Shown piece by piece: positions 1-64,000 of a stretch of DNA of 64,000 bases. Position 1 is the stretch's first letter, and each line of letters starts with the position of its first letter. Where the stretch lies: positions 62,001 to 126,000 of the forward strand of contig NZ_FTNT01000012.1 in the NCBI RefSeq assembly GCF_900156495.1. Reading direction: 5' to 3'. A program made the position numbers and the translations under genes. The DNA is from Williamsia sterculiae (GTDB taxonomy: Bacteria > Actinomycetota > Actinomycetes > Mycobacteriales > Mycobacteriaceae). The notes below the pieces were generated by a model. That model searched no databases and had not been told where the DNA came from. It worked only from the letters and a program-made list of their open reading frames with translations.

Positions 1-480
1 CAACGCGCGCAGCCCCGGCAGGGTCTTGCGGGTGTCGCGGACCACGCACCCGGTGCCGGCGATCGCATCCACCCATTGCGCGGTGGCGGTGGCCACCCCC
101 GACAGATGACACAACAGGTTGAGCGCGGTGCGTTCGGCGGTGAGCAGTCCCGCGGTGGGGGCGTCGAGGGCGAGCACCACGTCACCGGGGTGCACCCGGT
201 CGCCGTCGGAGCGCCGCGACGCCACGGTCACGTCGTCACCGATCACCTCGGCGAACACCGCGAGGGCGACGTCCAGCCCGGCGACCACACCGTCGGCACG
301 ACTGACGACCGCCGAGGCCGTGCGCGCCCCGGGCGGCACCGTGGCCAGGGTGGTCACGTCGGGCCCGTCGCGGAGATCCTCGGCGAGCGCGGTGGCGATG
401 AGGGCGCGGACGTCGTCGGTGACCGGTGCGCCGGCCGTTGTCCCGGTCATTCCCCGCTGTGCTGTTTCCCGCCCGGTCAT
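1..480 (-). CDS. nadC: Quinolinate phosphoribosyltransferase NadC, 3' end cut by window edge
   Basis: Converts quinolinate and PRPP to nicotinate mononucleotide, CO2 and PPi, the last step of de novo NAD precursor synthesis; cytoplasmic. The reading frame runs off the left edge, so only about the first 160 residues are present. The stretch [20 protein letters not shown] followed by [10 protein letters not shown] is the family signature, with the PRPP/quinolinate-binding Arg and Lys. I chose the ATG at 480 because it overlaps the nadA stop as ATGA, implying translational coupling; the in-frame ATG at 450 is the alternative and would give a more usual N-terminus. The usual actinobacterial order is nadA-nadB-nadC, but here nadC follows nadA directly. 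Confidence 0.93.
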
Positions 481-1478
481 TCCCCACCCGCCGGCGTGCC
501 GATGGCGATCATCCGTTCCACGCTGGCCCGCGCGCGCTCGGCGACGTCGGGGGCCACGAGCACCTCGTCGCGCCCCTCGCGCAGGCATCGCAGCAACGCC
601 GCCGGGGTGATCATCTTCATGTAGGGGCAGGACGCGCGGTCGTTGACCGCCTGGAAGTCGACGTCGGGGGCGGCGCGGCGCAACTGGTGCAACATCCCCA
701 CCTCGGTGGCCACCAACACCTCCCGGGCCCCGGTCTGCCGGGCGGCGTCGAGCATGCCGCCGGTGGACAGGATCTTCACCTTCTCCTCCGGCACGAATCC
801 CTCGCCCGCGAGGTAGAGCGCCGACGTCGCGCACCCGCATTCGGGGTGGACGAAGAGCTCCGCGTCGGGGTGGGCCTGGGCGCGAGCGGTCAGTTCGTCG
901 CCGTTGATCCCGGCGTGCACGTGGCACTCTCCCGCCCAGATCTGCATGTTCTCCCGGCCGGTGACCCGTTTGACGTGCGCGCCGAGGAACTGGTCGGGCA
1001 GGAACAGCACCATCCGGTCGGGATCGATGGAAGCCACCACCTCGACCGCGTTCGACGACGTGCAGCAGATGTCGGTGAGACCCTTCACCTCGGCGGTGGT
1101 GTTCACATAGGACACGACCACCGCGTCGGGATACTCGGCCTTCCACGCGCGCAGGTCGTCGGCGGTGATGGAGTCGGCCAGCGAACAGCCGGCGCGCGCG
1201 TCCGGGATCAACACCCGCTTGTCCGGGCTGAGGATCTTGGCCGTCTCCGCCATGAAGTGCACACCGCAGAAGATGATCTCGTCGGTCTCGGCCTCCGAGG
1301 CGATCCGCGAGAGGGCCAGTGAGTCGCCGACGTGATCGGCCACGTCCTGGATGGCCGGCAGCTGGTAGTTGTGGGCCAACAGGGTCGCGTTCCGGGCGGT
1401 CGCCAGGCTGCGGACCTCGTCGAACCACTCGGGTGTGGGTTCGACGCCGGTGTAGGGGGCGGGTGCTGTGGTCGTCAT
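477..1478 (-). CDS. nadA: Quinolinate synthase NadA
   Basis: Condenses iminoaspartate with dihydroxyacetone phosphate to quinolinate, using a [4Fe-4S] cluster. The protein has 333 residues, normal for the family. Motifs visible are [20 protein letters not shown] near the start, the [12 protein letters not shown] stretch, the Cys in [16 protein letters not shown], and the C-terminal ASCPYMK Cys, which together give the three cluster ligands. The ATG at 1478 is preceded by AGGAGGT at good spacing; an upstream extension of the frame lacks similarity and was not used. It is the first gene of the leftward nad operon, and the 25-bp palindrome at 1545-1569 lies 67 nt upstream, so NrtR repression is likely. 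Confidence 0.96.
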
Positions 1479-1544
1479 GCCGACCACCTCCTGGTCATCG
1501 TGTGCGGAGTCGTGCTGTGTGGGCTGCCGTCCGTGAACGGACCG

Positions 1545-1569
1545 GGTTTTCGACCGTAGATCGAAAACC
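1545..1569. promoter_or_regulatory. Palindrome between nadA and nrtR, candidate NrtR operator
   Basis: Perfect 9-bp arms GGTTTTCGA and TCGAAAACC are separated by 7 nt. The site sits between the divergent nadA and nrtR starts (67 and 46 nt away), where a shared autoregulatory operator would be expected. Assignment to NrtR is inferred from position. Confidence 0.7.
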
Positions 1570-1614
1570 TCTGCCGATGCTACACCCGCCAGTCGGGCCC
1601 ATAGACTCGGCACC

Positions 1615-2310
1615 ATGCCGGCACCGGGGGTCTTGCACGAGGTGCTGTGCGCCGTGTTCGAGGTGCGCGCGGGCGGCGACGCGGAACCACCCGGTCTCTC
1701 GGTGCTGTTGTGGCAACGCGGCGAGGAGCCACAACGAGGGTCCTGGTCGTTGCCCGGCGGGTTGTCGTGCACCGACGAGGACCTCGAGACGTCGGCCCGG
1801 CGTCAGCTCGCTGAGAAGGTGGACCTGCGCGAGGTCGCGCATCTGGAGCAGCTGGCAGTGTTCTCGGCACCCGACCGGGTGCCCGGTGAGCGGGTCATCG
1901 CCTCGACATACCTCGGTCTGGTGCCATCGGACTCGCCTGCGAACCTCCCCGACGACACCCGGTGGCATCCGGTGGATCGGCTGCCGGACATGAGCTTCGA
2001 CCACCGCGGGATCGTCGAGTTGGCGCGTACCCGGTTGTCGGCGAAGATCTCCTACACCAACATCGCCTTCGCGTTGGCACCCGCGGAGTTCTCGATGTCC
2101 GAACTCAGCGACATCTACGGCGCGGCGCTCGGTTATCCGGTGGACAGCACCAATCTGCTCCGCATCCTCAGCCGTCGCGGCGTCGTCGGCGCTACCGGCA
2201 CCACCCGACGCACCGGACGCACCGGCGGCCGACCACCTGCGCTGTACCGCTTCACCGAACGTCGGCTGCGGGTGACCGACGAGTTCGCCACCCTGCGCCC
2301 ACCCCCGTGA
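1615..2310 (+). CDS. nrtR: NrtR family NAD biosynthesis regulator (Nudix-like domain plus winged helix)
   Basis: A 231-residue transcription factor. Residues about 5-140 form a Nudix-like fold, with LPGG starting the Nudix-box region. The box is degenerate: the catalytic REXXEE is replaced by RRQLAEK, so it should sense ADP-ribose or related NAD metabolites rather than hydrolyse them. The C-terminal 80 residues (from about [23 protein letters not shown]) form the NrtR-type winged helix, with a basic [16 protein letters not shown] wing. It faces nadA across a 25-bp palindrome, the arrangement known for NrtR control of nad operons in actinobacteria. Substrate and operator are inferred, but family and context agree well. 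Confidence 0.93.
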
Positions 2311-2312
2311 GA

Positions 2313-2462
2313 ACAACGGCCCGATGGATCGCGACAACGGCCCGCTCGACGCGTATTTCGGCCCGATCGACGTGGTCACACGTCGAGTGGGCCGTCGTTG
2401 ACGTCGAGCGGGCCGTTCTTCACGCCGAGCGGGCGCTCGTCGATGTCGAGCGGGCCGTCGTT
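2313..2462. repeat. Palindromic block of 21-bp-period repeats
   Basis: Three direct units built on ACAACGGCCCGCTCGACG (starting near 2313, 2334 and 2355) are followed by four units in opposite orientation built on CGTCGAGCGGGCCGTTCTT (starting near 2379, 2400, 2421 and 2442). The two halves can pair into a long hairpin. The block fills the whole gap between the convergent ends of nrtR and the DUF2567 gene, so it may also end transcription on both strands. A related block lies inside the GntR gene at 39931-40034. Confidence 0.8.
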
Positions 2463-3056
2463 TCAGTCGGAATGGGGGTCGTCGCCGCGGCCGAGGTCGG
2501 GGTACGGGGACGACAGGGTCGCGACCAGGTAGGCGATCACCGCGGCGAGCGGGGCGATGACGACCAGCGCCCACGGCGCCGGGATCGGCCCCAGGTGCGC
2601 GGGCGGCATCCACAGGGCGGGCGACGAGGTGTAGAACTGCCCGACCTCGCGGTGGGGTCCGGGGCCGGGATAGCGCGCATGCGCGACCAGTCCGCCGATC
2701 CACATGGCGACCGCAGAGGTGACCACCGCCGAGACCACGGTCGTCAAGACCCCGGCGACCCCGCGCAGGCTGCGCACCGACCAGCCGAGCAGCCCGACGA
2801 TCACGCCGGCGACGACCATCACGCAGACGAAGACCGCGACGGCGTCGAACCGGATGTCCACGGCCGTCGGCAGGCTCACCGCGGCACCGATCTCGGCGAC
2901 CACGCCGCGCACCCCGGGAGCGAGCACACCCCACAGCACACCGGCCACCGCACCGACGATGACCGCGGCCAGTCCGAGGACCACCCACCCCCAGCCGTCG
3001 ACACGTTCGCGGCGCGCGTCGGCGACCGGCAGCACGTCCGGATCGGTACCGCTCAT
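2463..3056 (-). CDS. DUF2567 family membrane protein
   Basis: A 197-residue integral membrane protein with four apparent hydrophobic helices: near residues 23-45, 70-95, 105-125 and 165-185. The family is known from mycobacteria, where a member also follows bioB and the small bsaP gene; its function is unknown. The ATG at 3056 overlaps the bsaP stop as ATGA, so this is the last gene of the biotin operon. An upstream in-frame ATG would overlap bsaP by about 100 nt and is unlikely. A loop of about 35 residues between helices 3 and 4 is rich in Pro and His. A role tied to biotin is suggested only by the operon. Confidence 0.85.
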
Positions 3057-3325
3057 CGTCGTCCGAGATCCGCCGAATCCACCGACCCGTGCCGCGAACA
3101 GCGCGCCGACCACCCGTCCGGGCGGACCTGCACGATCATCCGGCGCCCGCACTGACCGCAGAATCGCGGCGGTTCCAGACCGAGCTCCGCGGCCCGCGGC
3201 ACCCGCACCGACCCCGGGTCGTCCACCCCGATGCCGGTGTACACGCCGAAGCGCAGCGGCTCGTCGAGCGGGCCGGACACCCCGGCCCCCGACGCGGCGG
3301 ACGGCGGCGGCACGGTTGGGTTCAT
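3053..3325 (-). CDS. bsaP: Biotin synthase auxiliary protein BsaP
   Basis: A small 90-residue protein directly behind bioB. The C-terminal half carries FCGQCGRRM and then ARCSRHG, a CX2C plus Cys/His set able to bind a metal or iron-sulfur cluster. In mycobacteria this family is reported to assist BioB, whose auxiliary cluster is consumed as the sulfur donor in each turnover. The N-terminal 25 residues are Pro/Gly/Ser rich, followed by a LRFGVYTG segment. The ATG at 3325 is chosen because GAGG, overlapping the bioB stop, sits 5 nt upstream; a GTG at 3331 would lie inside that ribosome site. Its stop overlaps the next start as ATGA. Confidence 0.85.
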
Positions 3326-3332
3326 GACCACC

Positions 3333-4376
3333 TCAGATGCTGTCGTTGAGGGCCTTGATCGGCATCTGCAGGTCGGCCAGCAGGTCGAGGTCCGCCTCGG
3401 CGGGACGGCCCAGCGTGGTCAGGTAATTGCCGACGATGACGGCGTTGATGCCACCGAGGATGCCCTTCTGGGCTCCGAGGTCACCCAGGGTGATCTCACG
3501 ACCGCCCGCGAACCGCAGAATGGTGCGCGGCAACGCGAGCCGGAAAGCGGCCACGGCCTTGAGGGCCTCGGACGCCGGCAGCACCTCGAGATCGCCGAAG
3601 GGCGTTCCCGGCCGCGGGTTGAGGAAGTTCAGCGGAACCTCGTCGGGCTCCAACGACGCGAGGTCGGCCGCGAACTCCGCGCGCTGTTCCAGGGTCTCCC
3701 CCATGCCGAGGATGCCGCCGCAGCAGACCTCCATACCGGCGTCGCGGACCATCCGCAGGGTTCCCCACCGCTCCTCCCAGCTGTGGGTGGTGACCACCTC
3801 GGGAAAGTGCGACCGCGCGGTCTCCAGGTTGTGGTTGTAGCGGTGCACGCCCATCGCGGCGAGCTCGTCGACCTGCTCCTGGGTCAGCATGCCCAGACTG
3901 CACGCGATCTGGATGTCGACCTCGTTGCGGATGGCCTCGATGCCCGCGGCGACCTGACTCATCAACCGCTTGTCGGGACCGCGCACCGCGGCGACGATGC
4001 AGAACTCGGTGGCGCCGGTCTTCGCGGTCTGTTTCGCCGCCTCCACCAACGACGGGATGTCGATCCACGCGCTGCGCACCGGTGAGGTGAACAGACCCGA
4101 CTGCGAGCAGAAGTGACAGTCCTCGGGGCACCCGCCGGTCTTCAGCGAGATGATCCCCTCGACCTCCACCTCCGGTCCGCACCAGCGCATCCGCACGTCG
4201 TGGGCGAGCTCCAGCAGCTCGGTCAGCCGAGCGTCGTCGAGCCGCAGCACCGCGAGGACCTGTTCCTGGGTCAGCGCCTCGCCGCGTTCGAGCACCTGCT
4301 CGCGGGCGACGGCCAGGATGTCGTCGGACGCGGGTGCGTCGAGGGTGCTCCGGGGATTCACGGGGGCCTGTGTCAC
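3333..4376 (-). CDS. bioB: Biotin synthase BioB
   Basis: A radical SAM enzyme of 347 residues that inserts sulfur into dethiobiotin to form biotin. The radical SAM motif [14 protein letters not shown] is present with all three cluster cysteines, and [20 protein letters not shown] and the [10 protein letters not shown] segment are typical of BioB. The GTG start at 4376 overlaps the bioD stop as GTGA and has AAGGAG 8 nt upstream. It belongs to the bioA-F-D-B-bsaP operon and is followed without a gap by its presumed helper bsaP, so the last chemical step is supplied with both proteins together. Confidence 0.97.
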
Positions 4377-5125
4377 GGATGGACTCCTTCTCGTTGACGG
4401 TCATTGTCGGCGGTGAGCTGTTCCGCCGATGCGGTGGGGTCGACAACGGCGGCGTCGACGACCCCGGGGTCGAACCAGGTGTGGGCACGGGCGGTGAACT
4501 CCGCCCGCGACAACCGGCCGGAACCGGCGGGAATCGTCCCGACGATCGGTACACCGGTGACGCGCGGCAGGTCGTCGCGGTTGCAGGTGGACGCCAGATC
4601 GGGGTCGTCGGGCCACGACCCGATGACCAACCCGGCCGTGCGCAGGCCGCGGGCGGCGATCTCGTGCACGGTCAACTCGGCGTGGTTCAGTGCGCCGAGC
4701 CCGGCGGGTGTCACCACCAACACGGGCGCGCCCAGCGCGGCGGCGACGTCGAGCAGGGTGAGATCTGCGGCCAGCCGCACCAACACCCCGCCCGCACCCT
4801 CGACCAGGGTCAGATCGTGGGTCTCGGTCAGTGCGCGCACGGTGTCGACGACGGTCCGCAGCTCCAGCGCGGGCATCCCCGCACGCCGGGCGGCGGTGTC
4901 GGGGGCCAGCGGGTCCGGGTAGCGCACGCATTCCGCGGTGGTCACGTCACCGACCAGGCGACTCACCTCCGCGAGATCACCGGGCGCACCGGCGGACATC
5001 CCGGTCTGCGCGGGTTTGCACACCGCCACCCGGCGACCTGCCGCCCGCGCCGCCGCGGCGACGGCCGCGGTCACCACCGTCTTGCCGACGTCGGTGCTCG
5101 TCCCGGCGATCACCAGTACGCTCAT
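4373..5125 (-). CDS. bioD: Dethiobiotin synthetase BioD
   Basis: ATP-dependent carboxylation and ring closure of 7,8-diaminopelargonate to dethiobiotin. The 250-residue protein starts [20 protein letters not shown], which holds the P-loop variant [16 protein letters not shown] and VEGAGGVLV are the other conserved motifs. The ATG at 5125 overlaps the bioF stop as ATGA. Longer in-frame extensions upstream are antisense-like and overlap bioF, so they were rejected. The last 30 residues are less conserved and rich in Ala/Asp. Confidence 0.97.
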
Positions 5126-6285
5126 CGCAACCCCATCTCGCTCAGCACGCCACCGACCACGGTCGCGACCCGGTCGATGGTCGCGGCGTCCAGGTCGGCG
5201 CGGACGGTCAACCGCAACCGCGACGTCCCGTGCGGCACGGACGGCGGACGGAAGCATCCGACCAACACCCCTCGCTCCCGGCACCGGGTGGCGGCGTCCA
5301 CGGCGACCGCGGGATCACCGACGATCAGCGACACCACCGCCGCGGCCGGGCGGTCGGCGCCGAGGCGCTGCGCCAACCTCTCCGCGTTGGCGCGCAGACG
5401 GTCGGGCAGGTCGGGTGCGGCACGGAGCACCCCGAGTGCGCCGCGGGCCGCACCCACCGCGGCCGGGTTGAGGCCGGTGTCGAAGATGAAGGTACGTGCC
5501 CGGTCGATGAGGTGGGCGCGCACGGCGTCGTCGCCGAGGACCGCGCCACCCTGCGCGCCCAACGACTTGGACAGCACCGCGGTCACCACCAGGTCCGGCG
5601 CACCGGACAGACCGCATTCGTCGACCAGCCCGCGGCCACCGCGACCGCGCACCCCGAGGGCGTGCGCCTCGTCCACGAGCAGCGCCGCCCCCGACGACCG
5701 CGCCGCCCGGTACAACTCGCCGACCGGGGCGGGTGCCCCGTCGATGCTGTACACCGAGTCGGTGACCACCAGAGCACGCTCCTCGGGGCGCTCGCGCAGC
5801 ACCCCGGCCACCGCGTCGACGTCACCGCGGTCCACCACGACCACCCGGGCCCGCGACAGCCGGCAACCGTCGATGAGTGAGGCATGGGTGCCCGCGTCGC
5901 TGACGATGAGGTCGCCGCGACCGGCCAGGGCGGTGACCGCCCCGATGTTGGCCAGATAGCCCGACGAGAACACCAACGCGGCGGAGAACCCGAGGAAGTC
6001 GGCGAGGTCACCTTCGAGGTCGGCGTGCGCCCGGGTGGTCCCCGCGACCAGTCGGGATGCCGTCGACCCGCCGCCCCAGCTGTCGACGGCGTCGTGCGCA
6101 CCGGCCAGGACGCTCGGGTGGGTCGACAGGCCCAGGTAGTCGTTGGAGGCGAGGTTGATCAGCTCTCGGCCGACGTCGCGGACCACCAGCTCGCGGTGTA
6201 GTCCCTCGGCGGCGCGCAGGCGTGCGTCCGGCTCCAGCCAGGCCAGGGCGTCGGCGAGATCCACGCCGGTGCGGTCGACGGTCAT
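5122..6285 (-). CDS. bioF: 8-amino-7-oxononanoate synthase BioF
   Basis: A PLP enzyme that condenses pimeloyl-thioester with alanine in biotin synthesis. The 387-residue protein has the fold-type I features: [15 protein letters not shown] near residue 46, the [10 protein letters not shown] segment, [10 protein letters not shown] with the PLP-pyridine Asp, and the Schiff-base lysine in [11 protein letters not shown]. The start ATG at 6285 overlaps the bioA stop as ATGA, and its own stop overlaps bioD, so translation through the operon is coupled. No pimeloyl-chain gene (bioC, bioH, bioI or bioW) is seen in this window. Confidence 0.96.
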
Positions 6286-7586
6286 CGGCGCTCCCCCGCC
6301 GGTGCAACGAGCTCGCGGGTGACCGCGCGTACCGCGGCACCGACCCCGGCGACGACGATCGCCAGGTCGTCGTCGTCACAGACGAACGGCGGCATCACGT
6401 AGACGAGGTCGCGGAACGGTCGCACCCAGAGGCCGGCGTCGATGGCCGCCGCGCTCGCCACCGACACGTCCACCGGCCGATCGAGCTGCACCACGCCGAT
6501 CGCGCCGAGCACCCGGACGTCGACCACGCCCGGCCGGTCGGCCAGCGGTGACAGACCGGCACCCAGCACCTCGGAGATGTGGGCGACCCGATCGCGCCAC
6601 GGCGACGACAGCAGCAGTTCGGTCGACGCGACGGCCACCGCGCACGCCAGCGGGTTGGCCATGAAGGTCGGCCCATGGGCCAGCAGTCCCGGATCGCCCG
6701 CGCTGATCACCCCGGCGACCTCGGCGGTACACAGTGTCGCGGCCAGGGTGAGGTATCCCCCGGTGAGCGCCTTGCCGACGCACATGATGTCCGGTGAGAC
6801 CCCCGCATGGTCGGCGGCGAACAGTTCACCGGTGCGGCCGAAGCCCGTCGCGATCTCGTCGAAGATCAGGAGGACGTCCTGCTCGTCGCAGATGCGACGC
6901 AGCGCCCGCAGGTATTCGGGGTCGTGGAACCGCATACCGCCCGCACCCTGCACCACGGGTTCCACGATGACCGCGGCGAGCTCGTCGCGGTGCGCGGCGA
7001 CCAACGCCTCCAGCTCCGCGACGTAGGCGTCGTCGTGGTCGGCGGGCGGGGCGGGTGCGAAGACCTGCCGGGCCAACACGTCGGTCCACAGCGCGTGCAT
7101 GCCGCCGTCGGGGTCGCACACGCTCATCGGGGTGAAGGTGTCGCCGTGGTAGCCACCACGCCAGGTCAGCAGTCGGGTGCGGCCTGCCCGGCCGCGGGCG
7201 CGCCAATACTGCAGCGCCATCTTCACCGCGACCTCCACCGACACCGACCCCGAGTCGGCGAAGAACACGGTCTGCAGCGGCTGCGGGGTGATCTCGACCA
7301 ACAGTTGGGCCAACCGGGCGGCCGGTTCATGGGTGAGGCCGCCGAACATCACGTGCGACATCCGTTGCGACTGGTCGACCAGCGCCGCGTCGAGCACGGG
7401 GTTGCGGTACCCGTGCACGGCCGCCCACCACGAGCTCATCCCATCGACCAGCTCCCGACCATCGCCCACCGTGAGGCGTACGCCCGACGCGGATCGCACC
7501 ACCAGTGGTTCCACCGGGGCGGGCATCGAACCGTACGGATGCCAGATGTGCTCGGCATCGATACGGCGGATGACGTCGGGATCCAC
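6282..7586 (-). CDS. bioA: Adenosylmethionine-8-amino-7-oxononanoate aminotransferase BioA
   Basis: Transfers the SAM amino group to 8-amino-7-oxononanoate, giving 7,8-diaminopelargonate. The 434-residue class III aminotransferase begins [20 protein letters not shown], and [12 protein letters not shown] is the BioA N-terminal signature. It has [10 protein letters not shown], the [10 protein letters not shown] stretch, [12 protein letters not shown], and the PLP lysine in [12 protein letters not shown] chose GTG at 7586 because CAGGAG lies 8 nt upstream and because upstream extensions run into the regulatory region facing the TetR gene. It is the first gene of the operon, with a 19-bp palindrome 37 nt upstream. 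Confidence 0.96.
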
Positions 7587-7622
7587 CGGGCGGCTCCTGT
7601 CGAAAGTCGGGCGGCTGTATGA

Positions 7623-7641
7623 CCCTGGACACTGTACAGGG
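7623..7641. promoter_or_regulatory. Imperfect palindrome, candidate operator between bioA and TetR gene
   Basis: CCCTGGACA and TGTACAGGG flank a central C; 8 of 9 positions pair. The site lies in the 97-nt gap between divergent bioA and the TetR gene, as expected for an operator of the adjacent regulator. It differs from the BioQ boxes I recall from Corynebacterium, so the assignment rests on position. Confidence 0.6.
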
Positions 7642-7683
7642 GCGGTATCGGGCAGGGCGGACACGCCCTCTACCCTCGACCAC

Positions 7684-8259
7684 GTGCCCAACAGCCGAGA
7701 CGACGTCCTCGACGCCGCGCGCGCCATCCTGGATCGCTACAGCCTGGCCGACCTGTCCATGCGCAGGCTCGCGGGCGAACTCGGCGTCCGTCCCAACGCG
7801 CTGTACTGGCACTTCCCCAACAAGCAGTCGTTGCTCGCCGCCCTCGCCGACCGCATCCTCGACGACGTGGTTTCACCGCCGGCCACCGACCCGTGGGACA
7901 CCCAGGTGATCGCGCTGGTCAGCGAGATGCGTCGTGTTCTCCTCGCGGTGACCGACAGCGCGGAACTGGTCTCCGCCAGCTGGGCCAGTGGCCTGTCGGC
8001 GATGACGGTGGCCGGCGAGATCACCACCGCGGTGTCACGCGGCGGGCTCGGCGTCCGTGACGCCAGAGCCGTCACCACCGCCGCGTGCCAGTTGGTCATC
8101 GGCCTCACCTTCGAACAGCAGACGCGGGCGCAGATGGAGCGGTTGGGCGTCAGCGGGCCGTCGGGTCGTGACTTCGACGAGGAGTTCGCCGACGGGTTGG
8201 CCGTGGTCGTCGACGGGGCCCGCGAGCGCAGCGGCGAACGAGCTCGGCGCAGCGCCTGA
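7684..8259 (+). CDS. TetR family regulator, BioQ-like candidate
   Basis: A 191-residue TetR protein. The N-terminal HTH spans about residues 5-50, with [20 protein letters not shown] and [20 protein letters not shown] giving the recognition helix and the family-defining aromatic/basic pattern. The C-terminal ligand domain is less conserved. GTG at 7684 starts the protein; the frame is open further upstream but overlaps bioA antisense. It faces the biotin operon, the position of BioQ in other Mycobacteriales, so repression of bio genes according to biotin state is the likely job. The C-terminus is Arg-rich and encoded by GAGCGCAGCGG-like DNA. A strong hairpin follows at 8265. Confidence 0.85.
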
Positions 8260-8264
8260 GTCGC

Positions 8265-8285
8265 GGTCCCCGGCATCCGGGGACC
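8265..8285 (+). terminator. Hairpin after the TetR gene
   Basis: Perfect 9-bp arms GGTCCCCGG and CCGGGGACC with loop CAT begin 6 nt after the stop codon. There is no U-tract, as is usual in high-GC actinobacteria. Confidence 0.7.
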
Positions 8286-8405
8286 ACACCGTCGCTACGT
8301 CGGCGAAGACCGGCCGACACGGTAGATTCGGCGTCACAGCACTCTCGCAGGCCCGGCCCCGAACGAGAAGAACAGGCCCGAGAAAGAGGACAGGCCCGGT
8401 CAGTT

Positions 8406-10610
8406 TTGGCAGCACCCACCCGCGTCGCACAGCAGGCACCGCCCACCAGGGACCCGGTGACGGCGTACCGCACGGATCTGGACGGGCTACGTGGGGTCGC
8501 GATCGCCCTGGTGGCCTGTTTCCACATCTGGTTCGGCCGGGTGTCCGGCGGCGTCGACGTCTTCCTCACCCTGTCCGGGTACTTCTTCGTCGGTTCGCTG
8601 CTGCGGCACGCCATCGCCGCCCAGGCCCCGCACGTCAACCCGTGGCGGGCGGCCAACCCGTGGCCGCGGTTCACCCGACTGGCCCGCAGGCTGTTACCGG
8701 CCCTCCTCACCGTCCTCATCGCGGCGTCCGTGCTCACGCTGCTGGTGCTGCCGCAGACGCGATGGCTGACCGTCGGCCGTGAGGTGATGGCGAGCGCGCT
8801 GTACTACCAGAACTGGCACCTCGCCTTGAACTCACAGGACTACACCGCGGCCAGCTCCGCGAACAGCCCGTTGCAGCACCTGTGGTCGATGTCGGTCCAG
8901 GGTCAGTTCTTCCTGGTCACCATGCTGACCGCACTGGCGATGACCCTGGCGGTCACGGTGGTGACCCGCCGGCTGCCGGTGCCGGTGCGGCAGCGGGCGA
9001 TCCGGTGGTCGGCGGGGTCGACGTTGCTGGGTGTGCTGGCGGTGTCGTTCTACTGGGCTCAGCTGCGGGCGGGGATCAATCAGCCGTTCAACTATTACGA
9101 CACCCTGGCGCGGGTGTGGGAGCCGCTCGCCGGCGGACTGTTGGCCATCTGGATGCCCAGGACGCGCATGCTCACGTGGCTGCGCACCCTGGTGGGGATC
9201 ACGGCCCTGGCGGTGATCGTGACGTGCGGATGGTGGATCAACGGCGTCGAGTCCTATCCCGGGCCCTCGGCGTTGGTGCCGGTGCTGGCAACCCTCGCGA
9301 TCATCTGGTCGGGTGCGATCGCGCAGGAGCACGGTCCGTCGGCACCCGTACCCGCGGTCAACCACGTTCTGTCCGGCCGGTGGCCGGTCTGGTTGGGATC
9401 CATCTCCTACGCGCTGTACCTGTGGCACTGGCCACTGCTGATCTTCTATCTCGCGGTGCGCGGCAAGGACCACGCGGGCGTCGTGGAGGGCGTGGTGCTG
9501 CTCGCGGTGTCCGCCGCCCTGGCCTGGGTGACGAAGCGCTTCGTCGAGGATCCGCTGCGGGTAGCACGATCGGCCGGCCGGACGCGCTCCACCGGTCGTC
9601 ACGCCGCGCCGCCCACGCACGCCCGACGCGCGGCGCTGCTCTCGTACTCCGGGCTGCTGACGAGCGTGTTGGTCATCGGCGCGTCGGTCACCGGAGTGAC
9701 GATCAAGGTGTGGGAGCACCACGTCGACACCATGGTGGTCGACACCACCGACCTCGACCCGGCGGTCTACCCGGGTGGTCGGGCCTTCCTCGACAACGCC
9801 CCGGTTCCGCGGATGGAAGCCCAGCCGACACCTCTGCAGGTGCTCAAGGACCTACCGATCACGTCCTACCGCGGAGACATCAGCAGCTTCACCGACGACG
9901 GCGTCACGGTGGGGGTCTACGGCGACACCGACGCCACCCGAACCGTCGCACTGGCGGGCGGCTCACACGCGGAACACTGGATCACCGCGTTGGACGCGAT
10001 CGGCAAACGCGACCATGTCAAGGTCACGACCTACCTGAAGATGGGCTGCCCGCTGTCGAGCAACCCCCATCCCACCTACCTCACCAACGACGTGCCGTAC
10101 CCGCAGTGCCGCGACTGGGTGCAGCAGGTGATGCACCGACTGACCACGACCGACAAGCCCGACGCGGTGTTCACCAACACCACCCGGCCGCGAGCGGGCA
10201 TCACCGGTGGGGACATCGTTCCCGACGACTACACCCCGATCCTGCGGCAGTTCAGTGACGCCGACGTCCCGGTGCTGGGTATCCGGGACACCGTCTGGCC
10301 GCATCACGACGACGGTACGGCCATCGACTCACCGACCTGCCTGGCTGAGGGCGGTGACCCGGACACCGACTGCGCGTCGTCGCGCCGCACCGCGCTCAGC
10401 GACTCCGACCCCACCGACGCTCTGGTCGGCCGTTACCCCGGTCTGCACCCGCTCGACCTGTCGAATGCGTTCTGCGACGACACCACCTGCCCGGCGGTGA
10501 TCGGCAACGTGACCGTCTACCACGACTGGCACCACCTCAGCGCGACCTTCGTCCGCAGCCTGATCCCCGAGTTGTCGCGACAGATGCGGGCGGCACTGCC
10601 CTGGACCTGA
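8406..10610 (+). CDS. OafA-type membrane acyltransferase with SGNH domain
   Basis: A 734-residue two-domain protein. Residues about 20-390 form the acyltransferase-3 membrane domain, about ten helices, with YRTDLDGLRGVAIALVACFH holding the conserved Arg and His. Residues about 460-734 form an extracytoplasmic SGNH hydrolase-like domain: LAGGSHAEHW replaces the GDSH block, and YHDWHHLSATF provides the catalytic Asp-X-X-His. Such proteins O-acetylate or acylate surface glycans or lipids; the substrate is unknown. The start may be TTG at 8406 or, more simply, GTG at 8457, which has a CAGGGA upstream and begins TAYRTDLDGLRG. The gene precedes treX as its mycobacterial homolog does. Confidence 0.9.
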   Translation: MAAPTRVAQQAPPTRDPVTAYRTDLDGLRGVAIALVACFHIWFGRVSGGVDVFLTLSGYFFVGSLLRHAIAAQAPHVNPWRAANPWPRFTRLARRLLPALLTVLIAASVLTLLVLPQTRWLTVGREVMASALYYQNWHLALNSQDYTAASSANSPLQHLWSMSVQGQFFLVTMLTALAMTLAVTVVTRRLPVPVRQRAIRWSAGSTLLGVLAVSFYWAQLRAGINQPFNYYDTLARVWEPLAGGLLAIWMPRTRMLTWLRTLVGITALAVIVTCGWWINGVESYPGPSALVPVLATLAIIWSGAIAQEHGPSAPVPAVNHVLSGRWPVWLGSISYALYLWHWPLLIFYLAVRGKDHAGVVEGVVLLAVSAALAWVTKRFVEDPLRVARSAGRTRSTGRHAAPPTHARRAALLSYSGLLTSVLVIGASVTGVTIKVWEHHVDTMVVDTTDLDPAVYPGGRAFLDNAPVPRMEAQPTPLQVLKDLPITSYRGDISSFTDDGVTVGVYGDTDATRTVALAGGSHAEHWITALDAIGKRDHVKVTTYLKMGCPLSSNPHPTYLTNDVPYPQCRDWVQQVMHRLTTTDKPDAVFTNTTRPRAGITGGDIVPDDYTPILRQFSDADVPVLGIRDTVWPHHDDGTAIDSPTCLAEGGDPDTDCASSRRTALSDSDPTDALVGRYPGLHPLDLSNAFCDDTTCPAVIGNVTVYHDWHHLSATFVRSLIPELSRQMRAALPWT

Positions 10611-10689
10611 CCCCAGGGTCCACCGGTCGCGACCCCAGGTGCCCTCTGCACACGATGAGCAGGACACCGTCAGCGACTACGCTCACCGC

Positions 10690-13092
<2,403 letters not shown>

Positions 13093-13102
13093 CTCGCCAC
13101 CC

Positions 13103-15436
13103 ATGCCAACCGGACCGGTCACCGCAACGTACCGTCTGCAGCTCAACGCGGACTTCACCTTCGACGACGCCCGTCACCAGCTCGACCACATCGCCGGCCT
13201 CGGCGTCAGTCACCTGTACCTGTCGCCCATCCAGACCGCGGTCGACGGTTCCACCCACGGATACGACTGGGTGCCGCCACCCGCGGTGTCCCCGGTGTTG
13301 GGCGGGATCGACGGGCTGCGGGCGCTGCGCTCCGCGGCGGCCGAACGCGGACTGGGCATCATCGTCGACATCGTCCCCAACCACACCGGGGTAGAGGATC
13401 CTCGGCAGAACCCGTGGTGGTGGGATGTGCTGCGCCACGGGCACGATTCGGCCTTCGCGTCGTATTTCGACATCGACTGGTCCTCCGCCAACGGTGCCGA
13501 CGGCAAGCTGGCCCTACCCGTCCTCGGTGGACCCGGTGACGTCGACGCCCTCGAGGTGTTCCCGAACGCCGGTCAGACCGGTGAACTCGGGTTCTACGAG
13601 CACCGTTTCCCGCTGGCCCCGGGAACCGCACAGGGGTCGGGCGCAGAGGTGCACGACCGACAGCACTACCGCCTGGTGCCGTGGGACTCCGGGGTCATCG
13701 GGTATCGCCGGTTCTTCGCGGTCAACGGTCTCGCCGGCCTTCGGCAGGAGGACGCGGATGTCTACGCCGCCACCCACAGGGTGGTGCAGGACCTGGTGGC
13801 CGAGGACCTCGTCGACGGCATTCGGGTCGATCATCCCGACGGTCTGACCGCTCCGGTGGAATACCTGCAGCGGCTGCGCGACACGATCGGCCCCGACCGC
13901 TTGCTGCTGATCGAGAAGATCCTGTCGCGCGGCGAACCCCTCGATCCGTCGCTACCGGTGCAGGGCACCACCGGTTACGAACAACTCCGCCGTGTCGGTG
14001 CGGTGCTGGTGGACCCGCGGGGCATCGAGGAGCTCTCGGAACTGCACCTGCGGGTGGCCGGCGACCGCGGCGACTCACGCTGGCTGCACGACGCCGAACA
14101 CGCCCTGAAACTGGCGACGCTGCACCACACATTCCCGGCCGAACTGGGCCGGTTGCGACGCTCGGTGCGGGCCGCGACGCCGGACTCCGCCGTCGAGGTC
14201 ACCGACGCCGATCTCGATGCCGCGCTGGCGTTGATCCTGGCGGGACTCGGCGTGTACCGCGCCGACTACCCGGTGTTGGGCGACAAGCTCGCCGACCTCG
14301 TCGACGAGCTGCGCATCCGGGAACCCGGGCTGGCCGACGCCTTCGCGGTGATCGGGCCTGCCGTCACCGTCCCCGGTGAGGCCTCGTCCCGGCTGGCGCA
14401 GGTGTGTGGTGCGGTCACCGCGAAGTCCGTGGAGGACTGCCTGTTCTATCGCACCGCGCGACTGGTCAGCAGCCAAGAGGTCGGTGGCGACCCGGGTCTG
14501 CCCGCGATGGGACTCGACGACTTCCACACCGCGAACCGCATCCGGGCCGGGCAGTGGCCGTCCGCCATGACGGCGCTGTCCACCCACGACACCAAACGCG
14601 ACGAGGACGTACGCGCCCGCATCGGGGTTCTGTCGCAGGTACCCGGGCGGTGGGCCGACGTGGTCGCACAGATCGAGGACCGCACCCCCGCACCGGATCC
14701 GCTGACCGGGCTGTTCCTGCTGCAGAACATGTTCGGGGTGTGGCCGAGCGACGGTCCGGTGGACGACGACCTGCGCACACGACTCCACGACTACGCCACC
14801 AAGGCGATCCGCGAGGCCGGGTTGCGGACCACCTGGACCGAGGTCGACACCGACTTCGAGGACGCCACCCACCGTTGGATCGACGCGGTGGTCGACGAAC
14901 CGGGGACCCTGGGATCGCTGGTCGCGGAACTGGCACCGCACTGGCGGTCGGATTCGCTGACCCAGAAGGCGCTGTCGATGCTGACGCCGGGGTTCCCCGA
15001 CATCTACCAGGGGACCGAGTGGTTCACCGACTCGTTGGTCGATCCCGACAACCGCCGACCGGTGGACTACACCCGCTCGGTCGACCACCCCAAGACGCGA
15101 TTGGTGACCGCGATCGCCACGCTGCGCCGTGATCATCCGGACCTGTTCGGTCCGGGTAGCGCCTATGTGCGGCTGATCGCCGACGGCCCCGCCGCCGATC
15201 ACCTGATCGCCTTCGGCCGCGGTGCGCACGGCGCCGAGCCCGCCGTGGTGTTCGCCGCGCCGCGGTGGACGGTCTCCCTGCCGGACCTGTCGGCCACGAC
15301 GCTGCGGTTACCACCGGGACGCTGGCGAGACCTGTTGAGCGGTAACGATTTCGACGGTGTCGTGGGGCTGTCGGAGCTGCTCGCGGAGACCGCACCGGTG
15401 GTGCTGGTCGCCGACACCACCTCGGGCGAGCGGTAG
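13103..15436 (+). CDS. treY: Maltooligosyl trehalose synthase TreY
   Basis: A GH13 enzyme of 777 residues that isomerises the reducing-end alpha-1,4 bond of maltooligosaccharides to alpha-1,1, making maltooligosyltrehalose. It starts with TATYRLQLNADFTFDDA, the TreY N-terminal signature, and has IVDIVPNHTG, the nucleophile region DGIRVDHPDGL, acid Glu in LLIEKIL and STHDTKRDEDVRAR in the C-terminal half. It sits 10 nt after treX and 10 nt before treZ, so the three act as one pathway operon. A longer frame that begins inside treX was rejected since ATG at 13103 matches the family start. Confidence 0.97.
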   Translation: MPTGPVTATYRLQLNADFTFDDARHQLDHIAGLGVSHLYLSPIQTAVDGSTHGYDWVPPPAVSPVLGGIDGLRALRSAAAERGLGIIVDIVPNHTGVEDPRQNPWWWDVLRHGHDSAFASYFDIDWSSANGADGKLALPVLGGPGDVDALEVFPNAGQTGELGFYEHRFPLAPGTAQGSGAEVHDRQHYRLVPWDSGVIGYRRFFAVNGLAGLRQEDADVYAATHRVVQDLVAEDLVDGIRVDHPDGLTAPVEYLQRLRDTIGPDRLLLIEKILSRGEPLDPSLPVQGTTGYEQLRRVGAVLVDPRGIEELSELHLRVAGDRGDSRWLHDAEHALKLATLHHTFPAELGRLRRSVRAATPDSAVEVTDADLDAALALILAGLGVYRADYPVLGDKLADLVDELRIREPGLADAFAVIGPAVTVPGEASSRLAQVCGAVTAKSVEDCLFYRTARLVSSQEVGGDPGLPAMGLDDFHTANRIRAGQWPSAMTALSTHDTKRDEDVRARIGVLSQVPGRWADVVAQIEDRTPAPDPLTGLFLLQNMFGVWPSDGPVDDDLRTRLHDYATKAIREAGLRTTWTEVDTDFEDATHRWIDAVVDEPGTLGSLVAELAPHWRSDSLTQKALSMLTPGFPDIYQGTEWFTDSLVDPDNRRPVDYTRSVDHPKTRLVTAIATLRRDHPDLFGPGSAYVRLIADGPAADHLIAFGRGAHGAEPAVVFAAPRWTVSLPDLSATTLRLPPGRWRDLLSGNDFDGVVGLSELLAETAPVVLVADTTSGER

Positions 15437-15446
15437 CGTCGACGGC

Positions 15447-17222
15447 GTGTCTGGTCCCGATACCGCGTCCGCTCCGCATGCCGTGTCCGTCTGGGCACCC
15501 ACCGCCACCTCCGTCGACGTCGTCGTCACCGCCGACGGTTCCGAACCGCGAACCTTCGCGGCGGATCGGAACGGCGAATGGTTCACCGCGCCCGACGAGG
15601 CGGCCGCGCTGATCGACCGCGGCGCGACCTACGCCTTCGCCGTCGACGACGAGTCCCCCGTTCCCGACCCCCGCGCCCCCTGGCTACCCGCCGGTGTGCA
15701 CGCACCCGGCCGCACGTTCACGGTGGATCCCGACCTGTGGACCGACGCCGACTACGTGGGTCGATCGGTCAGCGGTGCGGTGCTCTACGAAATGCACGTC
15801 GGCACGTTCACCGAGCCGGGCACCTTCGACGCCGCCGCCGAGAGACTCGACCACCTGGTCGAGCTCGGCGTCGACTTCGTCGAGGTGATGCCGGTCAACG
15901 CGGTCAACGGCGACCACAACTGGGGATACGACGGCGTCGGCTGGTACGCCGTGCACGAACCGTACGGCGGGCCTGCGGGTTTCGCGCGATTCGTCGACGC
16001 CTGTCATGGCCGTGGTCTCGGGGTGGTGCTCGACGTGGTCTACAACCATCTCGGACCCTCGGGCAACTACCTGCCCCGATTCGGGCCGTATCTGACCGAG
16101 GCGTCCACCGGGTGGGGACAGTCCCTCAACCTGGACGAGGCGGGTTCGGACGAGGTGCGTCGCTACATCATCGACAACGCGCTGCGCTGGTTCGACGAGT
16201 TCCACGTGGACGGCCTCCGGCTGGACGCGGTGCACGCCCTGGTCGACCGGACCGCGGTGCACCTGTTGGAGGAATTGGCCACGGCAACCGACGCGTTGTC
16301 CGCCCGGATCGGTAGGCCGTTGTCCCTGATCGCCGAGAGCGATCTGAACGACCCGCGGATGATCACCCCACGCGACCGCGGCGGTCTGGGGATGACCGCG
16401 CAGTGGGACGACGACGTCCATCACGCCATCCACACCGCGGTGTCGGGTGAGCGGCAGGGTTACTACGCCGACTTCGGCAGCCTCGAGACGCTGTCTACGG
16501 TGCTGCGCCGCGGGTTCTTCCACGCCATGACCTATTCGTCGTTCCGCGGTCGACGACACGGGCGGCCGATCGACACCGCCGCCACACCGGCGACGGCTCT
16601 GGTCGTCTACACCTGCGACCACGACCAGATCGGCAACCGGGCGGTCGGTGACCGACCCAGCGCCTACCTCGATCACGGTCAGCTGGCGATCAAGGCGTCG
16701 CTGGTGCTGCTGTCGGCGTTCACCCCGATGCTGTTCATGGGTGAGGAATGGGCCGCCTCCACGCCGTTCCAGTTCTTCACCTCCCATCCGGAGCCCGAAC
16801 TGGGCCGGGCCACCGCGGAAGGGCGTAAGGCCGAATTCGCCGCCCACGGCTGGGACGCCGCGGAGATCCCCGACCCACAGGATCCGGAGACGTTCCGCCG
16901 GTCGAAGCTGGACTGGTCGGAGGTCGAGACGTCCGGTCACCGCGACGTTCTCGACTTCTACCGACGTCTGATCGCGCTGCGCACCGAGATCGCGGACTTC
17001 GCGGCCGGGACCTTCGCCTCGGTGGACACCGACTTCGACCCGGACGCGCGATGGTTCGCCCTGCACCGCGGGGGGCACACCGTCCTGTGCAACCTGGGTG
17101 CCGAACCGGTCACCGTCGACATCGCACTGGAACCACTGCTCGAATGGCACCCCGTCAGCACCGACGGACCGCGTACGACTCTCACCGGACACAGTGTGGT
17201 CGTCGGGCGCCGTCTGCCCTAG
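15447..17222 (+). CDS. treZ: Maltooligosyltrehalose trehalohydrolase TreZ
   Basis: Releases trehalose from maltooligosyltrehalose. The 591-residue GH13 protein has an N-terminal beta-sandwich domain ([14 protein letters not shown]), then [27 protein letters not shown], nucleophile Asp in [11 protein letters not shown], Glu in LIAESDLND and the transition-state stabilising Asp in [12 protein letters not shown] at 15447 is the start, 10 nt after the treY stop; no strong Shine-Dalgarno is visible, so coupling to treY is likely. The product trehalose serves as an osmolyte and as the core of trehalose mycolates in mycolate-bearing genera. Confidence 0.97.
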
Positions 17223-17283
17223 GTGTCGCGAGTCGTACCACGACGGTGAAATAGCGCAGGCCGCGCCGTCGTTGCACACGGAC

Positions 17284-18345
17284 GTGGCTGAACTGCATCA
17301 TTCCGTACTCGATCTCGCACCCGTCATCGCCGACGATCCGGCGACCGATGGGTCCGGCTCCGACACCGCACCCATCGGCACCGCCCTGCACAACTCCGTC
17401 CGCCTCGCCCAGGAGGTGGAGAAGCTCGGTTATCACCGCTTCTGGTTGGCCGAACACCACTCGATGCCCGGCATCGCCAGTGCCGCCCCGGCGATCGTCA
17501 TCGGTCAGGTCGCGGCCGCGACCTCCACGTTGCGGGTCGGTTCGGGTGGAGTCATGCTGCCCAATCACGCCCCGCTGGTGGTCGCCGAGCAGTTCGGCAC
17601 CCTGGACGCCCTCTTCCCCGGCCGCATCGACCTGGGGCTCGGGCGGGCACCCGGCACGGATCAGGTGACCATGCACGCATTGCGGCGACCGGAACCCGGC
17701 CAGTCCCTGGGCGGTGACGATTTTCCCGCCGAACTCGCCTCGCTGCGTGCGTTCCTCACCGGCGGGTACCCCGACGACCACCCGTACTCGGCCATCACCG
17801 CGACGCCGGGTCTGGGCGCCGACCCGGAGATCTGGTTGCTCGGTTCATCCACCTACAGCGCACAGTTGGCCGCGATGTTGGGTCTGCCGTTCGCCTTCGC
17901 CCGGCATTTCGCACCGCAGCAGACCATGCCTGCGATGCAGGCCTACCGGGACCACTTCCGGCCCGGTGTGCTCGAGGAGCCGCACGCGATGATCACCGTG
18001 ACGGTGATCGCCGCCGACGACGACGCCGAGGCACAGTATCTTGCCGGGTCACAGCGATTGGCGATGGCGCGACTCCGGACCGGAGCCCCCGGTCGCTACC
18101 CCACCGCCGAGGAGGCCGCACGACACCCGTTGACGCCGTTGCAGGAGTCGTCGATCGCGCCCAGCGCGTCGGCCTGGATCGTCGGCGGACCGGAGCGGGT
18201 GGCCGATCAGCTGGGTGGCGTGCTTTCGGCGACCGGCGCGAACGAGATCATGATCAACTCCACCGTCGCCGACTTCGACGCACGTGTCCGCTCGCACCGC
18301 ATCGTCGCAGAGGTGCTGCGTGACCTCGCCCCGGCCGCGGTCTGA
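17284..18345 (+). CDS. Luciferase-like (LLM class) flavin/F420 oxidoreductase
   Basis: A 353-residue bacterial-luciferase-fold protein. The stretches [40 protein letters not shown] and [14 protein letters not shown] are typical of the MsnO8-like LLM subgroup. Members use FMN or F420 and act on varied substrates, which cannot be told from sequence alone. GTG at 17284 is chosen because homologous sequence begins just after it; the open frame extends upstream into treZ. It reads with the tre genes after a 61-nt gap but is unlikely to share their function. It ends 3 nt from the convergent ilvA stop. Confidence 0.85.
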
Positions 18346-18348
18346 GCC

Positions 18349-19668
18349 TCAGGTCAGGTAACGATAGGCCGGTGAGCCGGGTTCCAGTCGCTCACACTGC
18401 AATCGGCTGGTCCGAATCCGATCCATCAGCGGTCCGAGACCGTCGGATTCGGAGAGCTGGATGCCGACGAGCGCCTGCCCGGTCTCCCGGTTGTTGCGTT
18501 TGACGTACTCGAACAGCGTGATGTCGTCCCCGGGGCCGAGCACCTCGTCGAGGAATCGACGCAGCGCACCGGGTTCCTGCGGGAACGCGACCAGGAAGTA
18601 GTGCTTGAGGCCGCGGTGCACCAGCGAACGTTCGATGATCTCGCCGTAGCGCGACACGTCGTTGTTGCCACCGGACAGCAGGCAGACCACGGTCGACCCG
18701 GGCTGTAATCGCAACTCGTGCATGCCGGCCACCGACAGGGCACCCGCGGGTTCGGCGATGACCCCCTCGTTCTGGTAGAGCTCCAGCATCACCGAGCAGA
18801 TGGCTCCCTCGTCGACGTCGGTGACCAGCAACTGCCCCGGCTCGGGTGACGTCGGGGTGGTGGCGACGCGCGCCCCGAAACCGGCGAGGGTCCAGTACCC
18901 GACGTCGCCGATGCGCTTGACGGCGGCGCCGTCGACGAACGGGTCGATCGTGTCGAGGGTGACCGGGCCACCCGCTCGCAGGGCCGCGGCGAGAGATGCC
19001 GCGCCCGCCGGTTCCACCCCCACGATGCAGGTCTCGTCGGACGCGGCACGCAGGTACGCGGCCATCCCGGCCACACATCCCGCACCGCCGACCGGGGCGA
19101 TGAGCACATCGGGAGCCCGTCCCAGTTGTTCGACGATCTCGCGGGCGATGGTGCCCTGACCGGCCGCGGTCCGAGGGTCGTTGAAGGCGTGGATCCAGGT
19201 GGCCGACGTTCGTGCGACATCGGCCTGCGCGGCCGCGGCCGCGGCGTCGTAGGTGTCACCCGCCGCGATCAGTTCCACCCAGGCACCGCCGTGCCACCGA
19301 ATGCGGTCACGCTTCTGAGCGGGTGTGGTGGTCGGGACGTAGATCCGGCCCTGCACCTGCATCCGCTTGCACGCGTACGCGACCCCCTGGGCGTGGTTAC
19401 CGGCACTCGCGGCGACAACCCCTGCGGCCTTCTCGGCGTCGCTGAGCTGGGCCATCACGTTGTACGCACCGCGGATCTTGTACGAGCGGACGCTCTGCAG
19501 ATCCTCCCGCTTGAGATAGACCTGCGCTCCGGTCATCTCACACAAGCGAGGATGCAGCTCCAGCGGCGTGCGGGACACCACCGGGGCGATTCGCGCAGCG
19601 GCACCCTCGACGGCGGCGGCGGTGACGACCGGCTCGGGTGTCTGCACGACGGACTCCTGAGTGCTCAC
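18349..19668 (-). CDS. ilvA: Threonine ammonia-lyase (threonine dehydratase), biosynthetic
   Basis: A PLP enzyme that deaminates threonine to 2-oxobutyrate, the first committed step to isoleucine. The 439-residue protein has the PLP lysine region SVRSYKIRGAYNVMAQL near residue 60, SAGNHAQGVAYA, the glycine loop APVGGAGCVAGMAAYLRA and LLSGGNNDVSR. One ACT-like regulatory domain follows (from about residue 340, LKHYFLVAFPQEPGALRRFL), so it is the short form with a single ACT unit. It starts with GTG at 19668 with CAGGAGT inside the first codons; no clear upstream ribosome site is seen. Its neighbourhood next to tre genes matches mycobacterial order. Confidence 0.95.
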   Translation of the reverse strand: MSTQESVVQTPEPVVTAAAVEGAAARIAPVVSRTPLELHPRLCEMTGAQVYLKREDLQSVRSYKIRGAYNVMAQLSDAEKAAGVVAASAGNHAQGVAYACKRMQVQGRIYVPTTTPAQKRDRIRWHGGAWVELIAAGDTYDAAAAAAQADVARTSATWIHAFNDPRTAAGQGTIAREIVEQLGRAPDVLIAPVGGAGCVAGMAAYLRAASDETCIVGVEPAGAASLAAALRAGGPVTLDTIDPFVDGAAVKRIGDVGYWTLAGFGARVATTPTSPEPGQLLVTDVDEGAICSVMLELYQNEGVIAEPAGALSVAGMHELRLQPGSTVVCLLSGGNNDVSRYGEIIERSLVHRGLKHYFLVAFPQEPGALRRFLDEVLGPGDDITLFEYVKRNNRETGQALVGIQLSESDGLGPLMDRIRTSRLQCERLEPGSPAYRYLT

Positions 19669-19719
19669 CCGACCATCGTCTCACCGCCGCCCCGTCGATC
19701 GACCACGAGGTCGGCCGGG

Positions 19720-20157
19720 TCAGGAGGCGGGTTCGAGGACGAAGACGGGGATCTCGCGGCTCGTCTTCTGCTGGTAGTCCGCGTAGGGCGGGTAGGCGGC
19801 GACGGCGCGCTCCCACCAGGTCGCTTTCTCCTCGCCGGTGACCTCGCGGGCCACGAGGTCGTGCACCTCTTCCTTGTCACGCAGTTCGACGTGCGGGTCG
19901 GCGACCACGTTGTAGTACCAGACCGGATTCTTGGGCGCCCCACCCAAGGAGGCGACCACCGCGTAGACACCCTCGTGTTCGACGCGCATCAAGGGTGTCT
20001 TGCGCAACTTGCCCGACTTGTTGCCGATAGTGGTCAGCACGACCACCGGCATACCCTTCAGTTCGGTGGCCTCGGTGCCACCCGACGCCTCGTACTTCTC
20101 CGCCTGCTCACGGGCCCAGTCCGACGTACTCGGCGCGTACTCACCACTCAGCGGCAT
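19720..20157 (-). CDS. Deazaflavin (F420)-dependent nitroreductase family protein
   Basis: A 145-residue split beta-barrel protein of the Ddn family. [20 protein letters not shown] is the typical F420-phosphate-binding strand-loop, followed by [20 protein letters not shown] and [20 protein letters not shown]. Such enzymes reduce quinones or nitroimidazoles with reduced F420; the native substrate here is unknown. ATG at 20157 is chosen since AGGAG lies upstream and the family begins near MPLSGEY; a longer frame to 20289 would span the promoter region. A Ddn-type gene also lies near ilvA in mycobacteria. Confidence 0.88.
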
Positions 20158-20225
20158 CTCATGACTCCTTCGTGTTGTGTGCACAGGCTGGTGACCTGCT
20201 GTTTCGTATACCCTGCATTCCAGTT

Positions 20226-20265
20226 TTCGGTGTACCGAACATTTTGCGGCGGTATCCCCTATAGT
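20226..20265 (+). promoter_or_regulatory. 14-bp palindrome with TATAGT -10 box
   Basis: TTCGGT and ACCGAA, separated by GT (20226-20239), form a perfect palindrome. A TATAGT hexamer at 20260-20265 could be the -10 of the rightward gene starting at 20344. The palindrome lies in the -35 area, so a repressor site is plausible. The protein that binds is unknown. Confidence 0.45.
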
Positions 20266-20343
20266 GGGTGAACACGAGGGATCGGCCATCCATGCCCTCG
20301 AAGTTCACCCACCACGATCTGGATCGACAGGGAGGTCGCAGCG

Positions 20344-20619
20344 ATGACGGTCACATCCGGTTTCGGCTCGGCCGATTTCCGCGCCTCGACCCTCCGGCGA
20401 GCTGCCCGCACCACCACTTCCACCCTCCCGACGGTACTCATCGCCGGCGTCGCGTGGCCGCTCTACAAGGTCCAGGCGCTGATGGTGGCCGCGGTGTTGC
20501 TCGCCGCGGTCGGCGTTGGCACCGGATCGGCGGAACTCACGGCGTGGGTGGTCACCGCGGGCACGGTCATGGTGTGGTGGGTGCAGCGCACCCGGCATCA
20601 GTACCGACCGTCGGTGTGA
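20344..20619 (+). CDS. Small hypothetical membrane protein
   Basis: A 91-residue protein with two probable membrane helices (residues about 28-50 and 58-82, AVLLAAVGVGTGSAE and AWVVTAGTVMVWWV) after a basic, Thr-rich N-terminus. AGGGAGG lies 8 nt before the ATG, a strong ribosome site that supports expression. It is the first gene of a rightward run, and its TGA stop overlaps the next start as GTGA. I do not recognise the family. Confidence 0.72.
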   Translation: MTVTSGFGSADFRASTLRRAARTTTSTLPTVLIAGVAWPLYKVQALMVAAVLLAAVGVGTGSAELTAWVVTAGTVMVWWVQRTRHQYRPSV

Positions 20620-21023
20620 ACCACCCGGTACTGCTGCACACCGCGATCGACGCGCAGGACTGTCGCGGCCTCGCCGAGTTCTACCGGCTGTTGCTCGGCC
20701 TGCACTATCGGCGGGGCGATGAGATCCGCGGTGATGGTGACGAAGCCGCCGTGTGGTTGGTGCTGCTCGACGACGCCGAGAACCGAGTGCTGGCCGTCCA
20801 ACAGAAGCACGAGACCACCCCACCCACCTGGCCCGCCGAGACGGTCCCCATGCAGATGCACATGGACTTCCGGGTCGCATCGGTCGACCAGTTGCACATC
20901 CAGCGGCGACGCGCCGAACATCTCGGCGCGCGTCTGCTGCAGGACCGGTCCGACGATCCCGAGGAGCCGCTCTGTGTGCTCGCGGATCCCGGCGGACATC
21001 CGTTCTGCCTGTTGGTGCAGTGA
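20616..21023 (+). CDS. VOC (glyoxalase/bleomycin-resistance fold) family protein
   Basis: A 135-residue single-domain vicinal-oxygen-chelate protein. The first strand LLHTAIDAQDCRGLAEFYR carries the expected His and DcrgLAeFY pattern; the second module has MQMHMDFRVASVDQL with its His, and the C-terminal LCVLADPGGHPFCL is the closing signature. Such proteins bind a metal and act as dioxygenases, isomerases or resistance proteins; the substrate is unknown. The GTG start overlaps the stop of the small membrane gene, so the two are co-translated. Confidence 0.85.
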   Translation: MNHPVLLHTAIDAQDCRGLAEFYRLLLGLHYRRGDEIRGDGDEAAVWLVLLDDAENRVLAVQQKHETTPPTWPAETVPMQMHMDFRVASVDQLHIQRRRAEHLGARLLQDRSDDPEEPLCVLADPGGHPFCLLVQ

Positions 21024-21095
21024 GTTCGCACGGAAACGACCGTCATTCGGGAAAAGACTTGCCAACCGGGCCCGATCGGCTCTATACCGACGTCC

Positions 21096-21608
21096 ATGAC
21101 CGCAGACCTCACCGTGACCGATACCTTGCCCACCGCGGGTGAGCGGGAATCGTTGCTACAGTTCCTGGCCCGACAACGCGACCTCGTGTGTTGGAAGGTC
21201 GCCGGTTGCTCCGACGATGCCGCGCACCGGACCAGCATGCCCTCGGGGTTGACCATGGTGGGTCTGGTGAATCATCTGACCGACGTGGAACGGTCCTGGT
21301 TCCGGGAGGTGTTCGCCGGCGCCGAAGACCTCGACTACGGATGGTCCGAGGAGGATCCCGACGCCGAGTTCCGGGTGGACCCGTCGGTGAGCGTGGACGA
21401 ACTGATCACCGCCTACCGCACCGAGACGGCACTGTGCGACGCCGCGATCGCGGGTCGTGGTCTCGACGAGATGGCGGTCACCCGCCCGATGTCGCTGCGC
21501 TGGATCATCCAGCACATGATCGAGGAGACCGCACGGCATCTCGGCCACCTCGACCTGCTGCGGGAACTCGCCGACGGTCAGGTGGGTCAGGAGCCGGACA
21601 CACGGTGA
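21096..21608 (+). CDS. DinB/DUF664 family protein
   Basis: A 170-residue four-helix-bundle protein. Metal-ligand histidines are visible in LVNHLTDVERSWF and in HMIEETARHLGHLDLLREL, the pattern of the DinB-like/DUF664 family, related to mycothiol- or bacillithiol-dependent transferases. MSLRWIIQHMIEETARH is a family hallmark. The reaction is unknown; thiol-dependent detoxification is a family-based possibility. It is not the DNA polymerase DinB found at 37977. Confidence 0.85.
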   Translation: MTADLTVTDTLPTAGERESLLQFLARQRDLVCWKVAGCSDDAAHRTSMPSGLTMVGLVNHLTDVERSWFREVFAGAEDLDYGWSEEDPDAEFRVDPSVSVDELITAYRTETALCDAAIAGRGLDEMAVTRPMSLRWIIQHMIEETARHLGHLDLLRELADGQVGQEPDTR

Positions 21609-21672
21609 CAGCCGGATCGGTCGGTGACTCTCCACGTGGTCTGCGCGGCCGCGTGGAGGCGTACACCGAGCG

Positions 21673-22251
21673 ATGCTGAACCAGCACTGGGTCCTCCTTG
21701 GCGCGGCATTCGGGCTGATCGGCAGTGTCCGGTATGCCACGTCCACCGCGGTGGGCGAGGCCCGACCGAATCTGGTGACCTGGACGCTGTGGGCAACCGC
21801 GCCGCTCATCGCGTTCGCCGCCCAACTCGACGCCGGCGTCGGGCTGCCCGCGGTGATGACGCTGAGCGCGGGTGTGGGGCCAACCATCGTCCTTATCACG
21901 GCGCTGAGCACTCGCCACCACTACACGGACCTGCGCCGGTCGGACCGGACCTGCGCCGCACTTGCGGTGATCGCCTTGGTGGTCTGGTGGGGCATGGGCG
22001 ACGCTCCCATCGCCGTAGTCGTCGCCGTCGCGGCCGATGCCCTCGCCGCCGCTCCCACGGTGGTGAAGGCGTGGAAACTGCCACGGACCGAGAACGTGCT
22101 GTTCTACCTCCTGATCGGCGTCGGTGCGGTGATCACCCTCCTGACGATCACGGACTGGCACCCCACGACGTGGATCTTCGTGGCCTACCAGATCACCGTG
22201 TGCACGGTGGTGATCGGCGTGGTGACCACTCGCCGCCGGGTCGTGATCTGA
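21673..22251 (+). CDS. Multi-pass membrane protein of unknown function
   Basis: A 192-residue protein with six or seven apparent membrane helices spread over the whole length (for example LGAAFGLIGSVRYA, VTWTLWATAPLIAFAAQL and IGVGAVITLLTI). RYAT near residue 20 and PTVVKAWKLP between helices are conserved-looking polar spots. Length and topology recall small seven-helix transporters, but I do not recognise the family. It lies between the DinB-like and TPR genes, read in the same direction. Confidence 0.72.
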   Translation: MLNQHWVLLGAAFGLIGSVRYATSTAVGEARPNLVTWTLWATAPLIAFAAQLDAGVGLPAVMTLSAGVGPTIVLITALSTRHHYTDLRRSDRTCAALAVIALVVWWGMGDAPIAVVVAVAADALAAAPTVVKAWKLPRTENVLFYLLIGVGAVITLLTITDWHPTTWIFVAYQITVCTVVIGVVTTRRRVVI

Positions 22252-22263
22252 CAGGCTGGCCTG

Positions 22264-22770
22264 ATGACCGACACGGATCGCGACCTCGAGCACACTCTCG
22301 ACGACATCGTTGCCGCCCGTGACCGCGACGACATGCAGCCGACCGTCGATGCCCTCGAGCGGCAGCTGCGGTTGCACCCCGACAACGCGCGGGTCAACTA
22401 CGAGATGGGCGGCGCCCATGACACTGCGGGCGCGGAAGAGCTGGCCCTGGGCTTCTACGAACGCGCTCTCGACCTGGGACTCGACGGCGACCTGCGAGTG
22501 CGCTGTCTGCTGCAGTACGGCAGCACCCTGCGCAATCTCGGCCGCGGCGCCGAATCGCTGGCCGTCTTCGACAGGGCCGTCGATGCGGATCCGGATCTGG
22601 CCGCACTGAAAGTGTTCCGGGCGTTGACGCTTCACTCGATGGATCGTCGTGACGCCGCGCTCGCGGAGCTACTGCTGGTGATCGCCGACCATGTCCCGAC
22701 GGCGGACATCGCGCGGTACACCGCCGCCATCCGTGGCAACGCACGGTATCTGTCCGACCTGGACGGGTGA
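22264..22770 (+). CDS. Tetratricopeptide repeat protein
   Basis: A 168-residue soluble protein. At least three TPR-like helix pairs are visible: residues about 40-70 (LHPDNARVNYEMGGAHDTAG), 75-110 (LALGFYERALDLGL then LLQYGSTLRNLGRGAESLAV) and 115-150 (FDRAVDADPDLAALKVFRAL). The pattern is that of the small TPR proteins widespread in bacteria, probably a protein-binding scaffold. The start ATG is 12 nt after the preceding stop, so the two may share a transcript. Confidence 0.8.
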   Translation: MTDTDRDLEHTLDDIVAARDRDDMQPTVDALERQLRLHPDNARVNYEMGGAHDTAGAEELALGFYERALDLGLDGDLRVRCLLQYGSTLRNLGRGAESLAVFDRAVDADPDLAALKVFRALTLHSMDRRDAALAELLLVIADHVPTADIARYTAAIRGNARYLSDLDG

Positions 22771-22909
22771 GCCGTGTGGCGATAGCCCACGACCACTCGG
22801 TCAATGCTCGATGTCGGACCTCGCAGGTAGCATGGGTAGTAGTAGAACTTAGCTGACGCGGGCTTCACGGAATGACGTTCTGATCCTTCTGCGCCGGAAG
22901 CTGTCTCGC

Positions 22910-24058
22910 ATGTTCACCTACACCGACACCACCGTCGACGACGGGCTGTTGTCCACATCACCGGTCGTCGATCTCATCGCCGCCGGCCACGACTCCCAAC
23001 GCCTCGAGCGCCAGTCCAACGCACGCACCATCCTCTCCGCCTACCGCATCGGTCTGGCACGATTCCACGACATCCTCACCCGCACCGACGAACTCAACCC
23101 GCACATCGGCCACCACGCCGACAAGGCCTGCACCGGCGAGATCTCACTGCAATTCGGGGTGTCGAAAACCATGGCCGGTTCCTGGTTCGCCCTCGGCGCC
23201 AAGCGCGACAACCTACCGATCATCCTCTCCGCCTACCTCGACGGACAGTTCAGCTACCGCCGCGCCCACCTCCTCGCCACCACACTCACCGGCGTACACA
23301 CCGATAATCTCGACCACGCCCAGTCCGACGCCATCGCACTGGCCCGAGAACCACTCACCGACACCACGCTGCGCGACCGACTCGACGCACTCATCATCGA
23401 GCTCGATCCCGACAAAGCCGCCGCCGACCGCGAGAAATTCACCAACAACCAGAACATCCGGGTGACCAAAGACCGCCACGGCCACTCCACCCTCGACGGC
23501 TGCATCCCCGCCGCCCAAGGCGAACACCACCGTCAGCGCATAACCACCCTCATCACGCAGCGCCTGTGCGAACACGACTCACGATCGACACGCCAACGGC
23601 GAGTCGCCGCGCTGGCCGACATCCAGGGCATGACCACCCTCGCCCGCGACTGCACCACCTCGCAGTGCCCGGCCGCCGCGGCCGTCACCACCGCGCCCAC
23701 ACCATCAGCACCCGTGGCCACCACCCTCACCCTCCGTACCGGTCACCTCGCCCACCTCGGCCGCTACGGCACCACCGACCCCACACTCGCCGACCACCTC
23801 GTTCCCGACAGTGGCGATAACCGTGAGATCACGCCCAGCGCCCTGACCTACCGGCCATCTCGAGCACTGATCGCCGACATCCTCGCCACCGACCGCACCT
23901 GCCGATACCCCTTCTGCGACACACCCGCCGAGGACTGCGACATCGACCACATCACCCCCTTCGACCACAACGACCCCCGACGCGGCAAACTCACCATCAA
24001 CCGCAACCTCGCACCAATCTGCACCCCCGACCACCACCGAAAACACCACGGCGACTGA
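22910..24058 (+). CDS. HNH endonuclease/DUF222 protein of the 13E12 repeat family
   Basis: A 382-residue protein. The N-terminal 250 residues match the DUF222 region common in actinobacteria (GEISLQFGVSKTMAGSWFA, LDGQFSYRRAHLLA). The C-terminus is an HNH nuclease with a zinc CX4C: RTCRYPFCDTPAEDCDIDHI, followed by HNDPRRGKLTINRNLAPICT and a terminal HHRKH. The family is multicopy in mycobacteria (REP13E12), where it behaves like a mobile or phage-target element; function is unproven. DNA composition is locally richer in A and C (many ACC and CAC runs) than flanking genes. Its downstream 60 nt continue this CACCACC-rich sequence. Confidence 0.85.
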   Translation: MFTYTDTTVDDGLLSTSPVVDLIAAGHDSQRLERQSNARTILSAYRIGLARFHDILTRTDELNPHIGHHADKACTGEISLQFGVSKTMAGSWFALGAKRDNLPIILSAYLDGQFSYRRAHLLATTLTGVHTDNLDHAQSDAIALAREPLTDTTLRDRLDALIIELDPDKAAADREKFTNNQNIRVTKDRHGHSTLDGCIPAAQGEHHRQRITTLITQRLCEHDSRSTRQRRVAALADIQGMTTLARDCTTSQCPAAAAVTTAPTPSAPVATTLTLRTGHLAHLGRYGTTDPTLADHLVPDSGDNREITPSALTYRPSRALIADILATDRTCRYPFCDTPAEDCDIDHITPFDHNDPRRGKLTINRNLAPICTPDHHRKHHGD

Positions 24059-24143
24059 ATACCCACCATCGACCACCACCGCCGGATCACCTGGACCAAC
24101 CACCACACCGACCAACACATCACCACCACACCATGATCATTGA

Positions 24144-24179
24144 TCTGGACATGTGATATCCAGATATGTACTGTCCAGA
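24144..24179. promoter_or_regulatory. Nested inverted repeats before the Rrf2 gene
   Basis: Outer arms TCTGGACA (24144-24151) and TGTCCAGA (24172-24179) are perfect and enclose an inner near-palindrome ATATCCAGATAT (24156-24167). The array ends 3 nt before the Rrf2 ATG, so binding there would block expression. It is a good candidate for autoregulation by the Rrf2 protein. Confidence 0.6.
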
Positions 24180-24182
24180 CTC

Positions 24183-24680
24183 ATGGAGTTGCCGAAAGGT
24201 GTCGAGTGGGCAGCGCATGCGCTGCTCGTCCTCCACGTCGTGGGTGAGGACCGTCCCCTGTCGAGCGCAGGTCTGGCGCGCCTGTTCGACCTGTCGCCGA
24301 CGTACCTGAACAAACATCTACAGAAGCTCGCGACGGCAGGCATGGTGACCTCGGCGCGAGGCGCGAACGGCGGGTTCCGTCTCGACCGAGACGCGGAGCA
24401 GATCACCCTGCACGACGTGGTGACCGCACTGGACGGCACTCGAACCCTGTTTCGATGCAACGAGATCCGGTGCCAGGGAGTCTTCGCCGACCAGCGGGAG
24501 GTGATTCTCGCTCGGGGATTGTGTGGCATCAACCGCGCCATGGGTCAGGCAGAGGACGCCTGGAGATCGTCCCTGCGCGACGTCTCCATCGCCGCGCTGG
24601 CAGCCAACATGAACGCCGCAGCCCGCACCCGCATCATCGAGGCGACGAGCCCGAAACCGACCCTGACGGAGAACCAGTGA
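24183..24680 (+). CDS. Rrf2 family transcriptional regulator
   Basis: A 165-residue winged-helix regulator. LARLFDLSPTYLNKHLQKLA is the recognition-helix region and SARGANGGFRLDRDAEQITL the wing. Three Cys, at about residues 92, 97 and 114, lie where iron-sulfur Rrf2 proteins such as NsrR and IscR bind a cluster, but spacing (CX4C, then 16 residues) is not the canonical one. Start at ATG 24183 matches the family N-terminus; a GTG at 24153 is in frame but lies inside the inverted repeats. No Shine-Dalgarno is visible, so a leaderless message is possible. Its stop overlaps the next start as GTGA. Confidence 0.88.
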   Translation: MELPKGVEWAAHALLVLHVVGEDRPLSSAGLARLFDLSPTYLNKHLQKLATAGMVTSARGANGGFRLDRDAEQITLHDVVTALDGTRTLFRCNEIRCQGVFADQREVILARGLCGINRAMGQAEDAWRSSLRDVSIAALAANMNAAARTRIIEATSPKPTLTENQ

Positions 24681-25420
24681 CGATTGCCATCCTCGGAGCC
24701 ACCGGCACGGCCGGTGAGGCCACCACCGCCGCCGCACGGCGAGCCGGGTACGACGTGCGCGGGCTCTCGCGCGCCACCGGGGTCGACCTGCACACCGGCG
24801 CAGGTCTCGACGAAGGACTGCGCGGCATCGACGTCGTGATCGACGCCTCCAACCCCTTCCCCACGGCAGACGCCGGTCTGGACGTCGTATCCGCCTTCGC
24901 GGCCTCCACTCGACGTCTCGCGGAGGCCTGCGCCACGGCAAAGGTGCGACACCTCGTCCATCTGTCCATCTGCAACATCCATCAGCCCGCCTTCGACGGT
25001 TTCGACTACTACCTCGCCAAACGTGCCCAGGAGGAGGTGTTGGGGTCGACGCCGCTGCCCCACACGGTGATCCGGACGACGCAGTGGATGGAGTTCGCGC
25101 TGAACCCGGCCGCGGTGGCCGTCAGCGACGACGAGGTGCGCGTGCAGGACTGGCTCGTTCAGCCGATCGCTGTTGCGACGGTGGCAGAGGTCCTGGTCCA
25201 CGCCACCACCGACCAACGGGACCGGCAGGTCGCGGGACCTGACATCATCCACCTTCCCGACCTCACACGTGGGCTGCTGACGGCGACCGGTGATCCGCGC
25301 CCCGTCGTCACCGTGGAGCCGTTCGTCCCGGAGTTGGCCCGAGGCGTCCTACTCGCTCCATCCGGGGCCGAGCTGCTCGGACCCACCCCCGACGAGTGGG
25401 TGGCCGGCCGGACGGCGTGA
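24677..25420 (+). CDS. NAD(P)-binding SDR/NmrA-like protein
   Basis: A 247-residue atypical short-chain dehydrogenase. The N-terminal VTIAILGATGTAGEATTAAA is a GXXGXXG Rossmann motif; IDVVIDASNPF and HLVHLSICNIH follow, and YYLAKRAQEE supplies the Tyr-X3-Lys pair. The C-terminal half (RTTQWMEFALN) is NmrA/NAD(P)H-binding-like. The substrate is unknown. It is translated directly from the Rrf2 gene stop, so the regulator and this enzyme form a two-gene unit probably induced by the same redox or nitrosative signal. Confidence 0.85.
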   Translation: MTIAILGATGTAGEATTAAARRAGYDVRGLSRATGVDLHTGAGLDEGLRGIDVVIDASNPFPTADAGLDVVSAFAASTRRLAEACATAKVRHLVHLSICNIHQPAFDGFDYYLAKRAQEEVLGSTPLPHTVIRTTQWMEFALNPAAVAVSDDEVRVQDWLVQPIAVATVAEVLVHATTDQRDRQVAGPDIIHLPDLTRGLLTATGDPRPVVTVEPFVPELARGVLLAPSGAELLGPTPDEWVAGRTA

Positions 25421-25456
25421 CGTCGGCTCGGCCCGGTGCGCGATACCGCCGCGGAG

Positions 25457-26065
25457 TCACCGGGGGTGTGCGGGTACGACGCGCAGGTCCACATGGGCGC
25501 CGACGGTGGCGTCGAGCGCGGTGACGCACATGTCGAGGTTCTCGGCAGGCGTGATGGTGTTGTCGACGAGGCTTGCGAGCGTGGCCTCTCGGACGAAACC
25601 AATCCAGCCGAGGAAGGCTGTCTGTGCCAGGCGGCGCTCGGTCCCCGATGCGCTCGCGGCGTCGAGCACAGCCGTGCACAGCGTGGCAAACGTGGCATCT
25701 AACGGCTCGCGGACAACGGGTGTGGCGGCGATGGAACTCCGGTTCGCGATCAACACCAACGGCAGATGCCGCTCGTAGAAGTCGAGATGGGCGGCCAAGG
25801 TCGACACCAGGCCGTCACGCACCGTGCCGGCTCGATCGAAGTCGACGGTTGCGCCGAGGGTGTCGTGTGAGCGGCTCCAGATGGCCGCGAAAAGTTCGGC
25901 CTTGGTCGGAAAGTAGTGGTACACCAGCGCCCGGGTCACGCCCGCGCGTGTCGCGATCTGGCTCATCGACACGTCCTCGAACGGTTCGGACGTGAACAGC
26001 TGTTGCGCAGTGTCGAGCAGCTGGCCGCGCCGTGCGGTCGGGCTCATCCGATAGCTGGTCACCAT
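25457..26065 (-). CDS. TetR family regulator
   Basis: A 202-residue TetR protein; HTH at about residues 10-55, with EDVSMSQIATRAGVTRALVY and HYFPTKAELFAAIW forming the recognition area. The C-terminal ligand domain is of the common TetR_C type. It faces a DUF4345 membrane-protein gene across an 80-nt gap that carries a short palindrome, the usual local-repressor arrangement. The start may be ATG at 26065 (MVTSYRM) or at 26047 (MSPTARR). No ligand can be named. Confidence 0.87.
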   Translation of the reverse strand: MVTSYRMSPTARRGQLLDTAQQLFTSEPFEDVSMSQIATRAGVTRALVYHYFPTKAELFAAIWSRSHDTLGATVDFDRAGTVRDGLVSTLAAHLDFYERHLPLVLIANRSSIAATPVVREPLDATFATLCTAVLDAASASGTERRLAQTAFLGWIGFVREATLASLVDNTITPAENLDMCVTALDATVGAHVDLRVVPAHPR

Positions 26066-26089
26066 CGAAGTCTAGGTCTTGTCAACATC

Positions 26090-26101
26090 GAGGAGATCCT
26101 C
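26090..26101. promoter_or_regulatory. Short palindrome between divergent TetR and DUF4345 genes
   Basis: GAGGA and TCCTC separated by GA. It is the best symmetric element in the gap and may be the TetR operator. The arms are short, so confidence is modest. Confidence 0.35.
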
Positions 26102-26145
26102 TAGCGTCGATCTTATTATACGACTGTCAAACAGGTGGGGTGCCC

Positions 26146-26541
26146 ATGCGCGTCTTCATGATCTGGCTCAGGGTGTTCGGCGTTGTCGTCATCGGTATCG
26201 CGCTGGCCCACCTACTGTTCGGGCAGACCACCTACATCGGCGGTGGTCGTGTCAATGCCACGATGGAATCCGATCTGCGGTTCTTCAACGTCCTGTTCGC
26301 GGCATACGGGATCGCGTTCGTCTGGGCCGCGGGCGACGTCATCGGCAGGGCACGCATCATCGACATCCTCGGTGTGCTGTTCTTCGTCGGTGGCCTGGCC
26401 CGACTGCTGGCGTGGGTGGTCGCGGGTGCACCGAGCTGGTTCTACGTCGTCATGATCCCGGTCGAGCTGATCATCCCCGTCGTCCATCTGCTGGTTCTTC
26501 GCCGCATCGAACGCGGCATCGTCGGCGTCGCCACGCCGTAG
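26146..26541 (+). CDS. DUF4345 family membrane protein
   Basis: A 131-residue protein with four predicted membrane helices (VFGVVVIGIALAHLLFG; LFAAYGIAFVWAAGDVIG; ILGVLFFVGGLARLLAWVV; VVMIPVELIIPVVHLLVL). The pattern of an FNVLFAAYG segment and the final PVHLLVL-like helix fits DUF4345, often found beside TetR genes. Function is unknown. The start ATG at 26146 has CAGGTGGGG upstream; a longer frame would begin inside the TetR gene. Confidence 0.78.
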   Translation: MRVFMIWLRVFGVVVIGIALAHLLFGQTTYIGGGRVNATMESDLRFFNVLFAAYGIAFVWAAGDVIGRARIIDILGVLFFVGGLARLLAWVVAGAPSWFYVVMIPVELIIPVVHLLVLRRIERGIVGVATP

Positions 26542-26598
26542 GTCCGCTATGCCTGTCGGACACCGACACCTTCGTGGCGGCTGCGTACACTCCGACGC

Positions 26599-27171
26599 GT
26601 GCTGGATCACGGTGACACGATCGGCCATCGGCCGCGCCGGGTAGCCGTCGCAGGCGTCTCCGGCGCCGGCAAGACCACGGCGGCCCGCCGGATCGCCGAC
26701 ATGGTGGGCGCACCTCACACCGAGATCGACGCGCTGCACCACGGACCAGACTGGATACCTCGGGCCGATTTCGTTGCCGATGTGCGCGCGCTGGTGGCAG
26801 CCCCCGAGTGGGTCACCGAGTGGCAGTACGCCCACGCCCGGCCGCTCATCGCGCAACGATGCGACCTGATGGTGTGGCTCCACTACCCGTTCTGGACGGT
26901 CACCCTGCCCCGGGTCACCCGACGCACCGTGCGACGTCGTCTACACCGAGAAGTGTTGTGGAACGGGAACGTCGAACCCCCACTGCACACGATCGTCACC
27001 GACCCCGACCACATCATCCGGTGGGCGATCGCCACCCGACACACGTTCGAGGAGCGCGTCGCCGAGGTCGCCTCGCGGCACCCCACCCTGCCCATCGTGC
27101 ACCTGAGCACACCGCGGGATCTCGAACACTGGATCGCCGGCCCGCTCACGAGGGCGTCAGTCACCCAGTGA
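26599..27171 (+). CDS. P-loop kinase-like protein (adenylate kinase/FlaR-like)
   Basis: A 190-residue NTPase. Walker A is GVSGAGKTTAARRIAD near residue 19; EIDALHHGPDW follows, then a Arg-rich lid-like region VTRRTVRRRLHREVLWNGN, all features of the small adenylate-kinase-like proteins annotated as FlaR or DNA topology modulation protein. The real substrate is unknown. GTG at 26599 is the start. The last 15 nt overlap the convergent TetR gene. Confidence 0.82.
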   Translation: MLDHGDTIGHRPRRVAVAGVSGAGKTTAARRIADMVGAPHTEIDALHHGPDWIPRADFVADVRALVAAPEWVTEWQYAHARPLIAQRCDLMVWLHYPFWTVTLPRVTRRTVRRRLHREVLWNGNVEPPLHTIVTDPDHIIRWAIATRHTFEERVAEVASRHPTLPIVHLSTPRDLEHWIAGPLTRASVTQ

Positions 27172-27738
27172 CAGGATCCCGCGGGCCGACGCGACGCAGA
27201 TCGCGTCGTATTCGCGCGGGATGTCGCCACCCACGAAGGGACGAATCAATCCATACGGTCCCTGGCGCGTCGCCACCCGGGCCAGCCGGAGACGGCGCTC
27301 GGTCAGCCGCCCGTAGCGCCGCGCGGTGACCGTACGCAATGTCGCGTCGATGGCGTCGTTGATGGTCTCCACCTCGTGCCGTCGAGATTCCGGGACGAGG
27401 TCGACCAGATCGACGCGTCGGTACAGGGTCATCGCCTTCGCGTCCAACGGGTTGGACCGGCAGAACCGGGGAATGTGCACCGTCATCGCGTCCAGGGATT
27501 CGCGGGGGTCGTCGACGGCGGCCGCGGCCATCAGACCGGCATGCAATCGCGTGATCGACCGGACCCACAGGGCGCCGAACAACGCGTCTCTCGACGCGAA
27601 GCGGTGATAGATCGATCCGATCGGCGCACCGGTGATCGCAGCGACGTTCGCCACCGTCGCATCGCGCCAGTGGTCGAGACACGCCTGTGCGGCGGCGTCG
27701 AGGATCTGGTCCTCCGAGAACTTACGGGGTCTTGCCAC
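27157..27738 (-). CDS. TetR family regulator
   Basis: A 193-residue TetR protein. The HTH lies at about residues 8-52, with ATVANVAAITGAPIGSIYHR and FASRDALFGALW. The C-terminal domain contains CRSNPLDAKAMTLYRR. It is divergent from a membrane protein gene only 22 nt away, whose start lies between TAGTT (27755-27759) and AACTA (27772-27776), a possible operator. Ligand unknown. Confidence 0.87.
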   Translation of the reverse strand: MARPRKFSEDQILDAAAQACLDHWRDATVANVAAITGAPIGSIYHRFASRDALFGALWVRSITRLHAGLMAAAAVDDPRESLDAMTVHIPRFCRSNPLDAKAMTLYRRVDLVDLVPESRRHEVETINDAIDATLRTVTARRYGRLTERRLRLARVATRQGPYGLIRPFVGGDIPREYDAICVASARGILSLGD

Positions 27739-27760
27739 ACCGACACCCTAGCGTTAGTTT

Positions 27761-28294
27761 ATGAGTGTGCGAACTAGAATGCCTCCTCTAAAATTGGTTT
27801 TGGTCCACCCGCGCTGGTTGCTACCGGTGGCGTGGGCGACGTTCTGGGTCACCGTGCCGTCGGCGGTGTGGCGGGTGCTCATGATCACCGGATGTCTCCC
27901 GGGTACGGAGTCGTTGCGCGACTACGAACTCGGTGACGAGCACCTGGTGAACTATGCCTACGTCTTCGGGCTGAGCGTGGTGCAGCTCGGCACGTCCTAC
28001 CTCACCGTGGGCCTGGCCAGCCCATGGGGACGACGATGGCGCGGACACGACATCCCGGTCGTGCCGGTGATCGTGGTGGCGACGCTCGGCGGCCTGGCCG
28101 TGACCTATCTGTTCACGATCTCCATGACGTCGCAGGTACTCACCGGGTCCCGCCCCGATCAGGGACACGTGAGCGGGCTCGCCCTGTGGGTCATGAGCGC
28201 CTGCTACCTACCCATCGTCGCCTGGGGTCCGTTGGAACTGATTGCGACGTACGGCTATTGGTTACGGCGGCGCGGAGTGGTCCGTCTCGCCTGA
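27761..28294 (+). CDS. Membrane protein of unknown function next to TetR
   Basis: A 177-residue protein with four apparent membrane helices (residues about 17-38, 65-88, 97-120, 138-165). A periplasmic-side loop holds TGCLPGTESLRDYELGDEHL, with one Cys. The start is either ATG at 27761 or ATG at 27779; both are in frame and neither has a clear ribosome site. I do not recognise the family. Divergence from the TetR gene suggests it is a target of that regulator. It converges on dnaE1 with a 7-nt gap. Confidence 0.72.
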   Translation: MSVRTRMPPLKLVLVHPRWLLPVAWATFWVTVPSAVWRVLMITGCLPGTESLRDYELGDEHLVNYAYVFGLSVVQLGTSYLTVGLASPWGRRWRGHDIPVVPVIVVATLGGLAVTYLFTISMTSQVLTGSRPDQGHVSGLALWVMSACYLPIVAWGPLELIATYGYWLRRRGVVRLA

Positions 28295-28301
28295 CCACCG
28301 G

Positions 28302-31300
28302 TCAACTCAGGCAGCCAGGACCCAGCAGGGCTTTCAGATCGCCCATCAACGCCGAGCTCGGGGTGACCCGGAGCTTCTCCGCCAATCGCAGCGTGGTCGC
28401 CTTGTCGCCGCTGATCAGACGCACGTGCACGTCTGCGGTACCCGGGTGTCGCGCGAGCACCTGCTTGAGTGCGTTCACCCGGTCGGCGGTGCACAGCCGC
28501 GTCTGCATGGTCAGACTGACCGGTTTGGCCGTCCCCACCTGTGAGAGATCGGGAACGGCGAGATCGTTGGCGCTGATCATCATGCCGTCGTCGCGCACGT
28601 TCACCCGCGCCCGGATCAGTACCACCGCGTCGGGCACGATCTCGAATCCGTACGCCTGATACGACCGCGGGAAGAAATAGACCTCCACCCCGCCGACCAT
28701 GTCTTCGAGAGTGACCACCGCATACGGCTCGCCCTTCTTGTTCACCCGTCGGGTGACCGAGGAGATGATGCCGCCGATGGTGATCTGTGCACCGTCGGAG
28801 ACATTGCCCTCCAGCAGCGAGGTGATGGAGGTGTCGGTCTGCGCGGCGACCACGTGCTCGATTCCACCGAGCGGGTGACCGGACACGTAGAGGCCCAACA
28901 TCTCTCGTTCCAGCGCGAGCTGATGTTTGCTGTCCCAGTGGTCGTCGGGGACCTTGACCGCGAAGGCGTCGTCCGCCACACCCTCGCCACCGCTGTCGCC
29001 GAAGAGGTCGAACTGGCCGATGGCCTCGGCCTTCTTCGTGCTCAGGACCGCGTCCACCGCATCCGAGTGGATGAGGAAGAGCCCCTTGCGCGGATGGTTC
29101 AACGAGTCGAAGGCGCCGGACTTGATCAGTGACTCGGTGACCTTCTTGGTGCAGGCCACCACGTCGATCTTCGACAGGTAGTCGGAGAAGCTCGCGAACT
29201 TCCCGCGCTCGTCACGGGCCCGCAAGACGGCCGACACCACGTTGGTCCCGACGTTGCGGACCGCGGCGAGGCCGAAGCGGATGTCGGAACCGACCGCGGC
29301 GAAGTTGCGCGCCGACTCGTTGACGTCCGGCGGCAACACGGTGATGCCCATCTTGCGACAATCGGCGAGGTAGATCGCGGCCTTGTCCTTGTCGTCGCCG
29401 ACGGAGGTGAGCAGACCCGCCATGTACTCGGCCGGGTAGTTCGCCTTGAGGTACGCCGTCCAGAACGACACCAACCCATATCCGGCGGCGTGTGACTTGT
29501 TGAACGCGTAGCCGGCGAACGGGAGGATGGTGTCCCACAACGCCTTGATGGCCGCCGCCGAGAACCCGTTGTCCTTCATGCCCTGCTCGAAGCCCTCGAA
29601 CTCGGCGGCGAGTACCTCGGCCTTCTTCTTTCCCATTGCGCGACGCAGGATGTCGGCTCGTCCGAGGGAGTACCCGGCGACCTTCTGCGCAACCTGCATG
29701 ATCTGCTCTTGGTAGACGATCAGACCGTAGGTGTCGGCCAGGATCTCCTTGAGCGGTTCCTCCAACTCCGGGTGGATCGGCTTGATCTGTTGGCGACCGT
29801 TCTTGCGGTCCGCGTAGTCGTTGTGGGCGTTCATGCCCATGGGGCCGGGCCGGTACAGCGCGATGACCGCGATGATGTCCTCGAAACCTGTGGGCTGCAT
29901 ACGTTTCAGCAACTCACGCATCGGGCCGCCGTCGAGCTGGAACACACCGAGGGTGTCACCGCGGGACAGCAGCTCGTAGGTGGCGGGGTCGTCGAGGGCG
30001 GCGGCGTCGAGATCGAGGTCGACACCGCGGTTGGCCGCGATGTTCTCGATGGTGTCACCGATGACGGTGAGGTTGCGCAGCCCCAGGAAGTCCATCTTCA
30101 ACAGGCCGATGGCCTCACACGACGGGTAGTCCCAACCGGTGATGATGGCGCCGTCCTGCGCCCGCTTCCACACCGGGATGGCGTCGGTGAGCGGCTCGGA
30201 GGACATGATCACCGCGCAGGCGTGCACCCCGGCGTTTCGGATCAAACCCTCCAGTCCGAGAGCGGTGTCGTAGATCTGCTTGACCTCGGGGTCGGTCTCG
30301 ATCAACGCGCGGACCTCGGACGCCTCGCCGTACCGCTCGTTGTCGGGATCGGTGATGCCCTTGACCGAGATGTCCTTGGCCATGATCGGCGGGGGCAGCG
30401 CCTTGGTGATCTTGTCGGCGATCGAGAAACCCGGCTGGCCGAACTGCACGCGCGCCGAGTCCTTGATCGCCGCCTTGGTCTTGATGGTTCCGAAGGTGAT
30501 GACCTGGGCGACCTTGTCACGACCCCATCGCTCGGTGGCGTAGCGGACCATGTCACCGCGCCTGCGGTCGTCGAAGTCGATGTCGATGTCCGGCATCGAC
30601 ACGCGTTCAGGATTCAGGAATCGCTCGAAGAGCAGTCCGTACGGGATGGGGTCGATGTTGGTGATGCCCAGGGCATAGGCGACCAGCGAACCGGCCGCCG
30701 AACCGCGGCCGGGACCCACCCGGATCCCCACCTCGTGGGCATGTTTGATGAGGTCTCCGACCACCAGGAAGTAGGCGGGGAACCCCATCTGGATGATCAC
30801 GTCGAGCTCGTATGCGGCGCGGTCGGAGTACTCGGTGGGCACGTCGGTGCCACTGAATCGACTCTCGAGACCCTCGAACACCTCCCGACGCAGCCAGGTC
30901 TCCTGTGTCTCCCCCGCGGGCACCGGGAACACCGGCATCCGGTCGCGGTGGGTGAACACCTCCTCATAGCTGGTGACCCGCTCGGCGATCTCCAGCGTGG
31001 AATCACACGCACCCGGGACCTCGCGATCCCACAGCTCGCGCATCTCCGCGGCCGTCTTCAGGTAGTAGCCGTCGCCGTCGAACTTGAACCGGGTGGGATC
31101 CGACAGCGTCTTACCCGTCTGCACGCACAACAGCGCCTCGTGCGTCGATGCACCGTCTCGGGTGACGTAGTGGCAGTCGTTGGTGGCCAACGGCTTGATC
31201 CCGAGCTTGCGACCGATCTCGAGGAGACCCGCGCGTACGCGGCTCTCGATCTCGATGCCGTGCTCCATCAGCTCGAGGTAGAAGTTGTCCTTGCCGAAGA

Positions 31301-31838
31301 TCTCCTGCCACTTCGCCGCGGCGGCCAGCGCTTCGTCGACCTGACCGAGTCGCAGGCGGGTCTGTACCTCTCCGGACGGGCAGCCGGTGGTGGCGATGAT
31401 GCCCTCGGCGTGGTCGGCGATGAGGTCGACATCCATCCGCGACCACTTGCCGAGTTGCCCCTCGATGGAGGCCAGCGAACTGAGTTGGAACAGGTTGCGT
31501 AGCCCGGTGGCGTTCTCGGCCACCATCGTCATGTGCGTGTACGCGCCGCTACCGGAGACGTCGTCGGACTTCTGGTCGCGGTTGCCCCATAGCACGCGCT
31601 TGGTGTTGAAGCGGGACTCGGGGGCGACGTACGCCTCGATCCCGATGATGGGCTTGATGCCGGTCTTCTTGGCGACGTTGTAGAACTCACTGGCACCGAA
31701 CATGTTGCCGTGGTCGGTCATGCCGATCGCGGTCATGTCCAGGCGTTGCGCCTCGGCGAACAGCGGATCCACCTTCGCCGCACCGTCGAGCATCGAGTAC
31801 TCGGTGTGATTGTGCAGGTGAACAAATGAATCGGCCAC
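28302..31838 (-). CDS. dnaE1: DNA polymerase III alpha subunit DnaE1
   Basis: The replicative polymerase, 1178 residues. The N-terminal PHP domain begins [19 protein letters not shown]; the palm carries [16 protein letters not shown], which supplies catalytic aspartates, and [18 protein letters not shown]. The fingers and tandem HhH region ([20 protein letters not shown]) and a C-terminal OB fold ([20 protein letters not shown]) are all there, with no intein or gap. ATG at 31838 is the start. It is a single-copy essential gene; the kinase-lspA operon is 154 nt upstream on the same strand. Confidence 0.97.
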
Positions 31839-31992
31839 GAACGCCTCTCACCTAGTTTGGTCAACAGCCCGGTCCGGTCAACGTCTCGCGACAACTCTAG
31901 GCGCACCCTCCGACACCCCCGAATCGACACGACCGAGAGTGACGGATGAGACGGACGGGTTTCCACGGGTGGGCCCGGTCGTCGGAAGACGG

Positions 31993-32994
31993 TCACAACA
32001 CCAGGTACAACACCGCCGCGGTGACCACCCCGAGCGCCATCAGCGCCGCCAGGATCACCGCCGTCGGGACCGGTCCGCGTGGTGGTGCGACGACGGGTCG
32101 GGCGACCGGACGTTGTCGGGTGGGCGCATACGCCGCGCGCGGGGTGGACGCCGCCTGGGTCAACGCCGCCACGAACTGACCACAGCCGGCGAATCGGTGG
32201 TCGGGGTCCTTGGCCATGGCCCGCTCCATCACCGCGTCCACCTCGGGCGGCACATCCCCGGCGCGCGACGACAGCCGCGGCACCGGGTCGGCGAGATGAC
32301 CCCTCATGATCTCTGCGGTCGTCGCTCCGGGGAACGGGGTCTGACCGCAGATCAGATGGAACAGACTCGCGGCCAGCGAGTACTGGTCGGTGCGCGCGTC
32401 ACAGCGATCGCCGCGCAGTTGTTCCGGTGACGCGTACGACGGGGTGACGAACACCGTGCCCGCCACCGTGGGGTCACCGGCGTCGTCGACGATCTTGGCC
32501 AGACCGAAGTCGGTCAGCAGGGCCCGTTCGTCCCCGCGACCGTCGGTCGCGGCGAGCAGGATGTTGGCCGGTTTGACGTCACGATGCAACGAGCCCCGAC
32601 CATGCGCGTGATCGAGCGCGCCGGCCACCTCTGCGGCCACCCGCAGCGATCGGCGCAACCCCAACCCGGCCCGCAACCTGTCAAGCTCACGTGCCCCATC
32701 GGTACCCGGGACGTACTGCATCGCGATCCACAATCGGTCACCCTCGGTGCCGCGGTTGTGGATGGTGACGATGTGCGGATGATCCAGCGCCGCGGCGATC
32801 TCGGCCTCGCGCAGGAACCGCGCTCGGAACGCCTCGCCGTCCGGGCCCGCCGTGGCGGTGTCCAACACCTTCACCGCGTCGCTGCGGGGTAGCTCGGGGT
32901 GGCGGGCGAGGTACACGATCCCCATCCCACCCCGACCCAGTATCTGCTCGACGCGGTAACCGGCCAGCCGAAACCCGGGAGGCAACGCGGTCAC
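31993..32994 (-). CDS. Membrane-anchored Ser/Thr protein kinase without sensor domain
   Basis: A 333-residue PknB-type kinase. The glycine loop is LGRGGMGIVYLARH near residue 20, the ATP lysine in DAVKVLDTA, catalytic loop SLHRDVKPANILLA, DFGLAKI, and activation segment TPSYASPEQLRGD, so it should be active. After the kinase domain (to about residue 265) comes a Pro/Arg-rich linker and one C-terminal helix (TAVILAALMALGVVTAAVLY) with nothing behind it, so there is no PASTA or other extracellular sensor. GTG at 32994 overlaps the stop of the upstream membrane protein as GTGA, implying that partner as its likely input. Confidence 0.93.
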   Translation of the reverse strand: MTALPPGFRLAGYRVEQILGRGGMGIVYLARHPELPRSDAVKVLDTATAGPDGEAFRARFLREAEIAAALDHPHIVTIHNRGTEGDRLWIAMQYVPGTDGARELDRLRAGLGLRRSLRVAAEVAGALDHAHGRGSLHRDVKPANILLAATDGRGDERALLTDFGLAKIVDDAGDPTVAGTVFVTPSYASPEQLRGDRCDARTDQYSLAASLFHLICGQTPFPGATTAEIMRGHLADPVPRLSSRAGDVPPEVDAVMERAMAKDPDHRFAGCGQFVAALTQAASTPRAAYAPTRQRPVARPVVAPPRGPVPTAVILAALMALGVVTAAVLYLVL

Positions 32995-33668
32995 GGCGGT
33001 GGAACCGTTGCGGTGTCGGCGGCAGGTCCGGTACTCGAGGTGTCCTCGGGCAACAGGGTGCGCACGGCGAACAATCCGCCCGCGGCGTCGGCAGGGAGAA
33101 CCTCCACCGCCCGCACCCGCGGATCCGCGGCCACGGTCCGCAACCGATCCGGCGACCCGCGGACGACCAGCGCGATCACGCAGGCACACCCCGAACGCAG
33201 ACGACTGATCGTCACCGCCGCGATCCGCTGGTCGCGGCTCCCGTCCGGGTCGGGGTCGTTACGAGTCATCAACTCCCCGATCGCGCGATCGCGTGCCGTC
33301 CCGATCGCGGACACGCCTGCAGGTTCCACGGTGACCGGTGTGCGCACACCGGGGATCGCCACGTGCAGGACCACCTGCGACAGCGACACCGGGGACACCA
33401 CGGGCGCCACCTGTCCGTCGGTCAGCGGATCGCGCAACGAGATCAACGCCCATCGCGGCATCGCGTCGTCCGTCGGCACCGCCGTCAGCGTCTGCCGCGC
33501 CCGCGCGAGGTAGTCGGACACCGATTCCCCGGTGTCGGGACCGACCACATCGCCCGTGACGGGCGTGGCACGCGGCGGATGGGTCCGCCCGAGCAGATAG
33601 CAACCGCCCACGACCAATGCCGCGACGACCGCCACCGTCATCACCGTCGCCGCACCGGACCGGGTCAT
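32991..33668 (-). CDS. Single-pass exported protein of unknown function
   Basis: A 225-residue protein. A membrane helix at about residues 8-25 ([20 protein letters not shown]) leads to an extracytoplasmic region with no family I recognise. That region includes [20 protein letters not shown] and two close cysteines in [14 protein letters not shown]. The Cys in GGCY is a poor lipobox (VVGGC), so lipidation is possible but uncertain. ATG at 33668 overlaps the rluD stop as ATGA, and its stop overlaps the kinase start. It may act with the kinase, as ligand-side partner or substrate. Confidence 0.75.
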
Positions 33669-34594
33669 CCCTCGCGGAGTACGTCGAGCGCGTGCTGCAG
33701 ATCCTCGGGGTAGTCGCTGGTGAACTCCACCAGCCGCCCGTCCGCGGGATGCGCGAACGACAGCGCCCGTGCGTGCAACCACTGTCGTTCCAACCCCAGC
33801 CGTGTGGCCAGCACCGGGTCGGCACCGTAGACCAGGTCACCGGCGCACGGGTGGTGCAATGCGGAGAAATGCACGCGGATCTGATGGGTTCGCCCCGTCT
33901 CGAGGTGGACGTCGAGCAAGCTGGCCGCGGCGAACATCTCGAGGGTGTCGTAGTGGGTGACACTGGGTTTGCCAGCTGCGGTGACGGCGAACTTCCACTC
34001 GTTACCCGGATGCCTGCCGATGCCGGCGTCGATGGTGCCACCGGGCGGATCCAGGTGTCCCTGCACCAGCGCGTGATAACGCTTGTCGACGGTCCGGTCG
34101 CGGAAGGCTCGTTTGAGCAGCGTGTAGGCGCGTTCGCTGACCGCGACCACCATCACCCCCGACGTACCCGCGTCGAGACGGTGCACGATGCCCTGCCGCT
34201 CCTGTGCACCACTGGTCGAGATGCGGAACCCGGCGGCGGCCAGCCCGCCGATGACCGTCGGCCCGGTCCACCCGACCGACGGATGCGCCGCCACCCCGAC
34301 CGGTTTGTCCACCACCACGATGTCGTCGTCGGCGTAGATGATCCGCATGTTCTCCACCGGCCGCGGAACGATCTGGAGCGGTTGACGTGGCTCGGGCAGT
34401 GTCACCTCGAGCCAGGCCCCCGCGGCGAGGCGGTGTGACTTGGCGACCGCGACACCGTCGACGCTGACATCGCCGTCGTCGGCCAGTGCTGCGGCGACCG
34501 TCCGCGACAGTCCGAGGATGCGGGCGACCCCGGCGTCGAGCCGCATCCCGTCGACACCGTCGGGTACCGGCATCGACCGGCTCTCCCGCATCAT
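33665..34594 (-). CDS. rluD: RluD-type 23S rRNA pseudouridine synthase
   Basis: A 309-residue RluA-family enzyme that isomerises uridine to pseudouridine in large-subunit rRNA. An N-terminal S4 domain (residues about 10-75, [20 protein letters not shown]) precedes the catalytic domain with [17 protein letters not shown], which holds the catalytic Asp, and [16 protein letters not shown]. The target uridines are inferred from the family. ATG at 34594 overlaps the lspA stop as ATGA; a second ATG follows at once. Pairing with lspA is common across bacteria. Confidence 0.93.
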
Positions 34595-35214
34595 CTCCCG
34601 TCTCCCCGCTCCCCGTCCGCCAACTCCTCGTCTGCCGACTCTCCATCTGCGGGCCGACGGCTGCCGTCGAGCTCGACCCCGAACAGCGTCAGTGCCACCA
34701 GCAGGACCGCACCGCACACCACCGCGGAGTCGGCCACGTTGAACACCGGCCACCAACCCACCGAGATGAAGTCGACCACGTGGCCACGCAGCGGTCCGGG
34801 CGCCCGGAACAACCGGTCCACCAGGTTGCCGACGGCACCGCCGAGCACCAGTCCCAGGCCGACCGCCCACCATGCCGACCGCAGCCGACCGCTGAATCGG
34901 ATGATGCCGATGACCACGCCGACCGCCACCAGCGTCAGCACCCAGGTGTACCCGGTGGCCATCGAGAAGGCGGCACCGCTGTTGCGCACCATCCGCAGGG
35001 TGACCGTGGAGCCGACGACGGACACGGGGCGGCCGGGATCGATGGTCGCGACCACCACCGCCTTGGTGATGATGTCACCGATCAGCACCAGGGCCGCGAT
35101 CCCGCCCAGTGCTACCAACGCGGCGCGCTTACCGCCGACGGCGGTCGAACTCTCCGGCTCGACGGGCCTGGAGGTGTCCTGGTGTTCGCTCGTCACCCGA
35201 CCATCATCCCGCAT
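34591..35214 (-). CDS. lspA: Lipoprotein signal peptidase LspA
   Basis: An inner-membrane aspartic protease that cleaves prolipoprotein signal peptides after lipid attachment. Four helices are visible. The catalytic motifs are [12 protein letters not shown] and [10 protein letters not shown], each with its Asp; RNSGAAFSM is also conserved. About 207 residues, with a longer than usual charged N-terminus and an acidic C-terminal tail ([15 protein letters not shown]). The start could be ATG at 35214 or GTG at 35196. It heads the coupled operon lspA-rluD-exported protein-kinase. Lipoproteins in the next two genes are possible substrates. Confidence 0.94.
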
Positions 35215-35247
35215 GGTCGTCACGGGTCGTACAGCTAGCCTGACCGG

Positions 35248-36234
35248 GTGTTCCCCTCCAGCCCCCGAACAACGACCGCCCGAGCGTTGACGACCGCTGC
35301 GGCGGGGCTGCTCGCGTTGACCGCCTGCGGATCCTCCGGTGGCGGCCCGGCCCCGACCTCTGCTACGGCCCCCACCGGATGTACGACGTCACCGGTGGCG
35401 GCGCAGCCCGGTGCGGCCACCATTCCCGTCCCCGCGGCCGACGTCACCGTTCAGACCCCCGGCAGCGCCCCGGCATCGTTGCAACGCCGACCCGACCGCG
35501 ACGCAGTACAGAAGGTGACGCTGTCGGCCACCTCGACCGCGACGACCATGGACCCCGGGACGTCCGCGTCCGCGGTACCGTCCGCTGCCGCGGGTGGGTC
35601 GCAGTTGAATCAGACGGTCGGGTTCCGGTTGGCCGTACAGCGCGGATGCGACGCGTCCGACGACGTCGCGGCGACGGTGCTCGCAGCGACCACCGACGAC
35701 GCATCGCAACGCACCGACGTGCAGACCGTGGCGGGTACCCGATTCGGGGTGTCGCTGTCGGCGGGATACGCACCGGTCGCGCTGCAGGTGCTGCCCGCGA
35801 CCACCGCCACCGATGCGGGCCGGTCCACGCTGGAGCAGACCCTGGTGCAGACCATGCAGGAAGCGGTGACGCTGCCGTCGCAGCCGATGGGGGTCGGTGC
35901 CCGGTGGGTCGCGACCCGCACGCTCGCCGGTCCGGTGCGACTGACCCAGACGGTGACCGCCATCCTGACGCACCGAGACGGTGACCTGGTGTCGATCGAC
36001 TTCACCGTCGACGAGCAACCCCAGGATTCCCGATATTCGTTGCCGAACGGCCAGAACCTGACCATCGACAGCTACCGCACCTCCGGCCAGGGGTCGGTCA
36101 CCATCGACCTCACCCGTGGACTACCCGTGGCGGGTGACACCCGCATCGTCAACGCCCGCTCGTTGAGCGGTGCGGAGGGCAGCACACCGTTGGTCCAGCA
36201 GACGACCTTCGAACAGCGGTGGAACACGCGATGA
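35248..36234 (+). CDS. Secreted lipoprotein of unknown function
   Basis: A 328-residue protein with a typical lipoprotein signal: Arg/Thr-rich start, hydrophobic [14 protein letters not shown] with the lipobox LTAC at about residue 27. Then follows a Gly/Ser/Pro/Thr-rich linker and a beta-rich domain ([51 protein letters not shown]). I do not recognise the family. GTG at 35248 is the start; it is divergent from lspA. The stop codon lies inside the hairpin at 36230. Confidence 0.82.
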
Positions 36235-36265
36235 CCTCCCCGGGTGGACACCCGAGGAGGTCATC
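36230..36265. terminator. Long bidirectional terminator hairpin
   Basis: GATGACCTCC pairs with GGAGGTCATC, and inside them CGGGTG pairs with CACCCG around a GA loop, giving a 16-bp stem with one mismatch. It lies between two convergent lipoprotein genes and overlaps the stop codon of the rightward one. Confidence 0.85.
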
Positions 36266-36283
36266 GTGCACACCGGTGAGACG

Positions 36284-36811
36284 TCAGGAGCAGAGAGCGG
36301 TCTTGACGTTGTTGGCCTGCAGCAACGGACACACCGTGGACTTCGCCAGCTTCCAGCGACCCTTGTCGTAGACGATCTGCGCGTCACCACTCTGCGGCGG
36401 GCTGCCCGGCAGCGTGATCTGGATCTGCGCCTTGGCGGTGTTGGTGCCGGACTTGGTGACACCCGGAAGGATCTTGTACGTGACGCCCGGGTTGTCCTTC
36501 TTTGCCTTGACCAACTTGTCGAAGATCGTCGGATCGGCTTCCGACCCCTGGACCAGGTCGGTCTTGTCCTTGTTCGGGATGTCCGGGTTGAGAGCCTTGG
36601 TCAGCATCGCGTTCAACGCCGCGGCGGTCGGCGGCTTCGACGCATCGGTCACCCCCGCGGCGGCGTTCCCCGCGGCCTCACTCGTCGACGTCGCAGCCGA
36701 CGTCGTGGTGGTGGGGGCCGAGTCGGCGTCGTCCCCGCTGTCGGAACATGCGGAGATGGTCACCAGTGCGACCACCGCCATCCCGGCGGTGACCAGCTTC
36801 TGAAGCTTCAA
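36284..36811 (-). CDS. MTB12-like secreted lipoprotein (low-molecular-weight antigen family)
   Basis: A 175-residue exported protein similar to the mycobacterial MTB12/CFP-2 antigen group. The signal is LKLQKLVTAGMAVVALVTISAC with lipobox ISAC; then a Thr/Ser/Ala-rich linker, and the domain PPTAAALNAMLTKALNPDIP, AQIQITLPGSPPQSGDAQIV and YDKGRWKLAKSTVCPLL, ending with a Cys pair likely disulfide-bonded. I chose TTG at 36811 since AAGGA lies 7 nt upstream and the signal then starts properly; a longer frame to 36889 lacks a signal start. Function is unknown. Confidence 0.85.
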   Translation of the reverse strand: MKLQKLVTAGMAVVALVTISACSDSGDDADSAPTTTTSAATSTSEAAGNAAAGVTDASKPPTAAALNAMLTKALNPDIPNKDKTDLVQGSEADPTIFDKLVKAKKDNPGVTYKILPGVTKSGTNTAKAQIQITLPGSPPQSGDAQIVYDKGRWKLAKSTVCPLLQANNVKTALCS

Positions 36812-36993
36812 GATCCGTCCTTCGTTCGATCGTGCAGTGCCCGCGGGCACTGATCTGACTGCCGGCCGGACGCCGTAGGACGCCGACATCGCCGACCACT
36901 GTAGCCCAGGCCCGTCGCGCGACGGGTCGATCCCGGTCCGCGTGGCAGCCCACCGGATTTGACCTCGACGGCCACCGGGGAAACAGTGACACC

Positions 36994-37938
36994 GTGACGA
37001 CAGGCGGCCAGGTGGTGGTGCTGAGCACCGGCGGGACGATCGCGAGCACGCATACCGCGGCGGGGGCGATACCCACCCGTACCGGGGCGCAGCTGGTGGC
37101 CGAATCCCCCACCGGCATCCCCGTCGGTGTCCGAGACGTACTGGCCCGTGACGTGCTGGCCAAGGACAGTTCGGCGTTGCTGCCCGTCGATCAGTTGGCG
37201 ATCGCCGCGGCGGTTCGGGAGGCCCTGATCGACGACGTGCTCGGAGTGGTGGTGACCCACGGCACCGACACCATGGAGGAGACCGCGATCCTGCTCGACC
37301 TCACCCACGACGACGCCCGCCCGGTTGTGCTGACCGGGGCGCAGCTGCCCGCTGACGATCCCGACGCCGACGGCCCCGCGAACGTCGCCGCGGCCATCGC
37401 GCTGGCCGCCGATCCCGCCCACCGCGACCGCGGGGTCGTGGTCGCACTGGGCAGGACCGTGCTGCCCGCGCGCGGTCTGTTCAAAGCCAGCACGGTGCGC
37501 GGACACGCCTTCGACGTGGTGCGTCCGGACCTACCCCGTCCGCTACTGGCGTTCGACGACCGCGCCGACACCCCACGGGTGGAACTGTTGGCCCTCTACC
37601 CGGGGTCGGACGGGGCACTGGTGCGCGACGCGGTGAACCGGGGCACCACCGGGCTGGTGGTGATGACCTCCGGATCGGGGAACACCAATCCCGACACCGT
37701 GGCGGCACTGGCCGCCGCCATCGGCGGAGGTGTTGCCGTGGTGCTGTGCAGCCGCGTACCCCACGGTCAGGTCCTGGCGACCTATGGCGGTGGCGGGGGC
37801 GCGGTCGATCTGCTCGCGGCGGGGGCGGTGCTCTCGACGTGGTTACGAGCCCCACAGGCACGTATCGTGCTGCAGGAGTTGCTGTCCCGTGGCGCGGGTA
37901 TCGCCGACGTCGCCGACTTCTTCACCCGATCGGGTTGA
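36994..37938 (+). CDS. ansA: L-asparaginase
   Basis: Hydrolyses asparagine to aspartate and ammonia. The 314-residue protein shows the two catalytic-threonine motifs: LSTGGTIAS near residue 12 and VVTHGTDTMEETA near residue 88; VLTGAQLPADDPDADGPANV and MTSGSGNTN also match the family. No signal peptide is present, so it should act in the cytoplasm. GTG at 36994 is the start. It converges on dinB with a 38-nt gap. A gene of this type also neighbours dinB and ileS in mycobacteria. Confidence 0.94.
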   Translation: MTTGGQVVVLSTGGTIASTHTAAGAIPTRTGAQLVAESPTGIPVGVRDVLARDVLAKDSSALLPVDQLAIAAAVREALIDDVLGVVVTHGTDTMEETAILLDLTHDDARPVVLTGAQLPADDPDADGPANVAAAIALAADPAHRDRGVVVALGRTVLPARGLFKASTVRGHAFDVVRPDLPRPLLAFDDRADTPRVELLALYPGSDGALVRDAVNRGTTGLVVMTSGSGNTNPDTVAALAAAIGGGVAVVLCSRVPHGQVLATYGGGGGAVDLLAAGAVLSTWLRAPQARIVLQELLSRGAGIADVADFFTRSG

Positions 37939-37976
37939 GCGTTCGGCAGCACCGGTGATCCCCGTCGGGCTGCAGC

Positions 37977-39311
37977 TCACCAGTCCAGGCTGTCCAGTGG
38001 GTCGGCGACGACGAGCGGAGCCGAGTCGACGGGGAAGGTATGTGCCCGTCCCGGGCCGGTGCCGCGGGTCTCGAACCGCACCGTGACCACACCGTGGCCG
38101 CAACCCTGGACCCACCCGTGTCCGAACTCCGGATGCCGGACGTCGGCGCCGGTGCGCATGATCGCGGTCCCACCGGTCTGCACCGACGCCGGCGCCCCCT
38201 CCTCGGCCGCGAGTTCGGCCTCCGCGGGGGATGCGTCGTCCGCACCCACCACGTCACCGAACAAAGTGAACTGCTCGGTCCTCGAGAGTCCCGCGTACCC
38301 CACCCCGACCAGTCGGATGGGTCCGATCTCCAGAGGGTCGATGGCCAACCGTTGTGCGGCCGCGGTGAGCGTGACGGGTTCGGTGGTCGCACTCGCCAGG
38401 GTGGTGGAACGGGTGAGGATGGACATGTCGGACTTCTTGAGCTTGAGCACCACCGTGCGTGCTCCCCGACCATCGGTGAGCAGCCGGCGGTGCGCCGATC
38501 CGGCCGCCTGCTCAATCGCTTGGCGTAATCGACCCAGGTCCACGATGTCGTCCTCGAAGGTGGACTCCGCGCTGATCTGTTTGGCCGAGGCGCGTTCGGC
38601 GACGGGGCGGTCGTCGATGCCCTGGGCCAACCGGTGCAGGGCGGGACCGTTGGTCGTACCGAGTACCGACGCCACCTCCACCGGCGACATCGCGGCGAAG
38701 TCACCGATGGTGTCCACACCGAGTCGTTGCAACCGGTCACCGGCCACCGGCCCTATCCCCCACAGCTTGCGGACCGACAGCGGGTGCAGGAACTCCAACT
38801 CGCGGCCGGGTTCGATGGCCACCACGCCGTCGGGTTTGGCCAGACCCGAGGCGATCTTGGCGATCTGCTTCCCGCTGCCGAGACCCACCGAGGCCGACAA
38901 TCCCGTCGCCACGGTGATGGCCGACCGGATCTCCTCGGCGAAGGCGACGGCGTCGTCGCGACCCCGGCCGACGAGTGCGGGCGGTTCCCCGAACGCCTCG
39001 TCGAACGACAACATCTCGATGATCGGGAGTCGCTCCCGGACGATGCCGAACACCCGCTCGCTGACCACGCGATAGACGACGCCGCGCGGCGGCACCACCA
39101 CCGCGGCCGACCCGACCAGCCGTCGGGCCTGATGCATGGGCATCGCCGACCGCGCACCGAACACCCGAGACTCGTAACTCGCACCGGCCACCACACCCCG
39201 GCTGCCGACACCACCGACGAGGACCGGGCGGCCCCGGAGAGTCGGGCGGGTCAGCTGCTCCACCGAGGCGAAGAACGCATCCATGTCCATGTGCAGGACC
39301 CATCGCGACAC
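37977..39311 (-). CDS. dinB: DNA polymerase IV (Y family)
   Basis: A translesion polymerase of 444 residues. Catalytic acidic residues are in [14 protein letters not shown] and LSFDEAFGE; the little-finger domain ends near residue 345. EQFTLFGD resembles the beta-clamp-binding motif (Q-x-x-L-F). A further C-terminal region (residues about 375-444) has [20 protein letters not shown], an SH3-like barrel pattern found in some actinobacterial homologs. The GTG start at 39311 gives the usual [13 protein letters not shown]. No LexA box is obvious upstream, so SOS control is not evident. Confidence 0.93.
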
Positions 39312-39344
39312 ACACCCGAGTCTAGTTCGGGTTGGCCGCGTCCA

Positions 39345-39357
39345 AACATGGGATGTT
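39345..39357. promoter_or_regulatory. Palindrome before the GntR gene, candidate operator
   Basis: AACAT and ATGTT separated by GGG, 11 nt before the GntR start and in the gap to the divergent dinB. A FadR-type regulator commonly binds such a short symmetric site over its own promoter. Confidence 0.45.
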
Positions 39358-39368
39358 AGGTTGTTTTC

Positions 39369-40139
39369 ATGCCGTTGATCTCCCCTCCACCGCGGACCAG
39401 CTCACTGGTCGTCGACCGGATGCAGCACCTGATCTCCGACGGCGACTGGCCGGTGGGCTCGCGCATCCCCGCCGAACCCGATCTCGTCACGATGTTCGGA
39501 GTGGGACGCAACACCATCCGCGAAGCCGTGCGGGCGTTGGAGCACGCGGGTCTGCTGATGCCGCGTCGGGGTGACGGCACCTACGTACGCAGCCGCAACC
39601 TCCTCACGGAAGCCCTGGACCGCTGCGCGCGTGGCGAACTCGTCGACCTCCTCTCCACCCGTCGGGCATTGGAGACAGAAGCGGCGGCGCTCGCCGCGGA
39701 GCGGACCGATGCCGCCGGCATCGCGGAGCTACGGGAATTGCTGACCACCATCCTGCGGGCACGCGCCGAGGACGACCTCGACGCCCACATCGGCGCGGAC
39801 CTCGCTCTGCACACGGCCATCGTCGTCGCCTCGGCCAACCCGCTGCTGATCAGCCTCTACGACGGCATCGGAGAGCTGTTGCGCCGCAACCACCCGACGA
39901 TGGTCGGTGCCGTGCACGGCACCGACACCCACGACAACGGCCCACTCGAGGCGAACAAGGGCCCACTCGACGAGTGGAGCGCCCGGCACCCGTCGACCGG
40001 GCCGACAACCCCGTCGAGTGGGCCGAACCGCATCGACGGCCATCGACTGGTGGTCGACGCCATCGCCGCGGGTGATCCCGCCGCGGCGCGCGAGGCCGTG
40101 CACAGCTATCTCGACGACGCGATGGAGGCCCTGCGGTGA
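39369..40139 (+). CDS. GntR/FadR family regulator with in-frame repeat insertion
   Basis: A 256-residue regulator. The winged helix (residues about 12-75) shows [20 protein letters not shown] and [16 protein letters not shown]; the FCD ligand domain follows, with metal-type histidines in [20 protein letters not shown] and later [12 protein letters not shown]. Between FCD helices, residues about 184-223 are a Pro/Gly/Asn-rich insert with units NGPLEA and KGPLDE, encoded by a 21-bp repeat like that at 2313-2462. The stop overlaps the MFS gene start as GTGA, so it probably controls that exporter. Confidence 0.88.
39931..40034. repeat. 21-bp-period palindromic repeat inside the GntR gene
   Basis: Direct units GACAACGGCCCACTCGAGG (39931) and AACAAGGGCCCACTCGACG (39952) are followed by units in the opposite sense, such as CGTCGAGTGGGCCGAACCGC (40011). 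The core GGCCCRCTCGAC is shared with 2313-2462. Because 21 is a multiple of three and no stop is created, the reading frame passes through. Confidence 0.75.
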
Positions 40140-41332
40140 CCGCCACCGAGAACACCACCCGCGCCGACACCGCGCCGACGCGTGGCGTCGCGACGATCGT
40201 CACCGCCGTCGGCATCATGCTGGTGGCGGCCAACCTGCGTCCGGCGGTCGTCGGCGTGGCGCCGCTGATCGACGAGATCGGCGGCGACAACGGGTTCAGC
40301 AACGCCATCTCAGGTCTGCTGACCACCCTGCCGGTGTTGTTCTTCGGCCTGGCCTCGCCGATCGCGCCGCGTCTGGCCGCCCGTTTCGGTATCGAACGCA
40401 CCATCTTCGGCGCCCTGGTCACTCTCGTCGTCGCGATGGTGCTGCGCTGGATCCCCGACACCATCCCCCTGTTCGCCGGGTCAGCGTTGATCGGCGCCGC
40501 CATCGGCATCTGCAACGTGGTGCTGCCCGCACTGATCAAGCGCGACTTCGCACACCGCTCGGGGCTGATGACCGGCCTGTACTCGATGACGCTCTCGGGT
40601 GGCGCCGCATTCGCAGCCGGGGTGACCGCACCGGTCGACGCCGCACTGGGCGGGCACTGGCGGATCACGGTGAACCTGTGGATCCTGCTGGCACTGGTCG
40701 CGATGGTGGTGTGGATCCCGCAGCTCACCCGGATGCACACGACGACCGCGTCCCCGGGCGGCCACCTGTGGCGCAACCGGGTGGCCTGGGCCGTGACCAT
40801 CTTCATGGGTACCCAGTCGCTGGTGTTCTACACCCTCTCCGCCTGGATACCCAGCTATCTGATGGACGTCGGATACTCACGCGGCGCGGCCGGTACGACC
40901 CTCGCACTCGCACAGATCGTCGCTCTCACGGCGTCATTGGTCGCCCCGATCATCGCCGGCCGGTTTGCCGATCAGCGTGTGGTGTCGTTCGTGGTCATCG
41001 GCATCAGCGCCGTCGGACTGATCGGGTTGGTCACCACCCACCACTGGGTGGTGCTGTGGACGATGCTCACCCTGATCGGGCCGGGTGCGTCCGTCAGCCT
41101 CGCGCTGCTCTTCATGGTGTTGCGCAGCAGCTCGACCGCACAGACCGGGCAGGTGTCCGGGATGGCGCAGTTCGTCGGCTACACACTGGCCGCGGTGGGA
41201 CCGCTCGCGGTCGGCGCGATCCACGACGCCACCGACTCCTGGAGCATCGCGTTCTCGGTGGTCGGACTGGCGCTGGTGTTCCAGGCGGCCGCGACCACTC
41301 TCGCCGCACGCAACGTGCGCATGACCCCCTGA
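40136..41332 (+). CDS. MFS transporter, CynX/NimT-like
   Basis: A 398-residue twelve-helix major facilitator protein. The N-terminal VGIMLVAANLRPAVVGVAPL, RFGIERTIFGALV in the loop 2-3 position and SGLMTGLYSMTLSGGAAFAA match the CynX/NimT group, which exports or imports cyanate, nitroimidazole-like or other small compounds. The substrate is unknown. It is translated from the overlap with the GntR gene, so that regulator is the likely controller. It ends 4 nt from the convergent membrane protein gene. Confidence 0.88.
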   Translation: MTATENTTRADTAPTRGVATIVTAVGIMLVAANLRPAVVGVAPLIDEIGGDNGFSNAISGLLTTLPVLFFGLASPIAPRLAARFGIERTIFGALVTLVVAMVLRWIPDTIPLFAGSALIGAAIGICNVVLPALIKRDFAHRSGLMTGLYSMTLSGGAAFAAGVTAPVDAALGGHWRITVNLWILLALVAMVVWIPQLTRMHTTTASPGGHLWRNRVAWAVTIFMGTQSLVFYTLSAWIPSYLMDVGYSRGAAGTTLALAQIVALTASLVAPIIAGRFADQRVVSFVVIGISAVGLIGLVTTHHWVVLWTMLTLIGPGASVSLALLFMVLRSSSTAQTGQVSGMAQFVGYTLAAVGPLAVGAIHDATDSWSIAFSVVGLALVFQAAATTLAARNVRMTP

Positions 41333-41336
41333 CCGG

Positions 41337-42347
41337 TCACCCGGCAGTGGCGGCGGCACGGCGTGCGCCGATGCCGTAGAGCGCCAATCCCCCGAGCAGC
41401 CAGCATGCCAGGACGATGATCGGTCCCGTGATGGCGTTGCCGTCGAAGAAGGACATGTCGCGCAGGAGTGACCCGGTGGCGCCGGGTGGCAACAGCTGCC
41501 CGATACGACCCCACGGGGTCGGCAACATCTCCGGGGCGCTGGACAACCCCGACAACGGGTTGCCCAGGAATATGAGCAGCACCGCCGCGACCGCCAAACC
41601 CTTGCTGCCGAACAGCTCTCGCAACCCGAGGACCATCATGCTGGTGGCGCCGATGCCCAGCATCCCGGCGCCCGCGGTCGTCCAGTAGCCGTGGTCGAAG
41701 GTGCCGACGAGAAACCGTAGGACGGCGACCGCGGACAGTCCACCGATGACCGCAACTCCTGCGGCAGCGAGCAGCCGCTCACCGGAACCGCGCAACAGCA
41801 GCATGATCACCATGGCACCGATCCAACCGCCGAGAGCCAGCGGGAGTGCACCGGCCGCGAGACCGGTCCCTTTGGGATCCTTGGCCGGAAACGACCGGAT
41901 GTCGTCGTTGTGCGCGGCCTTCCCGGTGGCTCCGGCCAACTTCTGGCCGATACCGGTGACCGTGGTGGCGACGGTGGGGCTGGCCGCCGAGGCGACGGTG
42001 GTGGTGACGTCGTGACCGGTGACGGTGATGGCGGCGTAGACGTCACGGTGTTCGATCGCGGTACGCGCGGCACCGACGGATGGGTACGCCGTGACGTCGA
42101 ATCCTGGCAACTGCCTGCCCACCTGGGCCGACTGCGCCTCCGAGCCCACCACCGCGATGGGGATGTGATGTGGCGCCGAACGCGCCGCCGGGAGCGCGAA
42201 AGCGGTGATCATCGCCCCGAGCAGGATGCCGACGCCGACCACCAGGGCCACCAGCTTTCTCGGGTTGACGGCCCTTCCCGACGCACCGTCGGAGCCGGGT
42301 GCGACGACGGCATGGGATGTGGTTCCGGACTTGGCGAGCATCGTCAT
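41337..42347 (-). CDS. YhgE/ABC-2-like membrane protein
   Basis: A 336-residue membrane protein. One N-terminal helix (LVALVVGVGILLGAMITAF) is followed by an extracytoplasmic region of about 110 residues (IPIAVVGSEAQSAQVGRQL ... DVYAAITVTGHDV), then about six helices. This layout is typical of YhgE/Pip and ABC-2-type permeases of drug or lipid export systems. No ATPase gene is adjacent. ATG at 42347 has GGAGG 7 nt upstream. It faces a TetR gene across a gap with a 15-bp palindrome. Confidence 0.82.
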   Translation of the reverse strand: MTMLAKSGTTSHAVVAPGSDGASGRAVNPRKLVALVVGVGILLGAMITAFALPAARSAPHHIPIAVVGSEAQSAQVGRQLPGFDVTAYPSVGAARTAIEHRDVYAAITVTGHDVTTTVASAASPTVATTVTGIGQKLAGATGKAAHNDDIRSFPAKDPKGTGLAAGALPLALGGWIGAMVIMLLLRGSGERLLAAAGVAVIGGLSAVAVLRFLVGTFDHGYWTTAGAGMLGIGATSMMVLGLRELFGSKGLAVAAVLLIFLGNPLSGLSSAPEMLPTPWGRIGQLLPPGATGSLLRDMSFFDGNAITGPIIVLACWLLGGLALYGIGARRAAATAG

Positions 42348-42416
42348 CGCGCGACCTCCATCGGGACTCTCAATAAGATACGGCTCGTTCCCTAAGAACA
42401 TAGGCTGGTTCAATAG

Positions 42417-42431
42417 GAAACGCAACGTTTC
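42417..42431. promoter_or_regulatory. Palindrome between membrane protein and TetR gene
   Basis: GAAACG and CGTTTC around CAA, perfectly symmetric, 23 nt before the TetR start. It probably forms the operator of that TetR protein and could shut both divergent genes. Confidence 0.55.
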
Positions 42432-42453
42432 TTCAGAAGCTGTTCGGAGGGAG

Positions 42454-43050
42454 ATGCCGGTGACCGTGACACGACCGACCCGACGCCGCGGGGCGGAGCT
42501 GGACGCTGCGATCCGCGATGCCGTCCTCGCCGAACTCGCTGCGCACGGCTACCTCGGGCTGACATTCGAGGGGGTGGCCGCGGCCGCTGCGACCAGCAAG
42601 GCTGTCCTCTACCGGCGATGGTCCTCCCGGGCCGACATGGTGGTCGCGGCGATGGCCCACGGCAACGGCCCCTTCCCGGACCGTGCACCCGACACCGGTT
42701 CGTTGCGGTCGGATCTCATCGCCACCCTGCAGTCGTTCCGATCGGTGCTCGGCGACCATGCCCGATCGACGTTGCTGGGTGTGCTCGCCGACGTCGACCC
42801 GGACTCGACAGAGCAGTTGCGGCAGATGTTGTTCGAGAAGTCCTCGGAGATCCTCGCGCCGTTGATCGCCCGCGCGCGGGAGCGCGGCGAACTCGGACCC
42901 GCACCGATCCCGCCGCGGGTCGCCGCACTACCGATCGACCTGTTCCGGCACGAGAACCTGCTGCGCGGCAGACTCGACGACCACGACGCGGCAGAGATCG
43001 TCGATCAGTGCCTCATCCCGCTGTACCGAGTACACAGTGAGTTGCCCTGA
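42454..43050 (+). CDS. TetR family regulator
   Basis: A 198-residue TetR protein; HTH at about residues 15-65 with GLTFEGVAAAAATSKAVLYR and RWSSRADMVVAAM, C-terminal domain of the TetR_C_16-like type (DHARSTLLGVLADVDPDSTE). GGAGGGAG precedes ATG at 42454. Divergence from the YhgE-like gene suggests it represses that exporter. Its stop lies 2 nt from the convergent LLM gene stop. Confidence 0.87.
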   Translation: MPVTVTRPTRRRGAELDAAIRDAVLAELAAHGYLGLTFEGVAAAAATSKAVLYRRWSSRADMVVAAMAHGNGPFPDRAPDTGSLRSDLIATLQSFRSVLGDHARSTLLGVLADVDPDSTEQLRQMLFEKSSEILAPLIARARERGELGPAPIPPRVAALPIDLFRHENLLRGRLDDHDAAEIVDQCLIPLYRVHSELP

Positions 43051-43052
43051 GG

Positions 43053-44006
43053 TCACCGGATCGCGCCATCACCGACGATGGCGGCCGCCGCCCAGGTGGC
43101 CGCCTCCACGTCCGGACCCAGCAGTCCGGTCTGGGTGACGACGAGTTCGGTGGCGCCGGCGTCCAGATACCGTCGCAACCCGTCCTGCACCTCCGCGGCG
43201 GAGCCGACCAGGCCCACGTCGGCCGCCCGGCGACCGTCGCCCAACTCGATGACGCGTCGGTACGACGGGATCTGGTCATAGAACGCGGTGGCGTCGGCGA
43301 GTGCCGCTCGCCCCGACGCCGGGTCATCGGTGACCAGGGCGGGTACCAACGCGACGACGCGCGGGCGGGGTCTGCCGGCCTCGTCGGCCGCCACCGTCAG
43401 CGCCGGGATCACGTGATGTTCGAGGGCGGACGGATCGGCCAGGAAGGGCAGTATCCCGTCGGCGAGACGCCCGGTCACGGCCAGCGCCCGTGGCCCCATC
43501 GCGGCGACCAGAATCGGGGCCGGCTCGGCACCCGGCAGCCCCGTCGGTAGAGGTGAGACGGTGTCGATCTCGGTGCCGTGATAGTCGACACCGCCGGTGT
43601 GCAAGAGCCGTCGCGTGGCGGTGAGGAACTCCTCGAGCCGACGCGCCGGCTTCCGGTACTGGACTCCGAACGCCGCCTCGGTGGTGGACCGGGTGCCCAG
43701 TGCGAGGCCGAGTTCGAACCGACCGTGCGTCGCCGCCTGGGTGGTCTGCGTCTGCGCCGCAACGAGCAGCGGTTGGCGACCGAAGATCGGGACCGCCGAG
43801 CTACCGACCGCCACCCCGGGCACCTCGCGACCGATCAGCCCCGCCAGCGCGATCGCGTCGTAGTCGAAGCGCTGCCCGAGCCAGACCGCACCGAGTCCCG
43901 CCGCCACCGCCTCGCGGGCGTGCTCGACCACGTTGTCGACGGCATTCCCGGTGCCCGGGAAGGACAGGGCGGTGCCGACTCTCACCGTTCGGTGCGTTGC
44001 GCTCAC
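43053..44006 (-). CDS. F420-dependent LLM class oxidoreductase
   Basis: A 317-residue luciferase-fold enzyme of an F420-linked group. AREAVAAGLGAVWLGQRFDY, GVAVGSSAVPIFGRQPLLVA, HGRFELGLALGTRSTTE and RPRPRVVALVPALVT mark the subgroup. The cofactor assignment rests on family. GTG at 44006 is chosen because conserved sequence starts at VRVGTALSFPG; an ATG at 44093 would add a basic, Gln-rich N-terminus. Substrate unknown. Another F420-type gene lies just upstream in the same direction, 126 nt away. Confidence 0.85.
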   Translation of the reverse strand: MSATHRTVRVGTALSFPGTGNAVDNVVEHAREAVAAGLGAVWLGQRFDYDAIALAGLIGREVPGVAVGSSAVPIFGRQPLLVAAQTQTTQAATHGRFELGLALGTRSTTEAAFGVQYRKPARRLEEFLTATRRLLHTGGVDYHGTEIDTVSPLPTGLPGAEPAPILVAAMGPRALAVTGRLADGILPFLADPSALEHHVIPALTVAADEAGRPRPRVVALVPALVTDDPASGRAALADATAFYDQIPSYRRVIELGDGRRAADVGLVGSAAEVQDGLRRYLDAGATELVVTQTGLLGPDVEAATWAAAAIVGDGAIR

Positions 44007-44132
44007 CACCCCGTCAACCACCGGGACCCGCGGTGCAGTCCCGCCTCCCGCCTTCGCCTCAGCGTGATTCTGTGTCTGCGCGGTTCGATGCACGCGTGAT
44101 CGCGTCCACCCCCCACCGAGCCGGACCGGAGT

Positions 44133-44603
44133 TCACACCGAGTGGATCTCGAAGATCGGGATGGACGGTGCCACGAAGGCGAGCACCTCGTCGGCGGAGT
44201 TCTTGTCCACGGCCGCGCCGTCGGGTCCCGCGGGCAGGAACCTCCCGACCTCCCACCCCCAGCGGACCAGGTACGGCCGCAGCACCGCCACCTTCTCCGC
44301 ATCGGCGATCTCGACCGCACGTACGGTCTGGGCCCGTCGCCCGGTGCCGAGTTCGGCCGTGCCGGCCACCCGCAGGTTGCGCGACCACTGGGTGTTGCCG
44401 CGCGGTGACACCAGGTAACGACGGCCGTCGACCTCCGTCGGATTCACCGGTGTGCGTTGCGGCGTGCCGCTGACGCGTCCGACGACAGTCAGGGACTGCG
44501 CACCGGCCGGGCCCAGGCCGCGATCGGCCAGCCGGCGGATCAGGGCGTTCATGGCGGCTTCCATCCGGGAGTCGGGAACGCGGTAGTGCGTGGGTGCGGT
44601 CAT
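44133..44603 (-). CDS. Deazaflavin-dependent nitroreductase-like protein
   Basis: A 156-residue split-barrel protein. LTVVGRVSGTPQRTPVNPTE is the cofactor-binding strand-loop and RYLVSPRGNTQWSRNLRVAG the following family signature. VLRPYLVRWGWEVGRFLPAG and a C-terminal FVAPSIPIFEI close the domain. Probably binds F420 or a flavin; substrate unknown. ATG at 44603 is the start; it faces a TetR gene over a gap with two copies of one palindrome, so repression and induction by that TetR protein is expected. Confidence 0.86.
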   Translation of the reverse strand: MTAPTHYRVPDSRMEAAMNALIRRLADRGLGPAGAQSLTVVGRVSGTPQRTPVNPTEVDGRRYLVSPRGNTQWSRNLRVAGTAELGTGRRAQTVRAVEIADAEKVAVLRPYLVRWGWEVGRFLPAGPDGAAVDKNSADEVLAFVAPSIPIFEIHSV

Positions 44604-44636
44604 GGGGAATTCTCCTGCCGTGCGTCGGTGTCAGAC

Positions 44637-44657
44637 TTCGAGAGCACCGCTCTCGAA
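44637..44657. promoter_or_regulatory. Operator copy 1 for the divergent TetR/nitroreductase pair
   Basis: Perfect arms TTCGAGAGC and GCTCTCGAA around ACC. Copy 2 is at 44690-44702. The site lies 34 nt before the nitroreductase start. Confidence 0.75.
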
Positions 44658-44689
44658 TTTGAGTGTGCACCCCTGCCGACCGGAATGCA

Positions 44690-44702
44690 AGAGCACCGCT
44701 CT
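44690..44702. promoter_or_regulatory. Operator copy 2 for the divergent TetR/nitroreductase pair
   Basis: AGAGC and GCTCT around ACC, identical in its 13-bp core to copy 1, with centres 49 bp apart. It lies 24 nt before the TetR start, suiting autoregulation. Confidence 0.75.
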
Positions 44703-44725
44703 CCTTTCTGGCAGAATGATCTGCC

Positions 44726-45397
44726 ATGCCCACCCGTGCCGAGAACCGCCGTGAGATCGAGTCCCAGATCGTCCGGCTGGGTCGTGACCACCTACGCACC
44801 CACGGCGCGGCGGGGTTGTCGCTGCGGGCGATCGCTCGCGACCTCGGCATGGTGTCGTCGGCGGTCTATCGCTACGTGGCCAACCGCGACGACCTGCTGA
44901 CCCTGCTGCTGGTGCAGGGGTACACCGATCTCGCCGACACGGTCGACACCGCCCTGTCCGGGACGGGGAACGCGCGGGCACAGCTGGTGGCGACGGCCAC
45001 CGCGGTCCGCACCTGGGCCATCGGCGATCCGGCCCGGTGGGCACTGCTCTACGGCAGCCCGGTACCGGGGTATCAGGCACCCGCCGACCAGACGTCGGTA
45101 CCGGGCACCCGCGTCGTCGGCCGGATCCTGGAGATCCTCAGCGCGGTCACGCACGCACCCGAGACGGATCAGCGGGGGTACGCCGCGTTGACCGCCGACT
45201 TCGACACCATCCGCGACCAGTTCGACGTGCATGTCGACGACGCGCTCCTCGCCCGCGGCATCGCATTCTGGTCGACGATGATCGGTGCGGTGAGCCTGGA
45301 GGTGTTCGGCCAGTACGGAACCGACACCTTGCGGGATCCGACGGCGCTGTTCGACGCCGTGATCGCCGACGCCGCCGACCGGGTGGTCGGCGACTGA
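44726..45397 (+). CDS. TetR family regulator
   Basis: A 223-residue TetR protein. HTH at about residues 12-58: GLSLRAIARDLGMVSSAVYR and YVANRDDLLTLLLVQGY. The C-terminal domain (RTWAIGDPARWALLYGSPVP GY pattern) is the WHG type. It faces the nitroreductase-like gene, with a palindrome near each start. Converges on ileS with a 19-nt gap. Ligand unknown. Confidence 0.9.
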   Translation: MPTRAENRREIESQIVRLGRDHLRTHGAAGLSLRAIARDLGMVSSAVYRYVANRDDLLTLLLVQGYTDLADTVDTALSGTGNARAQLVATATAVRTWAIGDPARWALLYGSPVPGYQAPADQTSVPGTRVVGRILEILSAVTHAPETDQRGYAALTADFDTIRDQFDVHVDDALLARGIAFWSTMIGAVSLEVFGQYGTDTLRDPTALFDAVIADAADRVVGD

Positions 45398-45416
45398 GCC
45401 GATCGCCCGCGGGTGG

Positions 45417-48400
45417 TCAGCTCGCCGCGACCTTCCGCAAGGTGGCGTGCACACCGTCACCGAGGTCCTGCCAGTCACCGCCGTCGTGCACCACATCGGC
45501 GCCGAGCACCTCGAGTTCCACGGCCAGCACCTCCCCCGCGATGAGGTCACGATGCCGGTTCGCCCACTCCGACCGCGAGTCCGGCACCGCGAGTCGCACC
45601 GCGATGCGGTCGGAGACGTCCAGTCCGGCCCGGCGTCGGGCATCCTGCAGTTCGCGGATACGGTCCTTGGCCCAGCCCTCGGCCTCGAGCGCCTCGGTGA
45701 CCGCGGTGTCGAGCACCACCAGCCCCCGCCCTTCGGGCAGCTCGGCGGTCGACTCCGGTTCCACGGCAACCAACTTGCGGGTGAACTCACCCGGCAGCAG
45801 ATCGATGCCGTCGGCGGTGACGATCTCCTCGGCACCGTCGGTTCGCACCGACCACGCGCCTGATTTCACCGCCTTGATGGCCCGCTGCACGTCCTTACCC
45901 AACCGCGGTCCGGCCGCACGCGCGTTGATCGCGAGCTCCACCCGTCCGAAAGCTTCGGCGTCGGTGGTCAACCGCACCGATTTCACGTTCATCTCGTCGG
46001 CGATGAGGTCGGTGTAGGGCGCCAGCCGATCGGCGGCGGGTGCGGCCACGGTGAGACCCGGCAGCGGCAGTCGCACCCGCAGTTTGTTGGCCTTCCGCAG
46101 ACTCGACGCGGTGGAGCAGACCGCCTGCACGTCGTCCATGGTGGCCACCAATTCGGCGTCGTGGGGCAGTTCGTCCGCCGACGGCCAGTCGGTGAGGTGC
46201 ACCGAGCGGCCACCGGTCAACCCACGCCAGATCACCTCCGTGATCAACGGCAGCAACGGCGCGGCCAGACGACTCGCCACCTCGAGCACGGTGTAGAGCG
46301 TGTCGAAGGCATCCGGGTCCACGTCCTGACCGGCCCAGAACCGCGCACGCGACCGCCGCACGTACCAATTGGTCAGCGCCTCACAGAAGTTGCGGAACTC
46401 CTCGCAGGCGCCCGCGACGTCGTAACTCTGCAACTGCGCTGTCATGGCATCGCGGGTGGCGGCCAGCTTGGCCAGGATGTACCGGTCGAGGACGGCCGGC
46501 GAGTCGGTGCGCCAGGTGGCATCCCGGTCGGCGTAGAGCTGCAGGAAGCTGTAGGCATTCCACAGCGGCAGCAGTGCCTGACGCACCCCCTCCCGGATTC
46601 CCCGTTCGGTGACCACCAGGTTGCCGCCACGCAGGATCGGTGAGGCCATCAGGAACCACCGCATCGCATCCGAGCCGTCGCGGTCGAAGACCTCGTTGAC
46701 ATCCGGGTAGTTGCGCTTGGACTTGGACATCTTCTGGCCGTCATCACCCAGCACGATGCCGTGTGCGGACACCGATGTGAACGCCGGACGGTCGAACAGC
46801 GCGGTGGCCAGCACGTGCAGGTTGTAGAACCAGCCACGGGTCTGACCGTTGTACTCCACGATGAAGTCACCCGGGTTGTGCGGCTCCATCCCCTGCGCCG
46901 AATCGCCGTCATCATTCCCCGTCGCTGCGCTCGCCCCGTCCTGATCCCCCGTCGCTGCGCTCGCCCCGTCGAACCACGCCGTGTTCTCGAACGGATAGTG
47001 CACCTGCGCATAGGGCATCGACCCGGACTCGAACCAGCAGTCGAGCACCTCGGGGACCCGGCGCATGGTCGAGCGCCCGGTCGGGTCGTCCGGGTTGGGG
47101 CGGGTCAGCTCATCGATGTGCGGTCGGTGCAGGTCGGTGGGCCGCACCCCGAAATCGCGCTCCAACTCGTCCAGCGAGCCGTACACGTCGACCCGCGGAT
47201 GTTCCGGGTCGTCGGACATCCACACCGGGATCGGCGCACCCCAGAACCGATTCCGGCTGATGTTCCAGTCCTTGGCGCCCTCGAGCCACTTGCCGAACTG
47301 ACCGTCGCGGATGTGCGCGGGCGACCAGGTGATCTGCTGGTTGAGCTCCAGCATCCGGGGTTTGAACTCGTTGACGGCGACGAACCATGACGGGACCGCC
47401 ATGTAGATCAACGGCTTTCCCGACCGCCACGAGTGCGGATAGGAGTGTTCGATGGTCTCGTGGCGCAAGATGCGACCCTCGGACTTGAGATCCTTGATGA
47501 TCACCGGGTTGGCGTCGAAGACCTGCAGGCCCTCGTACGGCGGCACCATCGACGTGAAGCGACCGCCCGGGTCGAGGGGCTGGACCACCTCGATGCCGTT
47601 GGCGGTGGCGACGTCCATGTCCTCCTCACCGAAGGCCGGTGCCAGATGCACCACTCCGGTGCCACTCTCGGTGGTGACGTAACCGGCCAGCAGCACCCGG
47701 TGCGCACCGGGGTGGTCGACGAAGAAGTCGAACGGCGGCCGGTACCCCAGGCCCTCCAGGTCGGCACCGCGGTAGGTGCCCAACACCTCCGGGTGGTCGC
47801 CGAGTTCCGCCCGGTAGGCGCCGAGACGTGCAGTGGCCAGAAGATATTCGGTGCCGTCGGCACCGCGGACGTGACTGTATTCGGTGTCCGGATGCACGGC
47901 GATGGCCAGGTTGGACGGCAGCGTCCACGGGGTGGTGGTCCAGATGAGGGCGTTCACGCCGTCGAGCGCGGAGAGCGCACCGTCGGCACGCAGCGGCATG
48001 GTCACCGTGACCGCCGGGTCCTGACGCATCTTGTAGGCGTCGTCGAGCTTGCTCTCCTGATTGCTCAACGGTGTCTGCTCGTACCAGCTGTAGGGCAGCA
48101 CCCGGTAGCCCTGGTAGATCAACCCCTTGTCGTGAAGACGTTTGAACGCCCACATCACCGACTCCATGAAGTCGATGTCGAGGGTCTTGTAGTCGTTGTC
48201 GAAGTCGACCCAACGAGCCTGGCGGGTGACGTAGTCGCGCCACTCGCCGGTGTACCGCAGCACCGACGTGCGGCAGTAGTCGTTGAACTCGGCGACACCC
48301 ATGGACTCGATCTGCGCCTTGTCGGTGATGCCGAGCTGTCGCTCGGCCTCGAGTTCGGCGGGCAGACCGTGGGTGTCCCAGCCGAACCGGCGGTCGACGC

Positions 48401-48713
48401 GCTTACCGAGCATGGTCTGGAATCGCGGTACGAGGTCCTTGACGTACCCGGTCAGCAGGTGGCCGTAGTGCGGCAGGCCGTTGGCGAACGGAGGGCCGTC
48501 GTAGAAGACGAACTCCGGCGCGCCCTGCCGGTTGGCGATGGACGCGGCGAAGGTGTCGTCATCACGCCAGAAGTCGAGGACCCGCCGCTCCAGGTCGGGG
48601 AACGACGGTGCGCTCGCGCCGATCCCATCGGTCAGATCGACCTTGGGGTACGCGCGTCGATGGACGGCGGGGACCTGCTGTTCAGGGCTCGGGTCCACAG
48701 CGGTCTCGGTCAT
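45417..48713 (-). CDS. ileS: Isoleucyl-tRNA synthetase with repeat insertion
   Basis: Charges tRNA-Ile; 1098 residues, of the type with a large C-terminal region. The HIGH motif appears as GLPHYGHLL near residue 80 and KMSKS as [13 protein letters not shown]. The CP1 editing domain, anticodon-binding helix bundle and C-terminal part ([17 protein letters not shown]) are present. An insert of about 28 residues (around 577-605) between the conserved [11 protein letters not shown] and [18 protein letters not shown] holds two DGASAATG units, coded by an exact 24-nt direct repeat. Expression is controlled by a T-box leader upstream. ATG at 48713 has GAGGAG upstream. Confidence 0.97.
46917..46970. 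repeat. Direct repeat within ileS
   Basis: Two exact 24-nt copies, period 30 nt, of a sequence whose coding-strand core is GGGGCGAGCGCAGCGACGGG (46917-46940 and 46947-46970). The period is ten codons, so the frame is kept. The same GAGCGCAGCG core occurs at the end of the TetR gene near 8223. Confidence 0.8.
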
Positions 48714-48724
48714 CGGGTCTCCTC

Positions 48725-48905
48725 GTGCCAGGTGTCACTCGTCAGGCACGGGGACGACGACACTCGCCGCGGTACCACCCCGCTTGCGCCGCCAGGGCGC
48801 CACTCGTTCTTCTACGGCGGTTTCGGGCCGCGACCGTCCGGTTCTACTGCGGCGGCTGTCCACCGGTTCTTCCGGATGCTCCCCGGTGATGGCCGGATCG
48901 TCGCA
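48725..48905 (-). promoter_or_regulatory. T-box riboswitch for ileS, translational type
   Basis: Read leftward, GGGTGGTACCGCGG (complement of 48767-48780) is the T-box sequence; its UGGU can pair with the ACCA end of uncharged tRNA-Ile. About 110 nt earlier, a short stem I has GGCCATCACCGGGGAGC, where ATC (48890-48888) would be the isoleucine specifier codon. The 3' part reaches the GAGGAG ribosome site, with no terminator, as in the known actinobacterial ileS T-boxes that control translation initiation. The 5' end of the element is approximate. Confidence 0.9.
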
Positions 48906-48953
48906 TGTGCACGCTCATGGTAGCGCGGTCGTCCAGGTGAATGAACTCACGCC

Positions 48954-49589
48954 TCAGTCGTCACCGGGGGCCCGGTGTCGGGCGCGCCGCTGCGGCGCAT
49001 CGTCGAGGGACGGCACCGGATCGCGATGGACCGGGATCTCCTCGGTCGGGGGATCGTCGGCTCCGCGCCGAAAGGGATGCGAACCCACCGGATGAGCACC
49101 CACCGGATGAGCGCCCCCCGACCGATCCGCGTCCAGATCTTCGTGGTCGGTGGGGTCTTTGTGGTCAGGGGGGTGTCCGTGGTCGGGACCCGCCCCGGCC
49201 CCCGCTGGAGGGGCATGCTCGCCTGTCGACCGCTCGACCCGCGTGTCCGCGTCGGACCGGTCGCCGTCGTCGGTGCGCTGCCGCTCTCCGTGGTCGCGCG
49301 CGTCGTCGGCGTGGGCACGGTCGTCGCGAGTCCCGTCACCGTGGGACTCGTCACCGTGGGACTCGTCACCGTGGGACTTGTCGCCCTCGTCCGCGACTTC
49401 TTCACCGTCCGGACGGTCGTCGTCGCGCTCGCGATGGGATCCGATGCCCACGATGTCGGCGACCAGGAACCCGATCCCGATCACCGCCACCACGATGCAG
49501 GCGACAGCCAGCCACAGGCTGCCGATGACCAACGCGACCACCAGCAGCGCGAAACCGATGAGAGTCGCCGCCAGGGCGATCAGCAACAT
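48954..49589 (-). CDS. Membrane protein with acidic, His-rich repeat tail
   Basis: A 211-residue protein: two hydrophobic helices (residues 1-22 and 24-47) form a hairpin, then about 160 residues of disordered Asp/His/Gly/Arg-rich sequence. The tail has pentapeptide repeats (three of the type ESHGD near residue 75) and GAHPV/GSHP units near residue 160. A mycobacterial gene in the same place, downstream of wag31, encodes a similar two-helix protein of unknown function. It follows wag31 in direction and precedes the ileS T-box. Metal binding by the tail is only a guess. Confidence 0.8.
   Translation of the reverse strand: MLLIALAATLIGFALLVVALVIGSLWLAVACIVVAVIGIGFLVADIVGIGSHRERDDDRPDGEEVADEGDKSHGDESHGDESHGDGTRDDRAHADDARDHGERQRTDDGDRSDADTRVERSTGEHAPPAGAGAGPDHGHPPDHKDPTDHEDLDADRSGGAHPVGAHPVGSHPFRRGADDPPTEEIPVHRDPVPSLDDAPQRRARHRAPGDD
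49321..49380. repeat. 15-bp tandem repeats in the His-rich gene
   Basis: GTGGGACTCGTCACC is present in two adjacent exact copies, with partial copies on both sides, giving the ESHGD repeats. A second set, CCCACCGGATGAGCA at about 49085-49115, gives the GAHPV units. Confidence 0.7.
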
Positions 49590-49631
49590 CTGTACACGCT
49601 CCCGTCACATCGGTCGACGGCCGCCCCGCGA

Positions 49632-50513
49632 TCAGTTACCGGACTTGGTGAACCCACCGCTGTTGGTGAAGCCACCGTTACCCGGATCCGAGGAGAATGC
49701 ATCGCCGCGGCTGTTGTCGACCGGCTCGGCGCTCCCCCGCTGCTGCAACTCCTCGAGCTGCGATTCGAGGTAGGTCTTCAGGCGGGTCCGGTATTCGCGC
49801 TCGAAGGTCTTGAGCTGCTCGATCCGGCTCTCCAGCACGCCTCGCTGCTGGTTGATCGTGCTCATGATCTCGGTGTGCTTGCGCTCGGCGTCGGAGGTGA
49901 GGGCGTCGGCCTTCTCCTGTGCCTGGCGGGTCTGCGTTTCCGACCGCGTCTGCGCGTCGGCCAGGATCGCCTCCGACCGCTGACGAGCGTCGGTGAGCAT
50001 TGCCTCCGACTTGGTCCGGGCTTCGCCGACCATCGAGTCCGCGCGCGAACGCGCGTCGGCCAGCAGGGCCTCGGACTCGCTGCGAGCGTTGGTGGTCAAC
50101 CGGTCGGCGGTCTCCTGCGCCAGACCCAACACCTTGGCGGCGCGCACGTGCGCGTCGTCCCCGGTCTGGGTGACCGACGACGATGCCGCGGCCGCAGCCG
50201 GTGCCGCGGTGCTCTCCGCAGGCGCAGCCGTGGTCTCGTGTGCCGACGCGGCGTAGCTCGGTGCCGACGGTTGGGCGAAGGTCTGCGTGGCCTCGGTGGA
50301 CTGCGTGCTGCCCTGGCCGCTCTTGGCCTGCGACAGGTCGGTCTCGAGATCCTCGACCTTCTGTTTCAGCTCGGAGTTCTCCTCGAGCAGCCGCGCGAGC
50401 TCGGCCTCGACGAAGTCCAGGAACTGGTCGACCTCGTCCTCGTTGTAACCGCGTTTACCGATCGGCGGCTTACTGAACGCGACGTTGTGTACATCAGCTG
50501 GTGTCAGCCGCAT
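49632..50513 (-). CDS. wag31: Polar growth protein Wag31/DivIVA
   Basis: A coiled-coil scaffold that marks cell poles and directs tip growth; 293 residues. The membrane-binding N-terminal domain is [20 protein letters not shown] then [15 protein letters not shown]; coiled coils cover about residues 30-65 and 130-265. The Ala/Ser/Thr-rich linker (residues 70-120) is typical. A Thr near the usual mycobacterial PknA/B site may lie in the linker (ATQTFAQPS). The C-terminus ends with Gly/Asn/Ser-rich NSGGF and KSGN. AAGGGGA precedes ATG at 50513. A long inverted repeat lies in its upstream region. Confidence 0.96.
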
Positions 50514-50573
50514 TGTCGGGTCCCCTTTTGTGGCGTTGTTCGATCTTATGGACGTGTTGTCAGGTCCGAAGCA

Positions 50574-50602
50574 TCGGATCGTGATGATTATTCACGATCC
50601 GA
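50574..50602. repeat. Inverted repeat upstream of wag31
   Basis: Perfect 11-bp arms TCGGATCGTGA and TCACGATCCGA around a 7-nt AT-rich loop, 60 nt before the wag31 start and 175 nt after the yggT stop. It could be a regulator site, a leader hairpin, or a terminator for the sepF-yggT transcript. The rest of the 264-nt gap (50514-50777) shows no gene. Confidence 0.7.
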
Positions 50603-50777
50603 ACGCTGCGGTGTAACTGGCGTCCCATCCTGTCACAGTAGAGACGTTTCGTCGCACCCGTGGAGTCATTCCGAGAAAATCGACCGTCGTACACCCGGAT
50701 GTCTCCGACGTGTCAAGGGTACTTGTCCGATTCTGCGGTATCAGGCCGACCACCGGGTCGGATGCGACGAGTCCATG

Positions 50778-51059
50778 TCAGACGCGGACCAACTGCATCG
50801 CGATCAACACCACGATCATCGTGATCATCAACGACAGGTCCAGCCGCACAGGGCCCAAAGGGATCGGCGGCAAGATCTTGCGCAGGGCTTTGATGGGCGG
50901 ATCGGTCGCGGTGAAGATCACCTCGATGACCACCACCGCGGCACCGGTGGGCCGCCACTCCCTGGCGAAAGTCCGGACCAGCTCGATGACCAGGCGGCCG
51001 AGCAACAACAACCAATAGACGAACAGGACGTACCAGACGATGTGCAGAACGGTGGTCAC
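50778..51059 (-). CDS. YggT family membrane protein
   Basis: A 93-residue protein with two helices (residues 3-25, 65-90). FVYWLLLLGRLVIELVRTFA, REWRPTGAAVVVIEVIF and TDPPIKALRKILPP are strong YggT signatures. Location between sepF and wag31 is typical of actinobacteria; a role in division or membrane organisation is inferred. GTG at 51059 gives the length seen in mycobacteria; a GTG at 51083 is a possible alternative. Confidence 0.92.
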   Translation of the reverse strand: MTTVLHIVWYVLFVYWLLLLGRLVIELVRTFAREWRPTGAAVVVIEVIFTATDPPIKALRKILPPIPLGPVRLDLSLMITMIVVLIAMQLVRV

Positions 51060-51116
51060 ATCACAACTCTGCCTGATCGACACGCCTGACGCCCGACCGG
51101 TCGGTCGGACCCGGCG

Positions 51117-51896
51117 TCACGAGTGGTTGTAGAAGCCGGTCTCGGCGATCTTGCGGCGGTCTTCGGGTGAGACGTCGATGTCGGCCGGCGAGAGGAGGAA
51201 CACCTTGGTGGCGACCTTGTCGAAAGAACCACGTAGCGCAAAAGCCAGGCCGGCGGCGAAGTCCACCAACCGCTTGGCATCGTCGTTGCTCATGTCGACC
51301 AGGTCCATGATGACCGGGCTGCCGTCACGGAACCGCTCACCGATGGTGCGAGCCTCGCTGTAGTCGCTCGGACGCAGCGTGGTGATCTTGGCCAACGGAC
51401 TCTCCTCGTCGAACAGCCGGTTGACGTCCTGGTCGGCGCGATGATCGACGGCGAGCGCGGACCGTCCACCGCCGACGGCAGCGCGGCGCGGAGCCATCCG
51501 GGTGGCCGCCGCACGCGCGGTCAGCGGCTCCAGGCGGGCGACCTCGGGTGCGCCGGCGTGTGCGACGAAGCGCGCCTCGGCGGGTGCCCGGCGGGCGCCC
51601 GCGTGGACGAATTCGGGGGCACGGGCGTAGCTGCGCTCGACGGCCTCGTCCTGGTACTGCCTGCCCGCATACGCGGCATCCTCGTAGGCCGGCTCCTCGT
51701 ATGCGCGATCGAAGTCGTCCGGGTACGCCTCCCGATAGGAGGTGTCACCGTAGTAGTCGTCGCGGTAGGTGCGCTCGTACCGCTCGCGAGGGTCCTCACG
51801 GCGCGGGCGCGGCGCCATGTCGTCGAGGTAATCGTCTTCGTACTCGTCCGGCGGAACCATTCCGAAGTACGCCTTGAACTTCTGCATCGTCGTCAT
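51117..51896 (-). CDS. sepF: Cell division protein SepF
   Basis: An FtsZ membrane anchor in actinobacteria, which lack FtsA; 259 residues. The N-terminal amphipathic helix is [12 protein letters not shown]; a long acidic/Tyr/Arg-rich linker (about residues 15-160) follows. The SepF core starts near [20 protein letters not shown] and includes [24 protein letters not shown] pattern and [20 protein letters not shown] at 51896 with GGAAGG upstream fits the family; an in-frame ATG at 51989 would add 31 residues before the amphipathic helix. Confidence 0.95.
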
Positions 51897-52020
51897 CGCG
51901 TTGCCTTCCTGCCCGGTCGTACTTCTCGAGTCCGCCCCCGAGATGATGTCGGCGTTCCCGCCCTGGTCGTCGGTTACATCTGTGGCCACTGGCTTCTGAT
52001 GTGACTGATGTGGTTAACGA

Positions 52021-52755
52021 TTACGGTGAGACTATCGGCCGTTCTCCCAGGATCGCGGTTCCGACACGCACACATGTCGATCCGTACGCGACCGCGACGT
52101 CGAGGTCACCCGACATACCCGCGGAGAGCACCTCGGCGTCGGGGTGCGATCGCAGGAACTGGGCCCTGACGGTGGCCGCCCGGTGCATCCAGCGCTCCGG
52201 TTCACCCTCGAGCGGTGCGATACACATCAGCCCGCGCAGCCGTAGCGCGTCCGCGGACGCGACGTGTTGCGCCAGTGGATCCAGATCGTCGGCGGCCACC
52301 CCACCCCGGCTGGTGTCGCCGTCCAGGCTGACCTGGATGAGGACGTCGAGCGGGTCGTGGCGGACACCGTCGTCGCGGGCAGCGGCCGCGGCCGTGTCCA
52401 ACGCGGTCGCGAGCCGTTCGGAGTCCAGCGAGTGCACACACCGCGCCCACCCGGCCACCGTCTTGGCCTTGTTGCGCTGCAGCCGACCGATCATGTCGAA
52501 CACCGCAGGCTCGGAGCGTTCGGCCCGCACCTGTGCGACCTTGCGTCCGGCCTCGGGCTCGCGTGACTCCCCGAACTCGCGTTCGCCGAGGTCGATGAGG
52601 CGGACGACGTCCTCGGCGGGGAAGAACTTGGTGACCACCAGCAACTCGACCTCGTCCGGGGAGCGTCCGGCGGCGGAGCAGGCGACGCGCAACCGGTCGC
52701 GCACCTCACCGAGACCTCGGGCCAGTTCCGCGGTACGCGACTCCTGGTCACCCAT
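52021..52755 (-). CDS. PLP homeostasis protein YggS
   Basis: A 244-residue alanine-racemase-fold PLP-binding protein of the YggS/PROSC group, which keeps the PLP pool and amino acid balance. ELLVVTKFFPAEDVVRLIDL has the PLP lysine; FDMIGRLQRNKAKTVAGWA, LRLRGLMCIAPLE and LSAGMSGDLDVAVAYGSTCV RVG are conserved. ATG at 52755 overlaps the end of pgeF by 8 nt. Its place between pgeF and sepF in the division cluster is the common order. Confidence 0.95.
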   Translation of the reverse strand: MGDQESRTAELARGLGEVRDRLRVACSAAGRSPDEVELLVVTKFFPAEDVVRLIDLGEREFGESREPEAGRKVAQVRAERSEPAVFDMIGRLQRNKAKTVAGWARCVHSLDSERLATALDTAAAAARDDGVRHDPLDVLIQVSLDGDTSRGGVAADDLDPLAQHVASADALRLRGLMCIAPLEGEPERWMHRAATVRAQFLRSHPDAEVLSAGMSGDLDVAVAYGSTCVRVGTAILGERPIVSP

Positions 52756-53515
52756 GATCGCCCGTGCCCGAGTCGATCCAGATGACCGAGGCGAGGCGTC
52801 CGGTCGGCGCCCCACGGCGGTGACTGAACAACCGCTCGTCGGAGATGGTGCAGCGAGGGTCGACGGTGACACCGGCCACCCCGGCTTCCAGCAGCTGTCG
52901 CCGTAGTCCGGCGCGCAGGTCGAGGCCGGTGGTCCCGGTGGCCGTGCGACAGGCACTGCCCGGCAGATGCTGCTCCACGTCCCGCTGCATCTCCGGCGGC
53001 ACCTCGTACTTCGCGCCACCCGCGGCGGGGCCTAGGAACACCCCGATCCGGGACACCTCCGCACCCTGGGCGACCATCGCCTCGAGCACCCGCGGCACGA
53101 TCCCGATCCGCGCGCCCACCCGGCCCGCGTGGGCGCCGGCGATCACCCCGGCCACGTCGTCGCTGAGCAACACGGGTACGCAGTCGGCACTCAACACCGC
53201 CAGGGCCAGATCGGGCACCGAGGTGACGAGTGCGTCGGTCGCGGGGACCGGTTCCGAGACCGGCCCGTCGATCACGGCGACGGTCCGGCTGTGCACCTGC
53301 TCCATCCAGACCATGCGGTCGGCGGACACCCCGATCTCGGTGGCCAGGCGCAGCCGATTGCGGCGCACGGCCGCCGGGTCGTCGCCGACGTGGTCGCCGA
53401 GGTTGAAGGAGTCGTACGGCGGCGCGGAGAACCCACCGGCCCGGGTGGTGACCACCCGGCGCACCCGGGGTGCGGTCTCCCGCTCGTTCGGTGCGGGCTC
53501 GTCGGGTGCCGGCAT
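52748..53515 (-). CDS. pgeF: Laccase-domain purine nucleoside phosphorylase-type protein (YfiH/PgeF)
   Basis: A 255-residue multicopper-polyphenol-oxidase-like protein; members cleave purine nucleosides and, in E. coli, edit peptidoglycan amidation errors. Metal-site residues lie in EQVHSRTVAVI, LSADCVPVLLSDDVAG, GAHAGRVGARIGIV and the terminal RCTISDERLFSHRRG. The third motif's Gly-Arg replaces the usual GWRG by GRVG. ATG at 53515 is 11 nt after ftsZ; the end overlaps yggS. Confidence 0.92.
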   Translation of the reverse strand: MPAPDEPAPNERETAPRVRRVVTTRAGGFSAPPYDSFNLGDHVGDDPAAVRRNRLRLATEIGVSADRMVWMEQVHSRTVAVIDGPVSEPVPATDALVTSVPDLALAVLSADCVPVLLSDDVAGVIAGAHAGRVGARIGIVPRVLEAMVAQGAEVSRIGVFLGPAAGGAKYEVPPEMQRDVEQHLPGSACRTATGTTGLDLRAGLRRQLLEAGVAGVTVDPRCTISDERLFSHRRGAPTGRLASVIWIDSGTGDHG

Positions 53516-53526
53516 GGTCCGCTCGG

Positions 53527-54687
53527 TCAGCGCTTCATGAACGGCGGCACGTCGACATCGTCGTCGTCGAGCGTCACCGGATTACGACGGGGCGCGGCGG
53601 GCTGCCGATCGGCGAAGGGATCGCCGCTGGGCTTGTCACCGAACAACGGATCCGACGGTGCGGGCGCGGAGACCTCTCCCGACCGCCCGGCACCGACGGA
53701 GGTGCTGCCGGTGACCGTCTCGGCACGCTTCCGCGACGGCGTCCCGCCCTCGAAACCCGCGGCGATCACGGTCACCCGCACCTCGTCGCCGAGGTTGTCG
53801 TCGATCACCGTGCCGAAGATGATGTTGGCGTCCTCGTGGGCCGCCTCCTGTACCTGTGTGGCTGCGTTGTGGATCTCGAACAGTCCGAGGTCGCTGCCAC
53901 CGGCGATGGACATGAGCACACCCCTGGCGCCCTCCATCGACGCCTCGAGCAACGGCGAGTTGATGGCGGATTCAGCGGCCTTCTTGGCGCGGTCCTCGCC
54001 GCGGGCCGAACCGATGCCCATCAGCGCGCTGCCCGCGTCGCTCATCACACCCTTGACGTCGGCGAAGTCGACGTTGATCAGACCAGGTGTGGTGATCAGG
54101 TCGGTGATGCCCTGCACACCGTTGAGCAGCACCTCGTCGGCGCTACGGAACGCGTCCATCAGGCTGACGGCGGCGTCACCCAGCTGCAACAAGCGATCGT
54201 TGGGGATCACGATGAGGGTGTCGCAGGACTCGCGGAGCGCGGAGATGCCCGCATCGGCCTGTCCGCCGCGTCGCTTGCCCTCGAAGGAGAATGGCCGGGT
54301 GACCACACCCACGGTCAGCGCACCCAGCTTGCGGGCGATGCCCGCGACCACCGGCGCACCTCCGGTTCCGGTGCCACCGCCCTCACCTGCGGTGACGAAC
54401 ACCATGTCGGCGCCCTTGAGCAGTTCCTCGATCTCGTCCTTGGCGTCCTCGGCGGCCCGCCGACCGACCTCGGGATCGGCGCCGGCGCCGAGTCCGCGGG
54501 TGGAATCGCGACCGACGTCGAGTTTGACGTCGGCGTCGGAGAGCACCAGCGCCTGCGCATCGGTGTTGATCGCGATGAACTCGACGCCCTTGAGGCCCTG
54601 CTCGATCATGCGGTTGACGGCGTTGACTCCACCGCCGCCGATGCCGACGACTTTGATCACGGCCAGGTAGTTGTGCGGTGGCGTCAT
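53527..54687 (-). CDS. ftsZ: Cell division GTPase FtsZ
   Basis: Forms the Z ring; 386 residues. [15 protein letters not shown] opens the Rossmann half; [19 protein letters not shown] is the tubulin signature loop; [15 protein letters not shown] is the T7 catalytic loop. A disordered linker of about 60 residues leads to the conserved C-terminal tail [11 protein letters not shown], which binds SepF and FtsW. ATG at 54687 lies after GGAAGG. A promoter candidate lies in the 233-nt gap to ftsQ, so ftsZ can be expressed apart from the mur genes. Confidence 0.98.
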
Positions 54688-54783
54688 GCGCTCGCCTTCC
54701 TCGGATTCAGGTCGTGCAGTGTGTACGTGCTGTCTCGCCGGGTCCTCGCCGGAGCCAGCGAGTTCCCTCAACCAAAAACCCTC

Positions 54784-54814
54784 AACCTAAACCGTAGGGT
54801 TAGAGTTATGTCAA
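54784..54814 (-). promoter_or_regulatory. Candidate ftsZ promoter with direct repeats
   Basis: Leftward, TTGACA (54814-54809) and TAGGTT (54789-54784) are spaced by 19 nt. Just downstream, GGTTGAGGG occurs twice, separated by five T. The 233-nt ftsQ-ftsZ gap (54688-54920) holds nothing else I can identify. Confidence 0.5.
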
Positions 54815-54920
54815 GTAGTCGGTTGTCGAGAGGAAAGTTACGCACCGAGCGGCCCACGCCCCGGGAGGCGCGACGGCGTGTCGCTCGATGGCGACGAAAT
54901 GGACCGGTGGATCGGGTGTC

Positions 54921-55841
54921 TCAGCGGAATGCGGGGTTGTCCGGGCTGGACACGTCGTAGTGGTCGCCCGGCTGGCTCAGAATCATCCGCAGTGTCGTGG
55001 CTTTGTCCCCGCTCCGCTCGGCGTCACCCCATTCGACGGTGCGCTTGTCCTTGAGGACGAGGCCGATGTCGACGCGGGAACGGGCGTCGACCTCGGCGAG
55101 CTGACCACGGATGTCGGCGGGCAGACCGGTCACCACGGTCATCACCGCGGTGGTGGCCTCGTCGCCCGGTCCGGGGTGATCGGTCACCAGCTTGGGCACG
55201 TCCGGGACCTTGACCCCCTGCGGGAGATCGCCCAGCGTGAACCCGAAACCGGTCTTGTCGTAGTAGGTACGGGCGCCTCCGTTCGCGGCCTGCGCGACGT
55301 AGGCGACGGGCACCCGCTCGGTCACCGTGACGTCGATGGTCGACGGGTACGAGCGGCTGACCCTTGCCGACGCGATCCGCGGGATACCCGCGATGCGCTG
55401 GGCGGCGCCCATGGTGTCGACCTGCAGCAACGGCACACCGGGCGGAATGGCGGCCCGGCCCAGGATCTCGTCGGAGGTCACCGCGGCGTTGCCGCTGACC
55501 GTCGTCGACCGGACCGACATCAGCGGTGTGAAGTAGGCGACCAGGACCAATCCGACCACGGCCAGGATGGCCAGCACCGCGACGATCAGGGTGCGCGCAC
55601 CGCGGATCCGGGCACGGGGCCGGCGCGGGGCGCGGGTTGCCACCCGCTCGGCCGACGCCTCCGCGTCGACGTCTCGCCCCGCCTCGTCCCGATCCTCGTG
55701 GTCGTCCCAGGAGTCGTGGTCGTCCCAGGAATCGTCCTCGTCCCAACTGTTCCGGTCGTCGGCGACCGGGGCCTCGCGCTCGAGCACCGAGGTGCGGCGG
55801 GCGATGCGGTCGTCGCGGTACCGGCGATCACGATCAGACAT
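54921..55841 (-). CDS. ftsQ: Cell division protein FtsQ
   Basis: A bitopic divisome protein, 306 residues. The cytoplasmic N-terminus (about 85 residues) is acidic and contains near-repeats of DSWDDH; one helix ([20 protein letters not shown]) follows, then the POTRA domain ([40 protein letters not shown]) and the FtsQ/DivIB beta domain ([18 protein letters not shown]). ATG at 55841 overlaps the murC stop by 8 nt and has GGAGG upstream. It links FtsL/FtsB to later division proteins. Confidence 0.94.
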
Positions 55842-57345
55842 GAGGGCCTCCAGATGTCGGGTCGTCGGGAACGTCGGTGGCCTGGCGCACACGCAGGGCC
55901 TCGACGATCTCCGGGCCCTGCATGGTGATGTCGCCCGCACCGACGGTGAGGATGAGGTCTCCCGGGCGAGCCAAGGCCGCGACCTGATCGGCGACCGCGG
56001 ACAGGTCGGGCTGGTACAGCACCGGAACGGTCACCAGGTCGGCGATGCTACGACCGCTGACCCCGGCGATCGGTTCCTCGCGAGCGCCGTACACGTCCAG
56101 CACCACCACCTGGTCGGCGAGGTCGAGAGCGGTGGCGAACTGGGCTGCGAAGGCCTCGGTCCGGGAGTACAGGTGCGGCTGGAAGACGGCGATGACCCGA
56201 CCGCCCGTGGCGTCGACGATGTGCCGCGCCCCGGTGAGGGTCGCGCGCACCTCGGTCGGATGGTGGGCGTAGTCGTCGTACACCGCCACCCCCGCGACGT
56301 CGCCACGCAGCTGGAATCGTCGGTGCACGCCGGAGAACGACTCGACCCCGGTGACGGTCTCGTCGAGGCCGCTGCCGGCACTGACCGCGCCGACGATGGC
56401 GCCGAGGGCGTTGAGGGCCATGTGTTCACCGGGCAGGGTGATCGCGAGGGTGCGCTGCCCGACGTCGGCGAAGGTGACGCGCAGCTGACCCCCGGCCGCA
56501 TGTGGTTGCCATTCGTCGAGCCGGGCCACGTTGGTGACGGTCGGCACCCGATCGGCCAGGGTGCCGCGGCCGTAACCGAGGACGGATCGCCCGTCACCGA
56601 AACGGGCGACGGTGCGCTGCGCCAGTGCGACCGCGCCGGGGTCGTCGAGACAGATCACCAGCACCCCACCGGGGGCTATGCGGTCGACGAAGTCGTCGAA
56701 GACCTGCACGTAGGCCTCGACGGTGCCGAAGAAGTCCAGGTGGTCGGCCTCGATGTTGGTCACCACCACCACGTCGGGGGTGTACTCCAGCAGCGAGCCG
56801 TCACTCTCGTCGGCCTCGGCGACGAAGATGCCGCCCGCGCCGTGATGGGCGTTGGTGCCCGACTCGTTGAGCTCTCCCCCGACCGCGAAGGACGGGTCCA
56901 GACCCGCGTGCTGCAGGGCCACCACCGCCATCGAGGTGGTGGACGTCTTGCCGTGCGTACCTGCGATCAGCAGGGTGCGGTGTCCGGCCATCAACATCGC
57001 GAGCACCCGCGGTCGTAACAACACCGGGATGCCCCGTTCGGCGGCTGCGACGAGCTCGGGGTTGGTCTTGGGGATGGCGGCATGCGTGGTGACCACCACC
57101 GTCGGACCGCCGGGCAGCAGGTCCAGAGCGGCCGGGTCGTGACCGATGCGTATGAGGGCTCCGCGGGCGCGCAGCGCGATCACCCCGCGGCTCTCCTTCG
57201 CATCGGATCCGGACACGTCGCCACCGCGGGACAGCAGGATTCGTGCCAGACCGGACATCCCGGCCCCGCCGATACCGACCATGTGCACCCGCTCGAGTTC
57301 GACGGGCAACCGCAGGTCGGAGTCCTCCAGTGTCCCCCGGTTCAT
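55834..57345 (-). CDS. murC: UDP-N-acetylmuramate--L-alanine ligase MurC
   Basis: Adds L-Ala to UDP-MurNAc, the first peptide step; 503 residues. [17 protein letters not shown] is the N-terminal nucleotide-sugar domain; [18 protein letters not shown] is the ATP P-loop; [36 protein letters not shown] and [12 protein letters not shown] close the central and C-terminal domains. ATG at 57345 overlaps the murG stop as ATGA. Three Mur ligase domains are complete, in contrast to the murF position. Confidence 0.97.
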
Positions 57346-58514
57346 CGCGACCGACCCCGTGGCCTGCGCCCGTCGGGACGATGCCCCTCGGCGACCTCGA
57401 TCGCGGCCCTGGCCACCGCGGTCGCGGCATCGCGGTGACCGAATGCCGCTGCGGCGGTACTCATCCGCTGCAGAGCAGAACGGTCGGCGAGCAGTGCGGG
57501 CACGTTCTCGGCGACCCAGTCGGTGGTCAGCTCGGCATCGTCGATCAGCAGTCCACCCCCCGCCTCGACCACCGGACGTGCGTTCAGCCGTTGTTCACCG
57601 TTGCCGTGCGGTAAGGGTACGTACACCGCGGGCAGACCCGACGCCGAGACCTCCGCGACCGTCATCGCACCGGCCCGACAGATCACCAGATCGGCTGCGG
57701 CGTAAGCGAGATCCATCCGGTTGAGGTAACCGACGGCGACGTAGGGCGGAGCACCCGCGGGCGAGTCGGGTGACACCGTGTTCTTGGGGCCGTGTGCGTG
57801 CAACACGCCGATCCCCGCCGTTCCCAACGCTTCTGCGGCACCGGCGACGGACTCGTTCAGCGTTCGTGCGCCCTGCGAACCGCCGAACACCAGCAGGGTG
57901 GGTGCCTCGGCGGACAGTCCGAAGTAGTTGCGCGCCTGCGATCGTGTCGCGGCGCGGTCCAGAGCGGCCAGTGACCCGCGCACCGGGATACCGACCACGT
58001 CGACCGAACCCCGTGCCTCCAACCCCGATCCGGCCACCGCGGCGAGCACCCTGTCGGCGAAGCGGGCACCCACCTTGTTGGCGATCCCGGCGCTGGCGTT
58101 GGCCTCGTGGATGACCACCGGGATGCGACGGCCGCCCCGCAGATGCGCGCGAGCCGCCAGATAGGCGGGCAGCGACACGTACCCACCGAATCCGATGACG
58201 ACGTCGGCCCGGACCTCACGCAGCACCGTGGCGGCCGAGCGGACCGACGACACCAACCGGGTCGGCACGGTGAACAGGTCGGTTCCGACCTTGCGCGGCA
58301 GCGGAACCGGCGGGATGAGCCGCAGGTCGTGGCCGCGGTCGGGCACGATGGTGGTCTCCAACCCGCGGGCAGTACCCAGCGCGGTCACCCGGATCGTCGG
58401 GTCGATCCGGTGCAGGGCGTCGGCAACGGCCATCGCGGGTTCGATGTGTCCGGCGGTGCCGCCACCGGCGACCACCACCGACAACGCTGCGCCGGTCTGG
58501 TTCTCGGCGGTCAT
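57342..58514 (-). CDS. murG: UDP-GlcNAc transferase MurG
   Basis: A membrane-associated GT28 enzyme that turns lipid I into lipid II; 390 residues. [20 protein letters not shown] and [19 protein letters not shown] are the N-terminal glycine loops and acceptor site; [35 protein letters not shown] and [13 protein letters not shown] bind the UDP-sugar. ATG at 58514 overlaps the ftsW stop as ATGA. The last 20 residues are basic ([12 protein letters not shown]), perhaps aiding membrane contact. Confidence 0.97.
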
Positions 58515-60151
58515 CGACGCCGACCGCCACCGGTCGACATCGGCGGTTCGTGATACCGCTGCGGGCCGGCCCGACGCGCGCCGGGAGCGGGCGGGGTGTA
58601 GCGCGGTGGCGGCGGATAGGGTCCACCCGGCGCGACCCGACCGTGCAACGGTGCGGTCGACCGCGCGGGCCGCTGGCGGGTCTGTACTCGCTGGGGGGCG
58701 GCCTTCGCGGCCGATTTCGGGCGACGGGCCGCCTGACGGCCCGCGGCCGGACGGGGACGCGCATCACGAGATCTCCGACCCGACAGCCGCTCTCGCAGCT
58801 GGTCGACCCGCGACGGGGCGTAGGCCACCGGCTGCGGCAGCCGCAGAATCCTGCCCAGGCGTCCTTCGCCGTCGTTCGCCAGGGCCGCCACCGCATCCGG
58901 CTCGTGTCGTGCGGCGTTGGCCAGCAACCCCATCATCACCAGGATGGTGAAGGTCGAGGTGCCGCCCGCGGAGAGCAGCGGCAACTGGATACCGGTGACC
59001 GGCAACAGCCCGATGACGTACCCGATGTTGATCACGGCCTGCGCGGTGACGAGCACCGTGATGGTCGCGGTCATCAAGCGCAGGAACGGGTCCACCGACC
59101 GCATCGCGATCCGCAGCCCGACGAAGGCCAGTACCGCGAACAGTGCGACGACCAGCAGACCGCCGATGAGACCGAGTTCCTCACCGATGATGGCGAAGAT
59201 GAAGTCGTTGTGCGCGTTGGGCAGATAGTTCCATTTGGCGCGGCTCTGCCCCAGTCCCACACCCCAGATCTGCCCGTTGGCCAGTGCGTACCGGGCCTGT
59301 CGAGCCTGGTATCCCGCGCCCTGGGGGTCGTTGCTCTGCCCCAGGAAGCTCATCACGCGTTGTGAGCGGTAACCCTCGGCCATGGCCAGGACCGCGGCGA
59401 GCACGATGCCGGAGACGACGAACGCGACGAAGACCCGGATCGGCAGACCGGCGAACCACAGCAGCGCACCCACGATGATGGCGATGGTGATGGTGGTCGA
59501 GAGATTCGGCTCCAGGATGATCAGGGCGCAGATCACCACCGCGACCGGCAGCAGCGGGACCAGCAGTTCGCGCATCGACGCGTTCTCCCGGCGGCGTGAC
59601 GCGAGCAGATGCGCACCCCAGACACACAGGGCCACCTTGACCAGTTCGGAGGGCTGCACCGACAACCCGCCGACGGTGAACCACCGACGCGCACCCTGGG
59701 CCAGGGTGCCGATCCCCGGGATGAGGACCAGGGCCAGCATCAGCGTGGTGGCGATCATCGCGGGTGCCGCGGCTCGCCGGAAGAAGCGGATGGGCATCCG
59801 CAACGTGACGTAGAACAGCACGGTCCCGAGGATGGCGAACACCACCTGGGTGGTGAACAGCCCGTAGGCCGAACCGCTCTTGGAGTATCCCTCGACCGAC
59901 GACGCGGAGAGCACCATCACCAGACCGAACAGGGTGAGCAGGAAGGACAACGTGACGATCAGGTGGAACGACGCCAACGGTCGACTGAGAACCGCCGAGG
60001 CGACCGCCCGCGGCGACACGGTGCGCGCCACCCGGACACCGGTCTGCAGCGCCGATTCCGAGGACCGGACCTGACGGCGCGAGCGGACGGCGGTGGCACC
60101 GCGGGTCGGGGTGGTGTCGGGGGTCGCGTCGGTGTCGGACGCCGTGGTCAT
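58511..60151 (-). CDS. ftsW: SEDS peptidoglycan polymerase FtsW
   Basis: A ten-helix septal glycan polymerase that uses lipid II; 546 residues. [60 protein letters not shown] and [20 protein letters not shown], then [18 protein letters not shown], are SEDS motifs; the catalytic Asp is in NDFIFA. The cytoplasmic N-terminus (about 60 residues) and a basic Pro/Arg-rich C-terminal tail of about 110 residues are long for the family. ATG at 60151 overlaps the murD stop as ATGA. Confidence 0.96.
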
Positions 60152-61713
60152 CGAGCGTCCCCGCCGAGGCGGCGGGCGGCCGCGGCGAAGTCGTCGCCCC
60201 GCGTGCCGTACCCGGCGAACATGTCCAGTGAGGCCGCCGCCGGGGCCAGCAGGACCGGGGTCGCACCGGAGTCGGCCCGACTGAATCGCCACGCGATCCG
60301 CACCGCGCGGTCCATCACCGATGCAGCGGTGTCCCGCCGATCGCCCTGTCCGAATACACCGTCGTCCGGCAGATCGTGTGCGGACAGATCAATGCTCGGC
60401 ACGTCCCCAACTCGACTCGTGGCCTCCACCCGGCCATCGTCCCTTGTGAATACTGTGACGGTTGGGACATCTGGGGCGTGTCGCTCGATCGCCTCGACGA
60501 TCAGCTCGCGGTCCACCCCCAGCAGCACCACGGCGGCCAGTCGGTCGCGCACCGCGGCGATCAGGTCGTCGACCGAGGCGCCCTTGAGCTGACCGCCCGC
60601 GACCAGGACCACCCGTGGGTGCGCCAGGATCGACGCGGCGGCCGCATGGGGGTTGGTTGCCTTGGAGTCGTCGAGGAAATGCACACCGTCGATCTCGGCG
60701 ACCGACTGCCCACGATGCGCCCCCGGGCTGAACCCGGCCAGGCCGTCGCGCACCGCCTCCGGTGTGATCCCGACCGCGAGGGTGAGCGCGGCGGCGGCGA
60801 GAGCGTCGAGGCGTCCGGGCGGACCCGGCGGACGGACTTCGTCGGCATCGATCAGCGGTCGAGGTTCCGGTCCGAACGCGGCGTCGACCAGTGTGCCGTC
60901 CACGACGCCGAGTTGACCGGCGATGGGCGCGTCGAGGGTGATGCCGACCGACCGCCCCGCGACCCGCGGGGCCAGCGATGCCGCCCCCGGATCGTCGATC
61001 CCGATCACCGACACCGGCCCGCGCAGCGCCCCGCTCTTGGCCGCGGCGTAGGCGGCGAAGGAACCGTGCCAGTCGAGATGATCCTCGGCGACGTTGAGCA
61101 CCACGCCCGCCGCAGGCACCACCGACGGCGCCCAGTGCAGTTGGAAGGACGACATCTCCACGGCCAGCACATCCACCCGAGGATCGAGTTGCAGGGCGTC
61201 GAGCACCGGCAGGCCGATGTTGCCGCAGGCGACCGCGGACGCGCCCGACACGTCCAGGATGGCAGCCGTCATCGAGGTGGTGGTGGTCTTGCCGTTCGTG
61301 CCGGTGATCACCAGCCAGCTCCGCGGCGGACCGAAGACACCCGCGGCGTCGAGCCGCCAGGCCAACTCCACCTCACCCCACACCGGGATCCCGGCCGCGG
61401 CGGCGGCGGCCAACACCGGGTTGTCGGGGCGGAACCCGGGTGAGGCGACCAGCAGATCCAGTGTCTCGATCCAACCGGGATTCTCGGTCAGCCGGGAGGC
61501 GGAGACCACCTCCACACCGAGTTCGTGGCCGATCCCCGACCGGGCCACGGCGGGGTCGAGCAACGCCAACCGGTCGTCGAGGACGGTGACCTCGGCGCCG
61601 ATGCCGTGCAGGTAGCGAGCCGCCGACGCCCCCGCGGTCCCGCCGCCCGCCACCAGGACGCGCGATCCGGGCAATCCCCGACCGATCGGTGCGACGGGAT
61701 CGACACCCGTCAT
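60148..61713 (-). CDS. murD: UDP-N-acetylmuramoylalanine--D-glutamate ligase MurD
   Basis: Adds D-Glu to UDP-MurNAc-Ala; 521 residues. [17 protein letters not shown] forms the N-terminal fold; VITGTNGKTTTTSMTAAILD is the P-loop; VEMSSFQLHWAPSVVPAAGV, LNVAEDHLDWHGSFAAYAAA, and the C-terminal HFLDDSKATNPHAAAASIL are diagnostic. ATG at 61713 is 1 nt after the mraY stop and lacks its own ribosome site, so coupling is likely. About 25 residues in the last domain (RVEATSRVGDVPSIDLSAHD) are an extra loop versus short MurD. Confidence 0.96.
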   Translation of the reverse strand: MTGVDPVAPIGRGLPGSRVLVAGGGTAGASAARYLHGIGAEVTVLDDRLALLDPAVARSGIGHELGVEVVSASRLTENPGWIETLDLLVASPGFRPDNPVLAAAAAAGIPVWGEVELAWRLDAAGVFGPPRSWLVITGTNGKTTTTSMTAAILDVSGASAVACGNIGLPVLDALQLDPRVDVLAVEMSSFQLHWAPSVVPAAGVVLNVAEDHLDWHGSFAAYAAAKSGALRGPVSVIGIDDPGAASLAPRVAGRSVGITLDAPIAGQLGVVDGTLVDAAFGPEPRPLIDADEVRPPGPPGRLDALAAAALTLAVGITPEAVRDGLAGFSPGAHRGQSVAEIDGVHFLDDSKATNPHAAAASILAHPRVVLVAGGQLKGASVDDLIAAVRDRLAAVVLLGVDRELIVEAIERHAPDVPTVTVFTRDDGRVEATSRVGDVPSIDLSAHDLPDDGVFGQGDRRDTAASVMDRAVRIAWRFSRADSGATPVLLAPAAASLDMFAGYGTRGDDFAAAARRLGGDAR

Positions 61714-61714
61714 C

Positions 61715-62812
61715 TCACGCCCCGCCGCTGGCCAGGAATTCGCTGTAGAACAGCGACAACCCGAGCGCACACGCGATCGCGGTCAGCAACCAGAACCGGA
61801 TGATCACCGTCGTCTCGGCCCAACCACCCAATTCGAAGTGGTGATGGAACGGGGCCATCCGGAACATCCGTCTGCCGGTGGTACGGAAGAAGGCGATCTG
61901 GATGACCACCGAGACGATCTCGGCCACGAACAGCGCGCCGATGACCACGGCCAGCAACTCTGTGCGGGTGGTGATGGACAGCCCGGCCAGCAGCCCGCCG
62001 AGGGCCAGTGAGCCGGTGTCACCCATGAAGATCTTGGCGGGTGCGGCGTTCCACCAGAGAAAGCCCAGGCAGGCTCCGCCACCGGCGACCGCGATGAGGG
62101 CCAGGTCCAGTGGGTCGCGCACGTGGTAGCAACCGGGGCTGATCTCGCCGACACCCTTGGGGCCGCCGACGCAGGCGTTGCGATATTGCCAGAAGGTGAC
62201 CAACACGTAGGAACCCAGCACCATCGCCATCGACCCCGCGGCCAGACCGTCGAGTCCGTCGGTGAAGTTCACCGCGTTGGACCAGGCGGACACGATCAGC
62301 CAGCAGAACACCACGAACGCGATGGAACCCATGCCGATCGCGGTGATGTCGCGGACGTAGGACAGGGTGGCCGACGCCGGTGCGTCACCGGACTGGTTGC
62401 GGAACTGCAGGGCCAGCACCCCGAACAACAGCGCGGCGATCAGCTGACCCACCGACTTGGCGGTCTTGTTCAACCCCAGGTTGCGGTGTTTGCGGATCTT
62501 GATGAAGTCGTCGAGGAATCCGACCCCGGCGAGCACCGTGGACAGACCCAGCACCAGCAGTCCGGAGGCGCTCGGCCCGGGCCCGCCGGTGACCACACCG
62601 ATGAGCTGGGCCACCCAGTAGCCGACCCAGAGCGCGGTGATGATGGCGACGCCGCCCATCGACGGGGTGCCGCGTTTGGTCTGATGACTCTGCGGGCCCT
62701 CGACACGGATCTCCTGACCGAAGCCCTGCCGCGAGAACACCTTGATCAGCACCGGGGTGAGCAGTATCGCCACCGCCAGTGCCACCACACCCGCTACCAG
62801 GATCTGCCGCAC
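61715..62812 (-). CDS. mraY: Phospho-MurNAc-pentapeptide transferase MraY
   Basis: Makes lipid I from UDP-MurNAc-pentapeptide and polyprenyl phosphate; 365 residues with about ten helices. [20 protein letters not shown]-type [46 protein letters not shown] and [12 protein letters not shown] hold the catalytic aspartates and histidines. GTG at 62812 overlaps by one base the stop of the MurF-like gene; GAGGA sits 6 nt before it. Also called murX in mycobacteria. Confidence 0.97.
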
Positions 62813-63348
62813 TACCCGTCCTCATCTCGATGTCCACCCCGATACGCCGTACCCCGCCCCGACGTGGGCCGGGCGTCCGACGTCCCCGGGACATCCAACA
62901 GGCTGCGCAGTCGCTGCCACAACTCGGCCGCGCCGCCCGCGACGTGGACTGTGTCACCCTCCTGCAGTTGCCCGGCGATCAGCGTCAGTGCGGCATCCGC
63001 GTCGGGGACCGACGCGGCCTCGTCGCCCCACGAACCCTCCATCACCGCACCCTGATGCAGGGCCCGCATCGCACGCGTCTCACCCACCGCGACGACCTTG
63101 TCCACCGCGAGGCGCACCGCGAGCCTGCCCACCCCGTCGAAGGCGACCGCCCGATCGTTCTCCGCCTGGCGTCCCTGCGGATCGGCACCGAGGTCGTCGG
63201 ACGTCGCGGCCGCGTCGCCGACGACGAGCCAGATGCGCCGGCGCCCCTCGGCACGAGCGGCGCGGACGACCTCCTGCACCTGCCGACGCACCTCGGCGGC
63301 GTCGACCGGGCCGTCGCCACCGGTGAGGGTGACGTCCGACGGCGTCAC
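62812..63348 (-). CDS. MurF C-terminal-domain-like short protein, no ATP or substrate domains
   Basis: A 178-residue ORF at the place where a full murF (about 500 codons) is expected. It resembles only the MurF C-terminal Rossmann domain: [20 protein letters not shown] (compare a VLGDM-E-LG type strand), [20 protein letters not shown] and [20 protein letters not shown] then an [15 protein letters not shown] helix. The N-terminal substrate domain and the central GKTxT ATP domain are absent, and murE lies immediately upstream, so no missing piece is in another frame here. GTG at 63348 overlaps the murE stop as GTGA. It cannot ligate D-Ala-D-Ala alone; a remnant, an accessory subunit or a misassembly are options. 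Confidence 0.72.
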
Positions 63349-64000
63349 GGTCGTGTTCCCGGCAGGCCGGTGTGGTCACGGGTGGCGTCGTCGATGGCGT
63401 CGGCGAGCACCAGTCGGTCGTCGAAGGGATACTTCACCCCGTCGACTTCCTGTCCGGCCTCGTGACCCTTGCCCGCGACCAGCACGACGTCACCGGGCCG
63501 GGCCCAGTTCACGGCCCGTGTGATCGCCGCGCGGCGGTCACCGATCTCGACCACCGCGGAATCCGGTGGCCGCAGATCGGCCGGGACCTGATAGGCGCCG
63601 GCGAGAACGGCGCGGCGGATTTCGGCGGCCGTCTCGGTGCGCGGGTTGTCGTCGGTGACCACCAGCAGATCGGCGCCACGTGCCCCCACGGCGCCCATGA
63701 TCGGACGTTTCTCGGTGTCCCGGTCGCCACCTGCCCCGACCACCACCGCCAGCCGACCCGTGGTCTGCGCTCGCAAGGTCGCGATCACCGCCTCCAGTGC
63801 CGCGGGCTTGTGTGCGTAGTCGACGACGGCGAGGAACGCCTGCCCACGATCGACGGTCTGCACCCGACCCGGTACCGCCACCGACGCGATCGCCCCGGCG
63901 GCGACCGCGGGATCGACTCCCACCGCATCCGCGAGGCCCACCGCGACGAGCGCGTTGGCGACGTTGAAGCGTCCGGGTAGCGGGACGTCGAGGGCGAACT
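63345..64000 (-). CDS. murE: UDP-MurNAc-tripeptide synthetase MurE, 5' part outside window
   Basis: Adds meso-diaminopimelate to UDP-MurNAc-Ala-Glu. Only the last 218 residues lie in the window and the frame is open to the edge. Visible are PLPGRFNVANALVA (central domain end), the RVQTVDRGQAFLAVVDYAHK segment, VVVGAGGDRDTEKRPIMG and DDNPRTETAAEIRRA; the DNPR motif marks meso-DAP specificity, as expected for this order. AGKGHEAGQEVDGVKYPFDD is the C-terminal signature. The stop overlaps the next start as GTGA. Confidence 0.96.
   Translation of the reverse strand, partial: FALDVPLPGRFNVANALVAVGLADAVGVDPAVAAGAIASVAVPGRVQTVDRGQAFLAVVDYAHKPAALEAVIATLRAQTTGRLAVVVGAGGDRDTEKRPIMGAVGARGADLLVVTDDNPRTETAAEIRRAVLAGAYQVPADLRPPDSAVVEIGDRRAAITRAVNWARPGDVVLVAGKGHEAGQEVDGVKYPFDDRLVLADAIDDATRDHTGLPGTRP

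Follow-up and report, generated by a model that had tools for sequence, protein, structure and literature searches.

The murF position of the dcw cluster in the Gordonia/Williamsia clade is occupied by a stub that is a domain-level pseudoenzyme, apparently left by the displacement of an essential enzyme. The window analyzed here is a 64,000-nucleotide stretch of Williamsia sterculiae DNA (contig NZ_FTNT01000012.1, positions 62,001 to 126,000). Within it, the ORF call, Pfam, NCBIfam, AlphaFold and a structure search identify the minus-strand ORF at 62812–63348 as a stand-alone, non-catalytic MurF C-terminal (third) domain.

A single MurF domain between murE and mraY

The stub ORF has a GTG start, encodes 178 aa and is the sole ORF filling the slot between murE and mraY. 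It overlaps mraY (61715–62812, minus strand) by 1 nt. On the other side lies the C-terminal part of murE (63345–63998, minus strand), a gene that continues beyond the window and whose product is the proposed partner of the stub. The stop codon of murE overlaps the beginning of the stub by 4 nt (63345–63348, minus strand), and translation of the two is probably coupled.

Pfam returned one match, Mur_ligase_C (PF02875; 28.5 bits, gathering score 28.4), and no ATP-domain model was matched. The only NCBIfam match was to MurF (TIGR01143), restricted to profile positions 346–405 of 418, with 13 bits (E 0.038) against the curated cut-off of 288.6 bits for the enzyme. An ATP-binding domain and the catalytic DxYNANP, by which a MurF enzyme would be recognized, are both missing from the stub. 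The AlphaFold model (pLDDT 84.9, pTM 0.79) has as its best structural matches domain 3 of solved MurF structures, namely 4cvm (Z 14.9, 1.9 Å over 114 residues) and 1gg4 (Z 14.7). Identity to the C-terminal part of native murF is 41–56% across 16 family members outside the clade. In fold, descent and operon slot, the stub is therefore alike to domain 3 of MurF, the UDP-MurNAc-tripeptide--D-Ala-D-Ala ligase, and differs from it in standing without the N-terminal and ATP domains. It also differs from a bifunctional MurE–MurF, in which a complete MurE and a complete MurF form one chain, being a separate ORF in the window.

The initial annotation had described a 178-codon ORF resembling the third Mur-ligase domain, with overlaps of 4 nt toward murE and 1 nt toward mraY. 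The profile and structure matches bear out the first point, including the proposed comparison of a predicted structure with MurF domain 3, and the coordinates bear out the second. Three explanations had been offered: a full murF elsewhere with a remnant kept in the operon, an enzyme split into two proteins, or sequence lost in assembly. A genome search for a full-length MurF and a comparison of the interval in relatives had been suggested to decide between them.

The source genome (G000; 20 contigs, 100% complete) contains one full-length MurF. It lies on contig 16, is transcribed divergently from ddl and scores 382 bits against the cut-off of 288.6. Scanning the genome with a murF profile gave seven hits. 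One is this complete MurF, four lie on the contig of the window, where two coincide with murE frames and one each with those of murD and murC, and the last two are on contigs 12 and 11. At the slot itself, none of the seven provides an N-terminal or ATP domain of MurF, in line with the initial annotation. The MurF on contig 16 is complete, with P-loop GSVGKT, DAYNANP and VKGS, and its existence leaves a MurF split over two genes unsupported. Derivation of the stub from this second, imported MurF was also rejected, as the stub query found no second match in the genome at E ≤ 0.001 and matched well the C-terminal parts of the native murF of the family. A profile of 56 domains scored the imported MurF at only E 7e-4.

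The MurF model was then compared with 67 genomes. All 42 from genera g1, g7, g9, g11, g13 and g18, which contain the named Gordonia and Williamsia records, had exactly one match (E ≤ 1e-30), full-length and at a place other than that of the stub. The same pattern was found in 30 further g9 genomes, the two places being compared by coordinates in both sets. A stub match was present in 72/72 surveyed clade genomes with no loss, a count taken from the genus labels in a 401-genome stub survey whose 10 genomes with no match, not itemized there, were judged from their handle numbers to lie outside the clade. Placement between murE and mraY was confirmed in the window and the inspected loci, and placement beside murE in the fetched loci, together a part of the 72. 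Every one of these genomes, several assembled as a single contig, has a stub match and exactly one full-length MurF elsewhere. An assembly gap and a split enzyme are therefore both untenable, and the full murF elsewhere is what was found.

Outside the clade, 23 of the other 25 genera, sampled by one genome each, matched the whole MurF model. The g15 genome (66% complete) had no match and the g44 match was interrupted by an insert. Among 80 named loci, 31 carried the stub (30 titled Gordonia or Williamsia and one Kitasatospora), and in the 49 from other genera a long MurF frame occupied the position ahead of mraY, two of them without murE at a contig end. The expectation of a complete murF in the slot for this bacterial group holds for the other Mycobacteriaceae loci examined and fails in the Gordonia/Williamsia clade, where the stub is the rule.

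Several records deserve separate mention. L051, titled Kitasatospora arboriphila NRRL B-24581, carries a dcw region like that of Williamsia muralis, and the title is probably wrong; L119 (G121) looks like the same record and G121 is filed in the W. muralis genus. L108, a MAG titled Bifidobacterium breve, has a mycobacterial-type dcw region with a full-length murF and is probably misbinned or misnamed. The short frames of G904, G928 and G976, among the matches listed in the class survey, lie at contig ends and were not counted as stubs, and the partial murF match of G043 comes from a normal MurF frame whose domain 3 carries an insert. G268 (genus g45, 100% complete) matched neither the stub nor, at E 1e-30, the MurF model. 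In the large genome G572 (family f18), a lone 120-codon MurF-C-like ORF on contig C40 (L312) lies near a ddl-like gene and lacks the EGSWGxE core; the genome also carries a longer-framed match. Two weak matches in plasmid records, one annotated murF, were uninformative.

Conserved core and linkage to murE

What the stub has lost and kept was assessed in 38 stubs and 37 full-length native domains, hand-picked and with close relatives among them; L051 was dropped as a near-duplicate and L119 was kept though apparently the same record. The motifs DxYNANP and VKxS were found in 0/38 stubs compared with 37/37 full-length domains. EGSWGxE was present in 38/38 stubs and 34/37 full-length domains, counts that lean upward for the named loci because these had been found through the motif itself. 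It was also read by eye in all 17 stub loci that were found by profile and fetched. In the form searched, it occurred in 17 of the order's 23 native rows and in 3/3 f18 rows, and it was missing from the imported MurFs and the outside-class rows. As it is present in most full-length domains, the motif may serve catalysis in full-length MurF.

In the W. sterculiae stub, the motif reads EGSWGDEA (63016–63039, minus strand). It belongs to a retained core of residues 69–112 (GRLAVRL...VG..R...[16 protein letters not shown]; 63013–63144, minus strand), which is the most constrained part, while the flanks vary in length and sequence. In 15 close pairs, hand-chosen for closeness, pN/pS was 0.038 for the core versus 0.348 for the rest of the stub. 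The dN/dS of the stub was 0.09–0.29 in the 12 closest pairs and that of the murE C-terminal part 0.05–0.14. Summed dN/dS values, from the pairs kept of 464 and with many near saturation, were 0.46 for the stub versus 0.24 for the murE C-terminal part and 0.14 for mraY. Judged by these ratios, the core is under strong purifying selection. The whole stub is looser than its neighbors but the core is very tight, which is unlike a decaying piece.

The stub is closely tied to murE. A possible start within a 4-nt overlap with the murE stop was found in 25 of 26 separate named loci, and the distance from stub to mraY across the same 26 loci varied between 0 and 157 nt. MurE and the stub form a single ORF of 685–734 aa, with these two parts only, in 14 of the 17 Gordonia loci that were fetched. 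These 17 comprised the 15 with the longest frames in the profile survey and two with short frames; in the remaining 35 of the 52 Gordonia genomes, separateness of the stub was judged by frame length alone (≤380 codons). The single ORF was also seen in four named Gordonia records (L090, L092, L103 and L105), at least two of which are the same genomes as fetched fused loci. Seven fused genomes are present in the MurF tree and form one group (100/98), the pattern expected from a single fusion event. Folded in silico as a single chain, the natural fusion of G. asplenii gave pLDDT 90.9 and pTM 0.81. The MurE part of this model matched M. tuberculosis MurE with Z 48.3, and the structure-search rows cover that part only.

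Origin of the ddl–murF pair and a second case

The divergent ddl–murF pair was found in 20/20 clade genomes inspected and in 15/17 related loci from outside the class, one of the two exceptions starting at a contig end. These outside-class rows may be Acidimicrobiia or may span more than one class. The G000 MurF is 45–66% identical to the 17 outside-class rows (at least 51% in 12) and 42–48% identical to 23 native rows of its own order; a second aligner gave 50–51% for two members of its family. In the MurF tree, the 20 clade rows fall together with the 17 from families f43, f58, f84 and f88. Support is 100/99 for the branch that divides this group from the 23 native order rows, three f18 rows and seven further outside-class rows; the f88 row L174 is weakly placed (73/53). 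In the ddl tree, a 100/100 branch sets the 18 Mycobacteriaceae rows apart, and their union with the clade was rejected by the AU test (p 0.008).

Since both MurF and ddl of the clade group with outside-class families that share the divergent pair, the two genes were probably imported together, as a unit, from outside the class. We infer the direction of import from the nesting in the trees. A single ddl was found in 10 of 11 clade genomes searched, G010 having a second, weaker one, and the native ddl has probably also been lost, at least in most clade genomes. One outside-class genome, G785 (L171), has a ddl and a MurF that nest within the Gordonia/Williamsia clade in both trees, and it has a second ddl. 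This perhaps reflects a return transfer, and it clouds the exact donor.

A similar stub occurs in another family of the same order. In all three sampled genomes of genus g291, family f9 (G828, G835 and G871), the interval from murE to mraY contains a stub of 120–126 aa that retains the core and has lost the same motifs; in G828 it shares 4 nt with each of these two neighbors. No MurF above cut-off was found in the three genomes. They and G853 (genus g281), all 84–91% complete, carry a diverged MurF-like ligase of about 500 aa beside a ddl-like gene (L287, L288, L289 and L291 in G828, G871, G835 and G853). This ligase has a P-loop, DDTYNSNP and a hydrophobic N-terminal stretch and, by inference, may replace MurF function in g291. 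Five other f9 genera have MurF above cut-off, and in G853 a dcw murF adjoins murE (260 bits, under cut-off) in addition to the MurF-like pair. Because the other genera keep MurF and G853 resembles an intermediate, the g291 stub apparently arose independently by the simplest count. In family f3, L290 (G818) has the MurF-like ligase only (158 bits) and no stub match, and its native murF may be fully lost.

Proposed role of the retained domain

That a horizontally acquired gene can displace a native one is a known concept, and the apparent takeover by a foreign ddl–murF pair is an instance alike. It differs in that one domain of the displaced gene has stayed at its site in every surveyed clade genome, with something similar in a second family. 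Among the matches listed in open-licence papers, none describes the stub, and those linking Gordonia to murF concern other topics.

As proposed, a Gordonia/Williamsia ancestor would have acquired the divergent ddl–murF pair from outside its class, as genomic context and the trees suggest, and the imported MurF, now the sole full-length one, would have taken over catalysis. The native dcw murF has lost its substrate and ATP domains and the catalytic motifs of domain 3. The remainder of domain 3 persists as a protein, its gene start overlapping murE, and in some Gordonia it is fused to MurE. The stub is proposed to act as a non-catalytic docking subunit that holds MurE in the precursor-making assembly via the face bearing the [15 protein letters not shown] region; native MurF would once have made this contact, and the foreign MurF would lack it. 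With catalysis handed over, one face conserved and the gene start locked or fused to murE, a docking role best explains the stub. We lean, with modest confidence, toward this account as a whole, in which the imported pair displaces native catalysis and the stub is retained as a putative docking subunit of MurE.

Published work bears on such contacts. In an M-PFC assay, the M. tuberculosis Mur synthetases interact with FtsZ, FtsW, FtsQ, Wag31 and the SepF orthologue, and DdlA and the NamH homologue interact with MurF only (PMC3605390). The joint travel of ddl and murF fits the DdlA–MurF contact. Nevertheless, the same study saw no interaction of the Mur synthetases among themselves, which counts against a direct contact of native MurF with MurE or a simple dimer. 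Among bifunctional MurE–MurF fusions (PDB 8f5d), the Bordetella protein is a single chain and binds MurG (PMC6420597). Some Gordonia are alike in having MurE joined to MurF material; they differ in that only the dead third domain is joined and the catalytic MurF is separate and foreign.

Doubtful, though the foremost of the alternatives, is a ligand sensor: the stub would keep the amino-acid-substrate side and drop the ATP side, bind D-Ala-D-Ala or the pentapeptide precursor, and tune MurE, in the fusion directly. Loss of DxYNANP and VKxS with retention of the core agrees with this, as does fusion to MurE, and the core follows a strand that, by its topology, presumably matches the amino-acid-binding loop of MurE. 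Nevertheless, the imported MurF does without EGSWGxE even though D-Ala-D-Ala is its expected ligand by family assignment, so that the motif seems unnecessary for that ligand.

It is improbable, and already disfavored, that the ORF is kept mainly to pass ribosomes from murE to mraY, the protein itself being of little matter. The tight overlaps in the source genome and G828 and the 4-nt murE overlap in nearly all separate loci would suit this role, but the variable stub–mraY gap indicates that tight mraY coupling is not maintained. Moreover, the pN/pS of the core points to selection on the protein, and the MurE fusions retain the domain. Similarly small is the chance that the stub forms a heteromer with the imported full-length MurF, as an allosteric partner, and not with MurE. 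The two co-occur in all 72 genomes, yet their genes lie at separate places, the gene that the stub overlaps or is fused to is murE, and the co-occurring MurF-like enzyme of g291 is quite different and diverged. A functionless, slowly decaying remnant, to which the lost catalytic motifs and variable flanks might point, is very improbable given the absence of loss in 72 genomes, the dN/dS of the closest pairs, the constrained core and the similar stub in g291. The word 'remnant' in the initial annotation is apt for a piece left in its operon slot and undersells one for which strong purifying selection, joining to MurE in some genomes and a parallel in a second family all point to a retained function.

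Returning to docking, a more general form of the proposal, for and against which we see the case as evenly balanced, is that the third domain of MurF in Actinomycetes has a second, catalysis-independent role. It would dock MurE and the precursor assembly via the [13 protein letters not shown] face and could not be lost after catalysis was outsourced; at least two lineages would have exposed this role, one of them then fusing the domain to MurE.

MurF is an essential and much-studied drug target that is regarded as an enzyme only. Its kept and conserved dead tail suggests, from comparative sequence evidence, a second job. The clade offers a natural separation of function, in which MurF catalysis has seemingly moved to a foreign enzyme and the dead tail is selected beside MurE or fused to it. 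Naming murF from operon position is misleading in the Gordonia/Williamsia clade, and the old question of whether the Mur ligases work in a physical complex becomes directly testable there.
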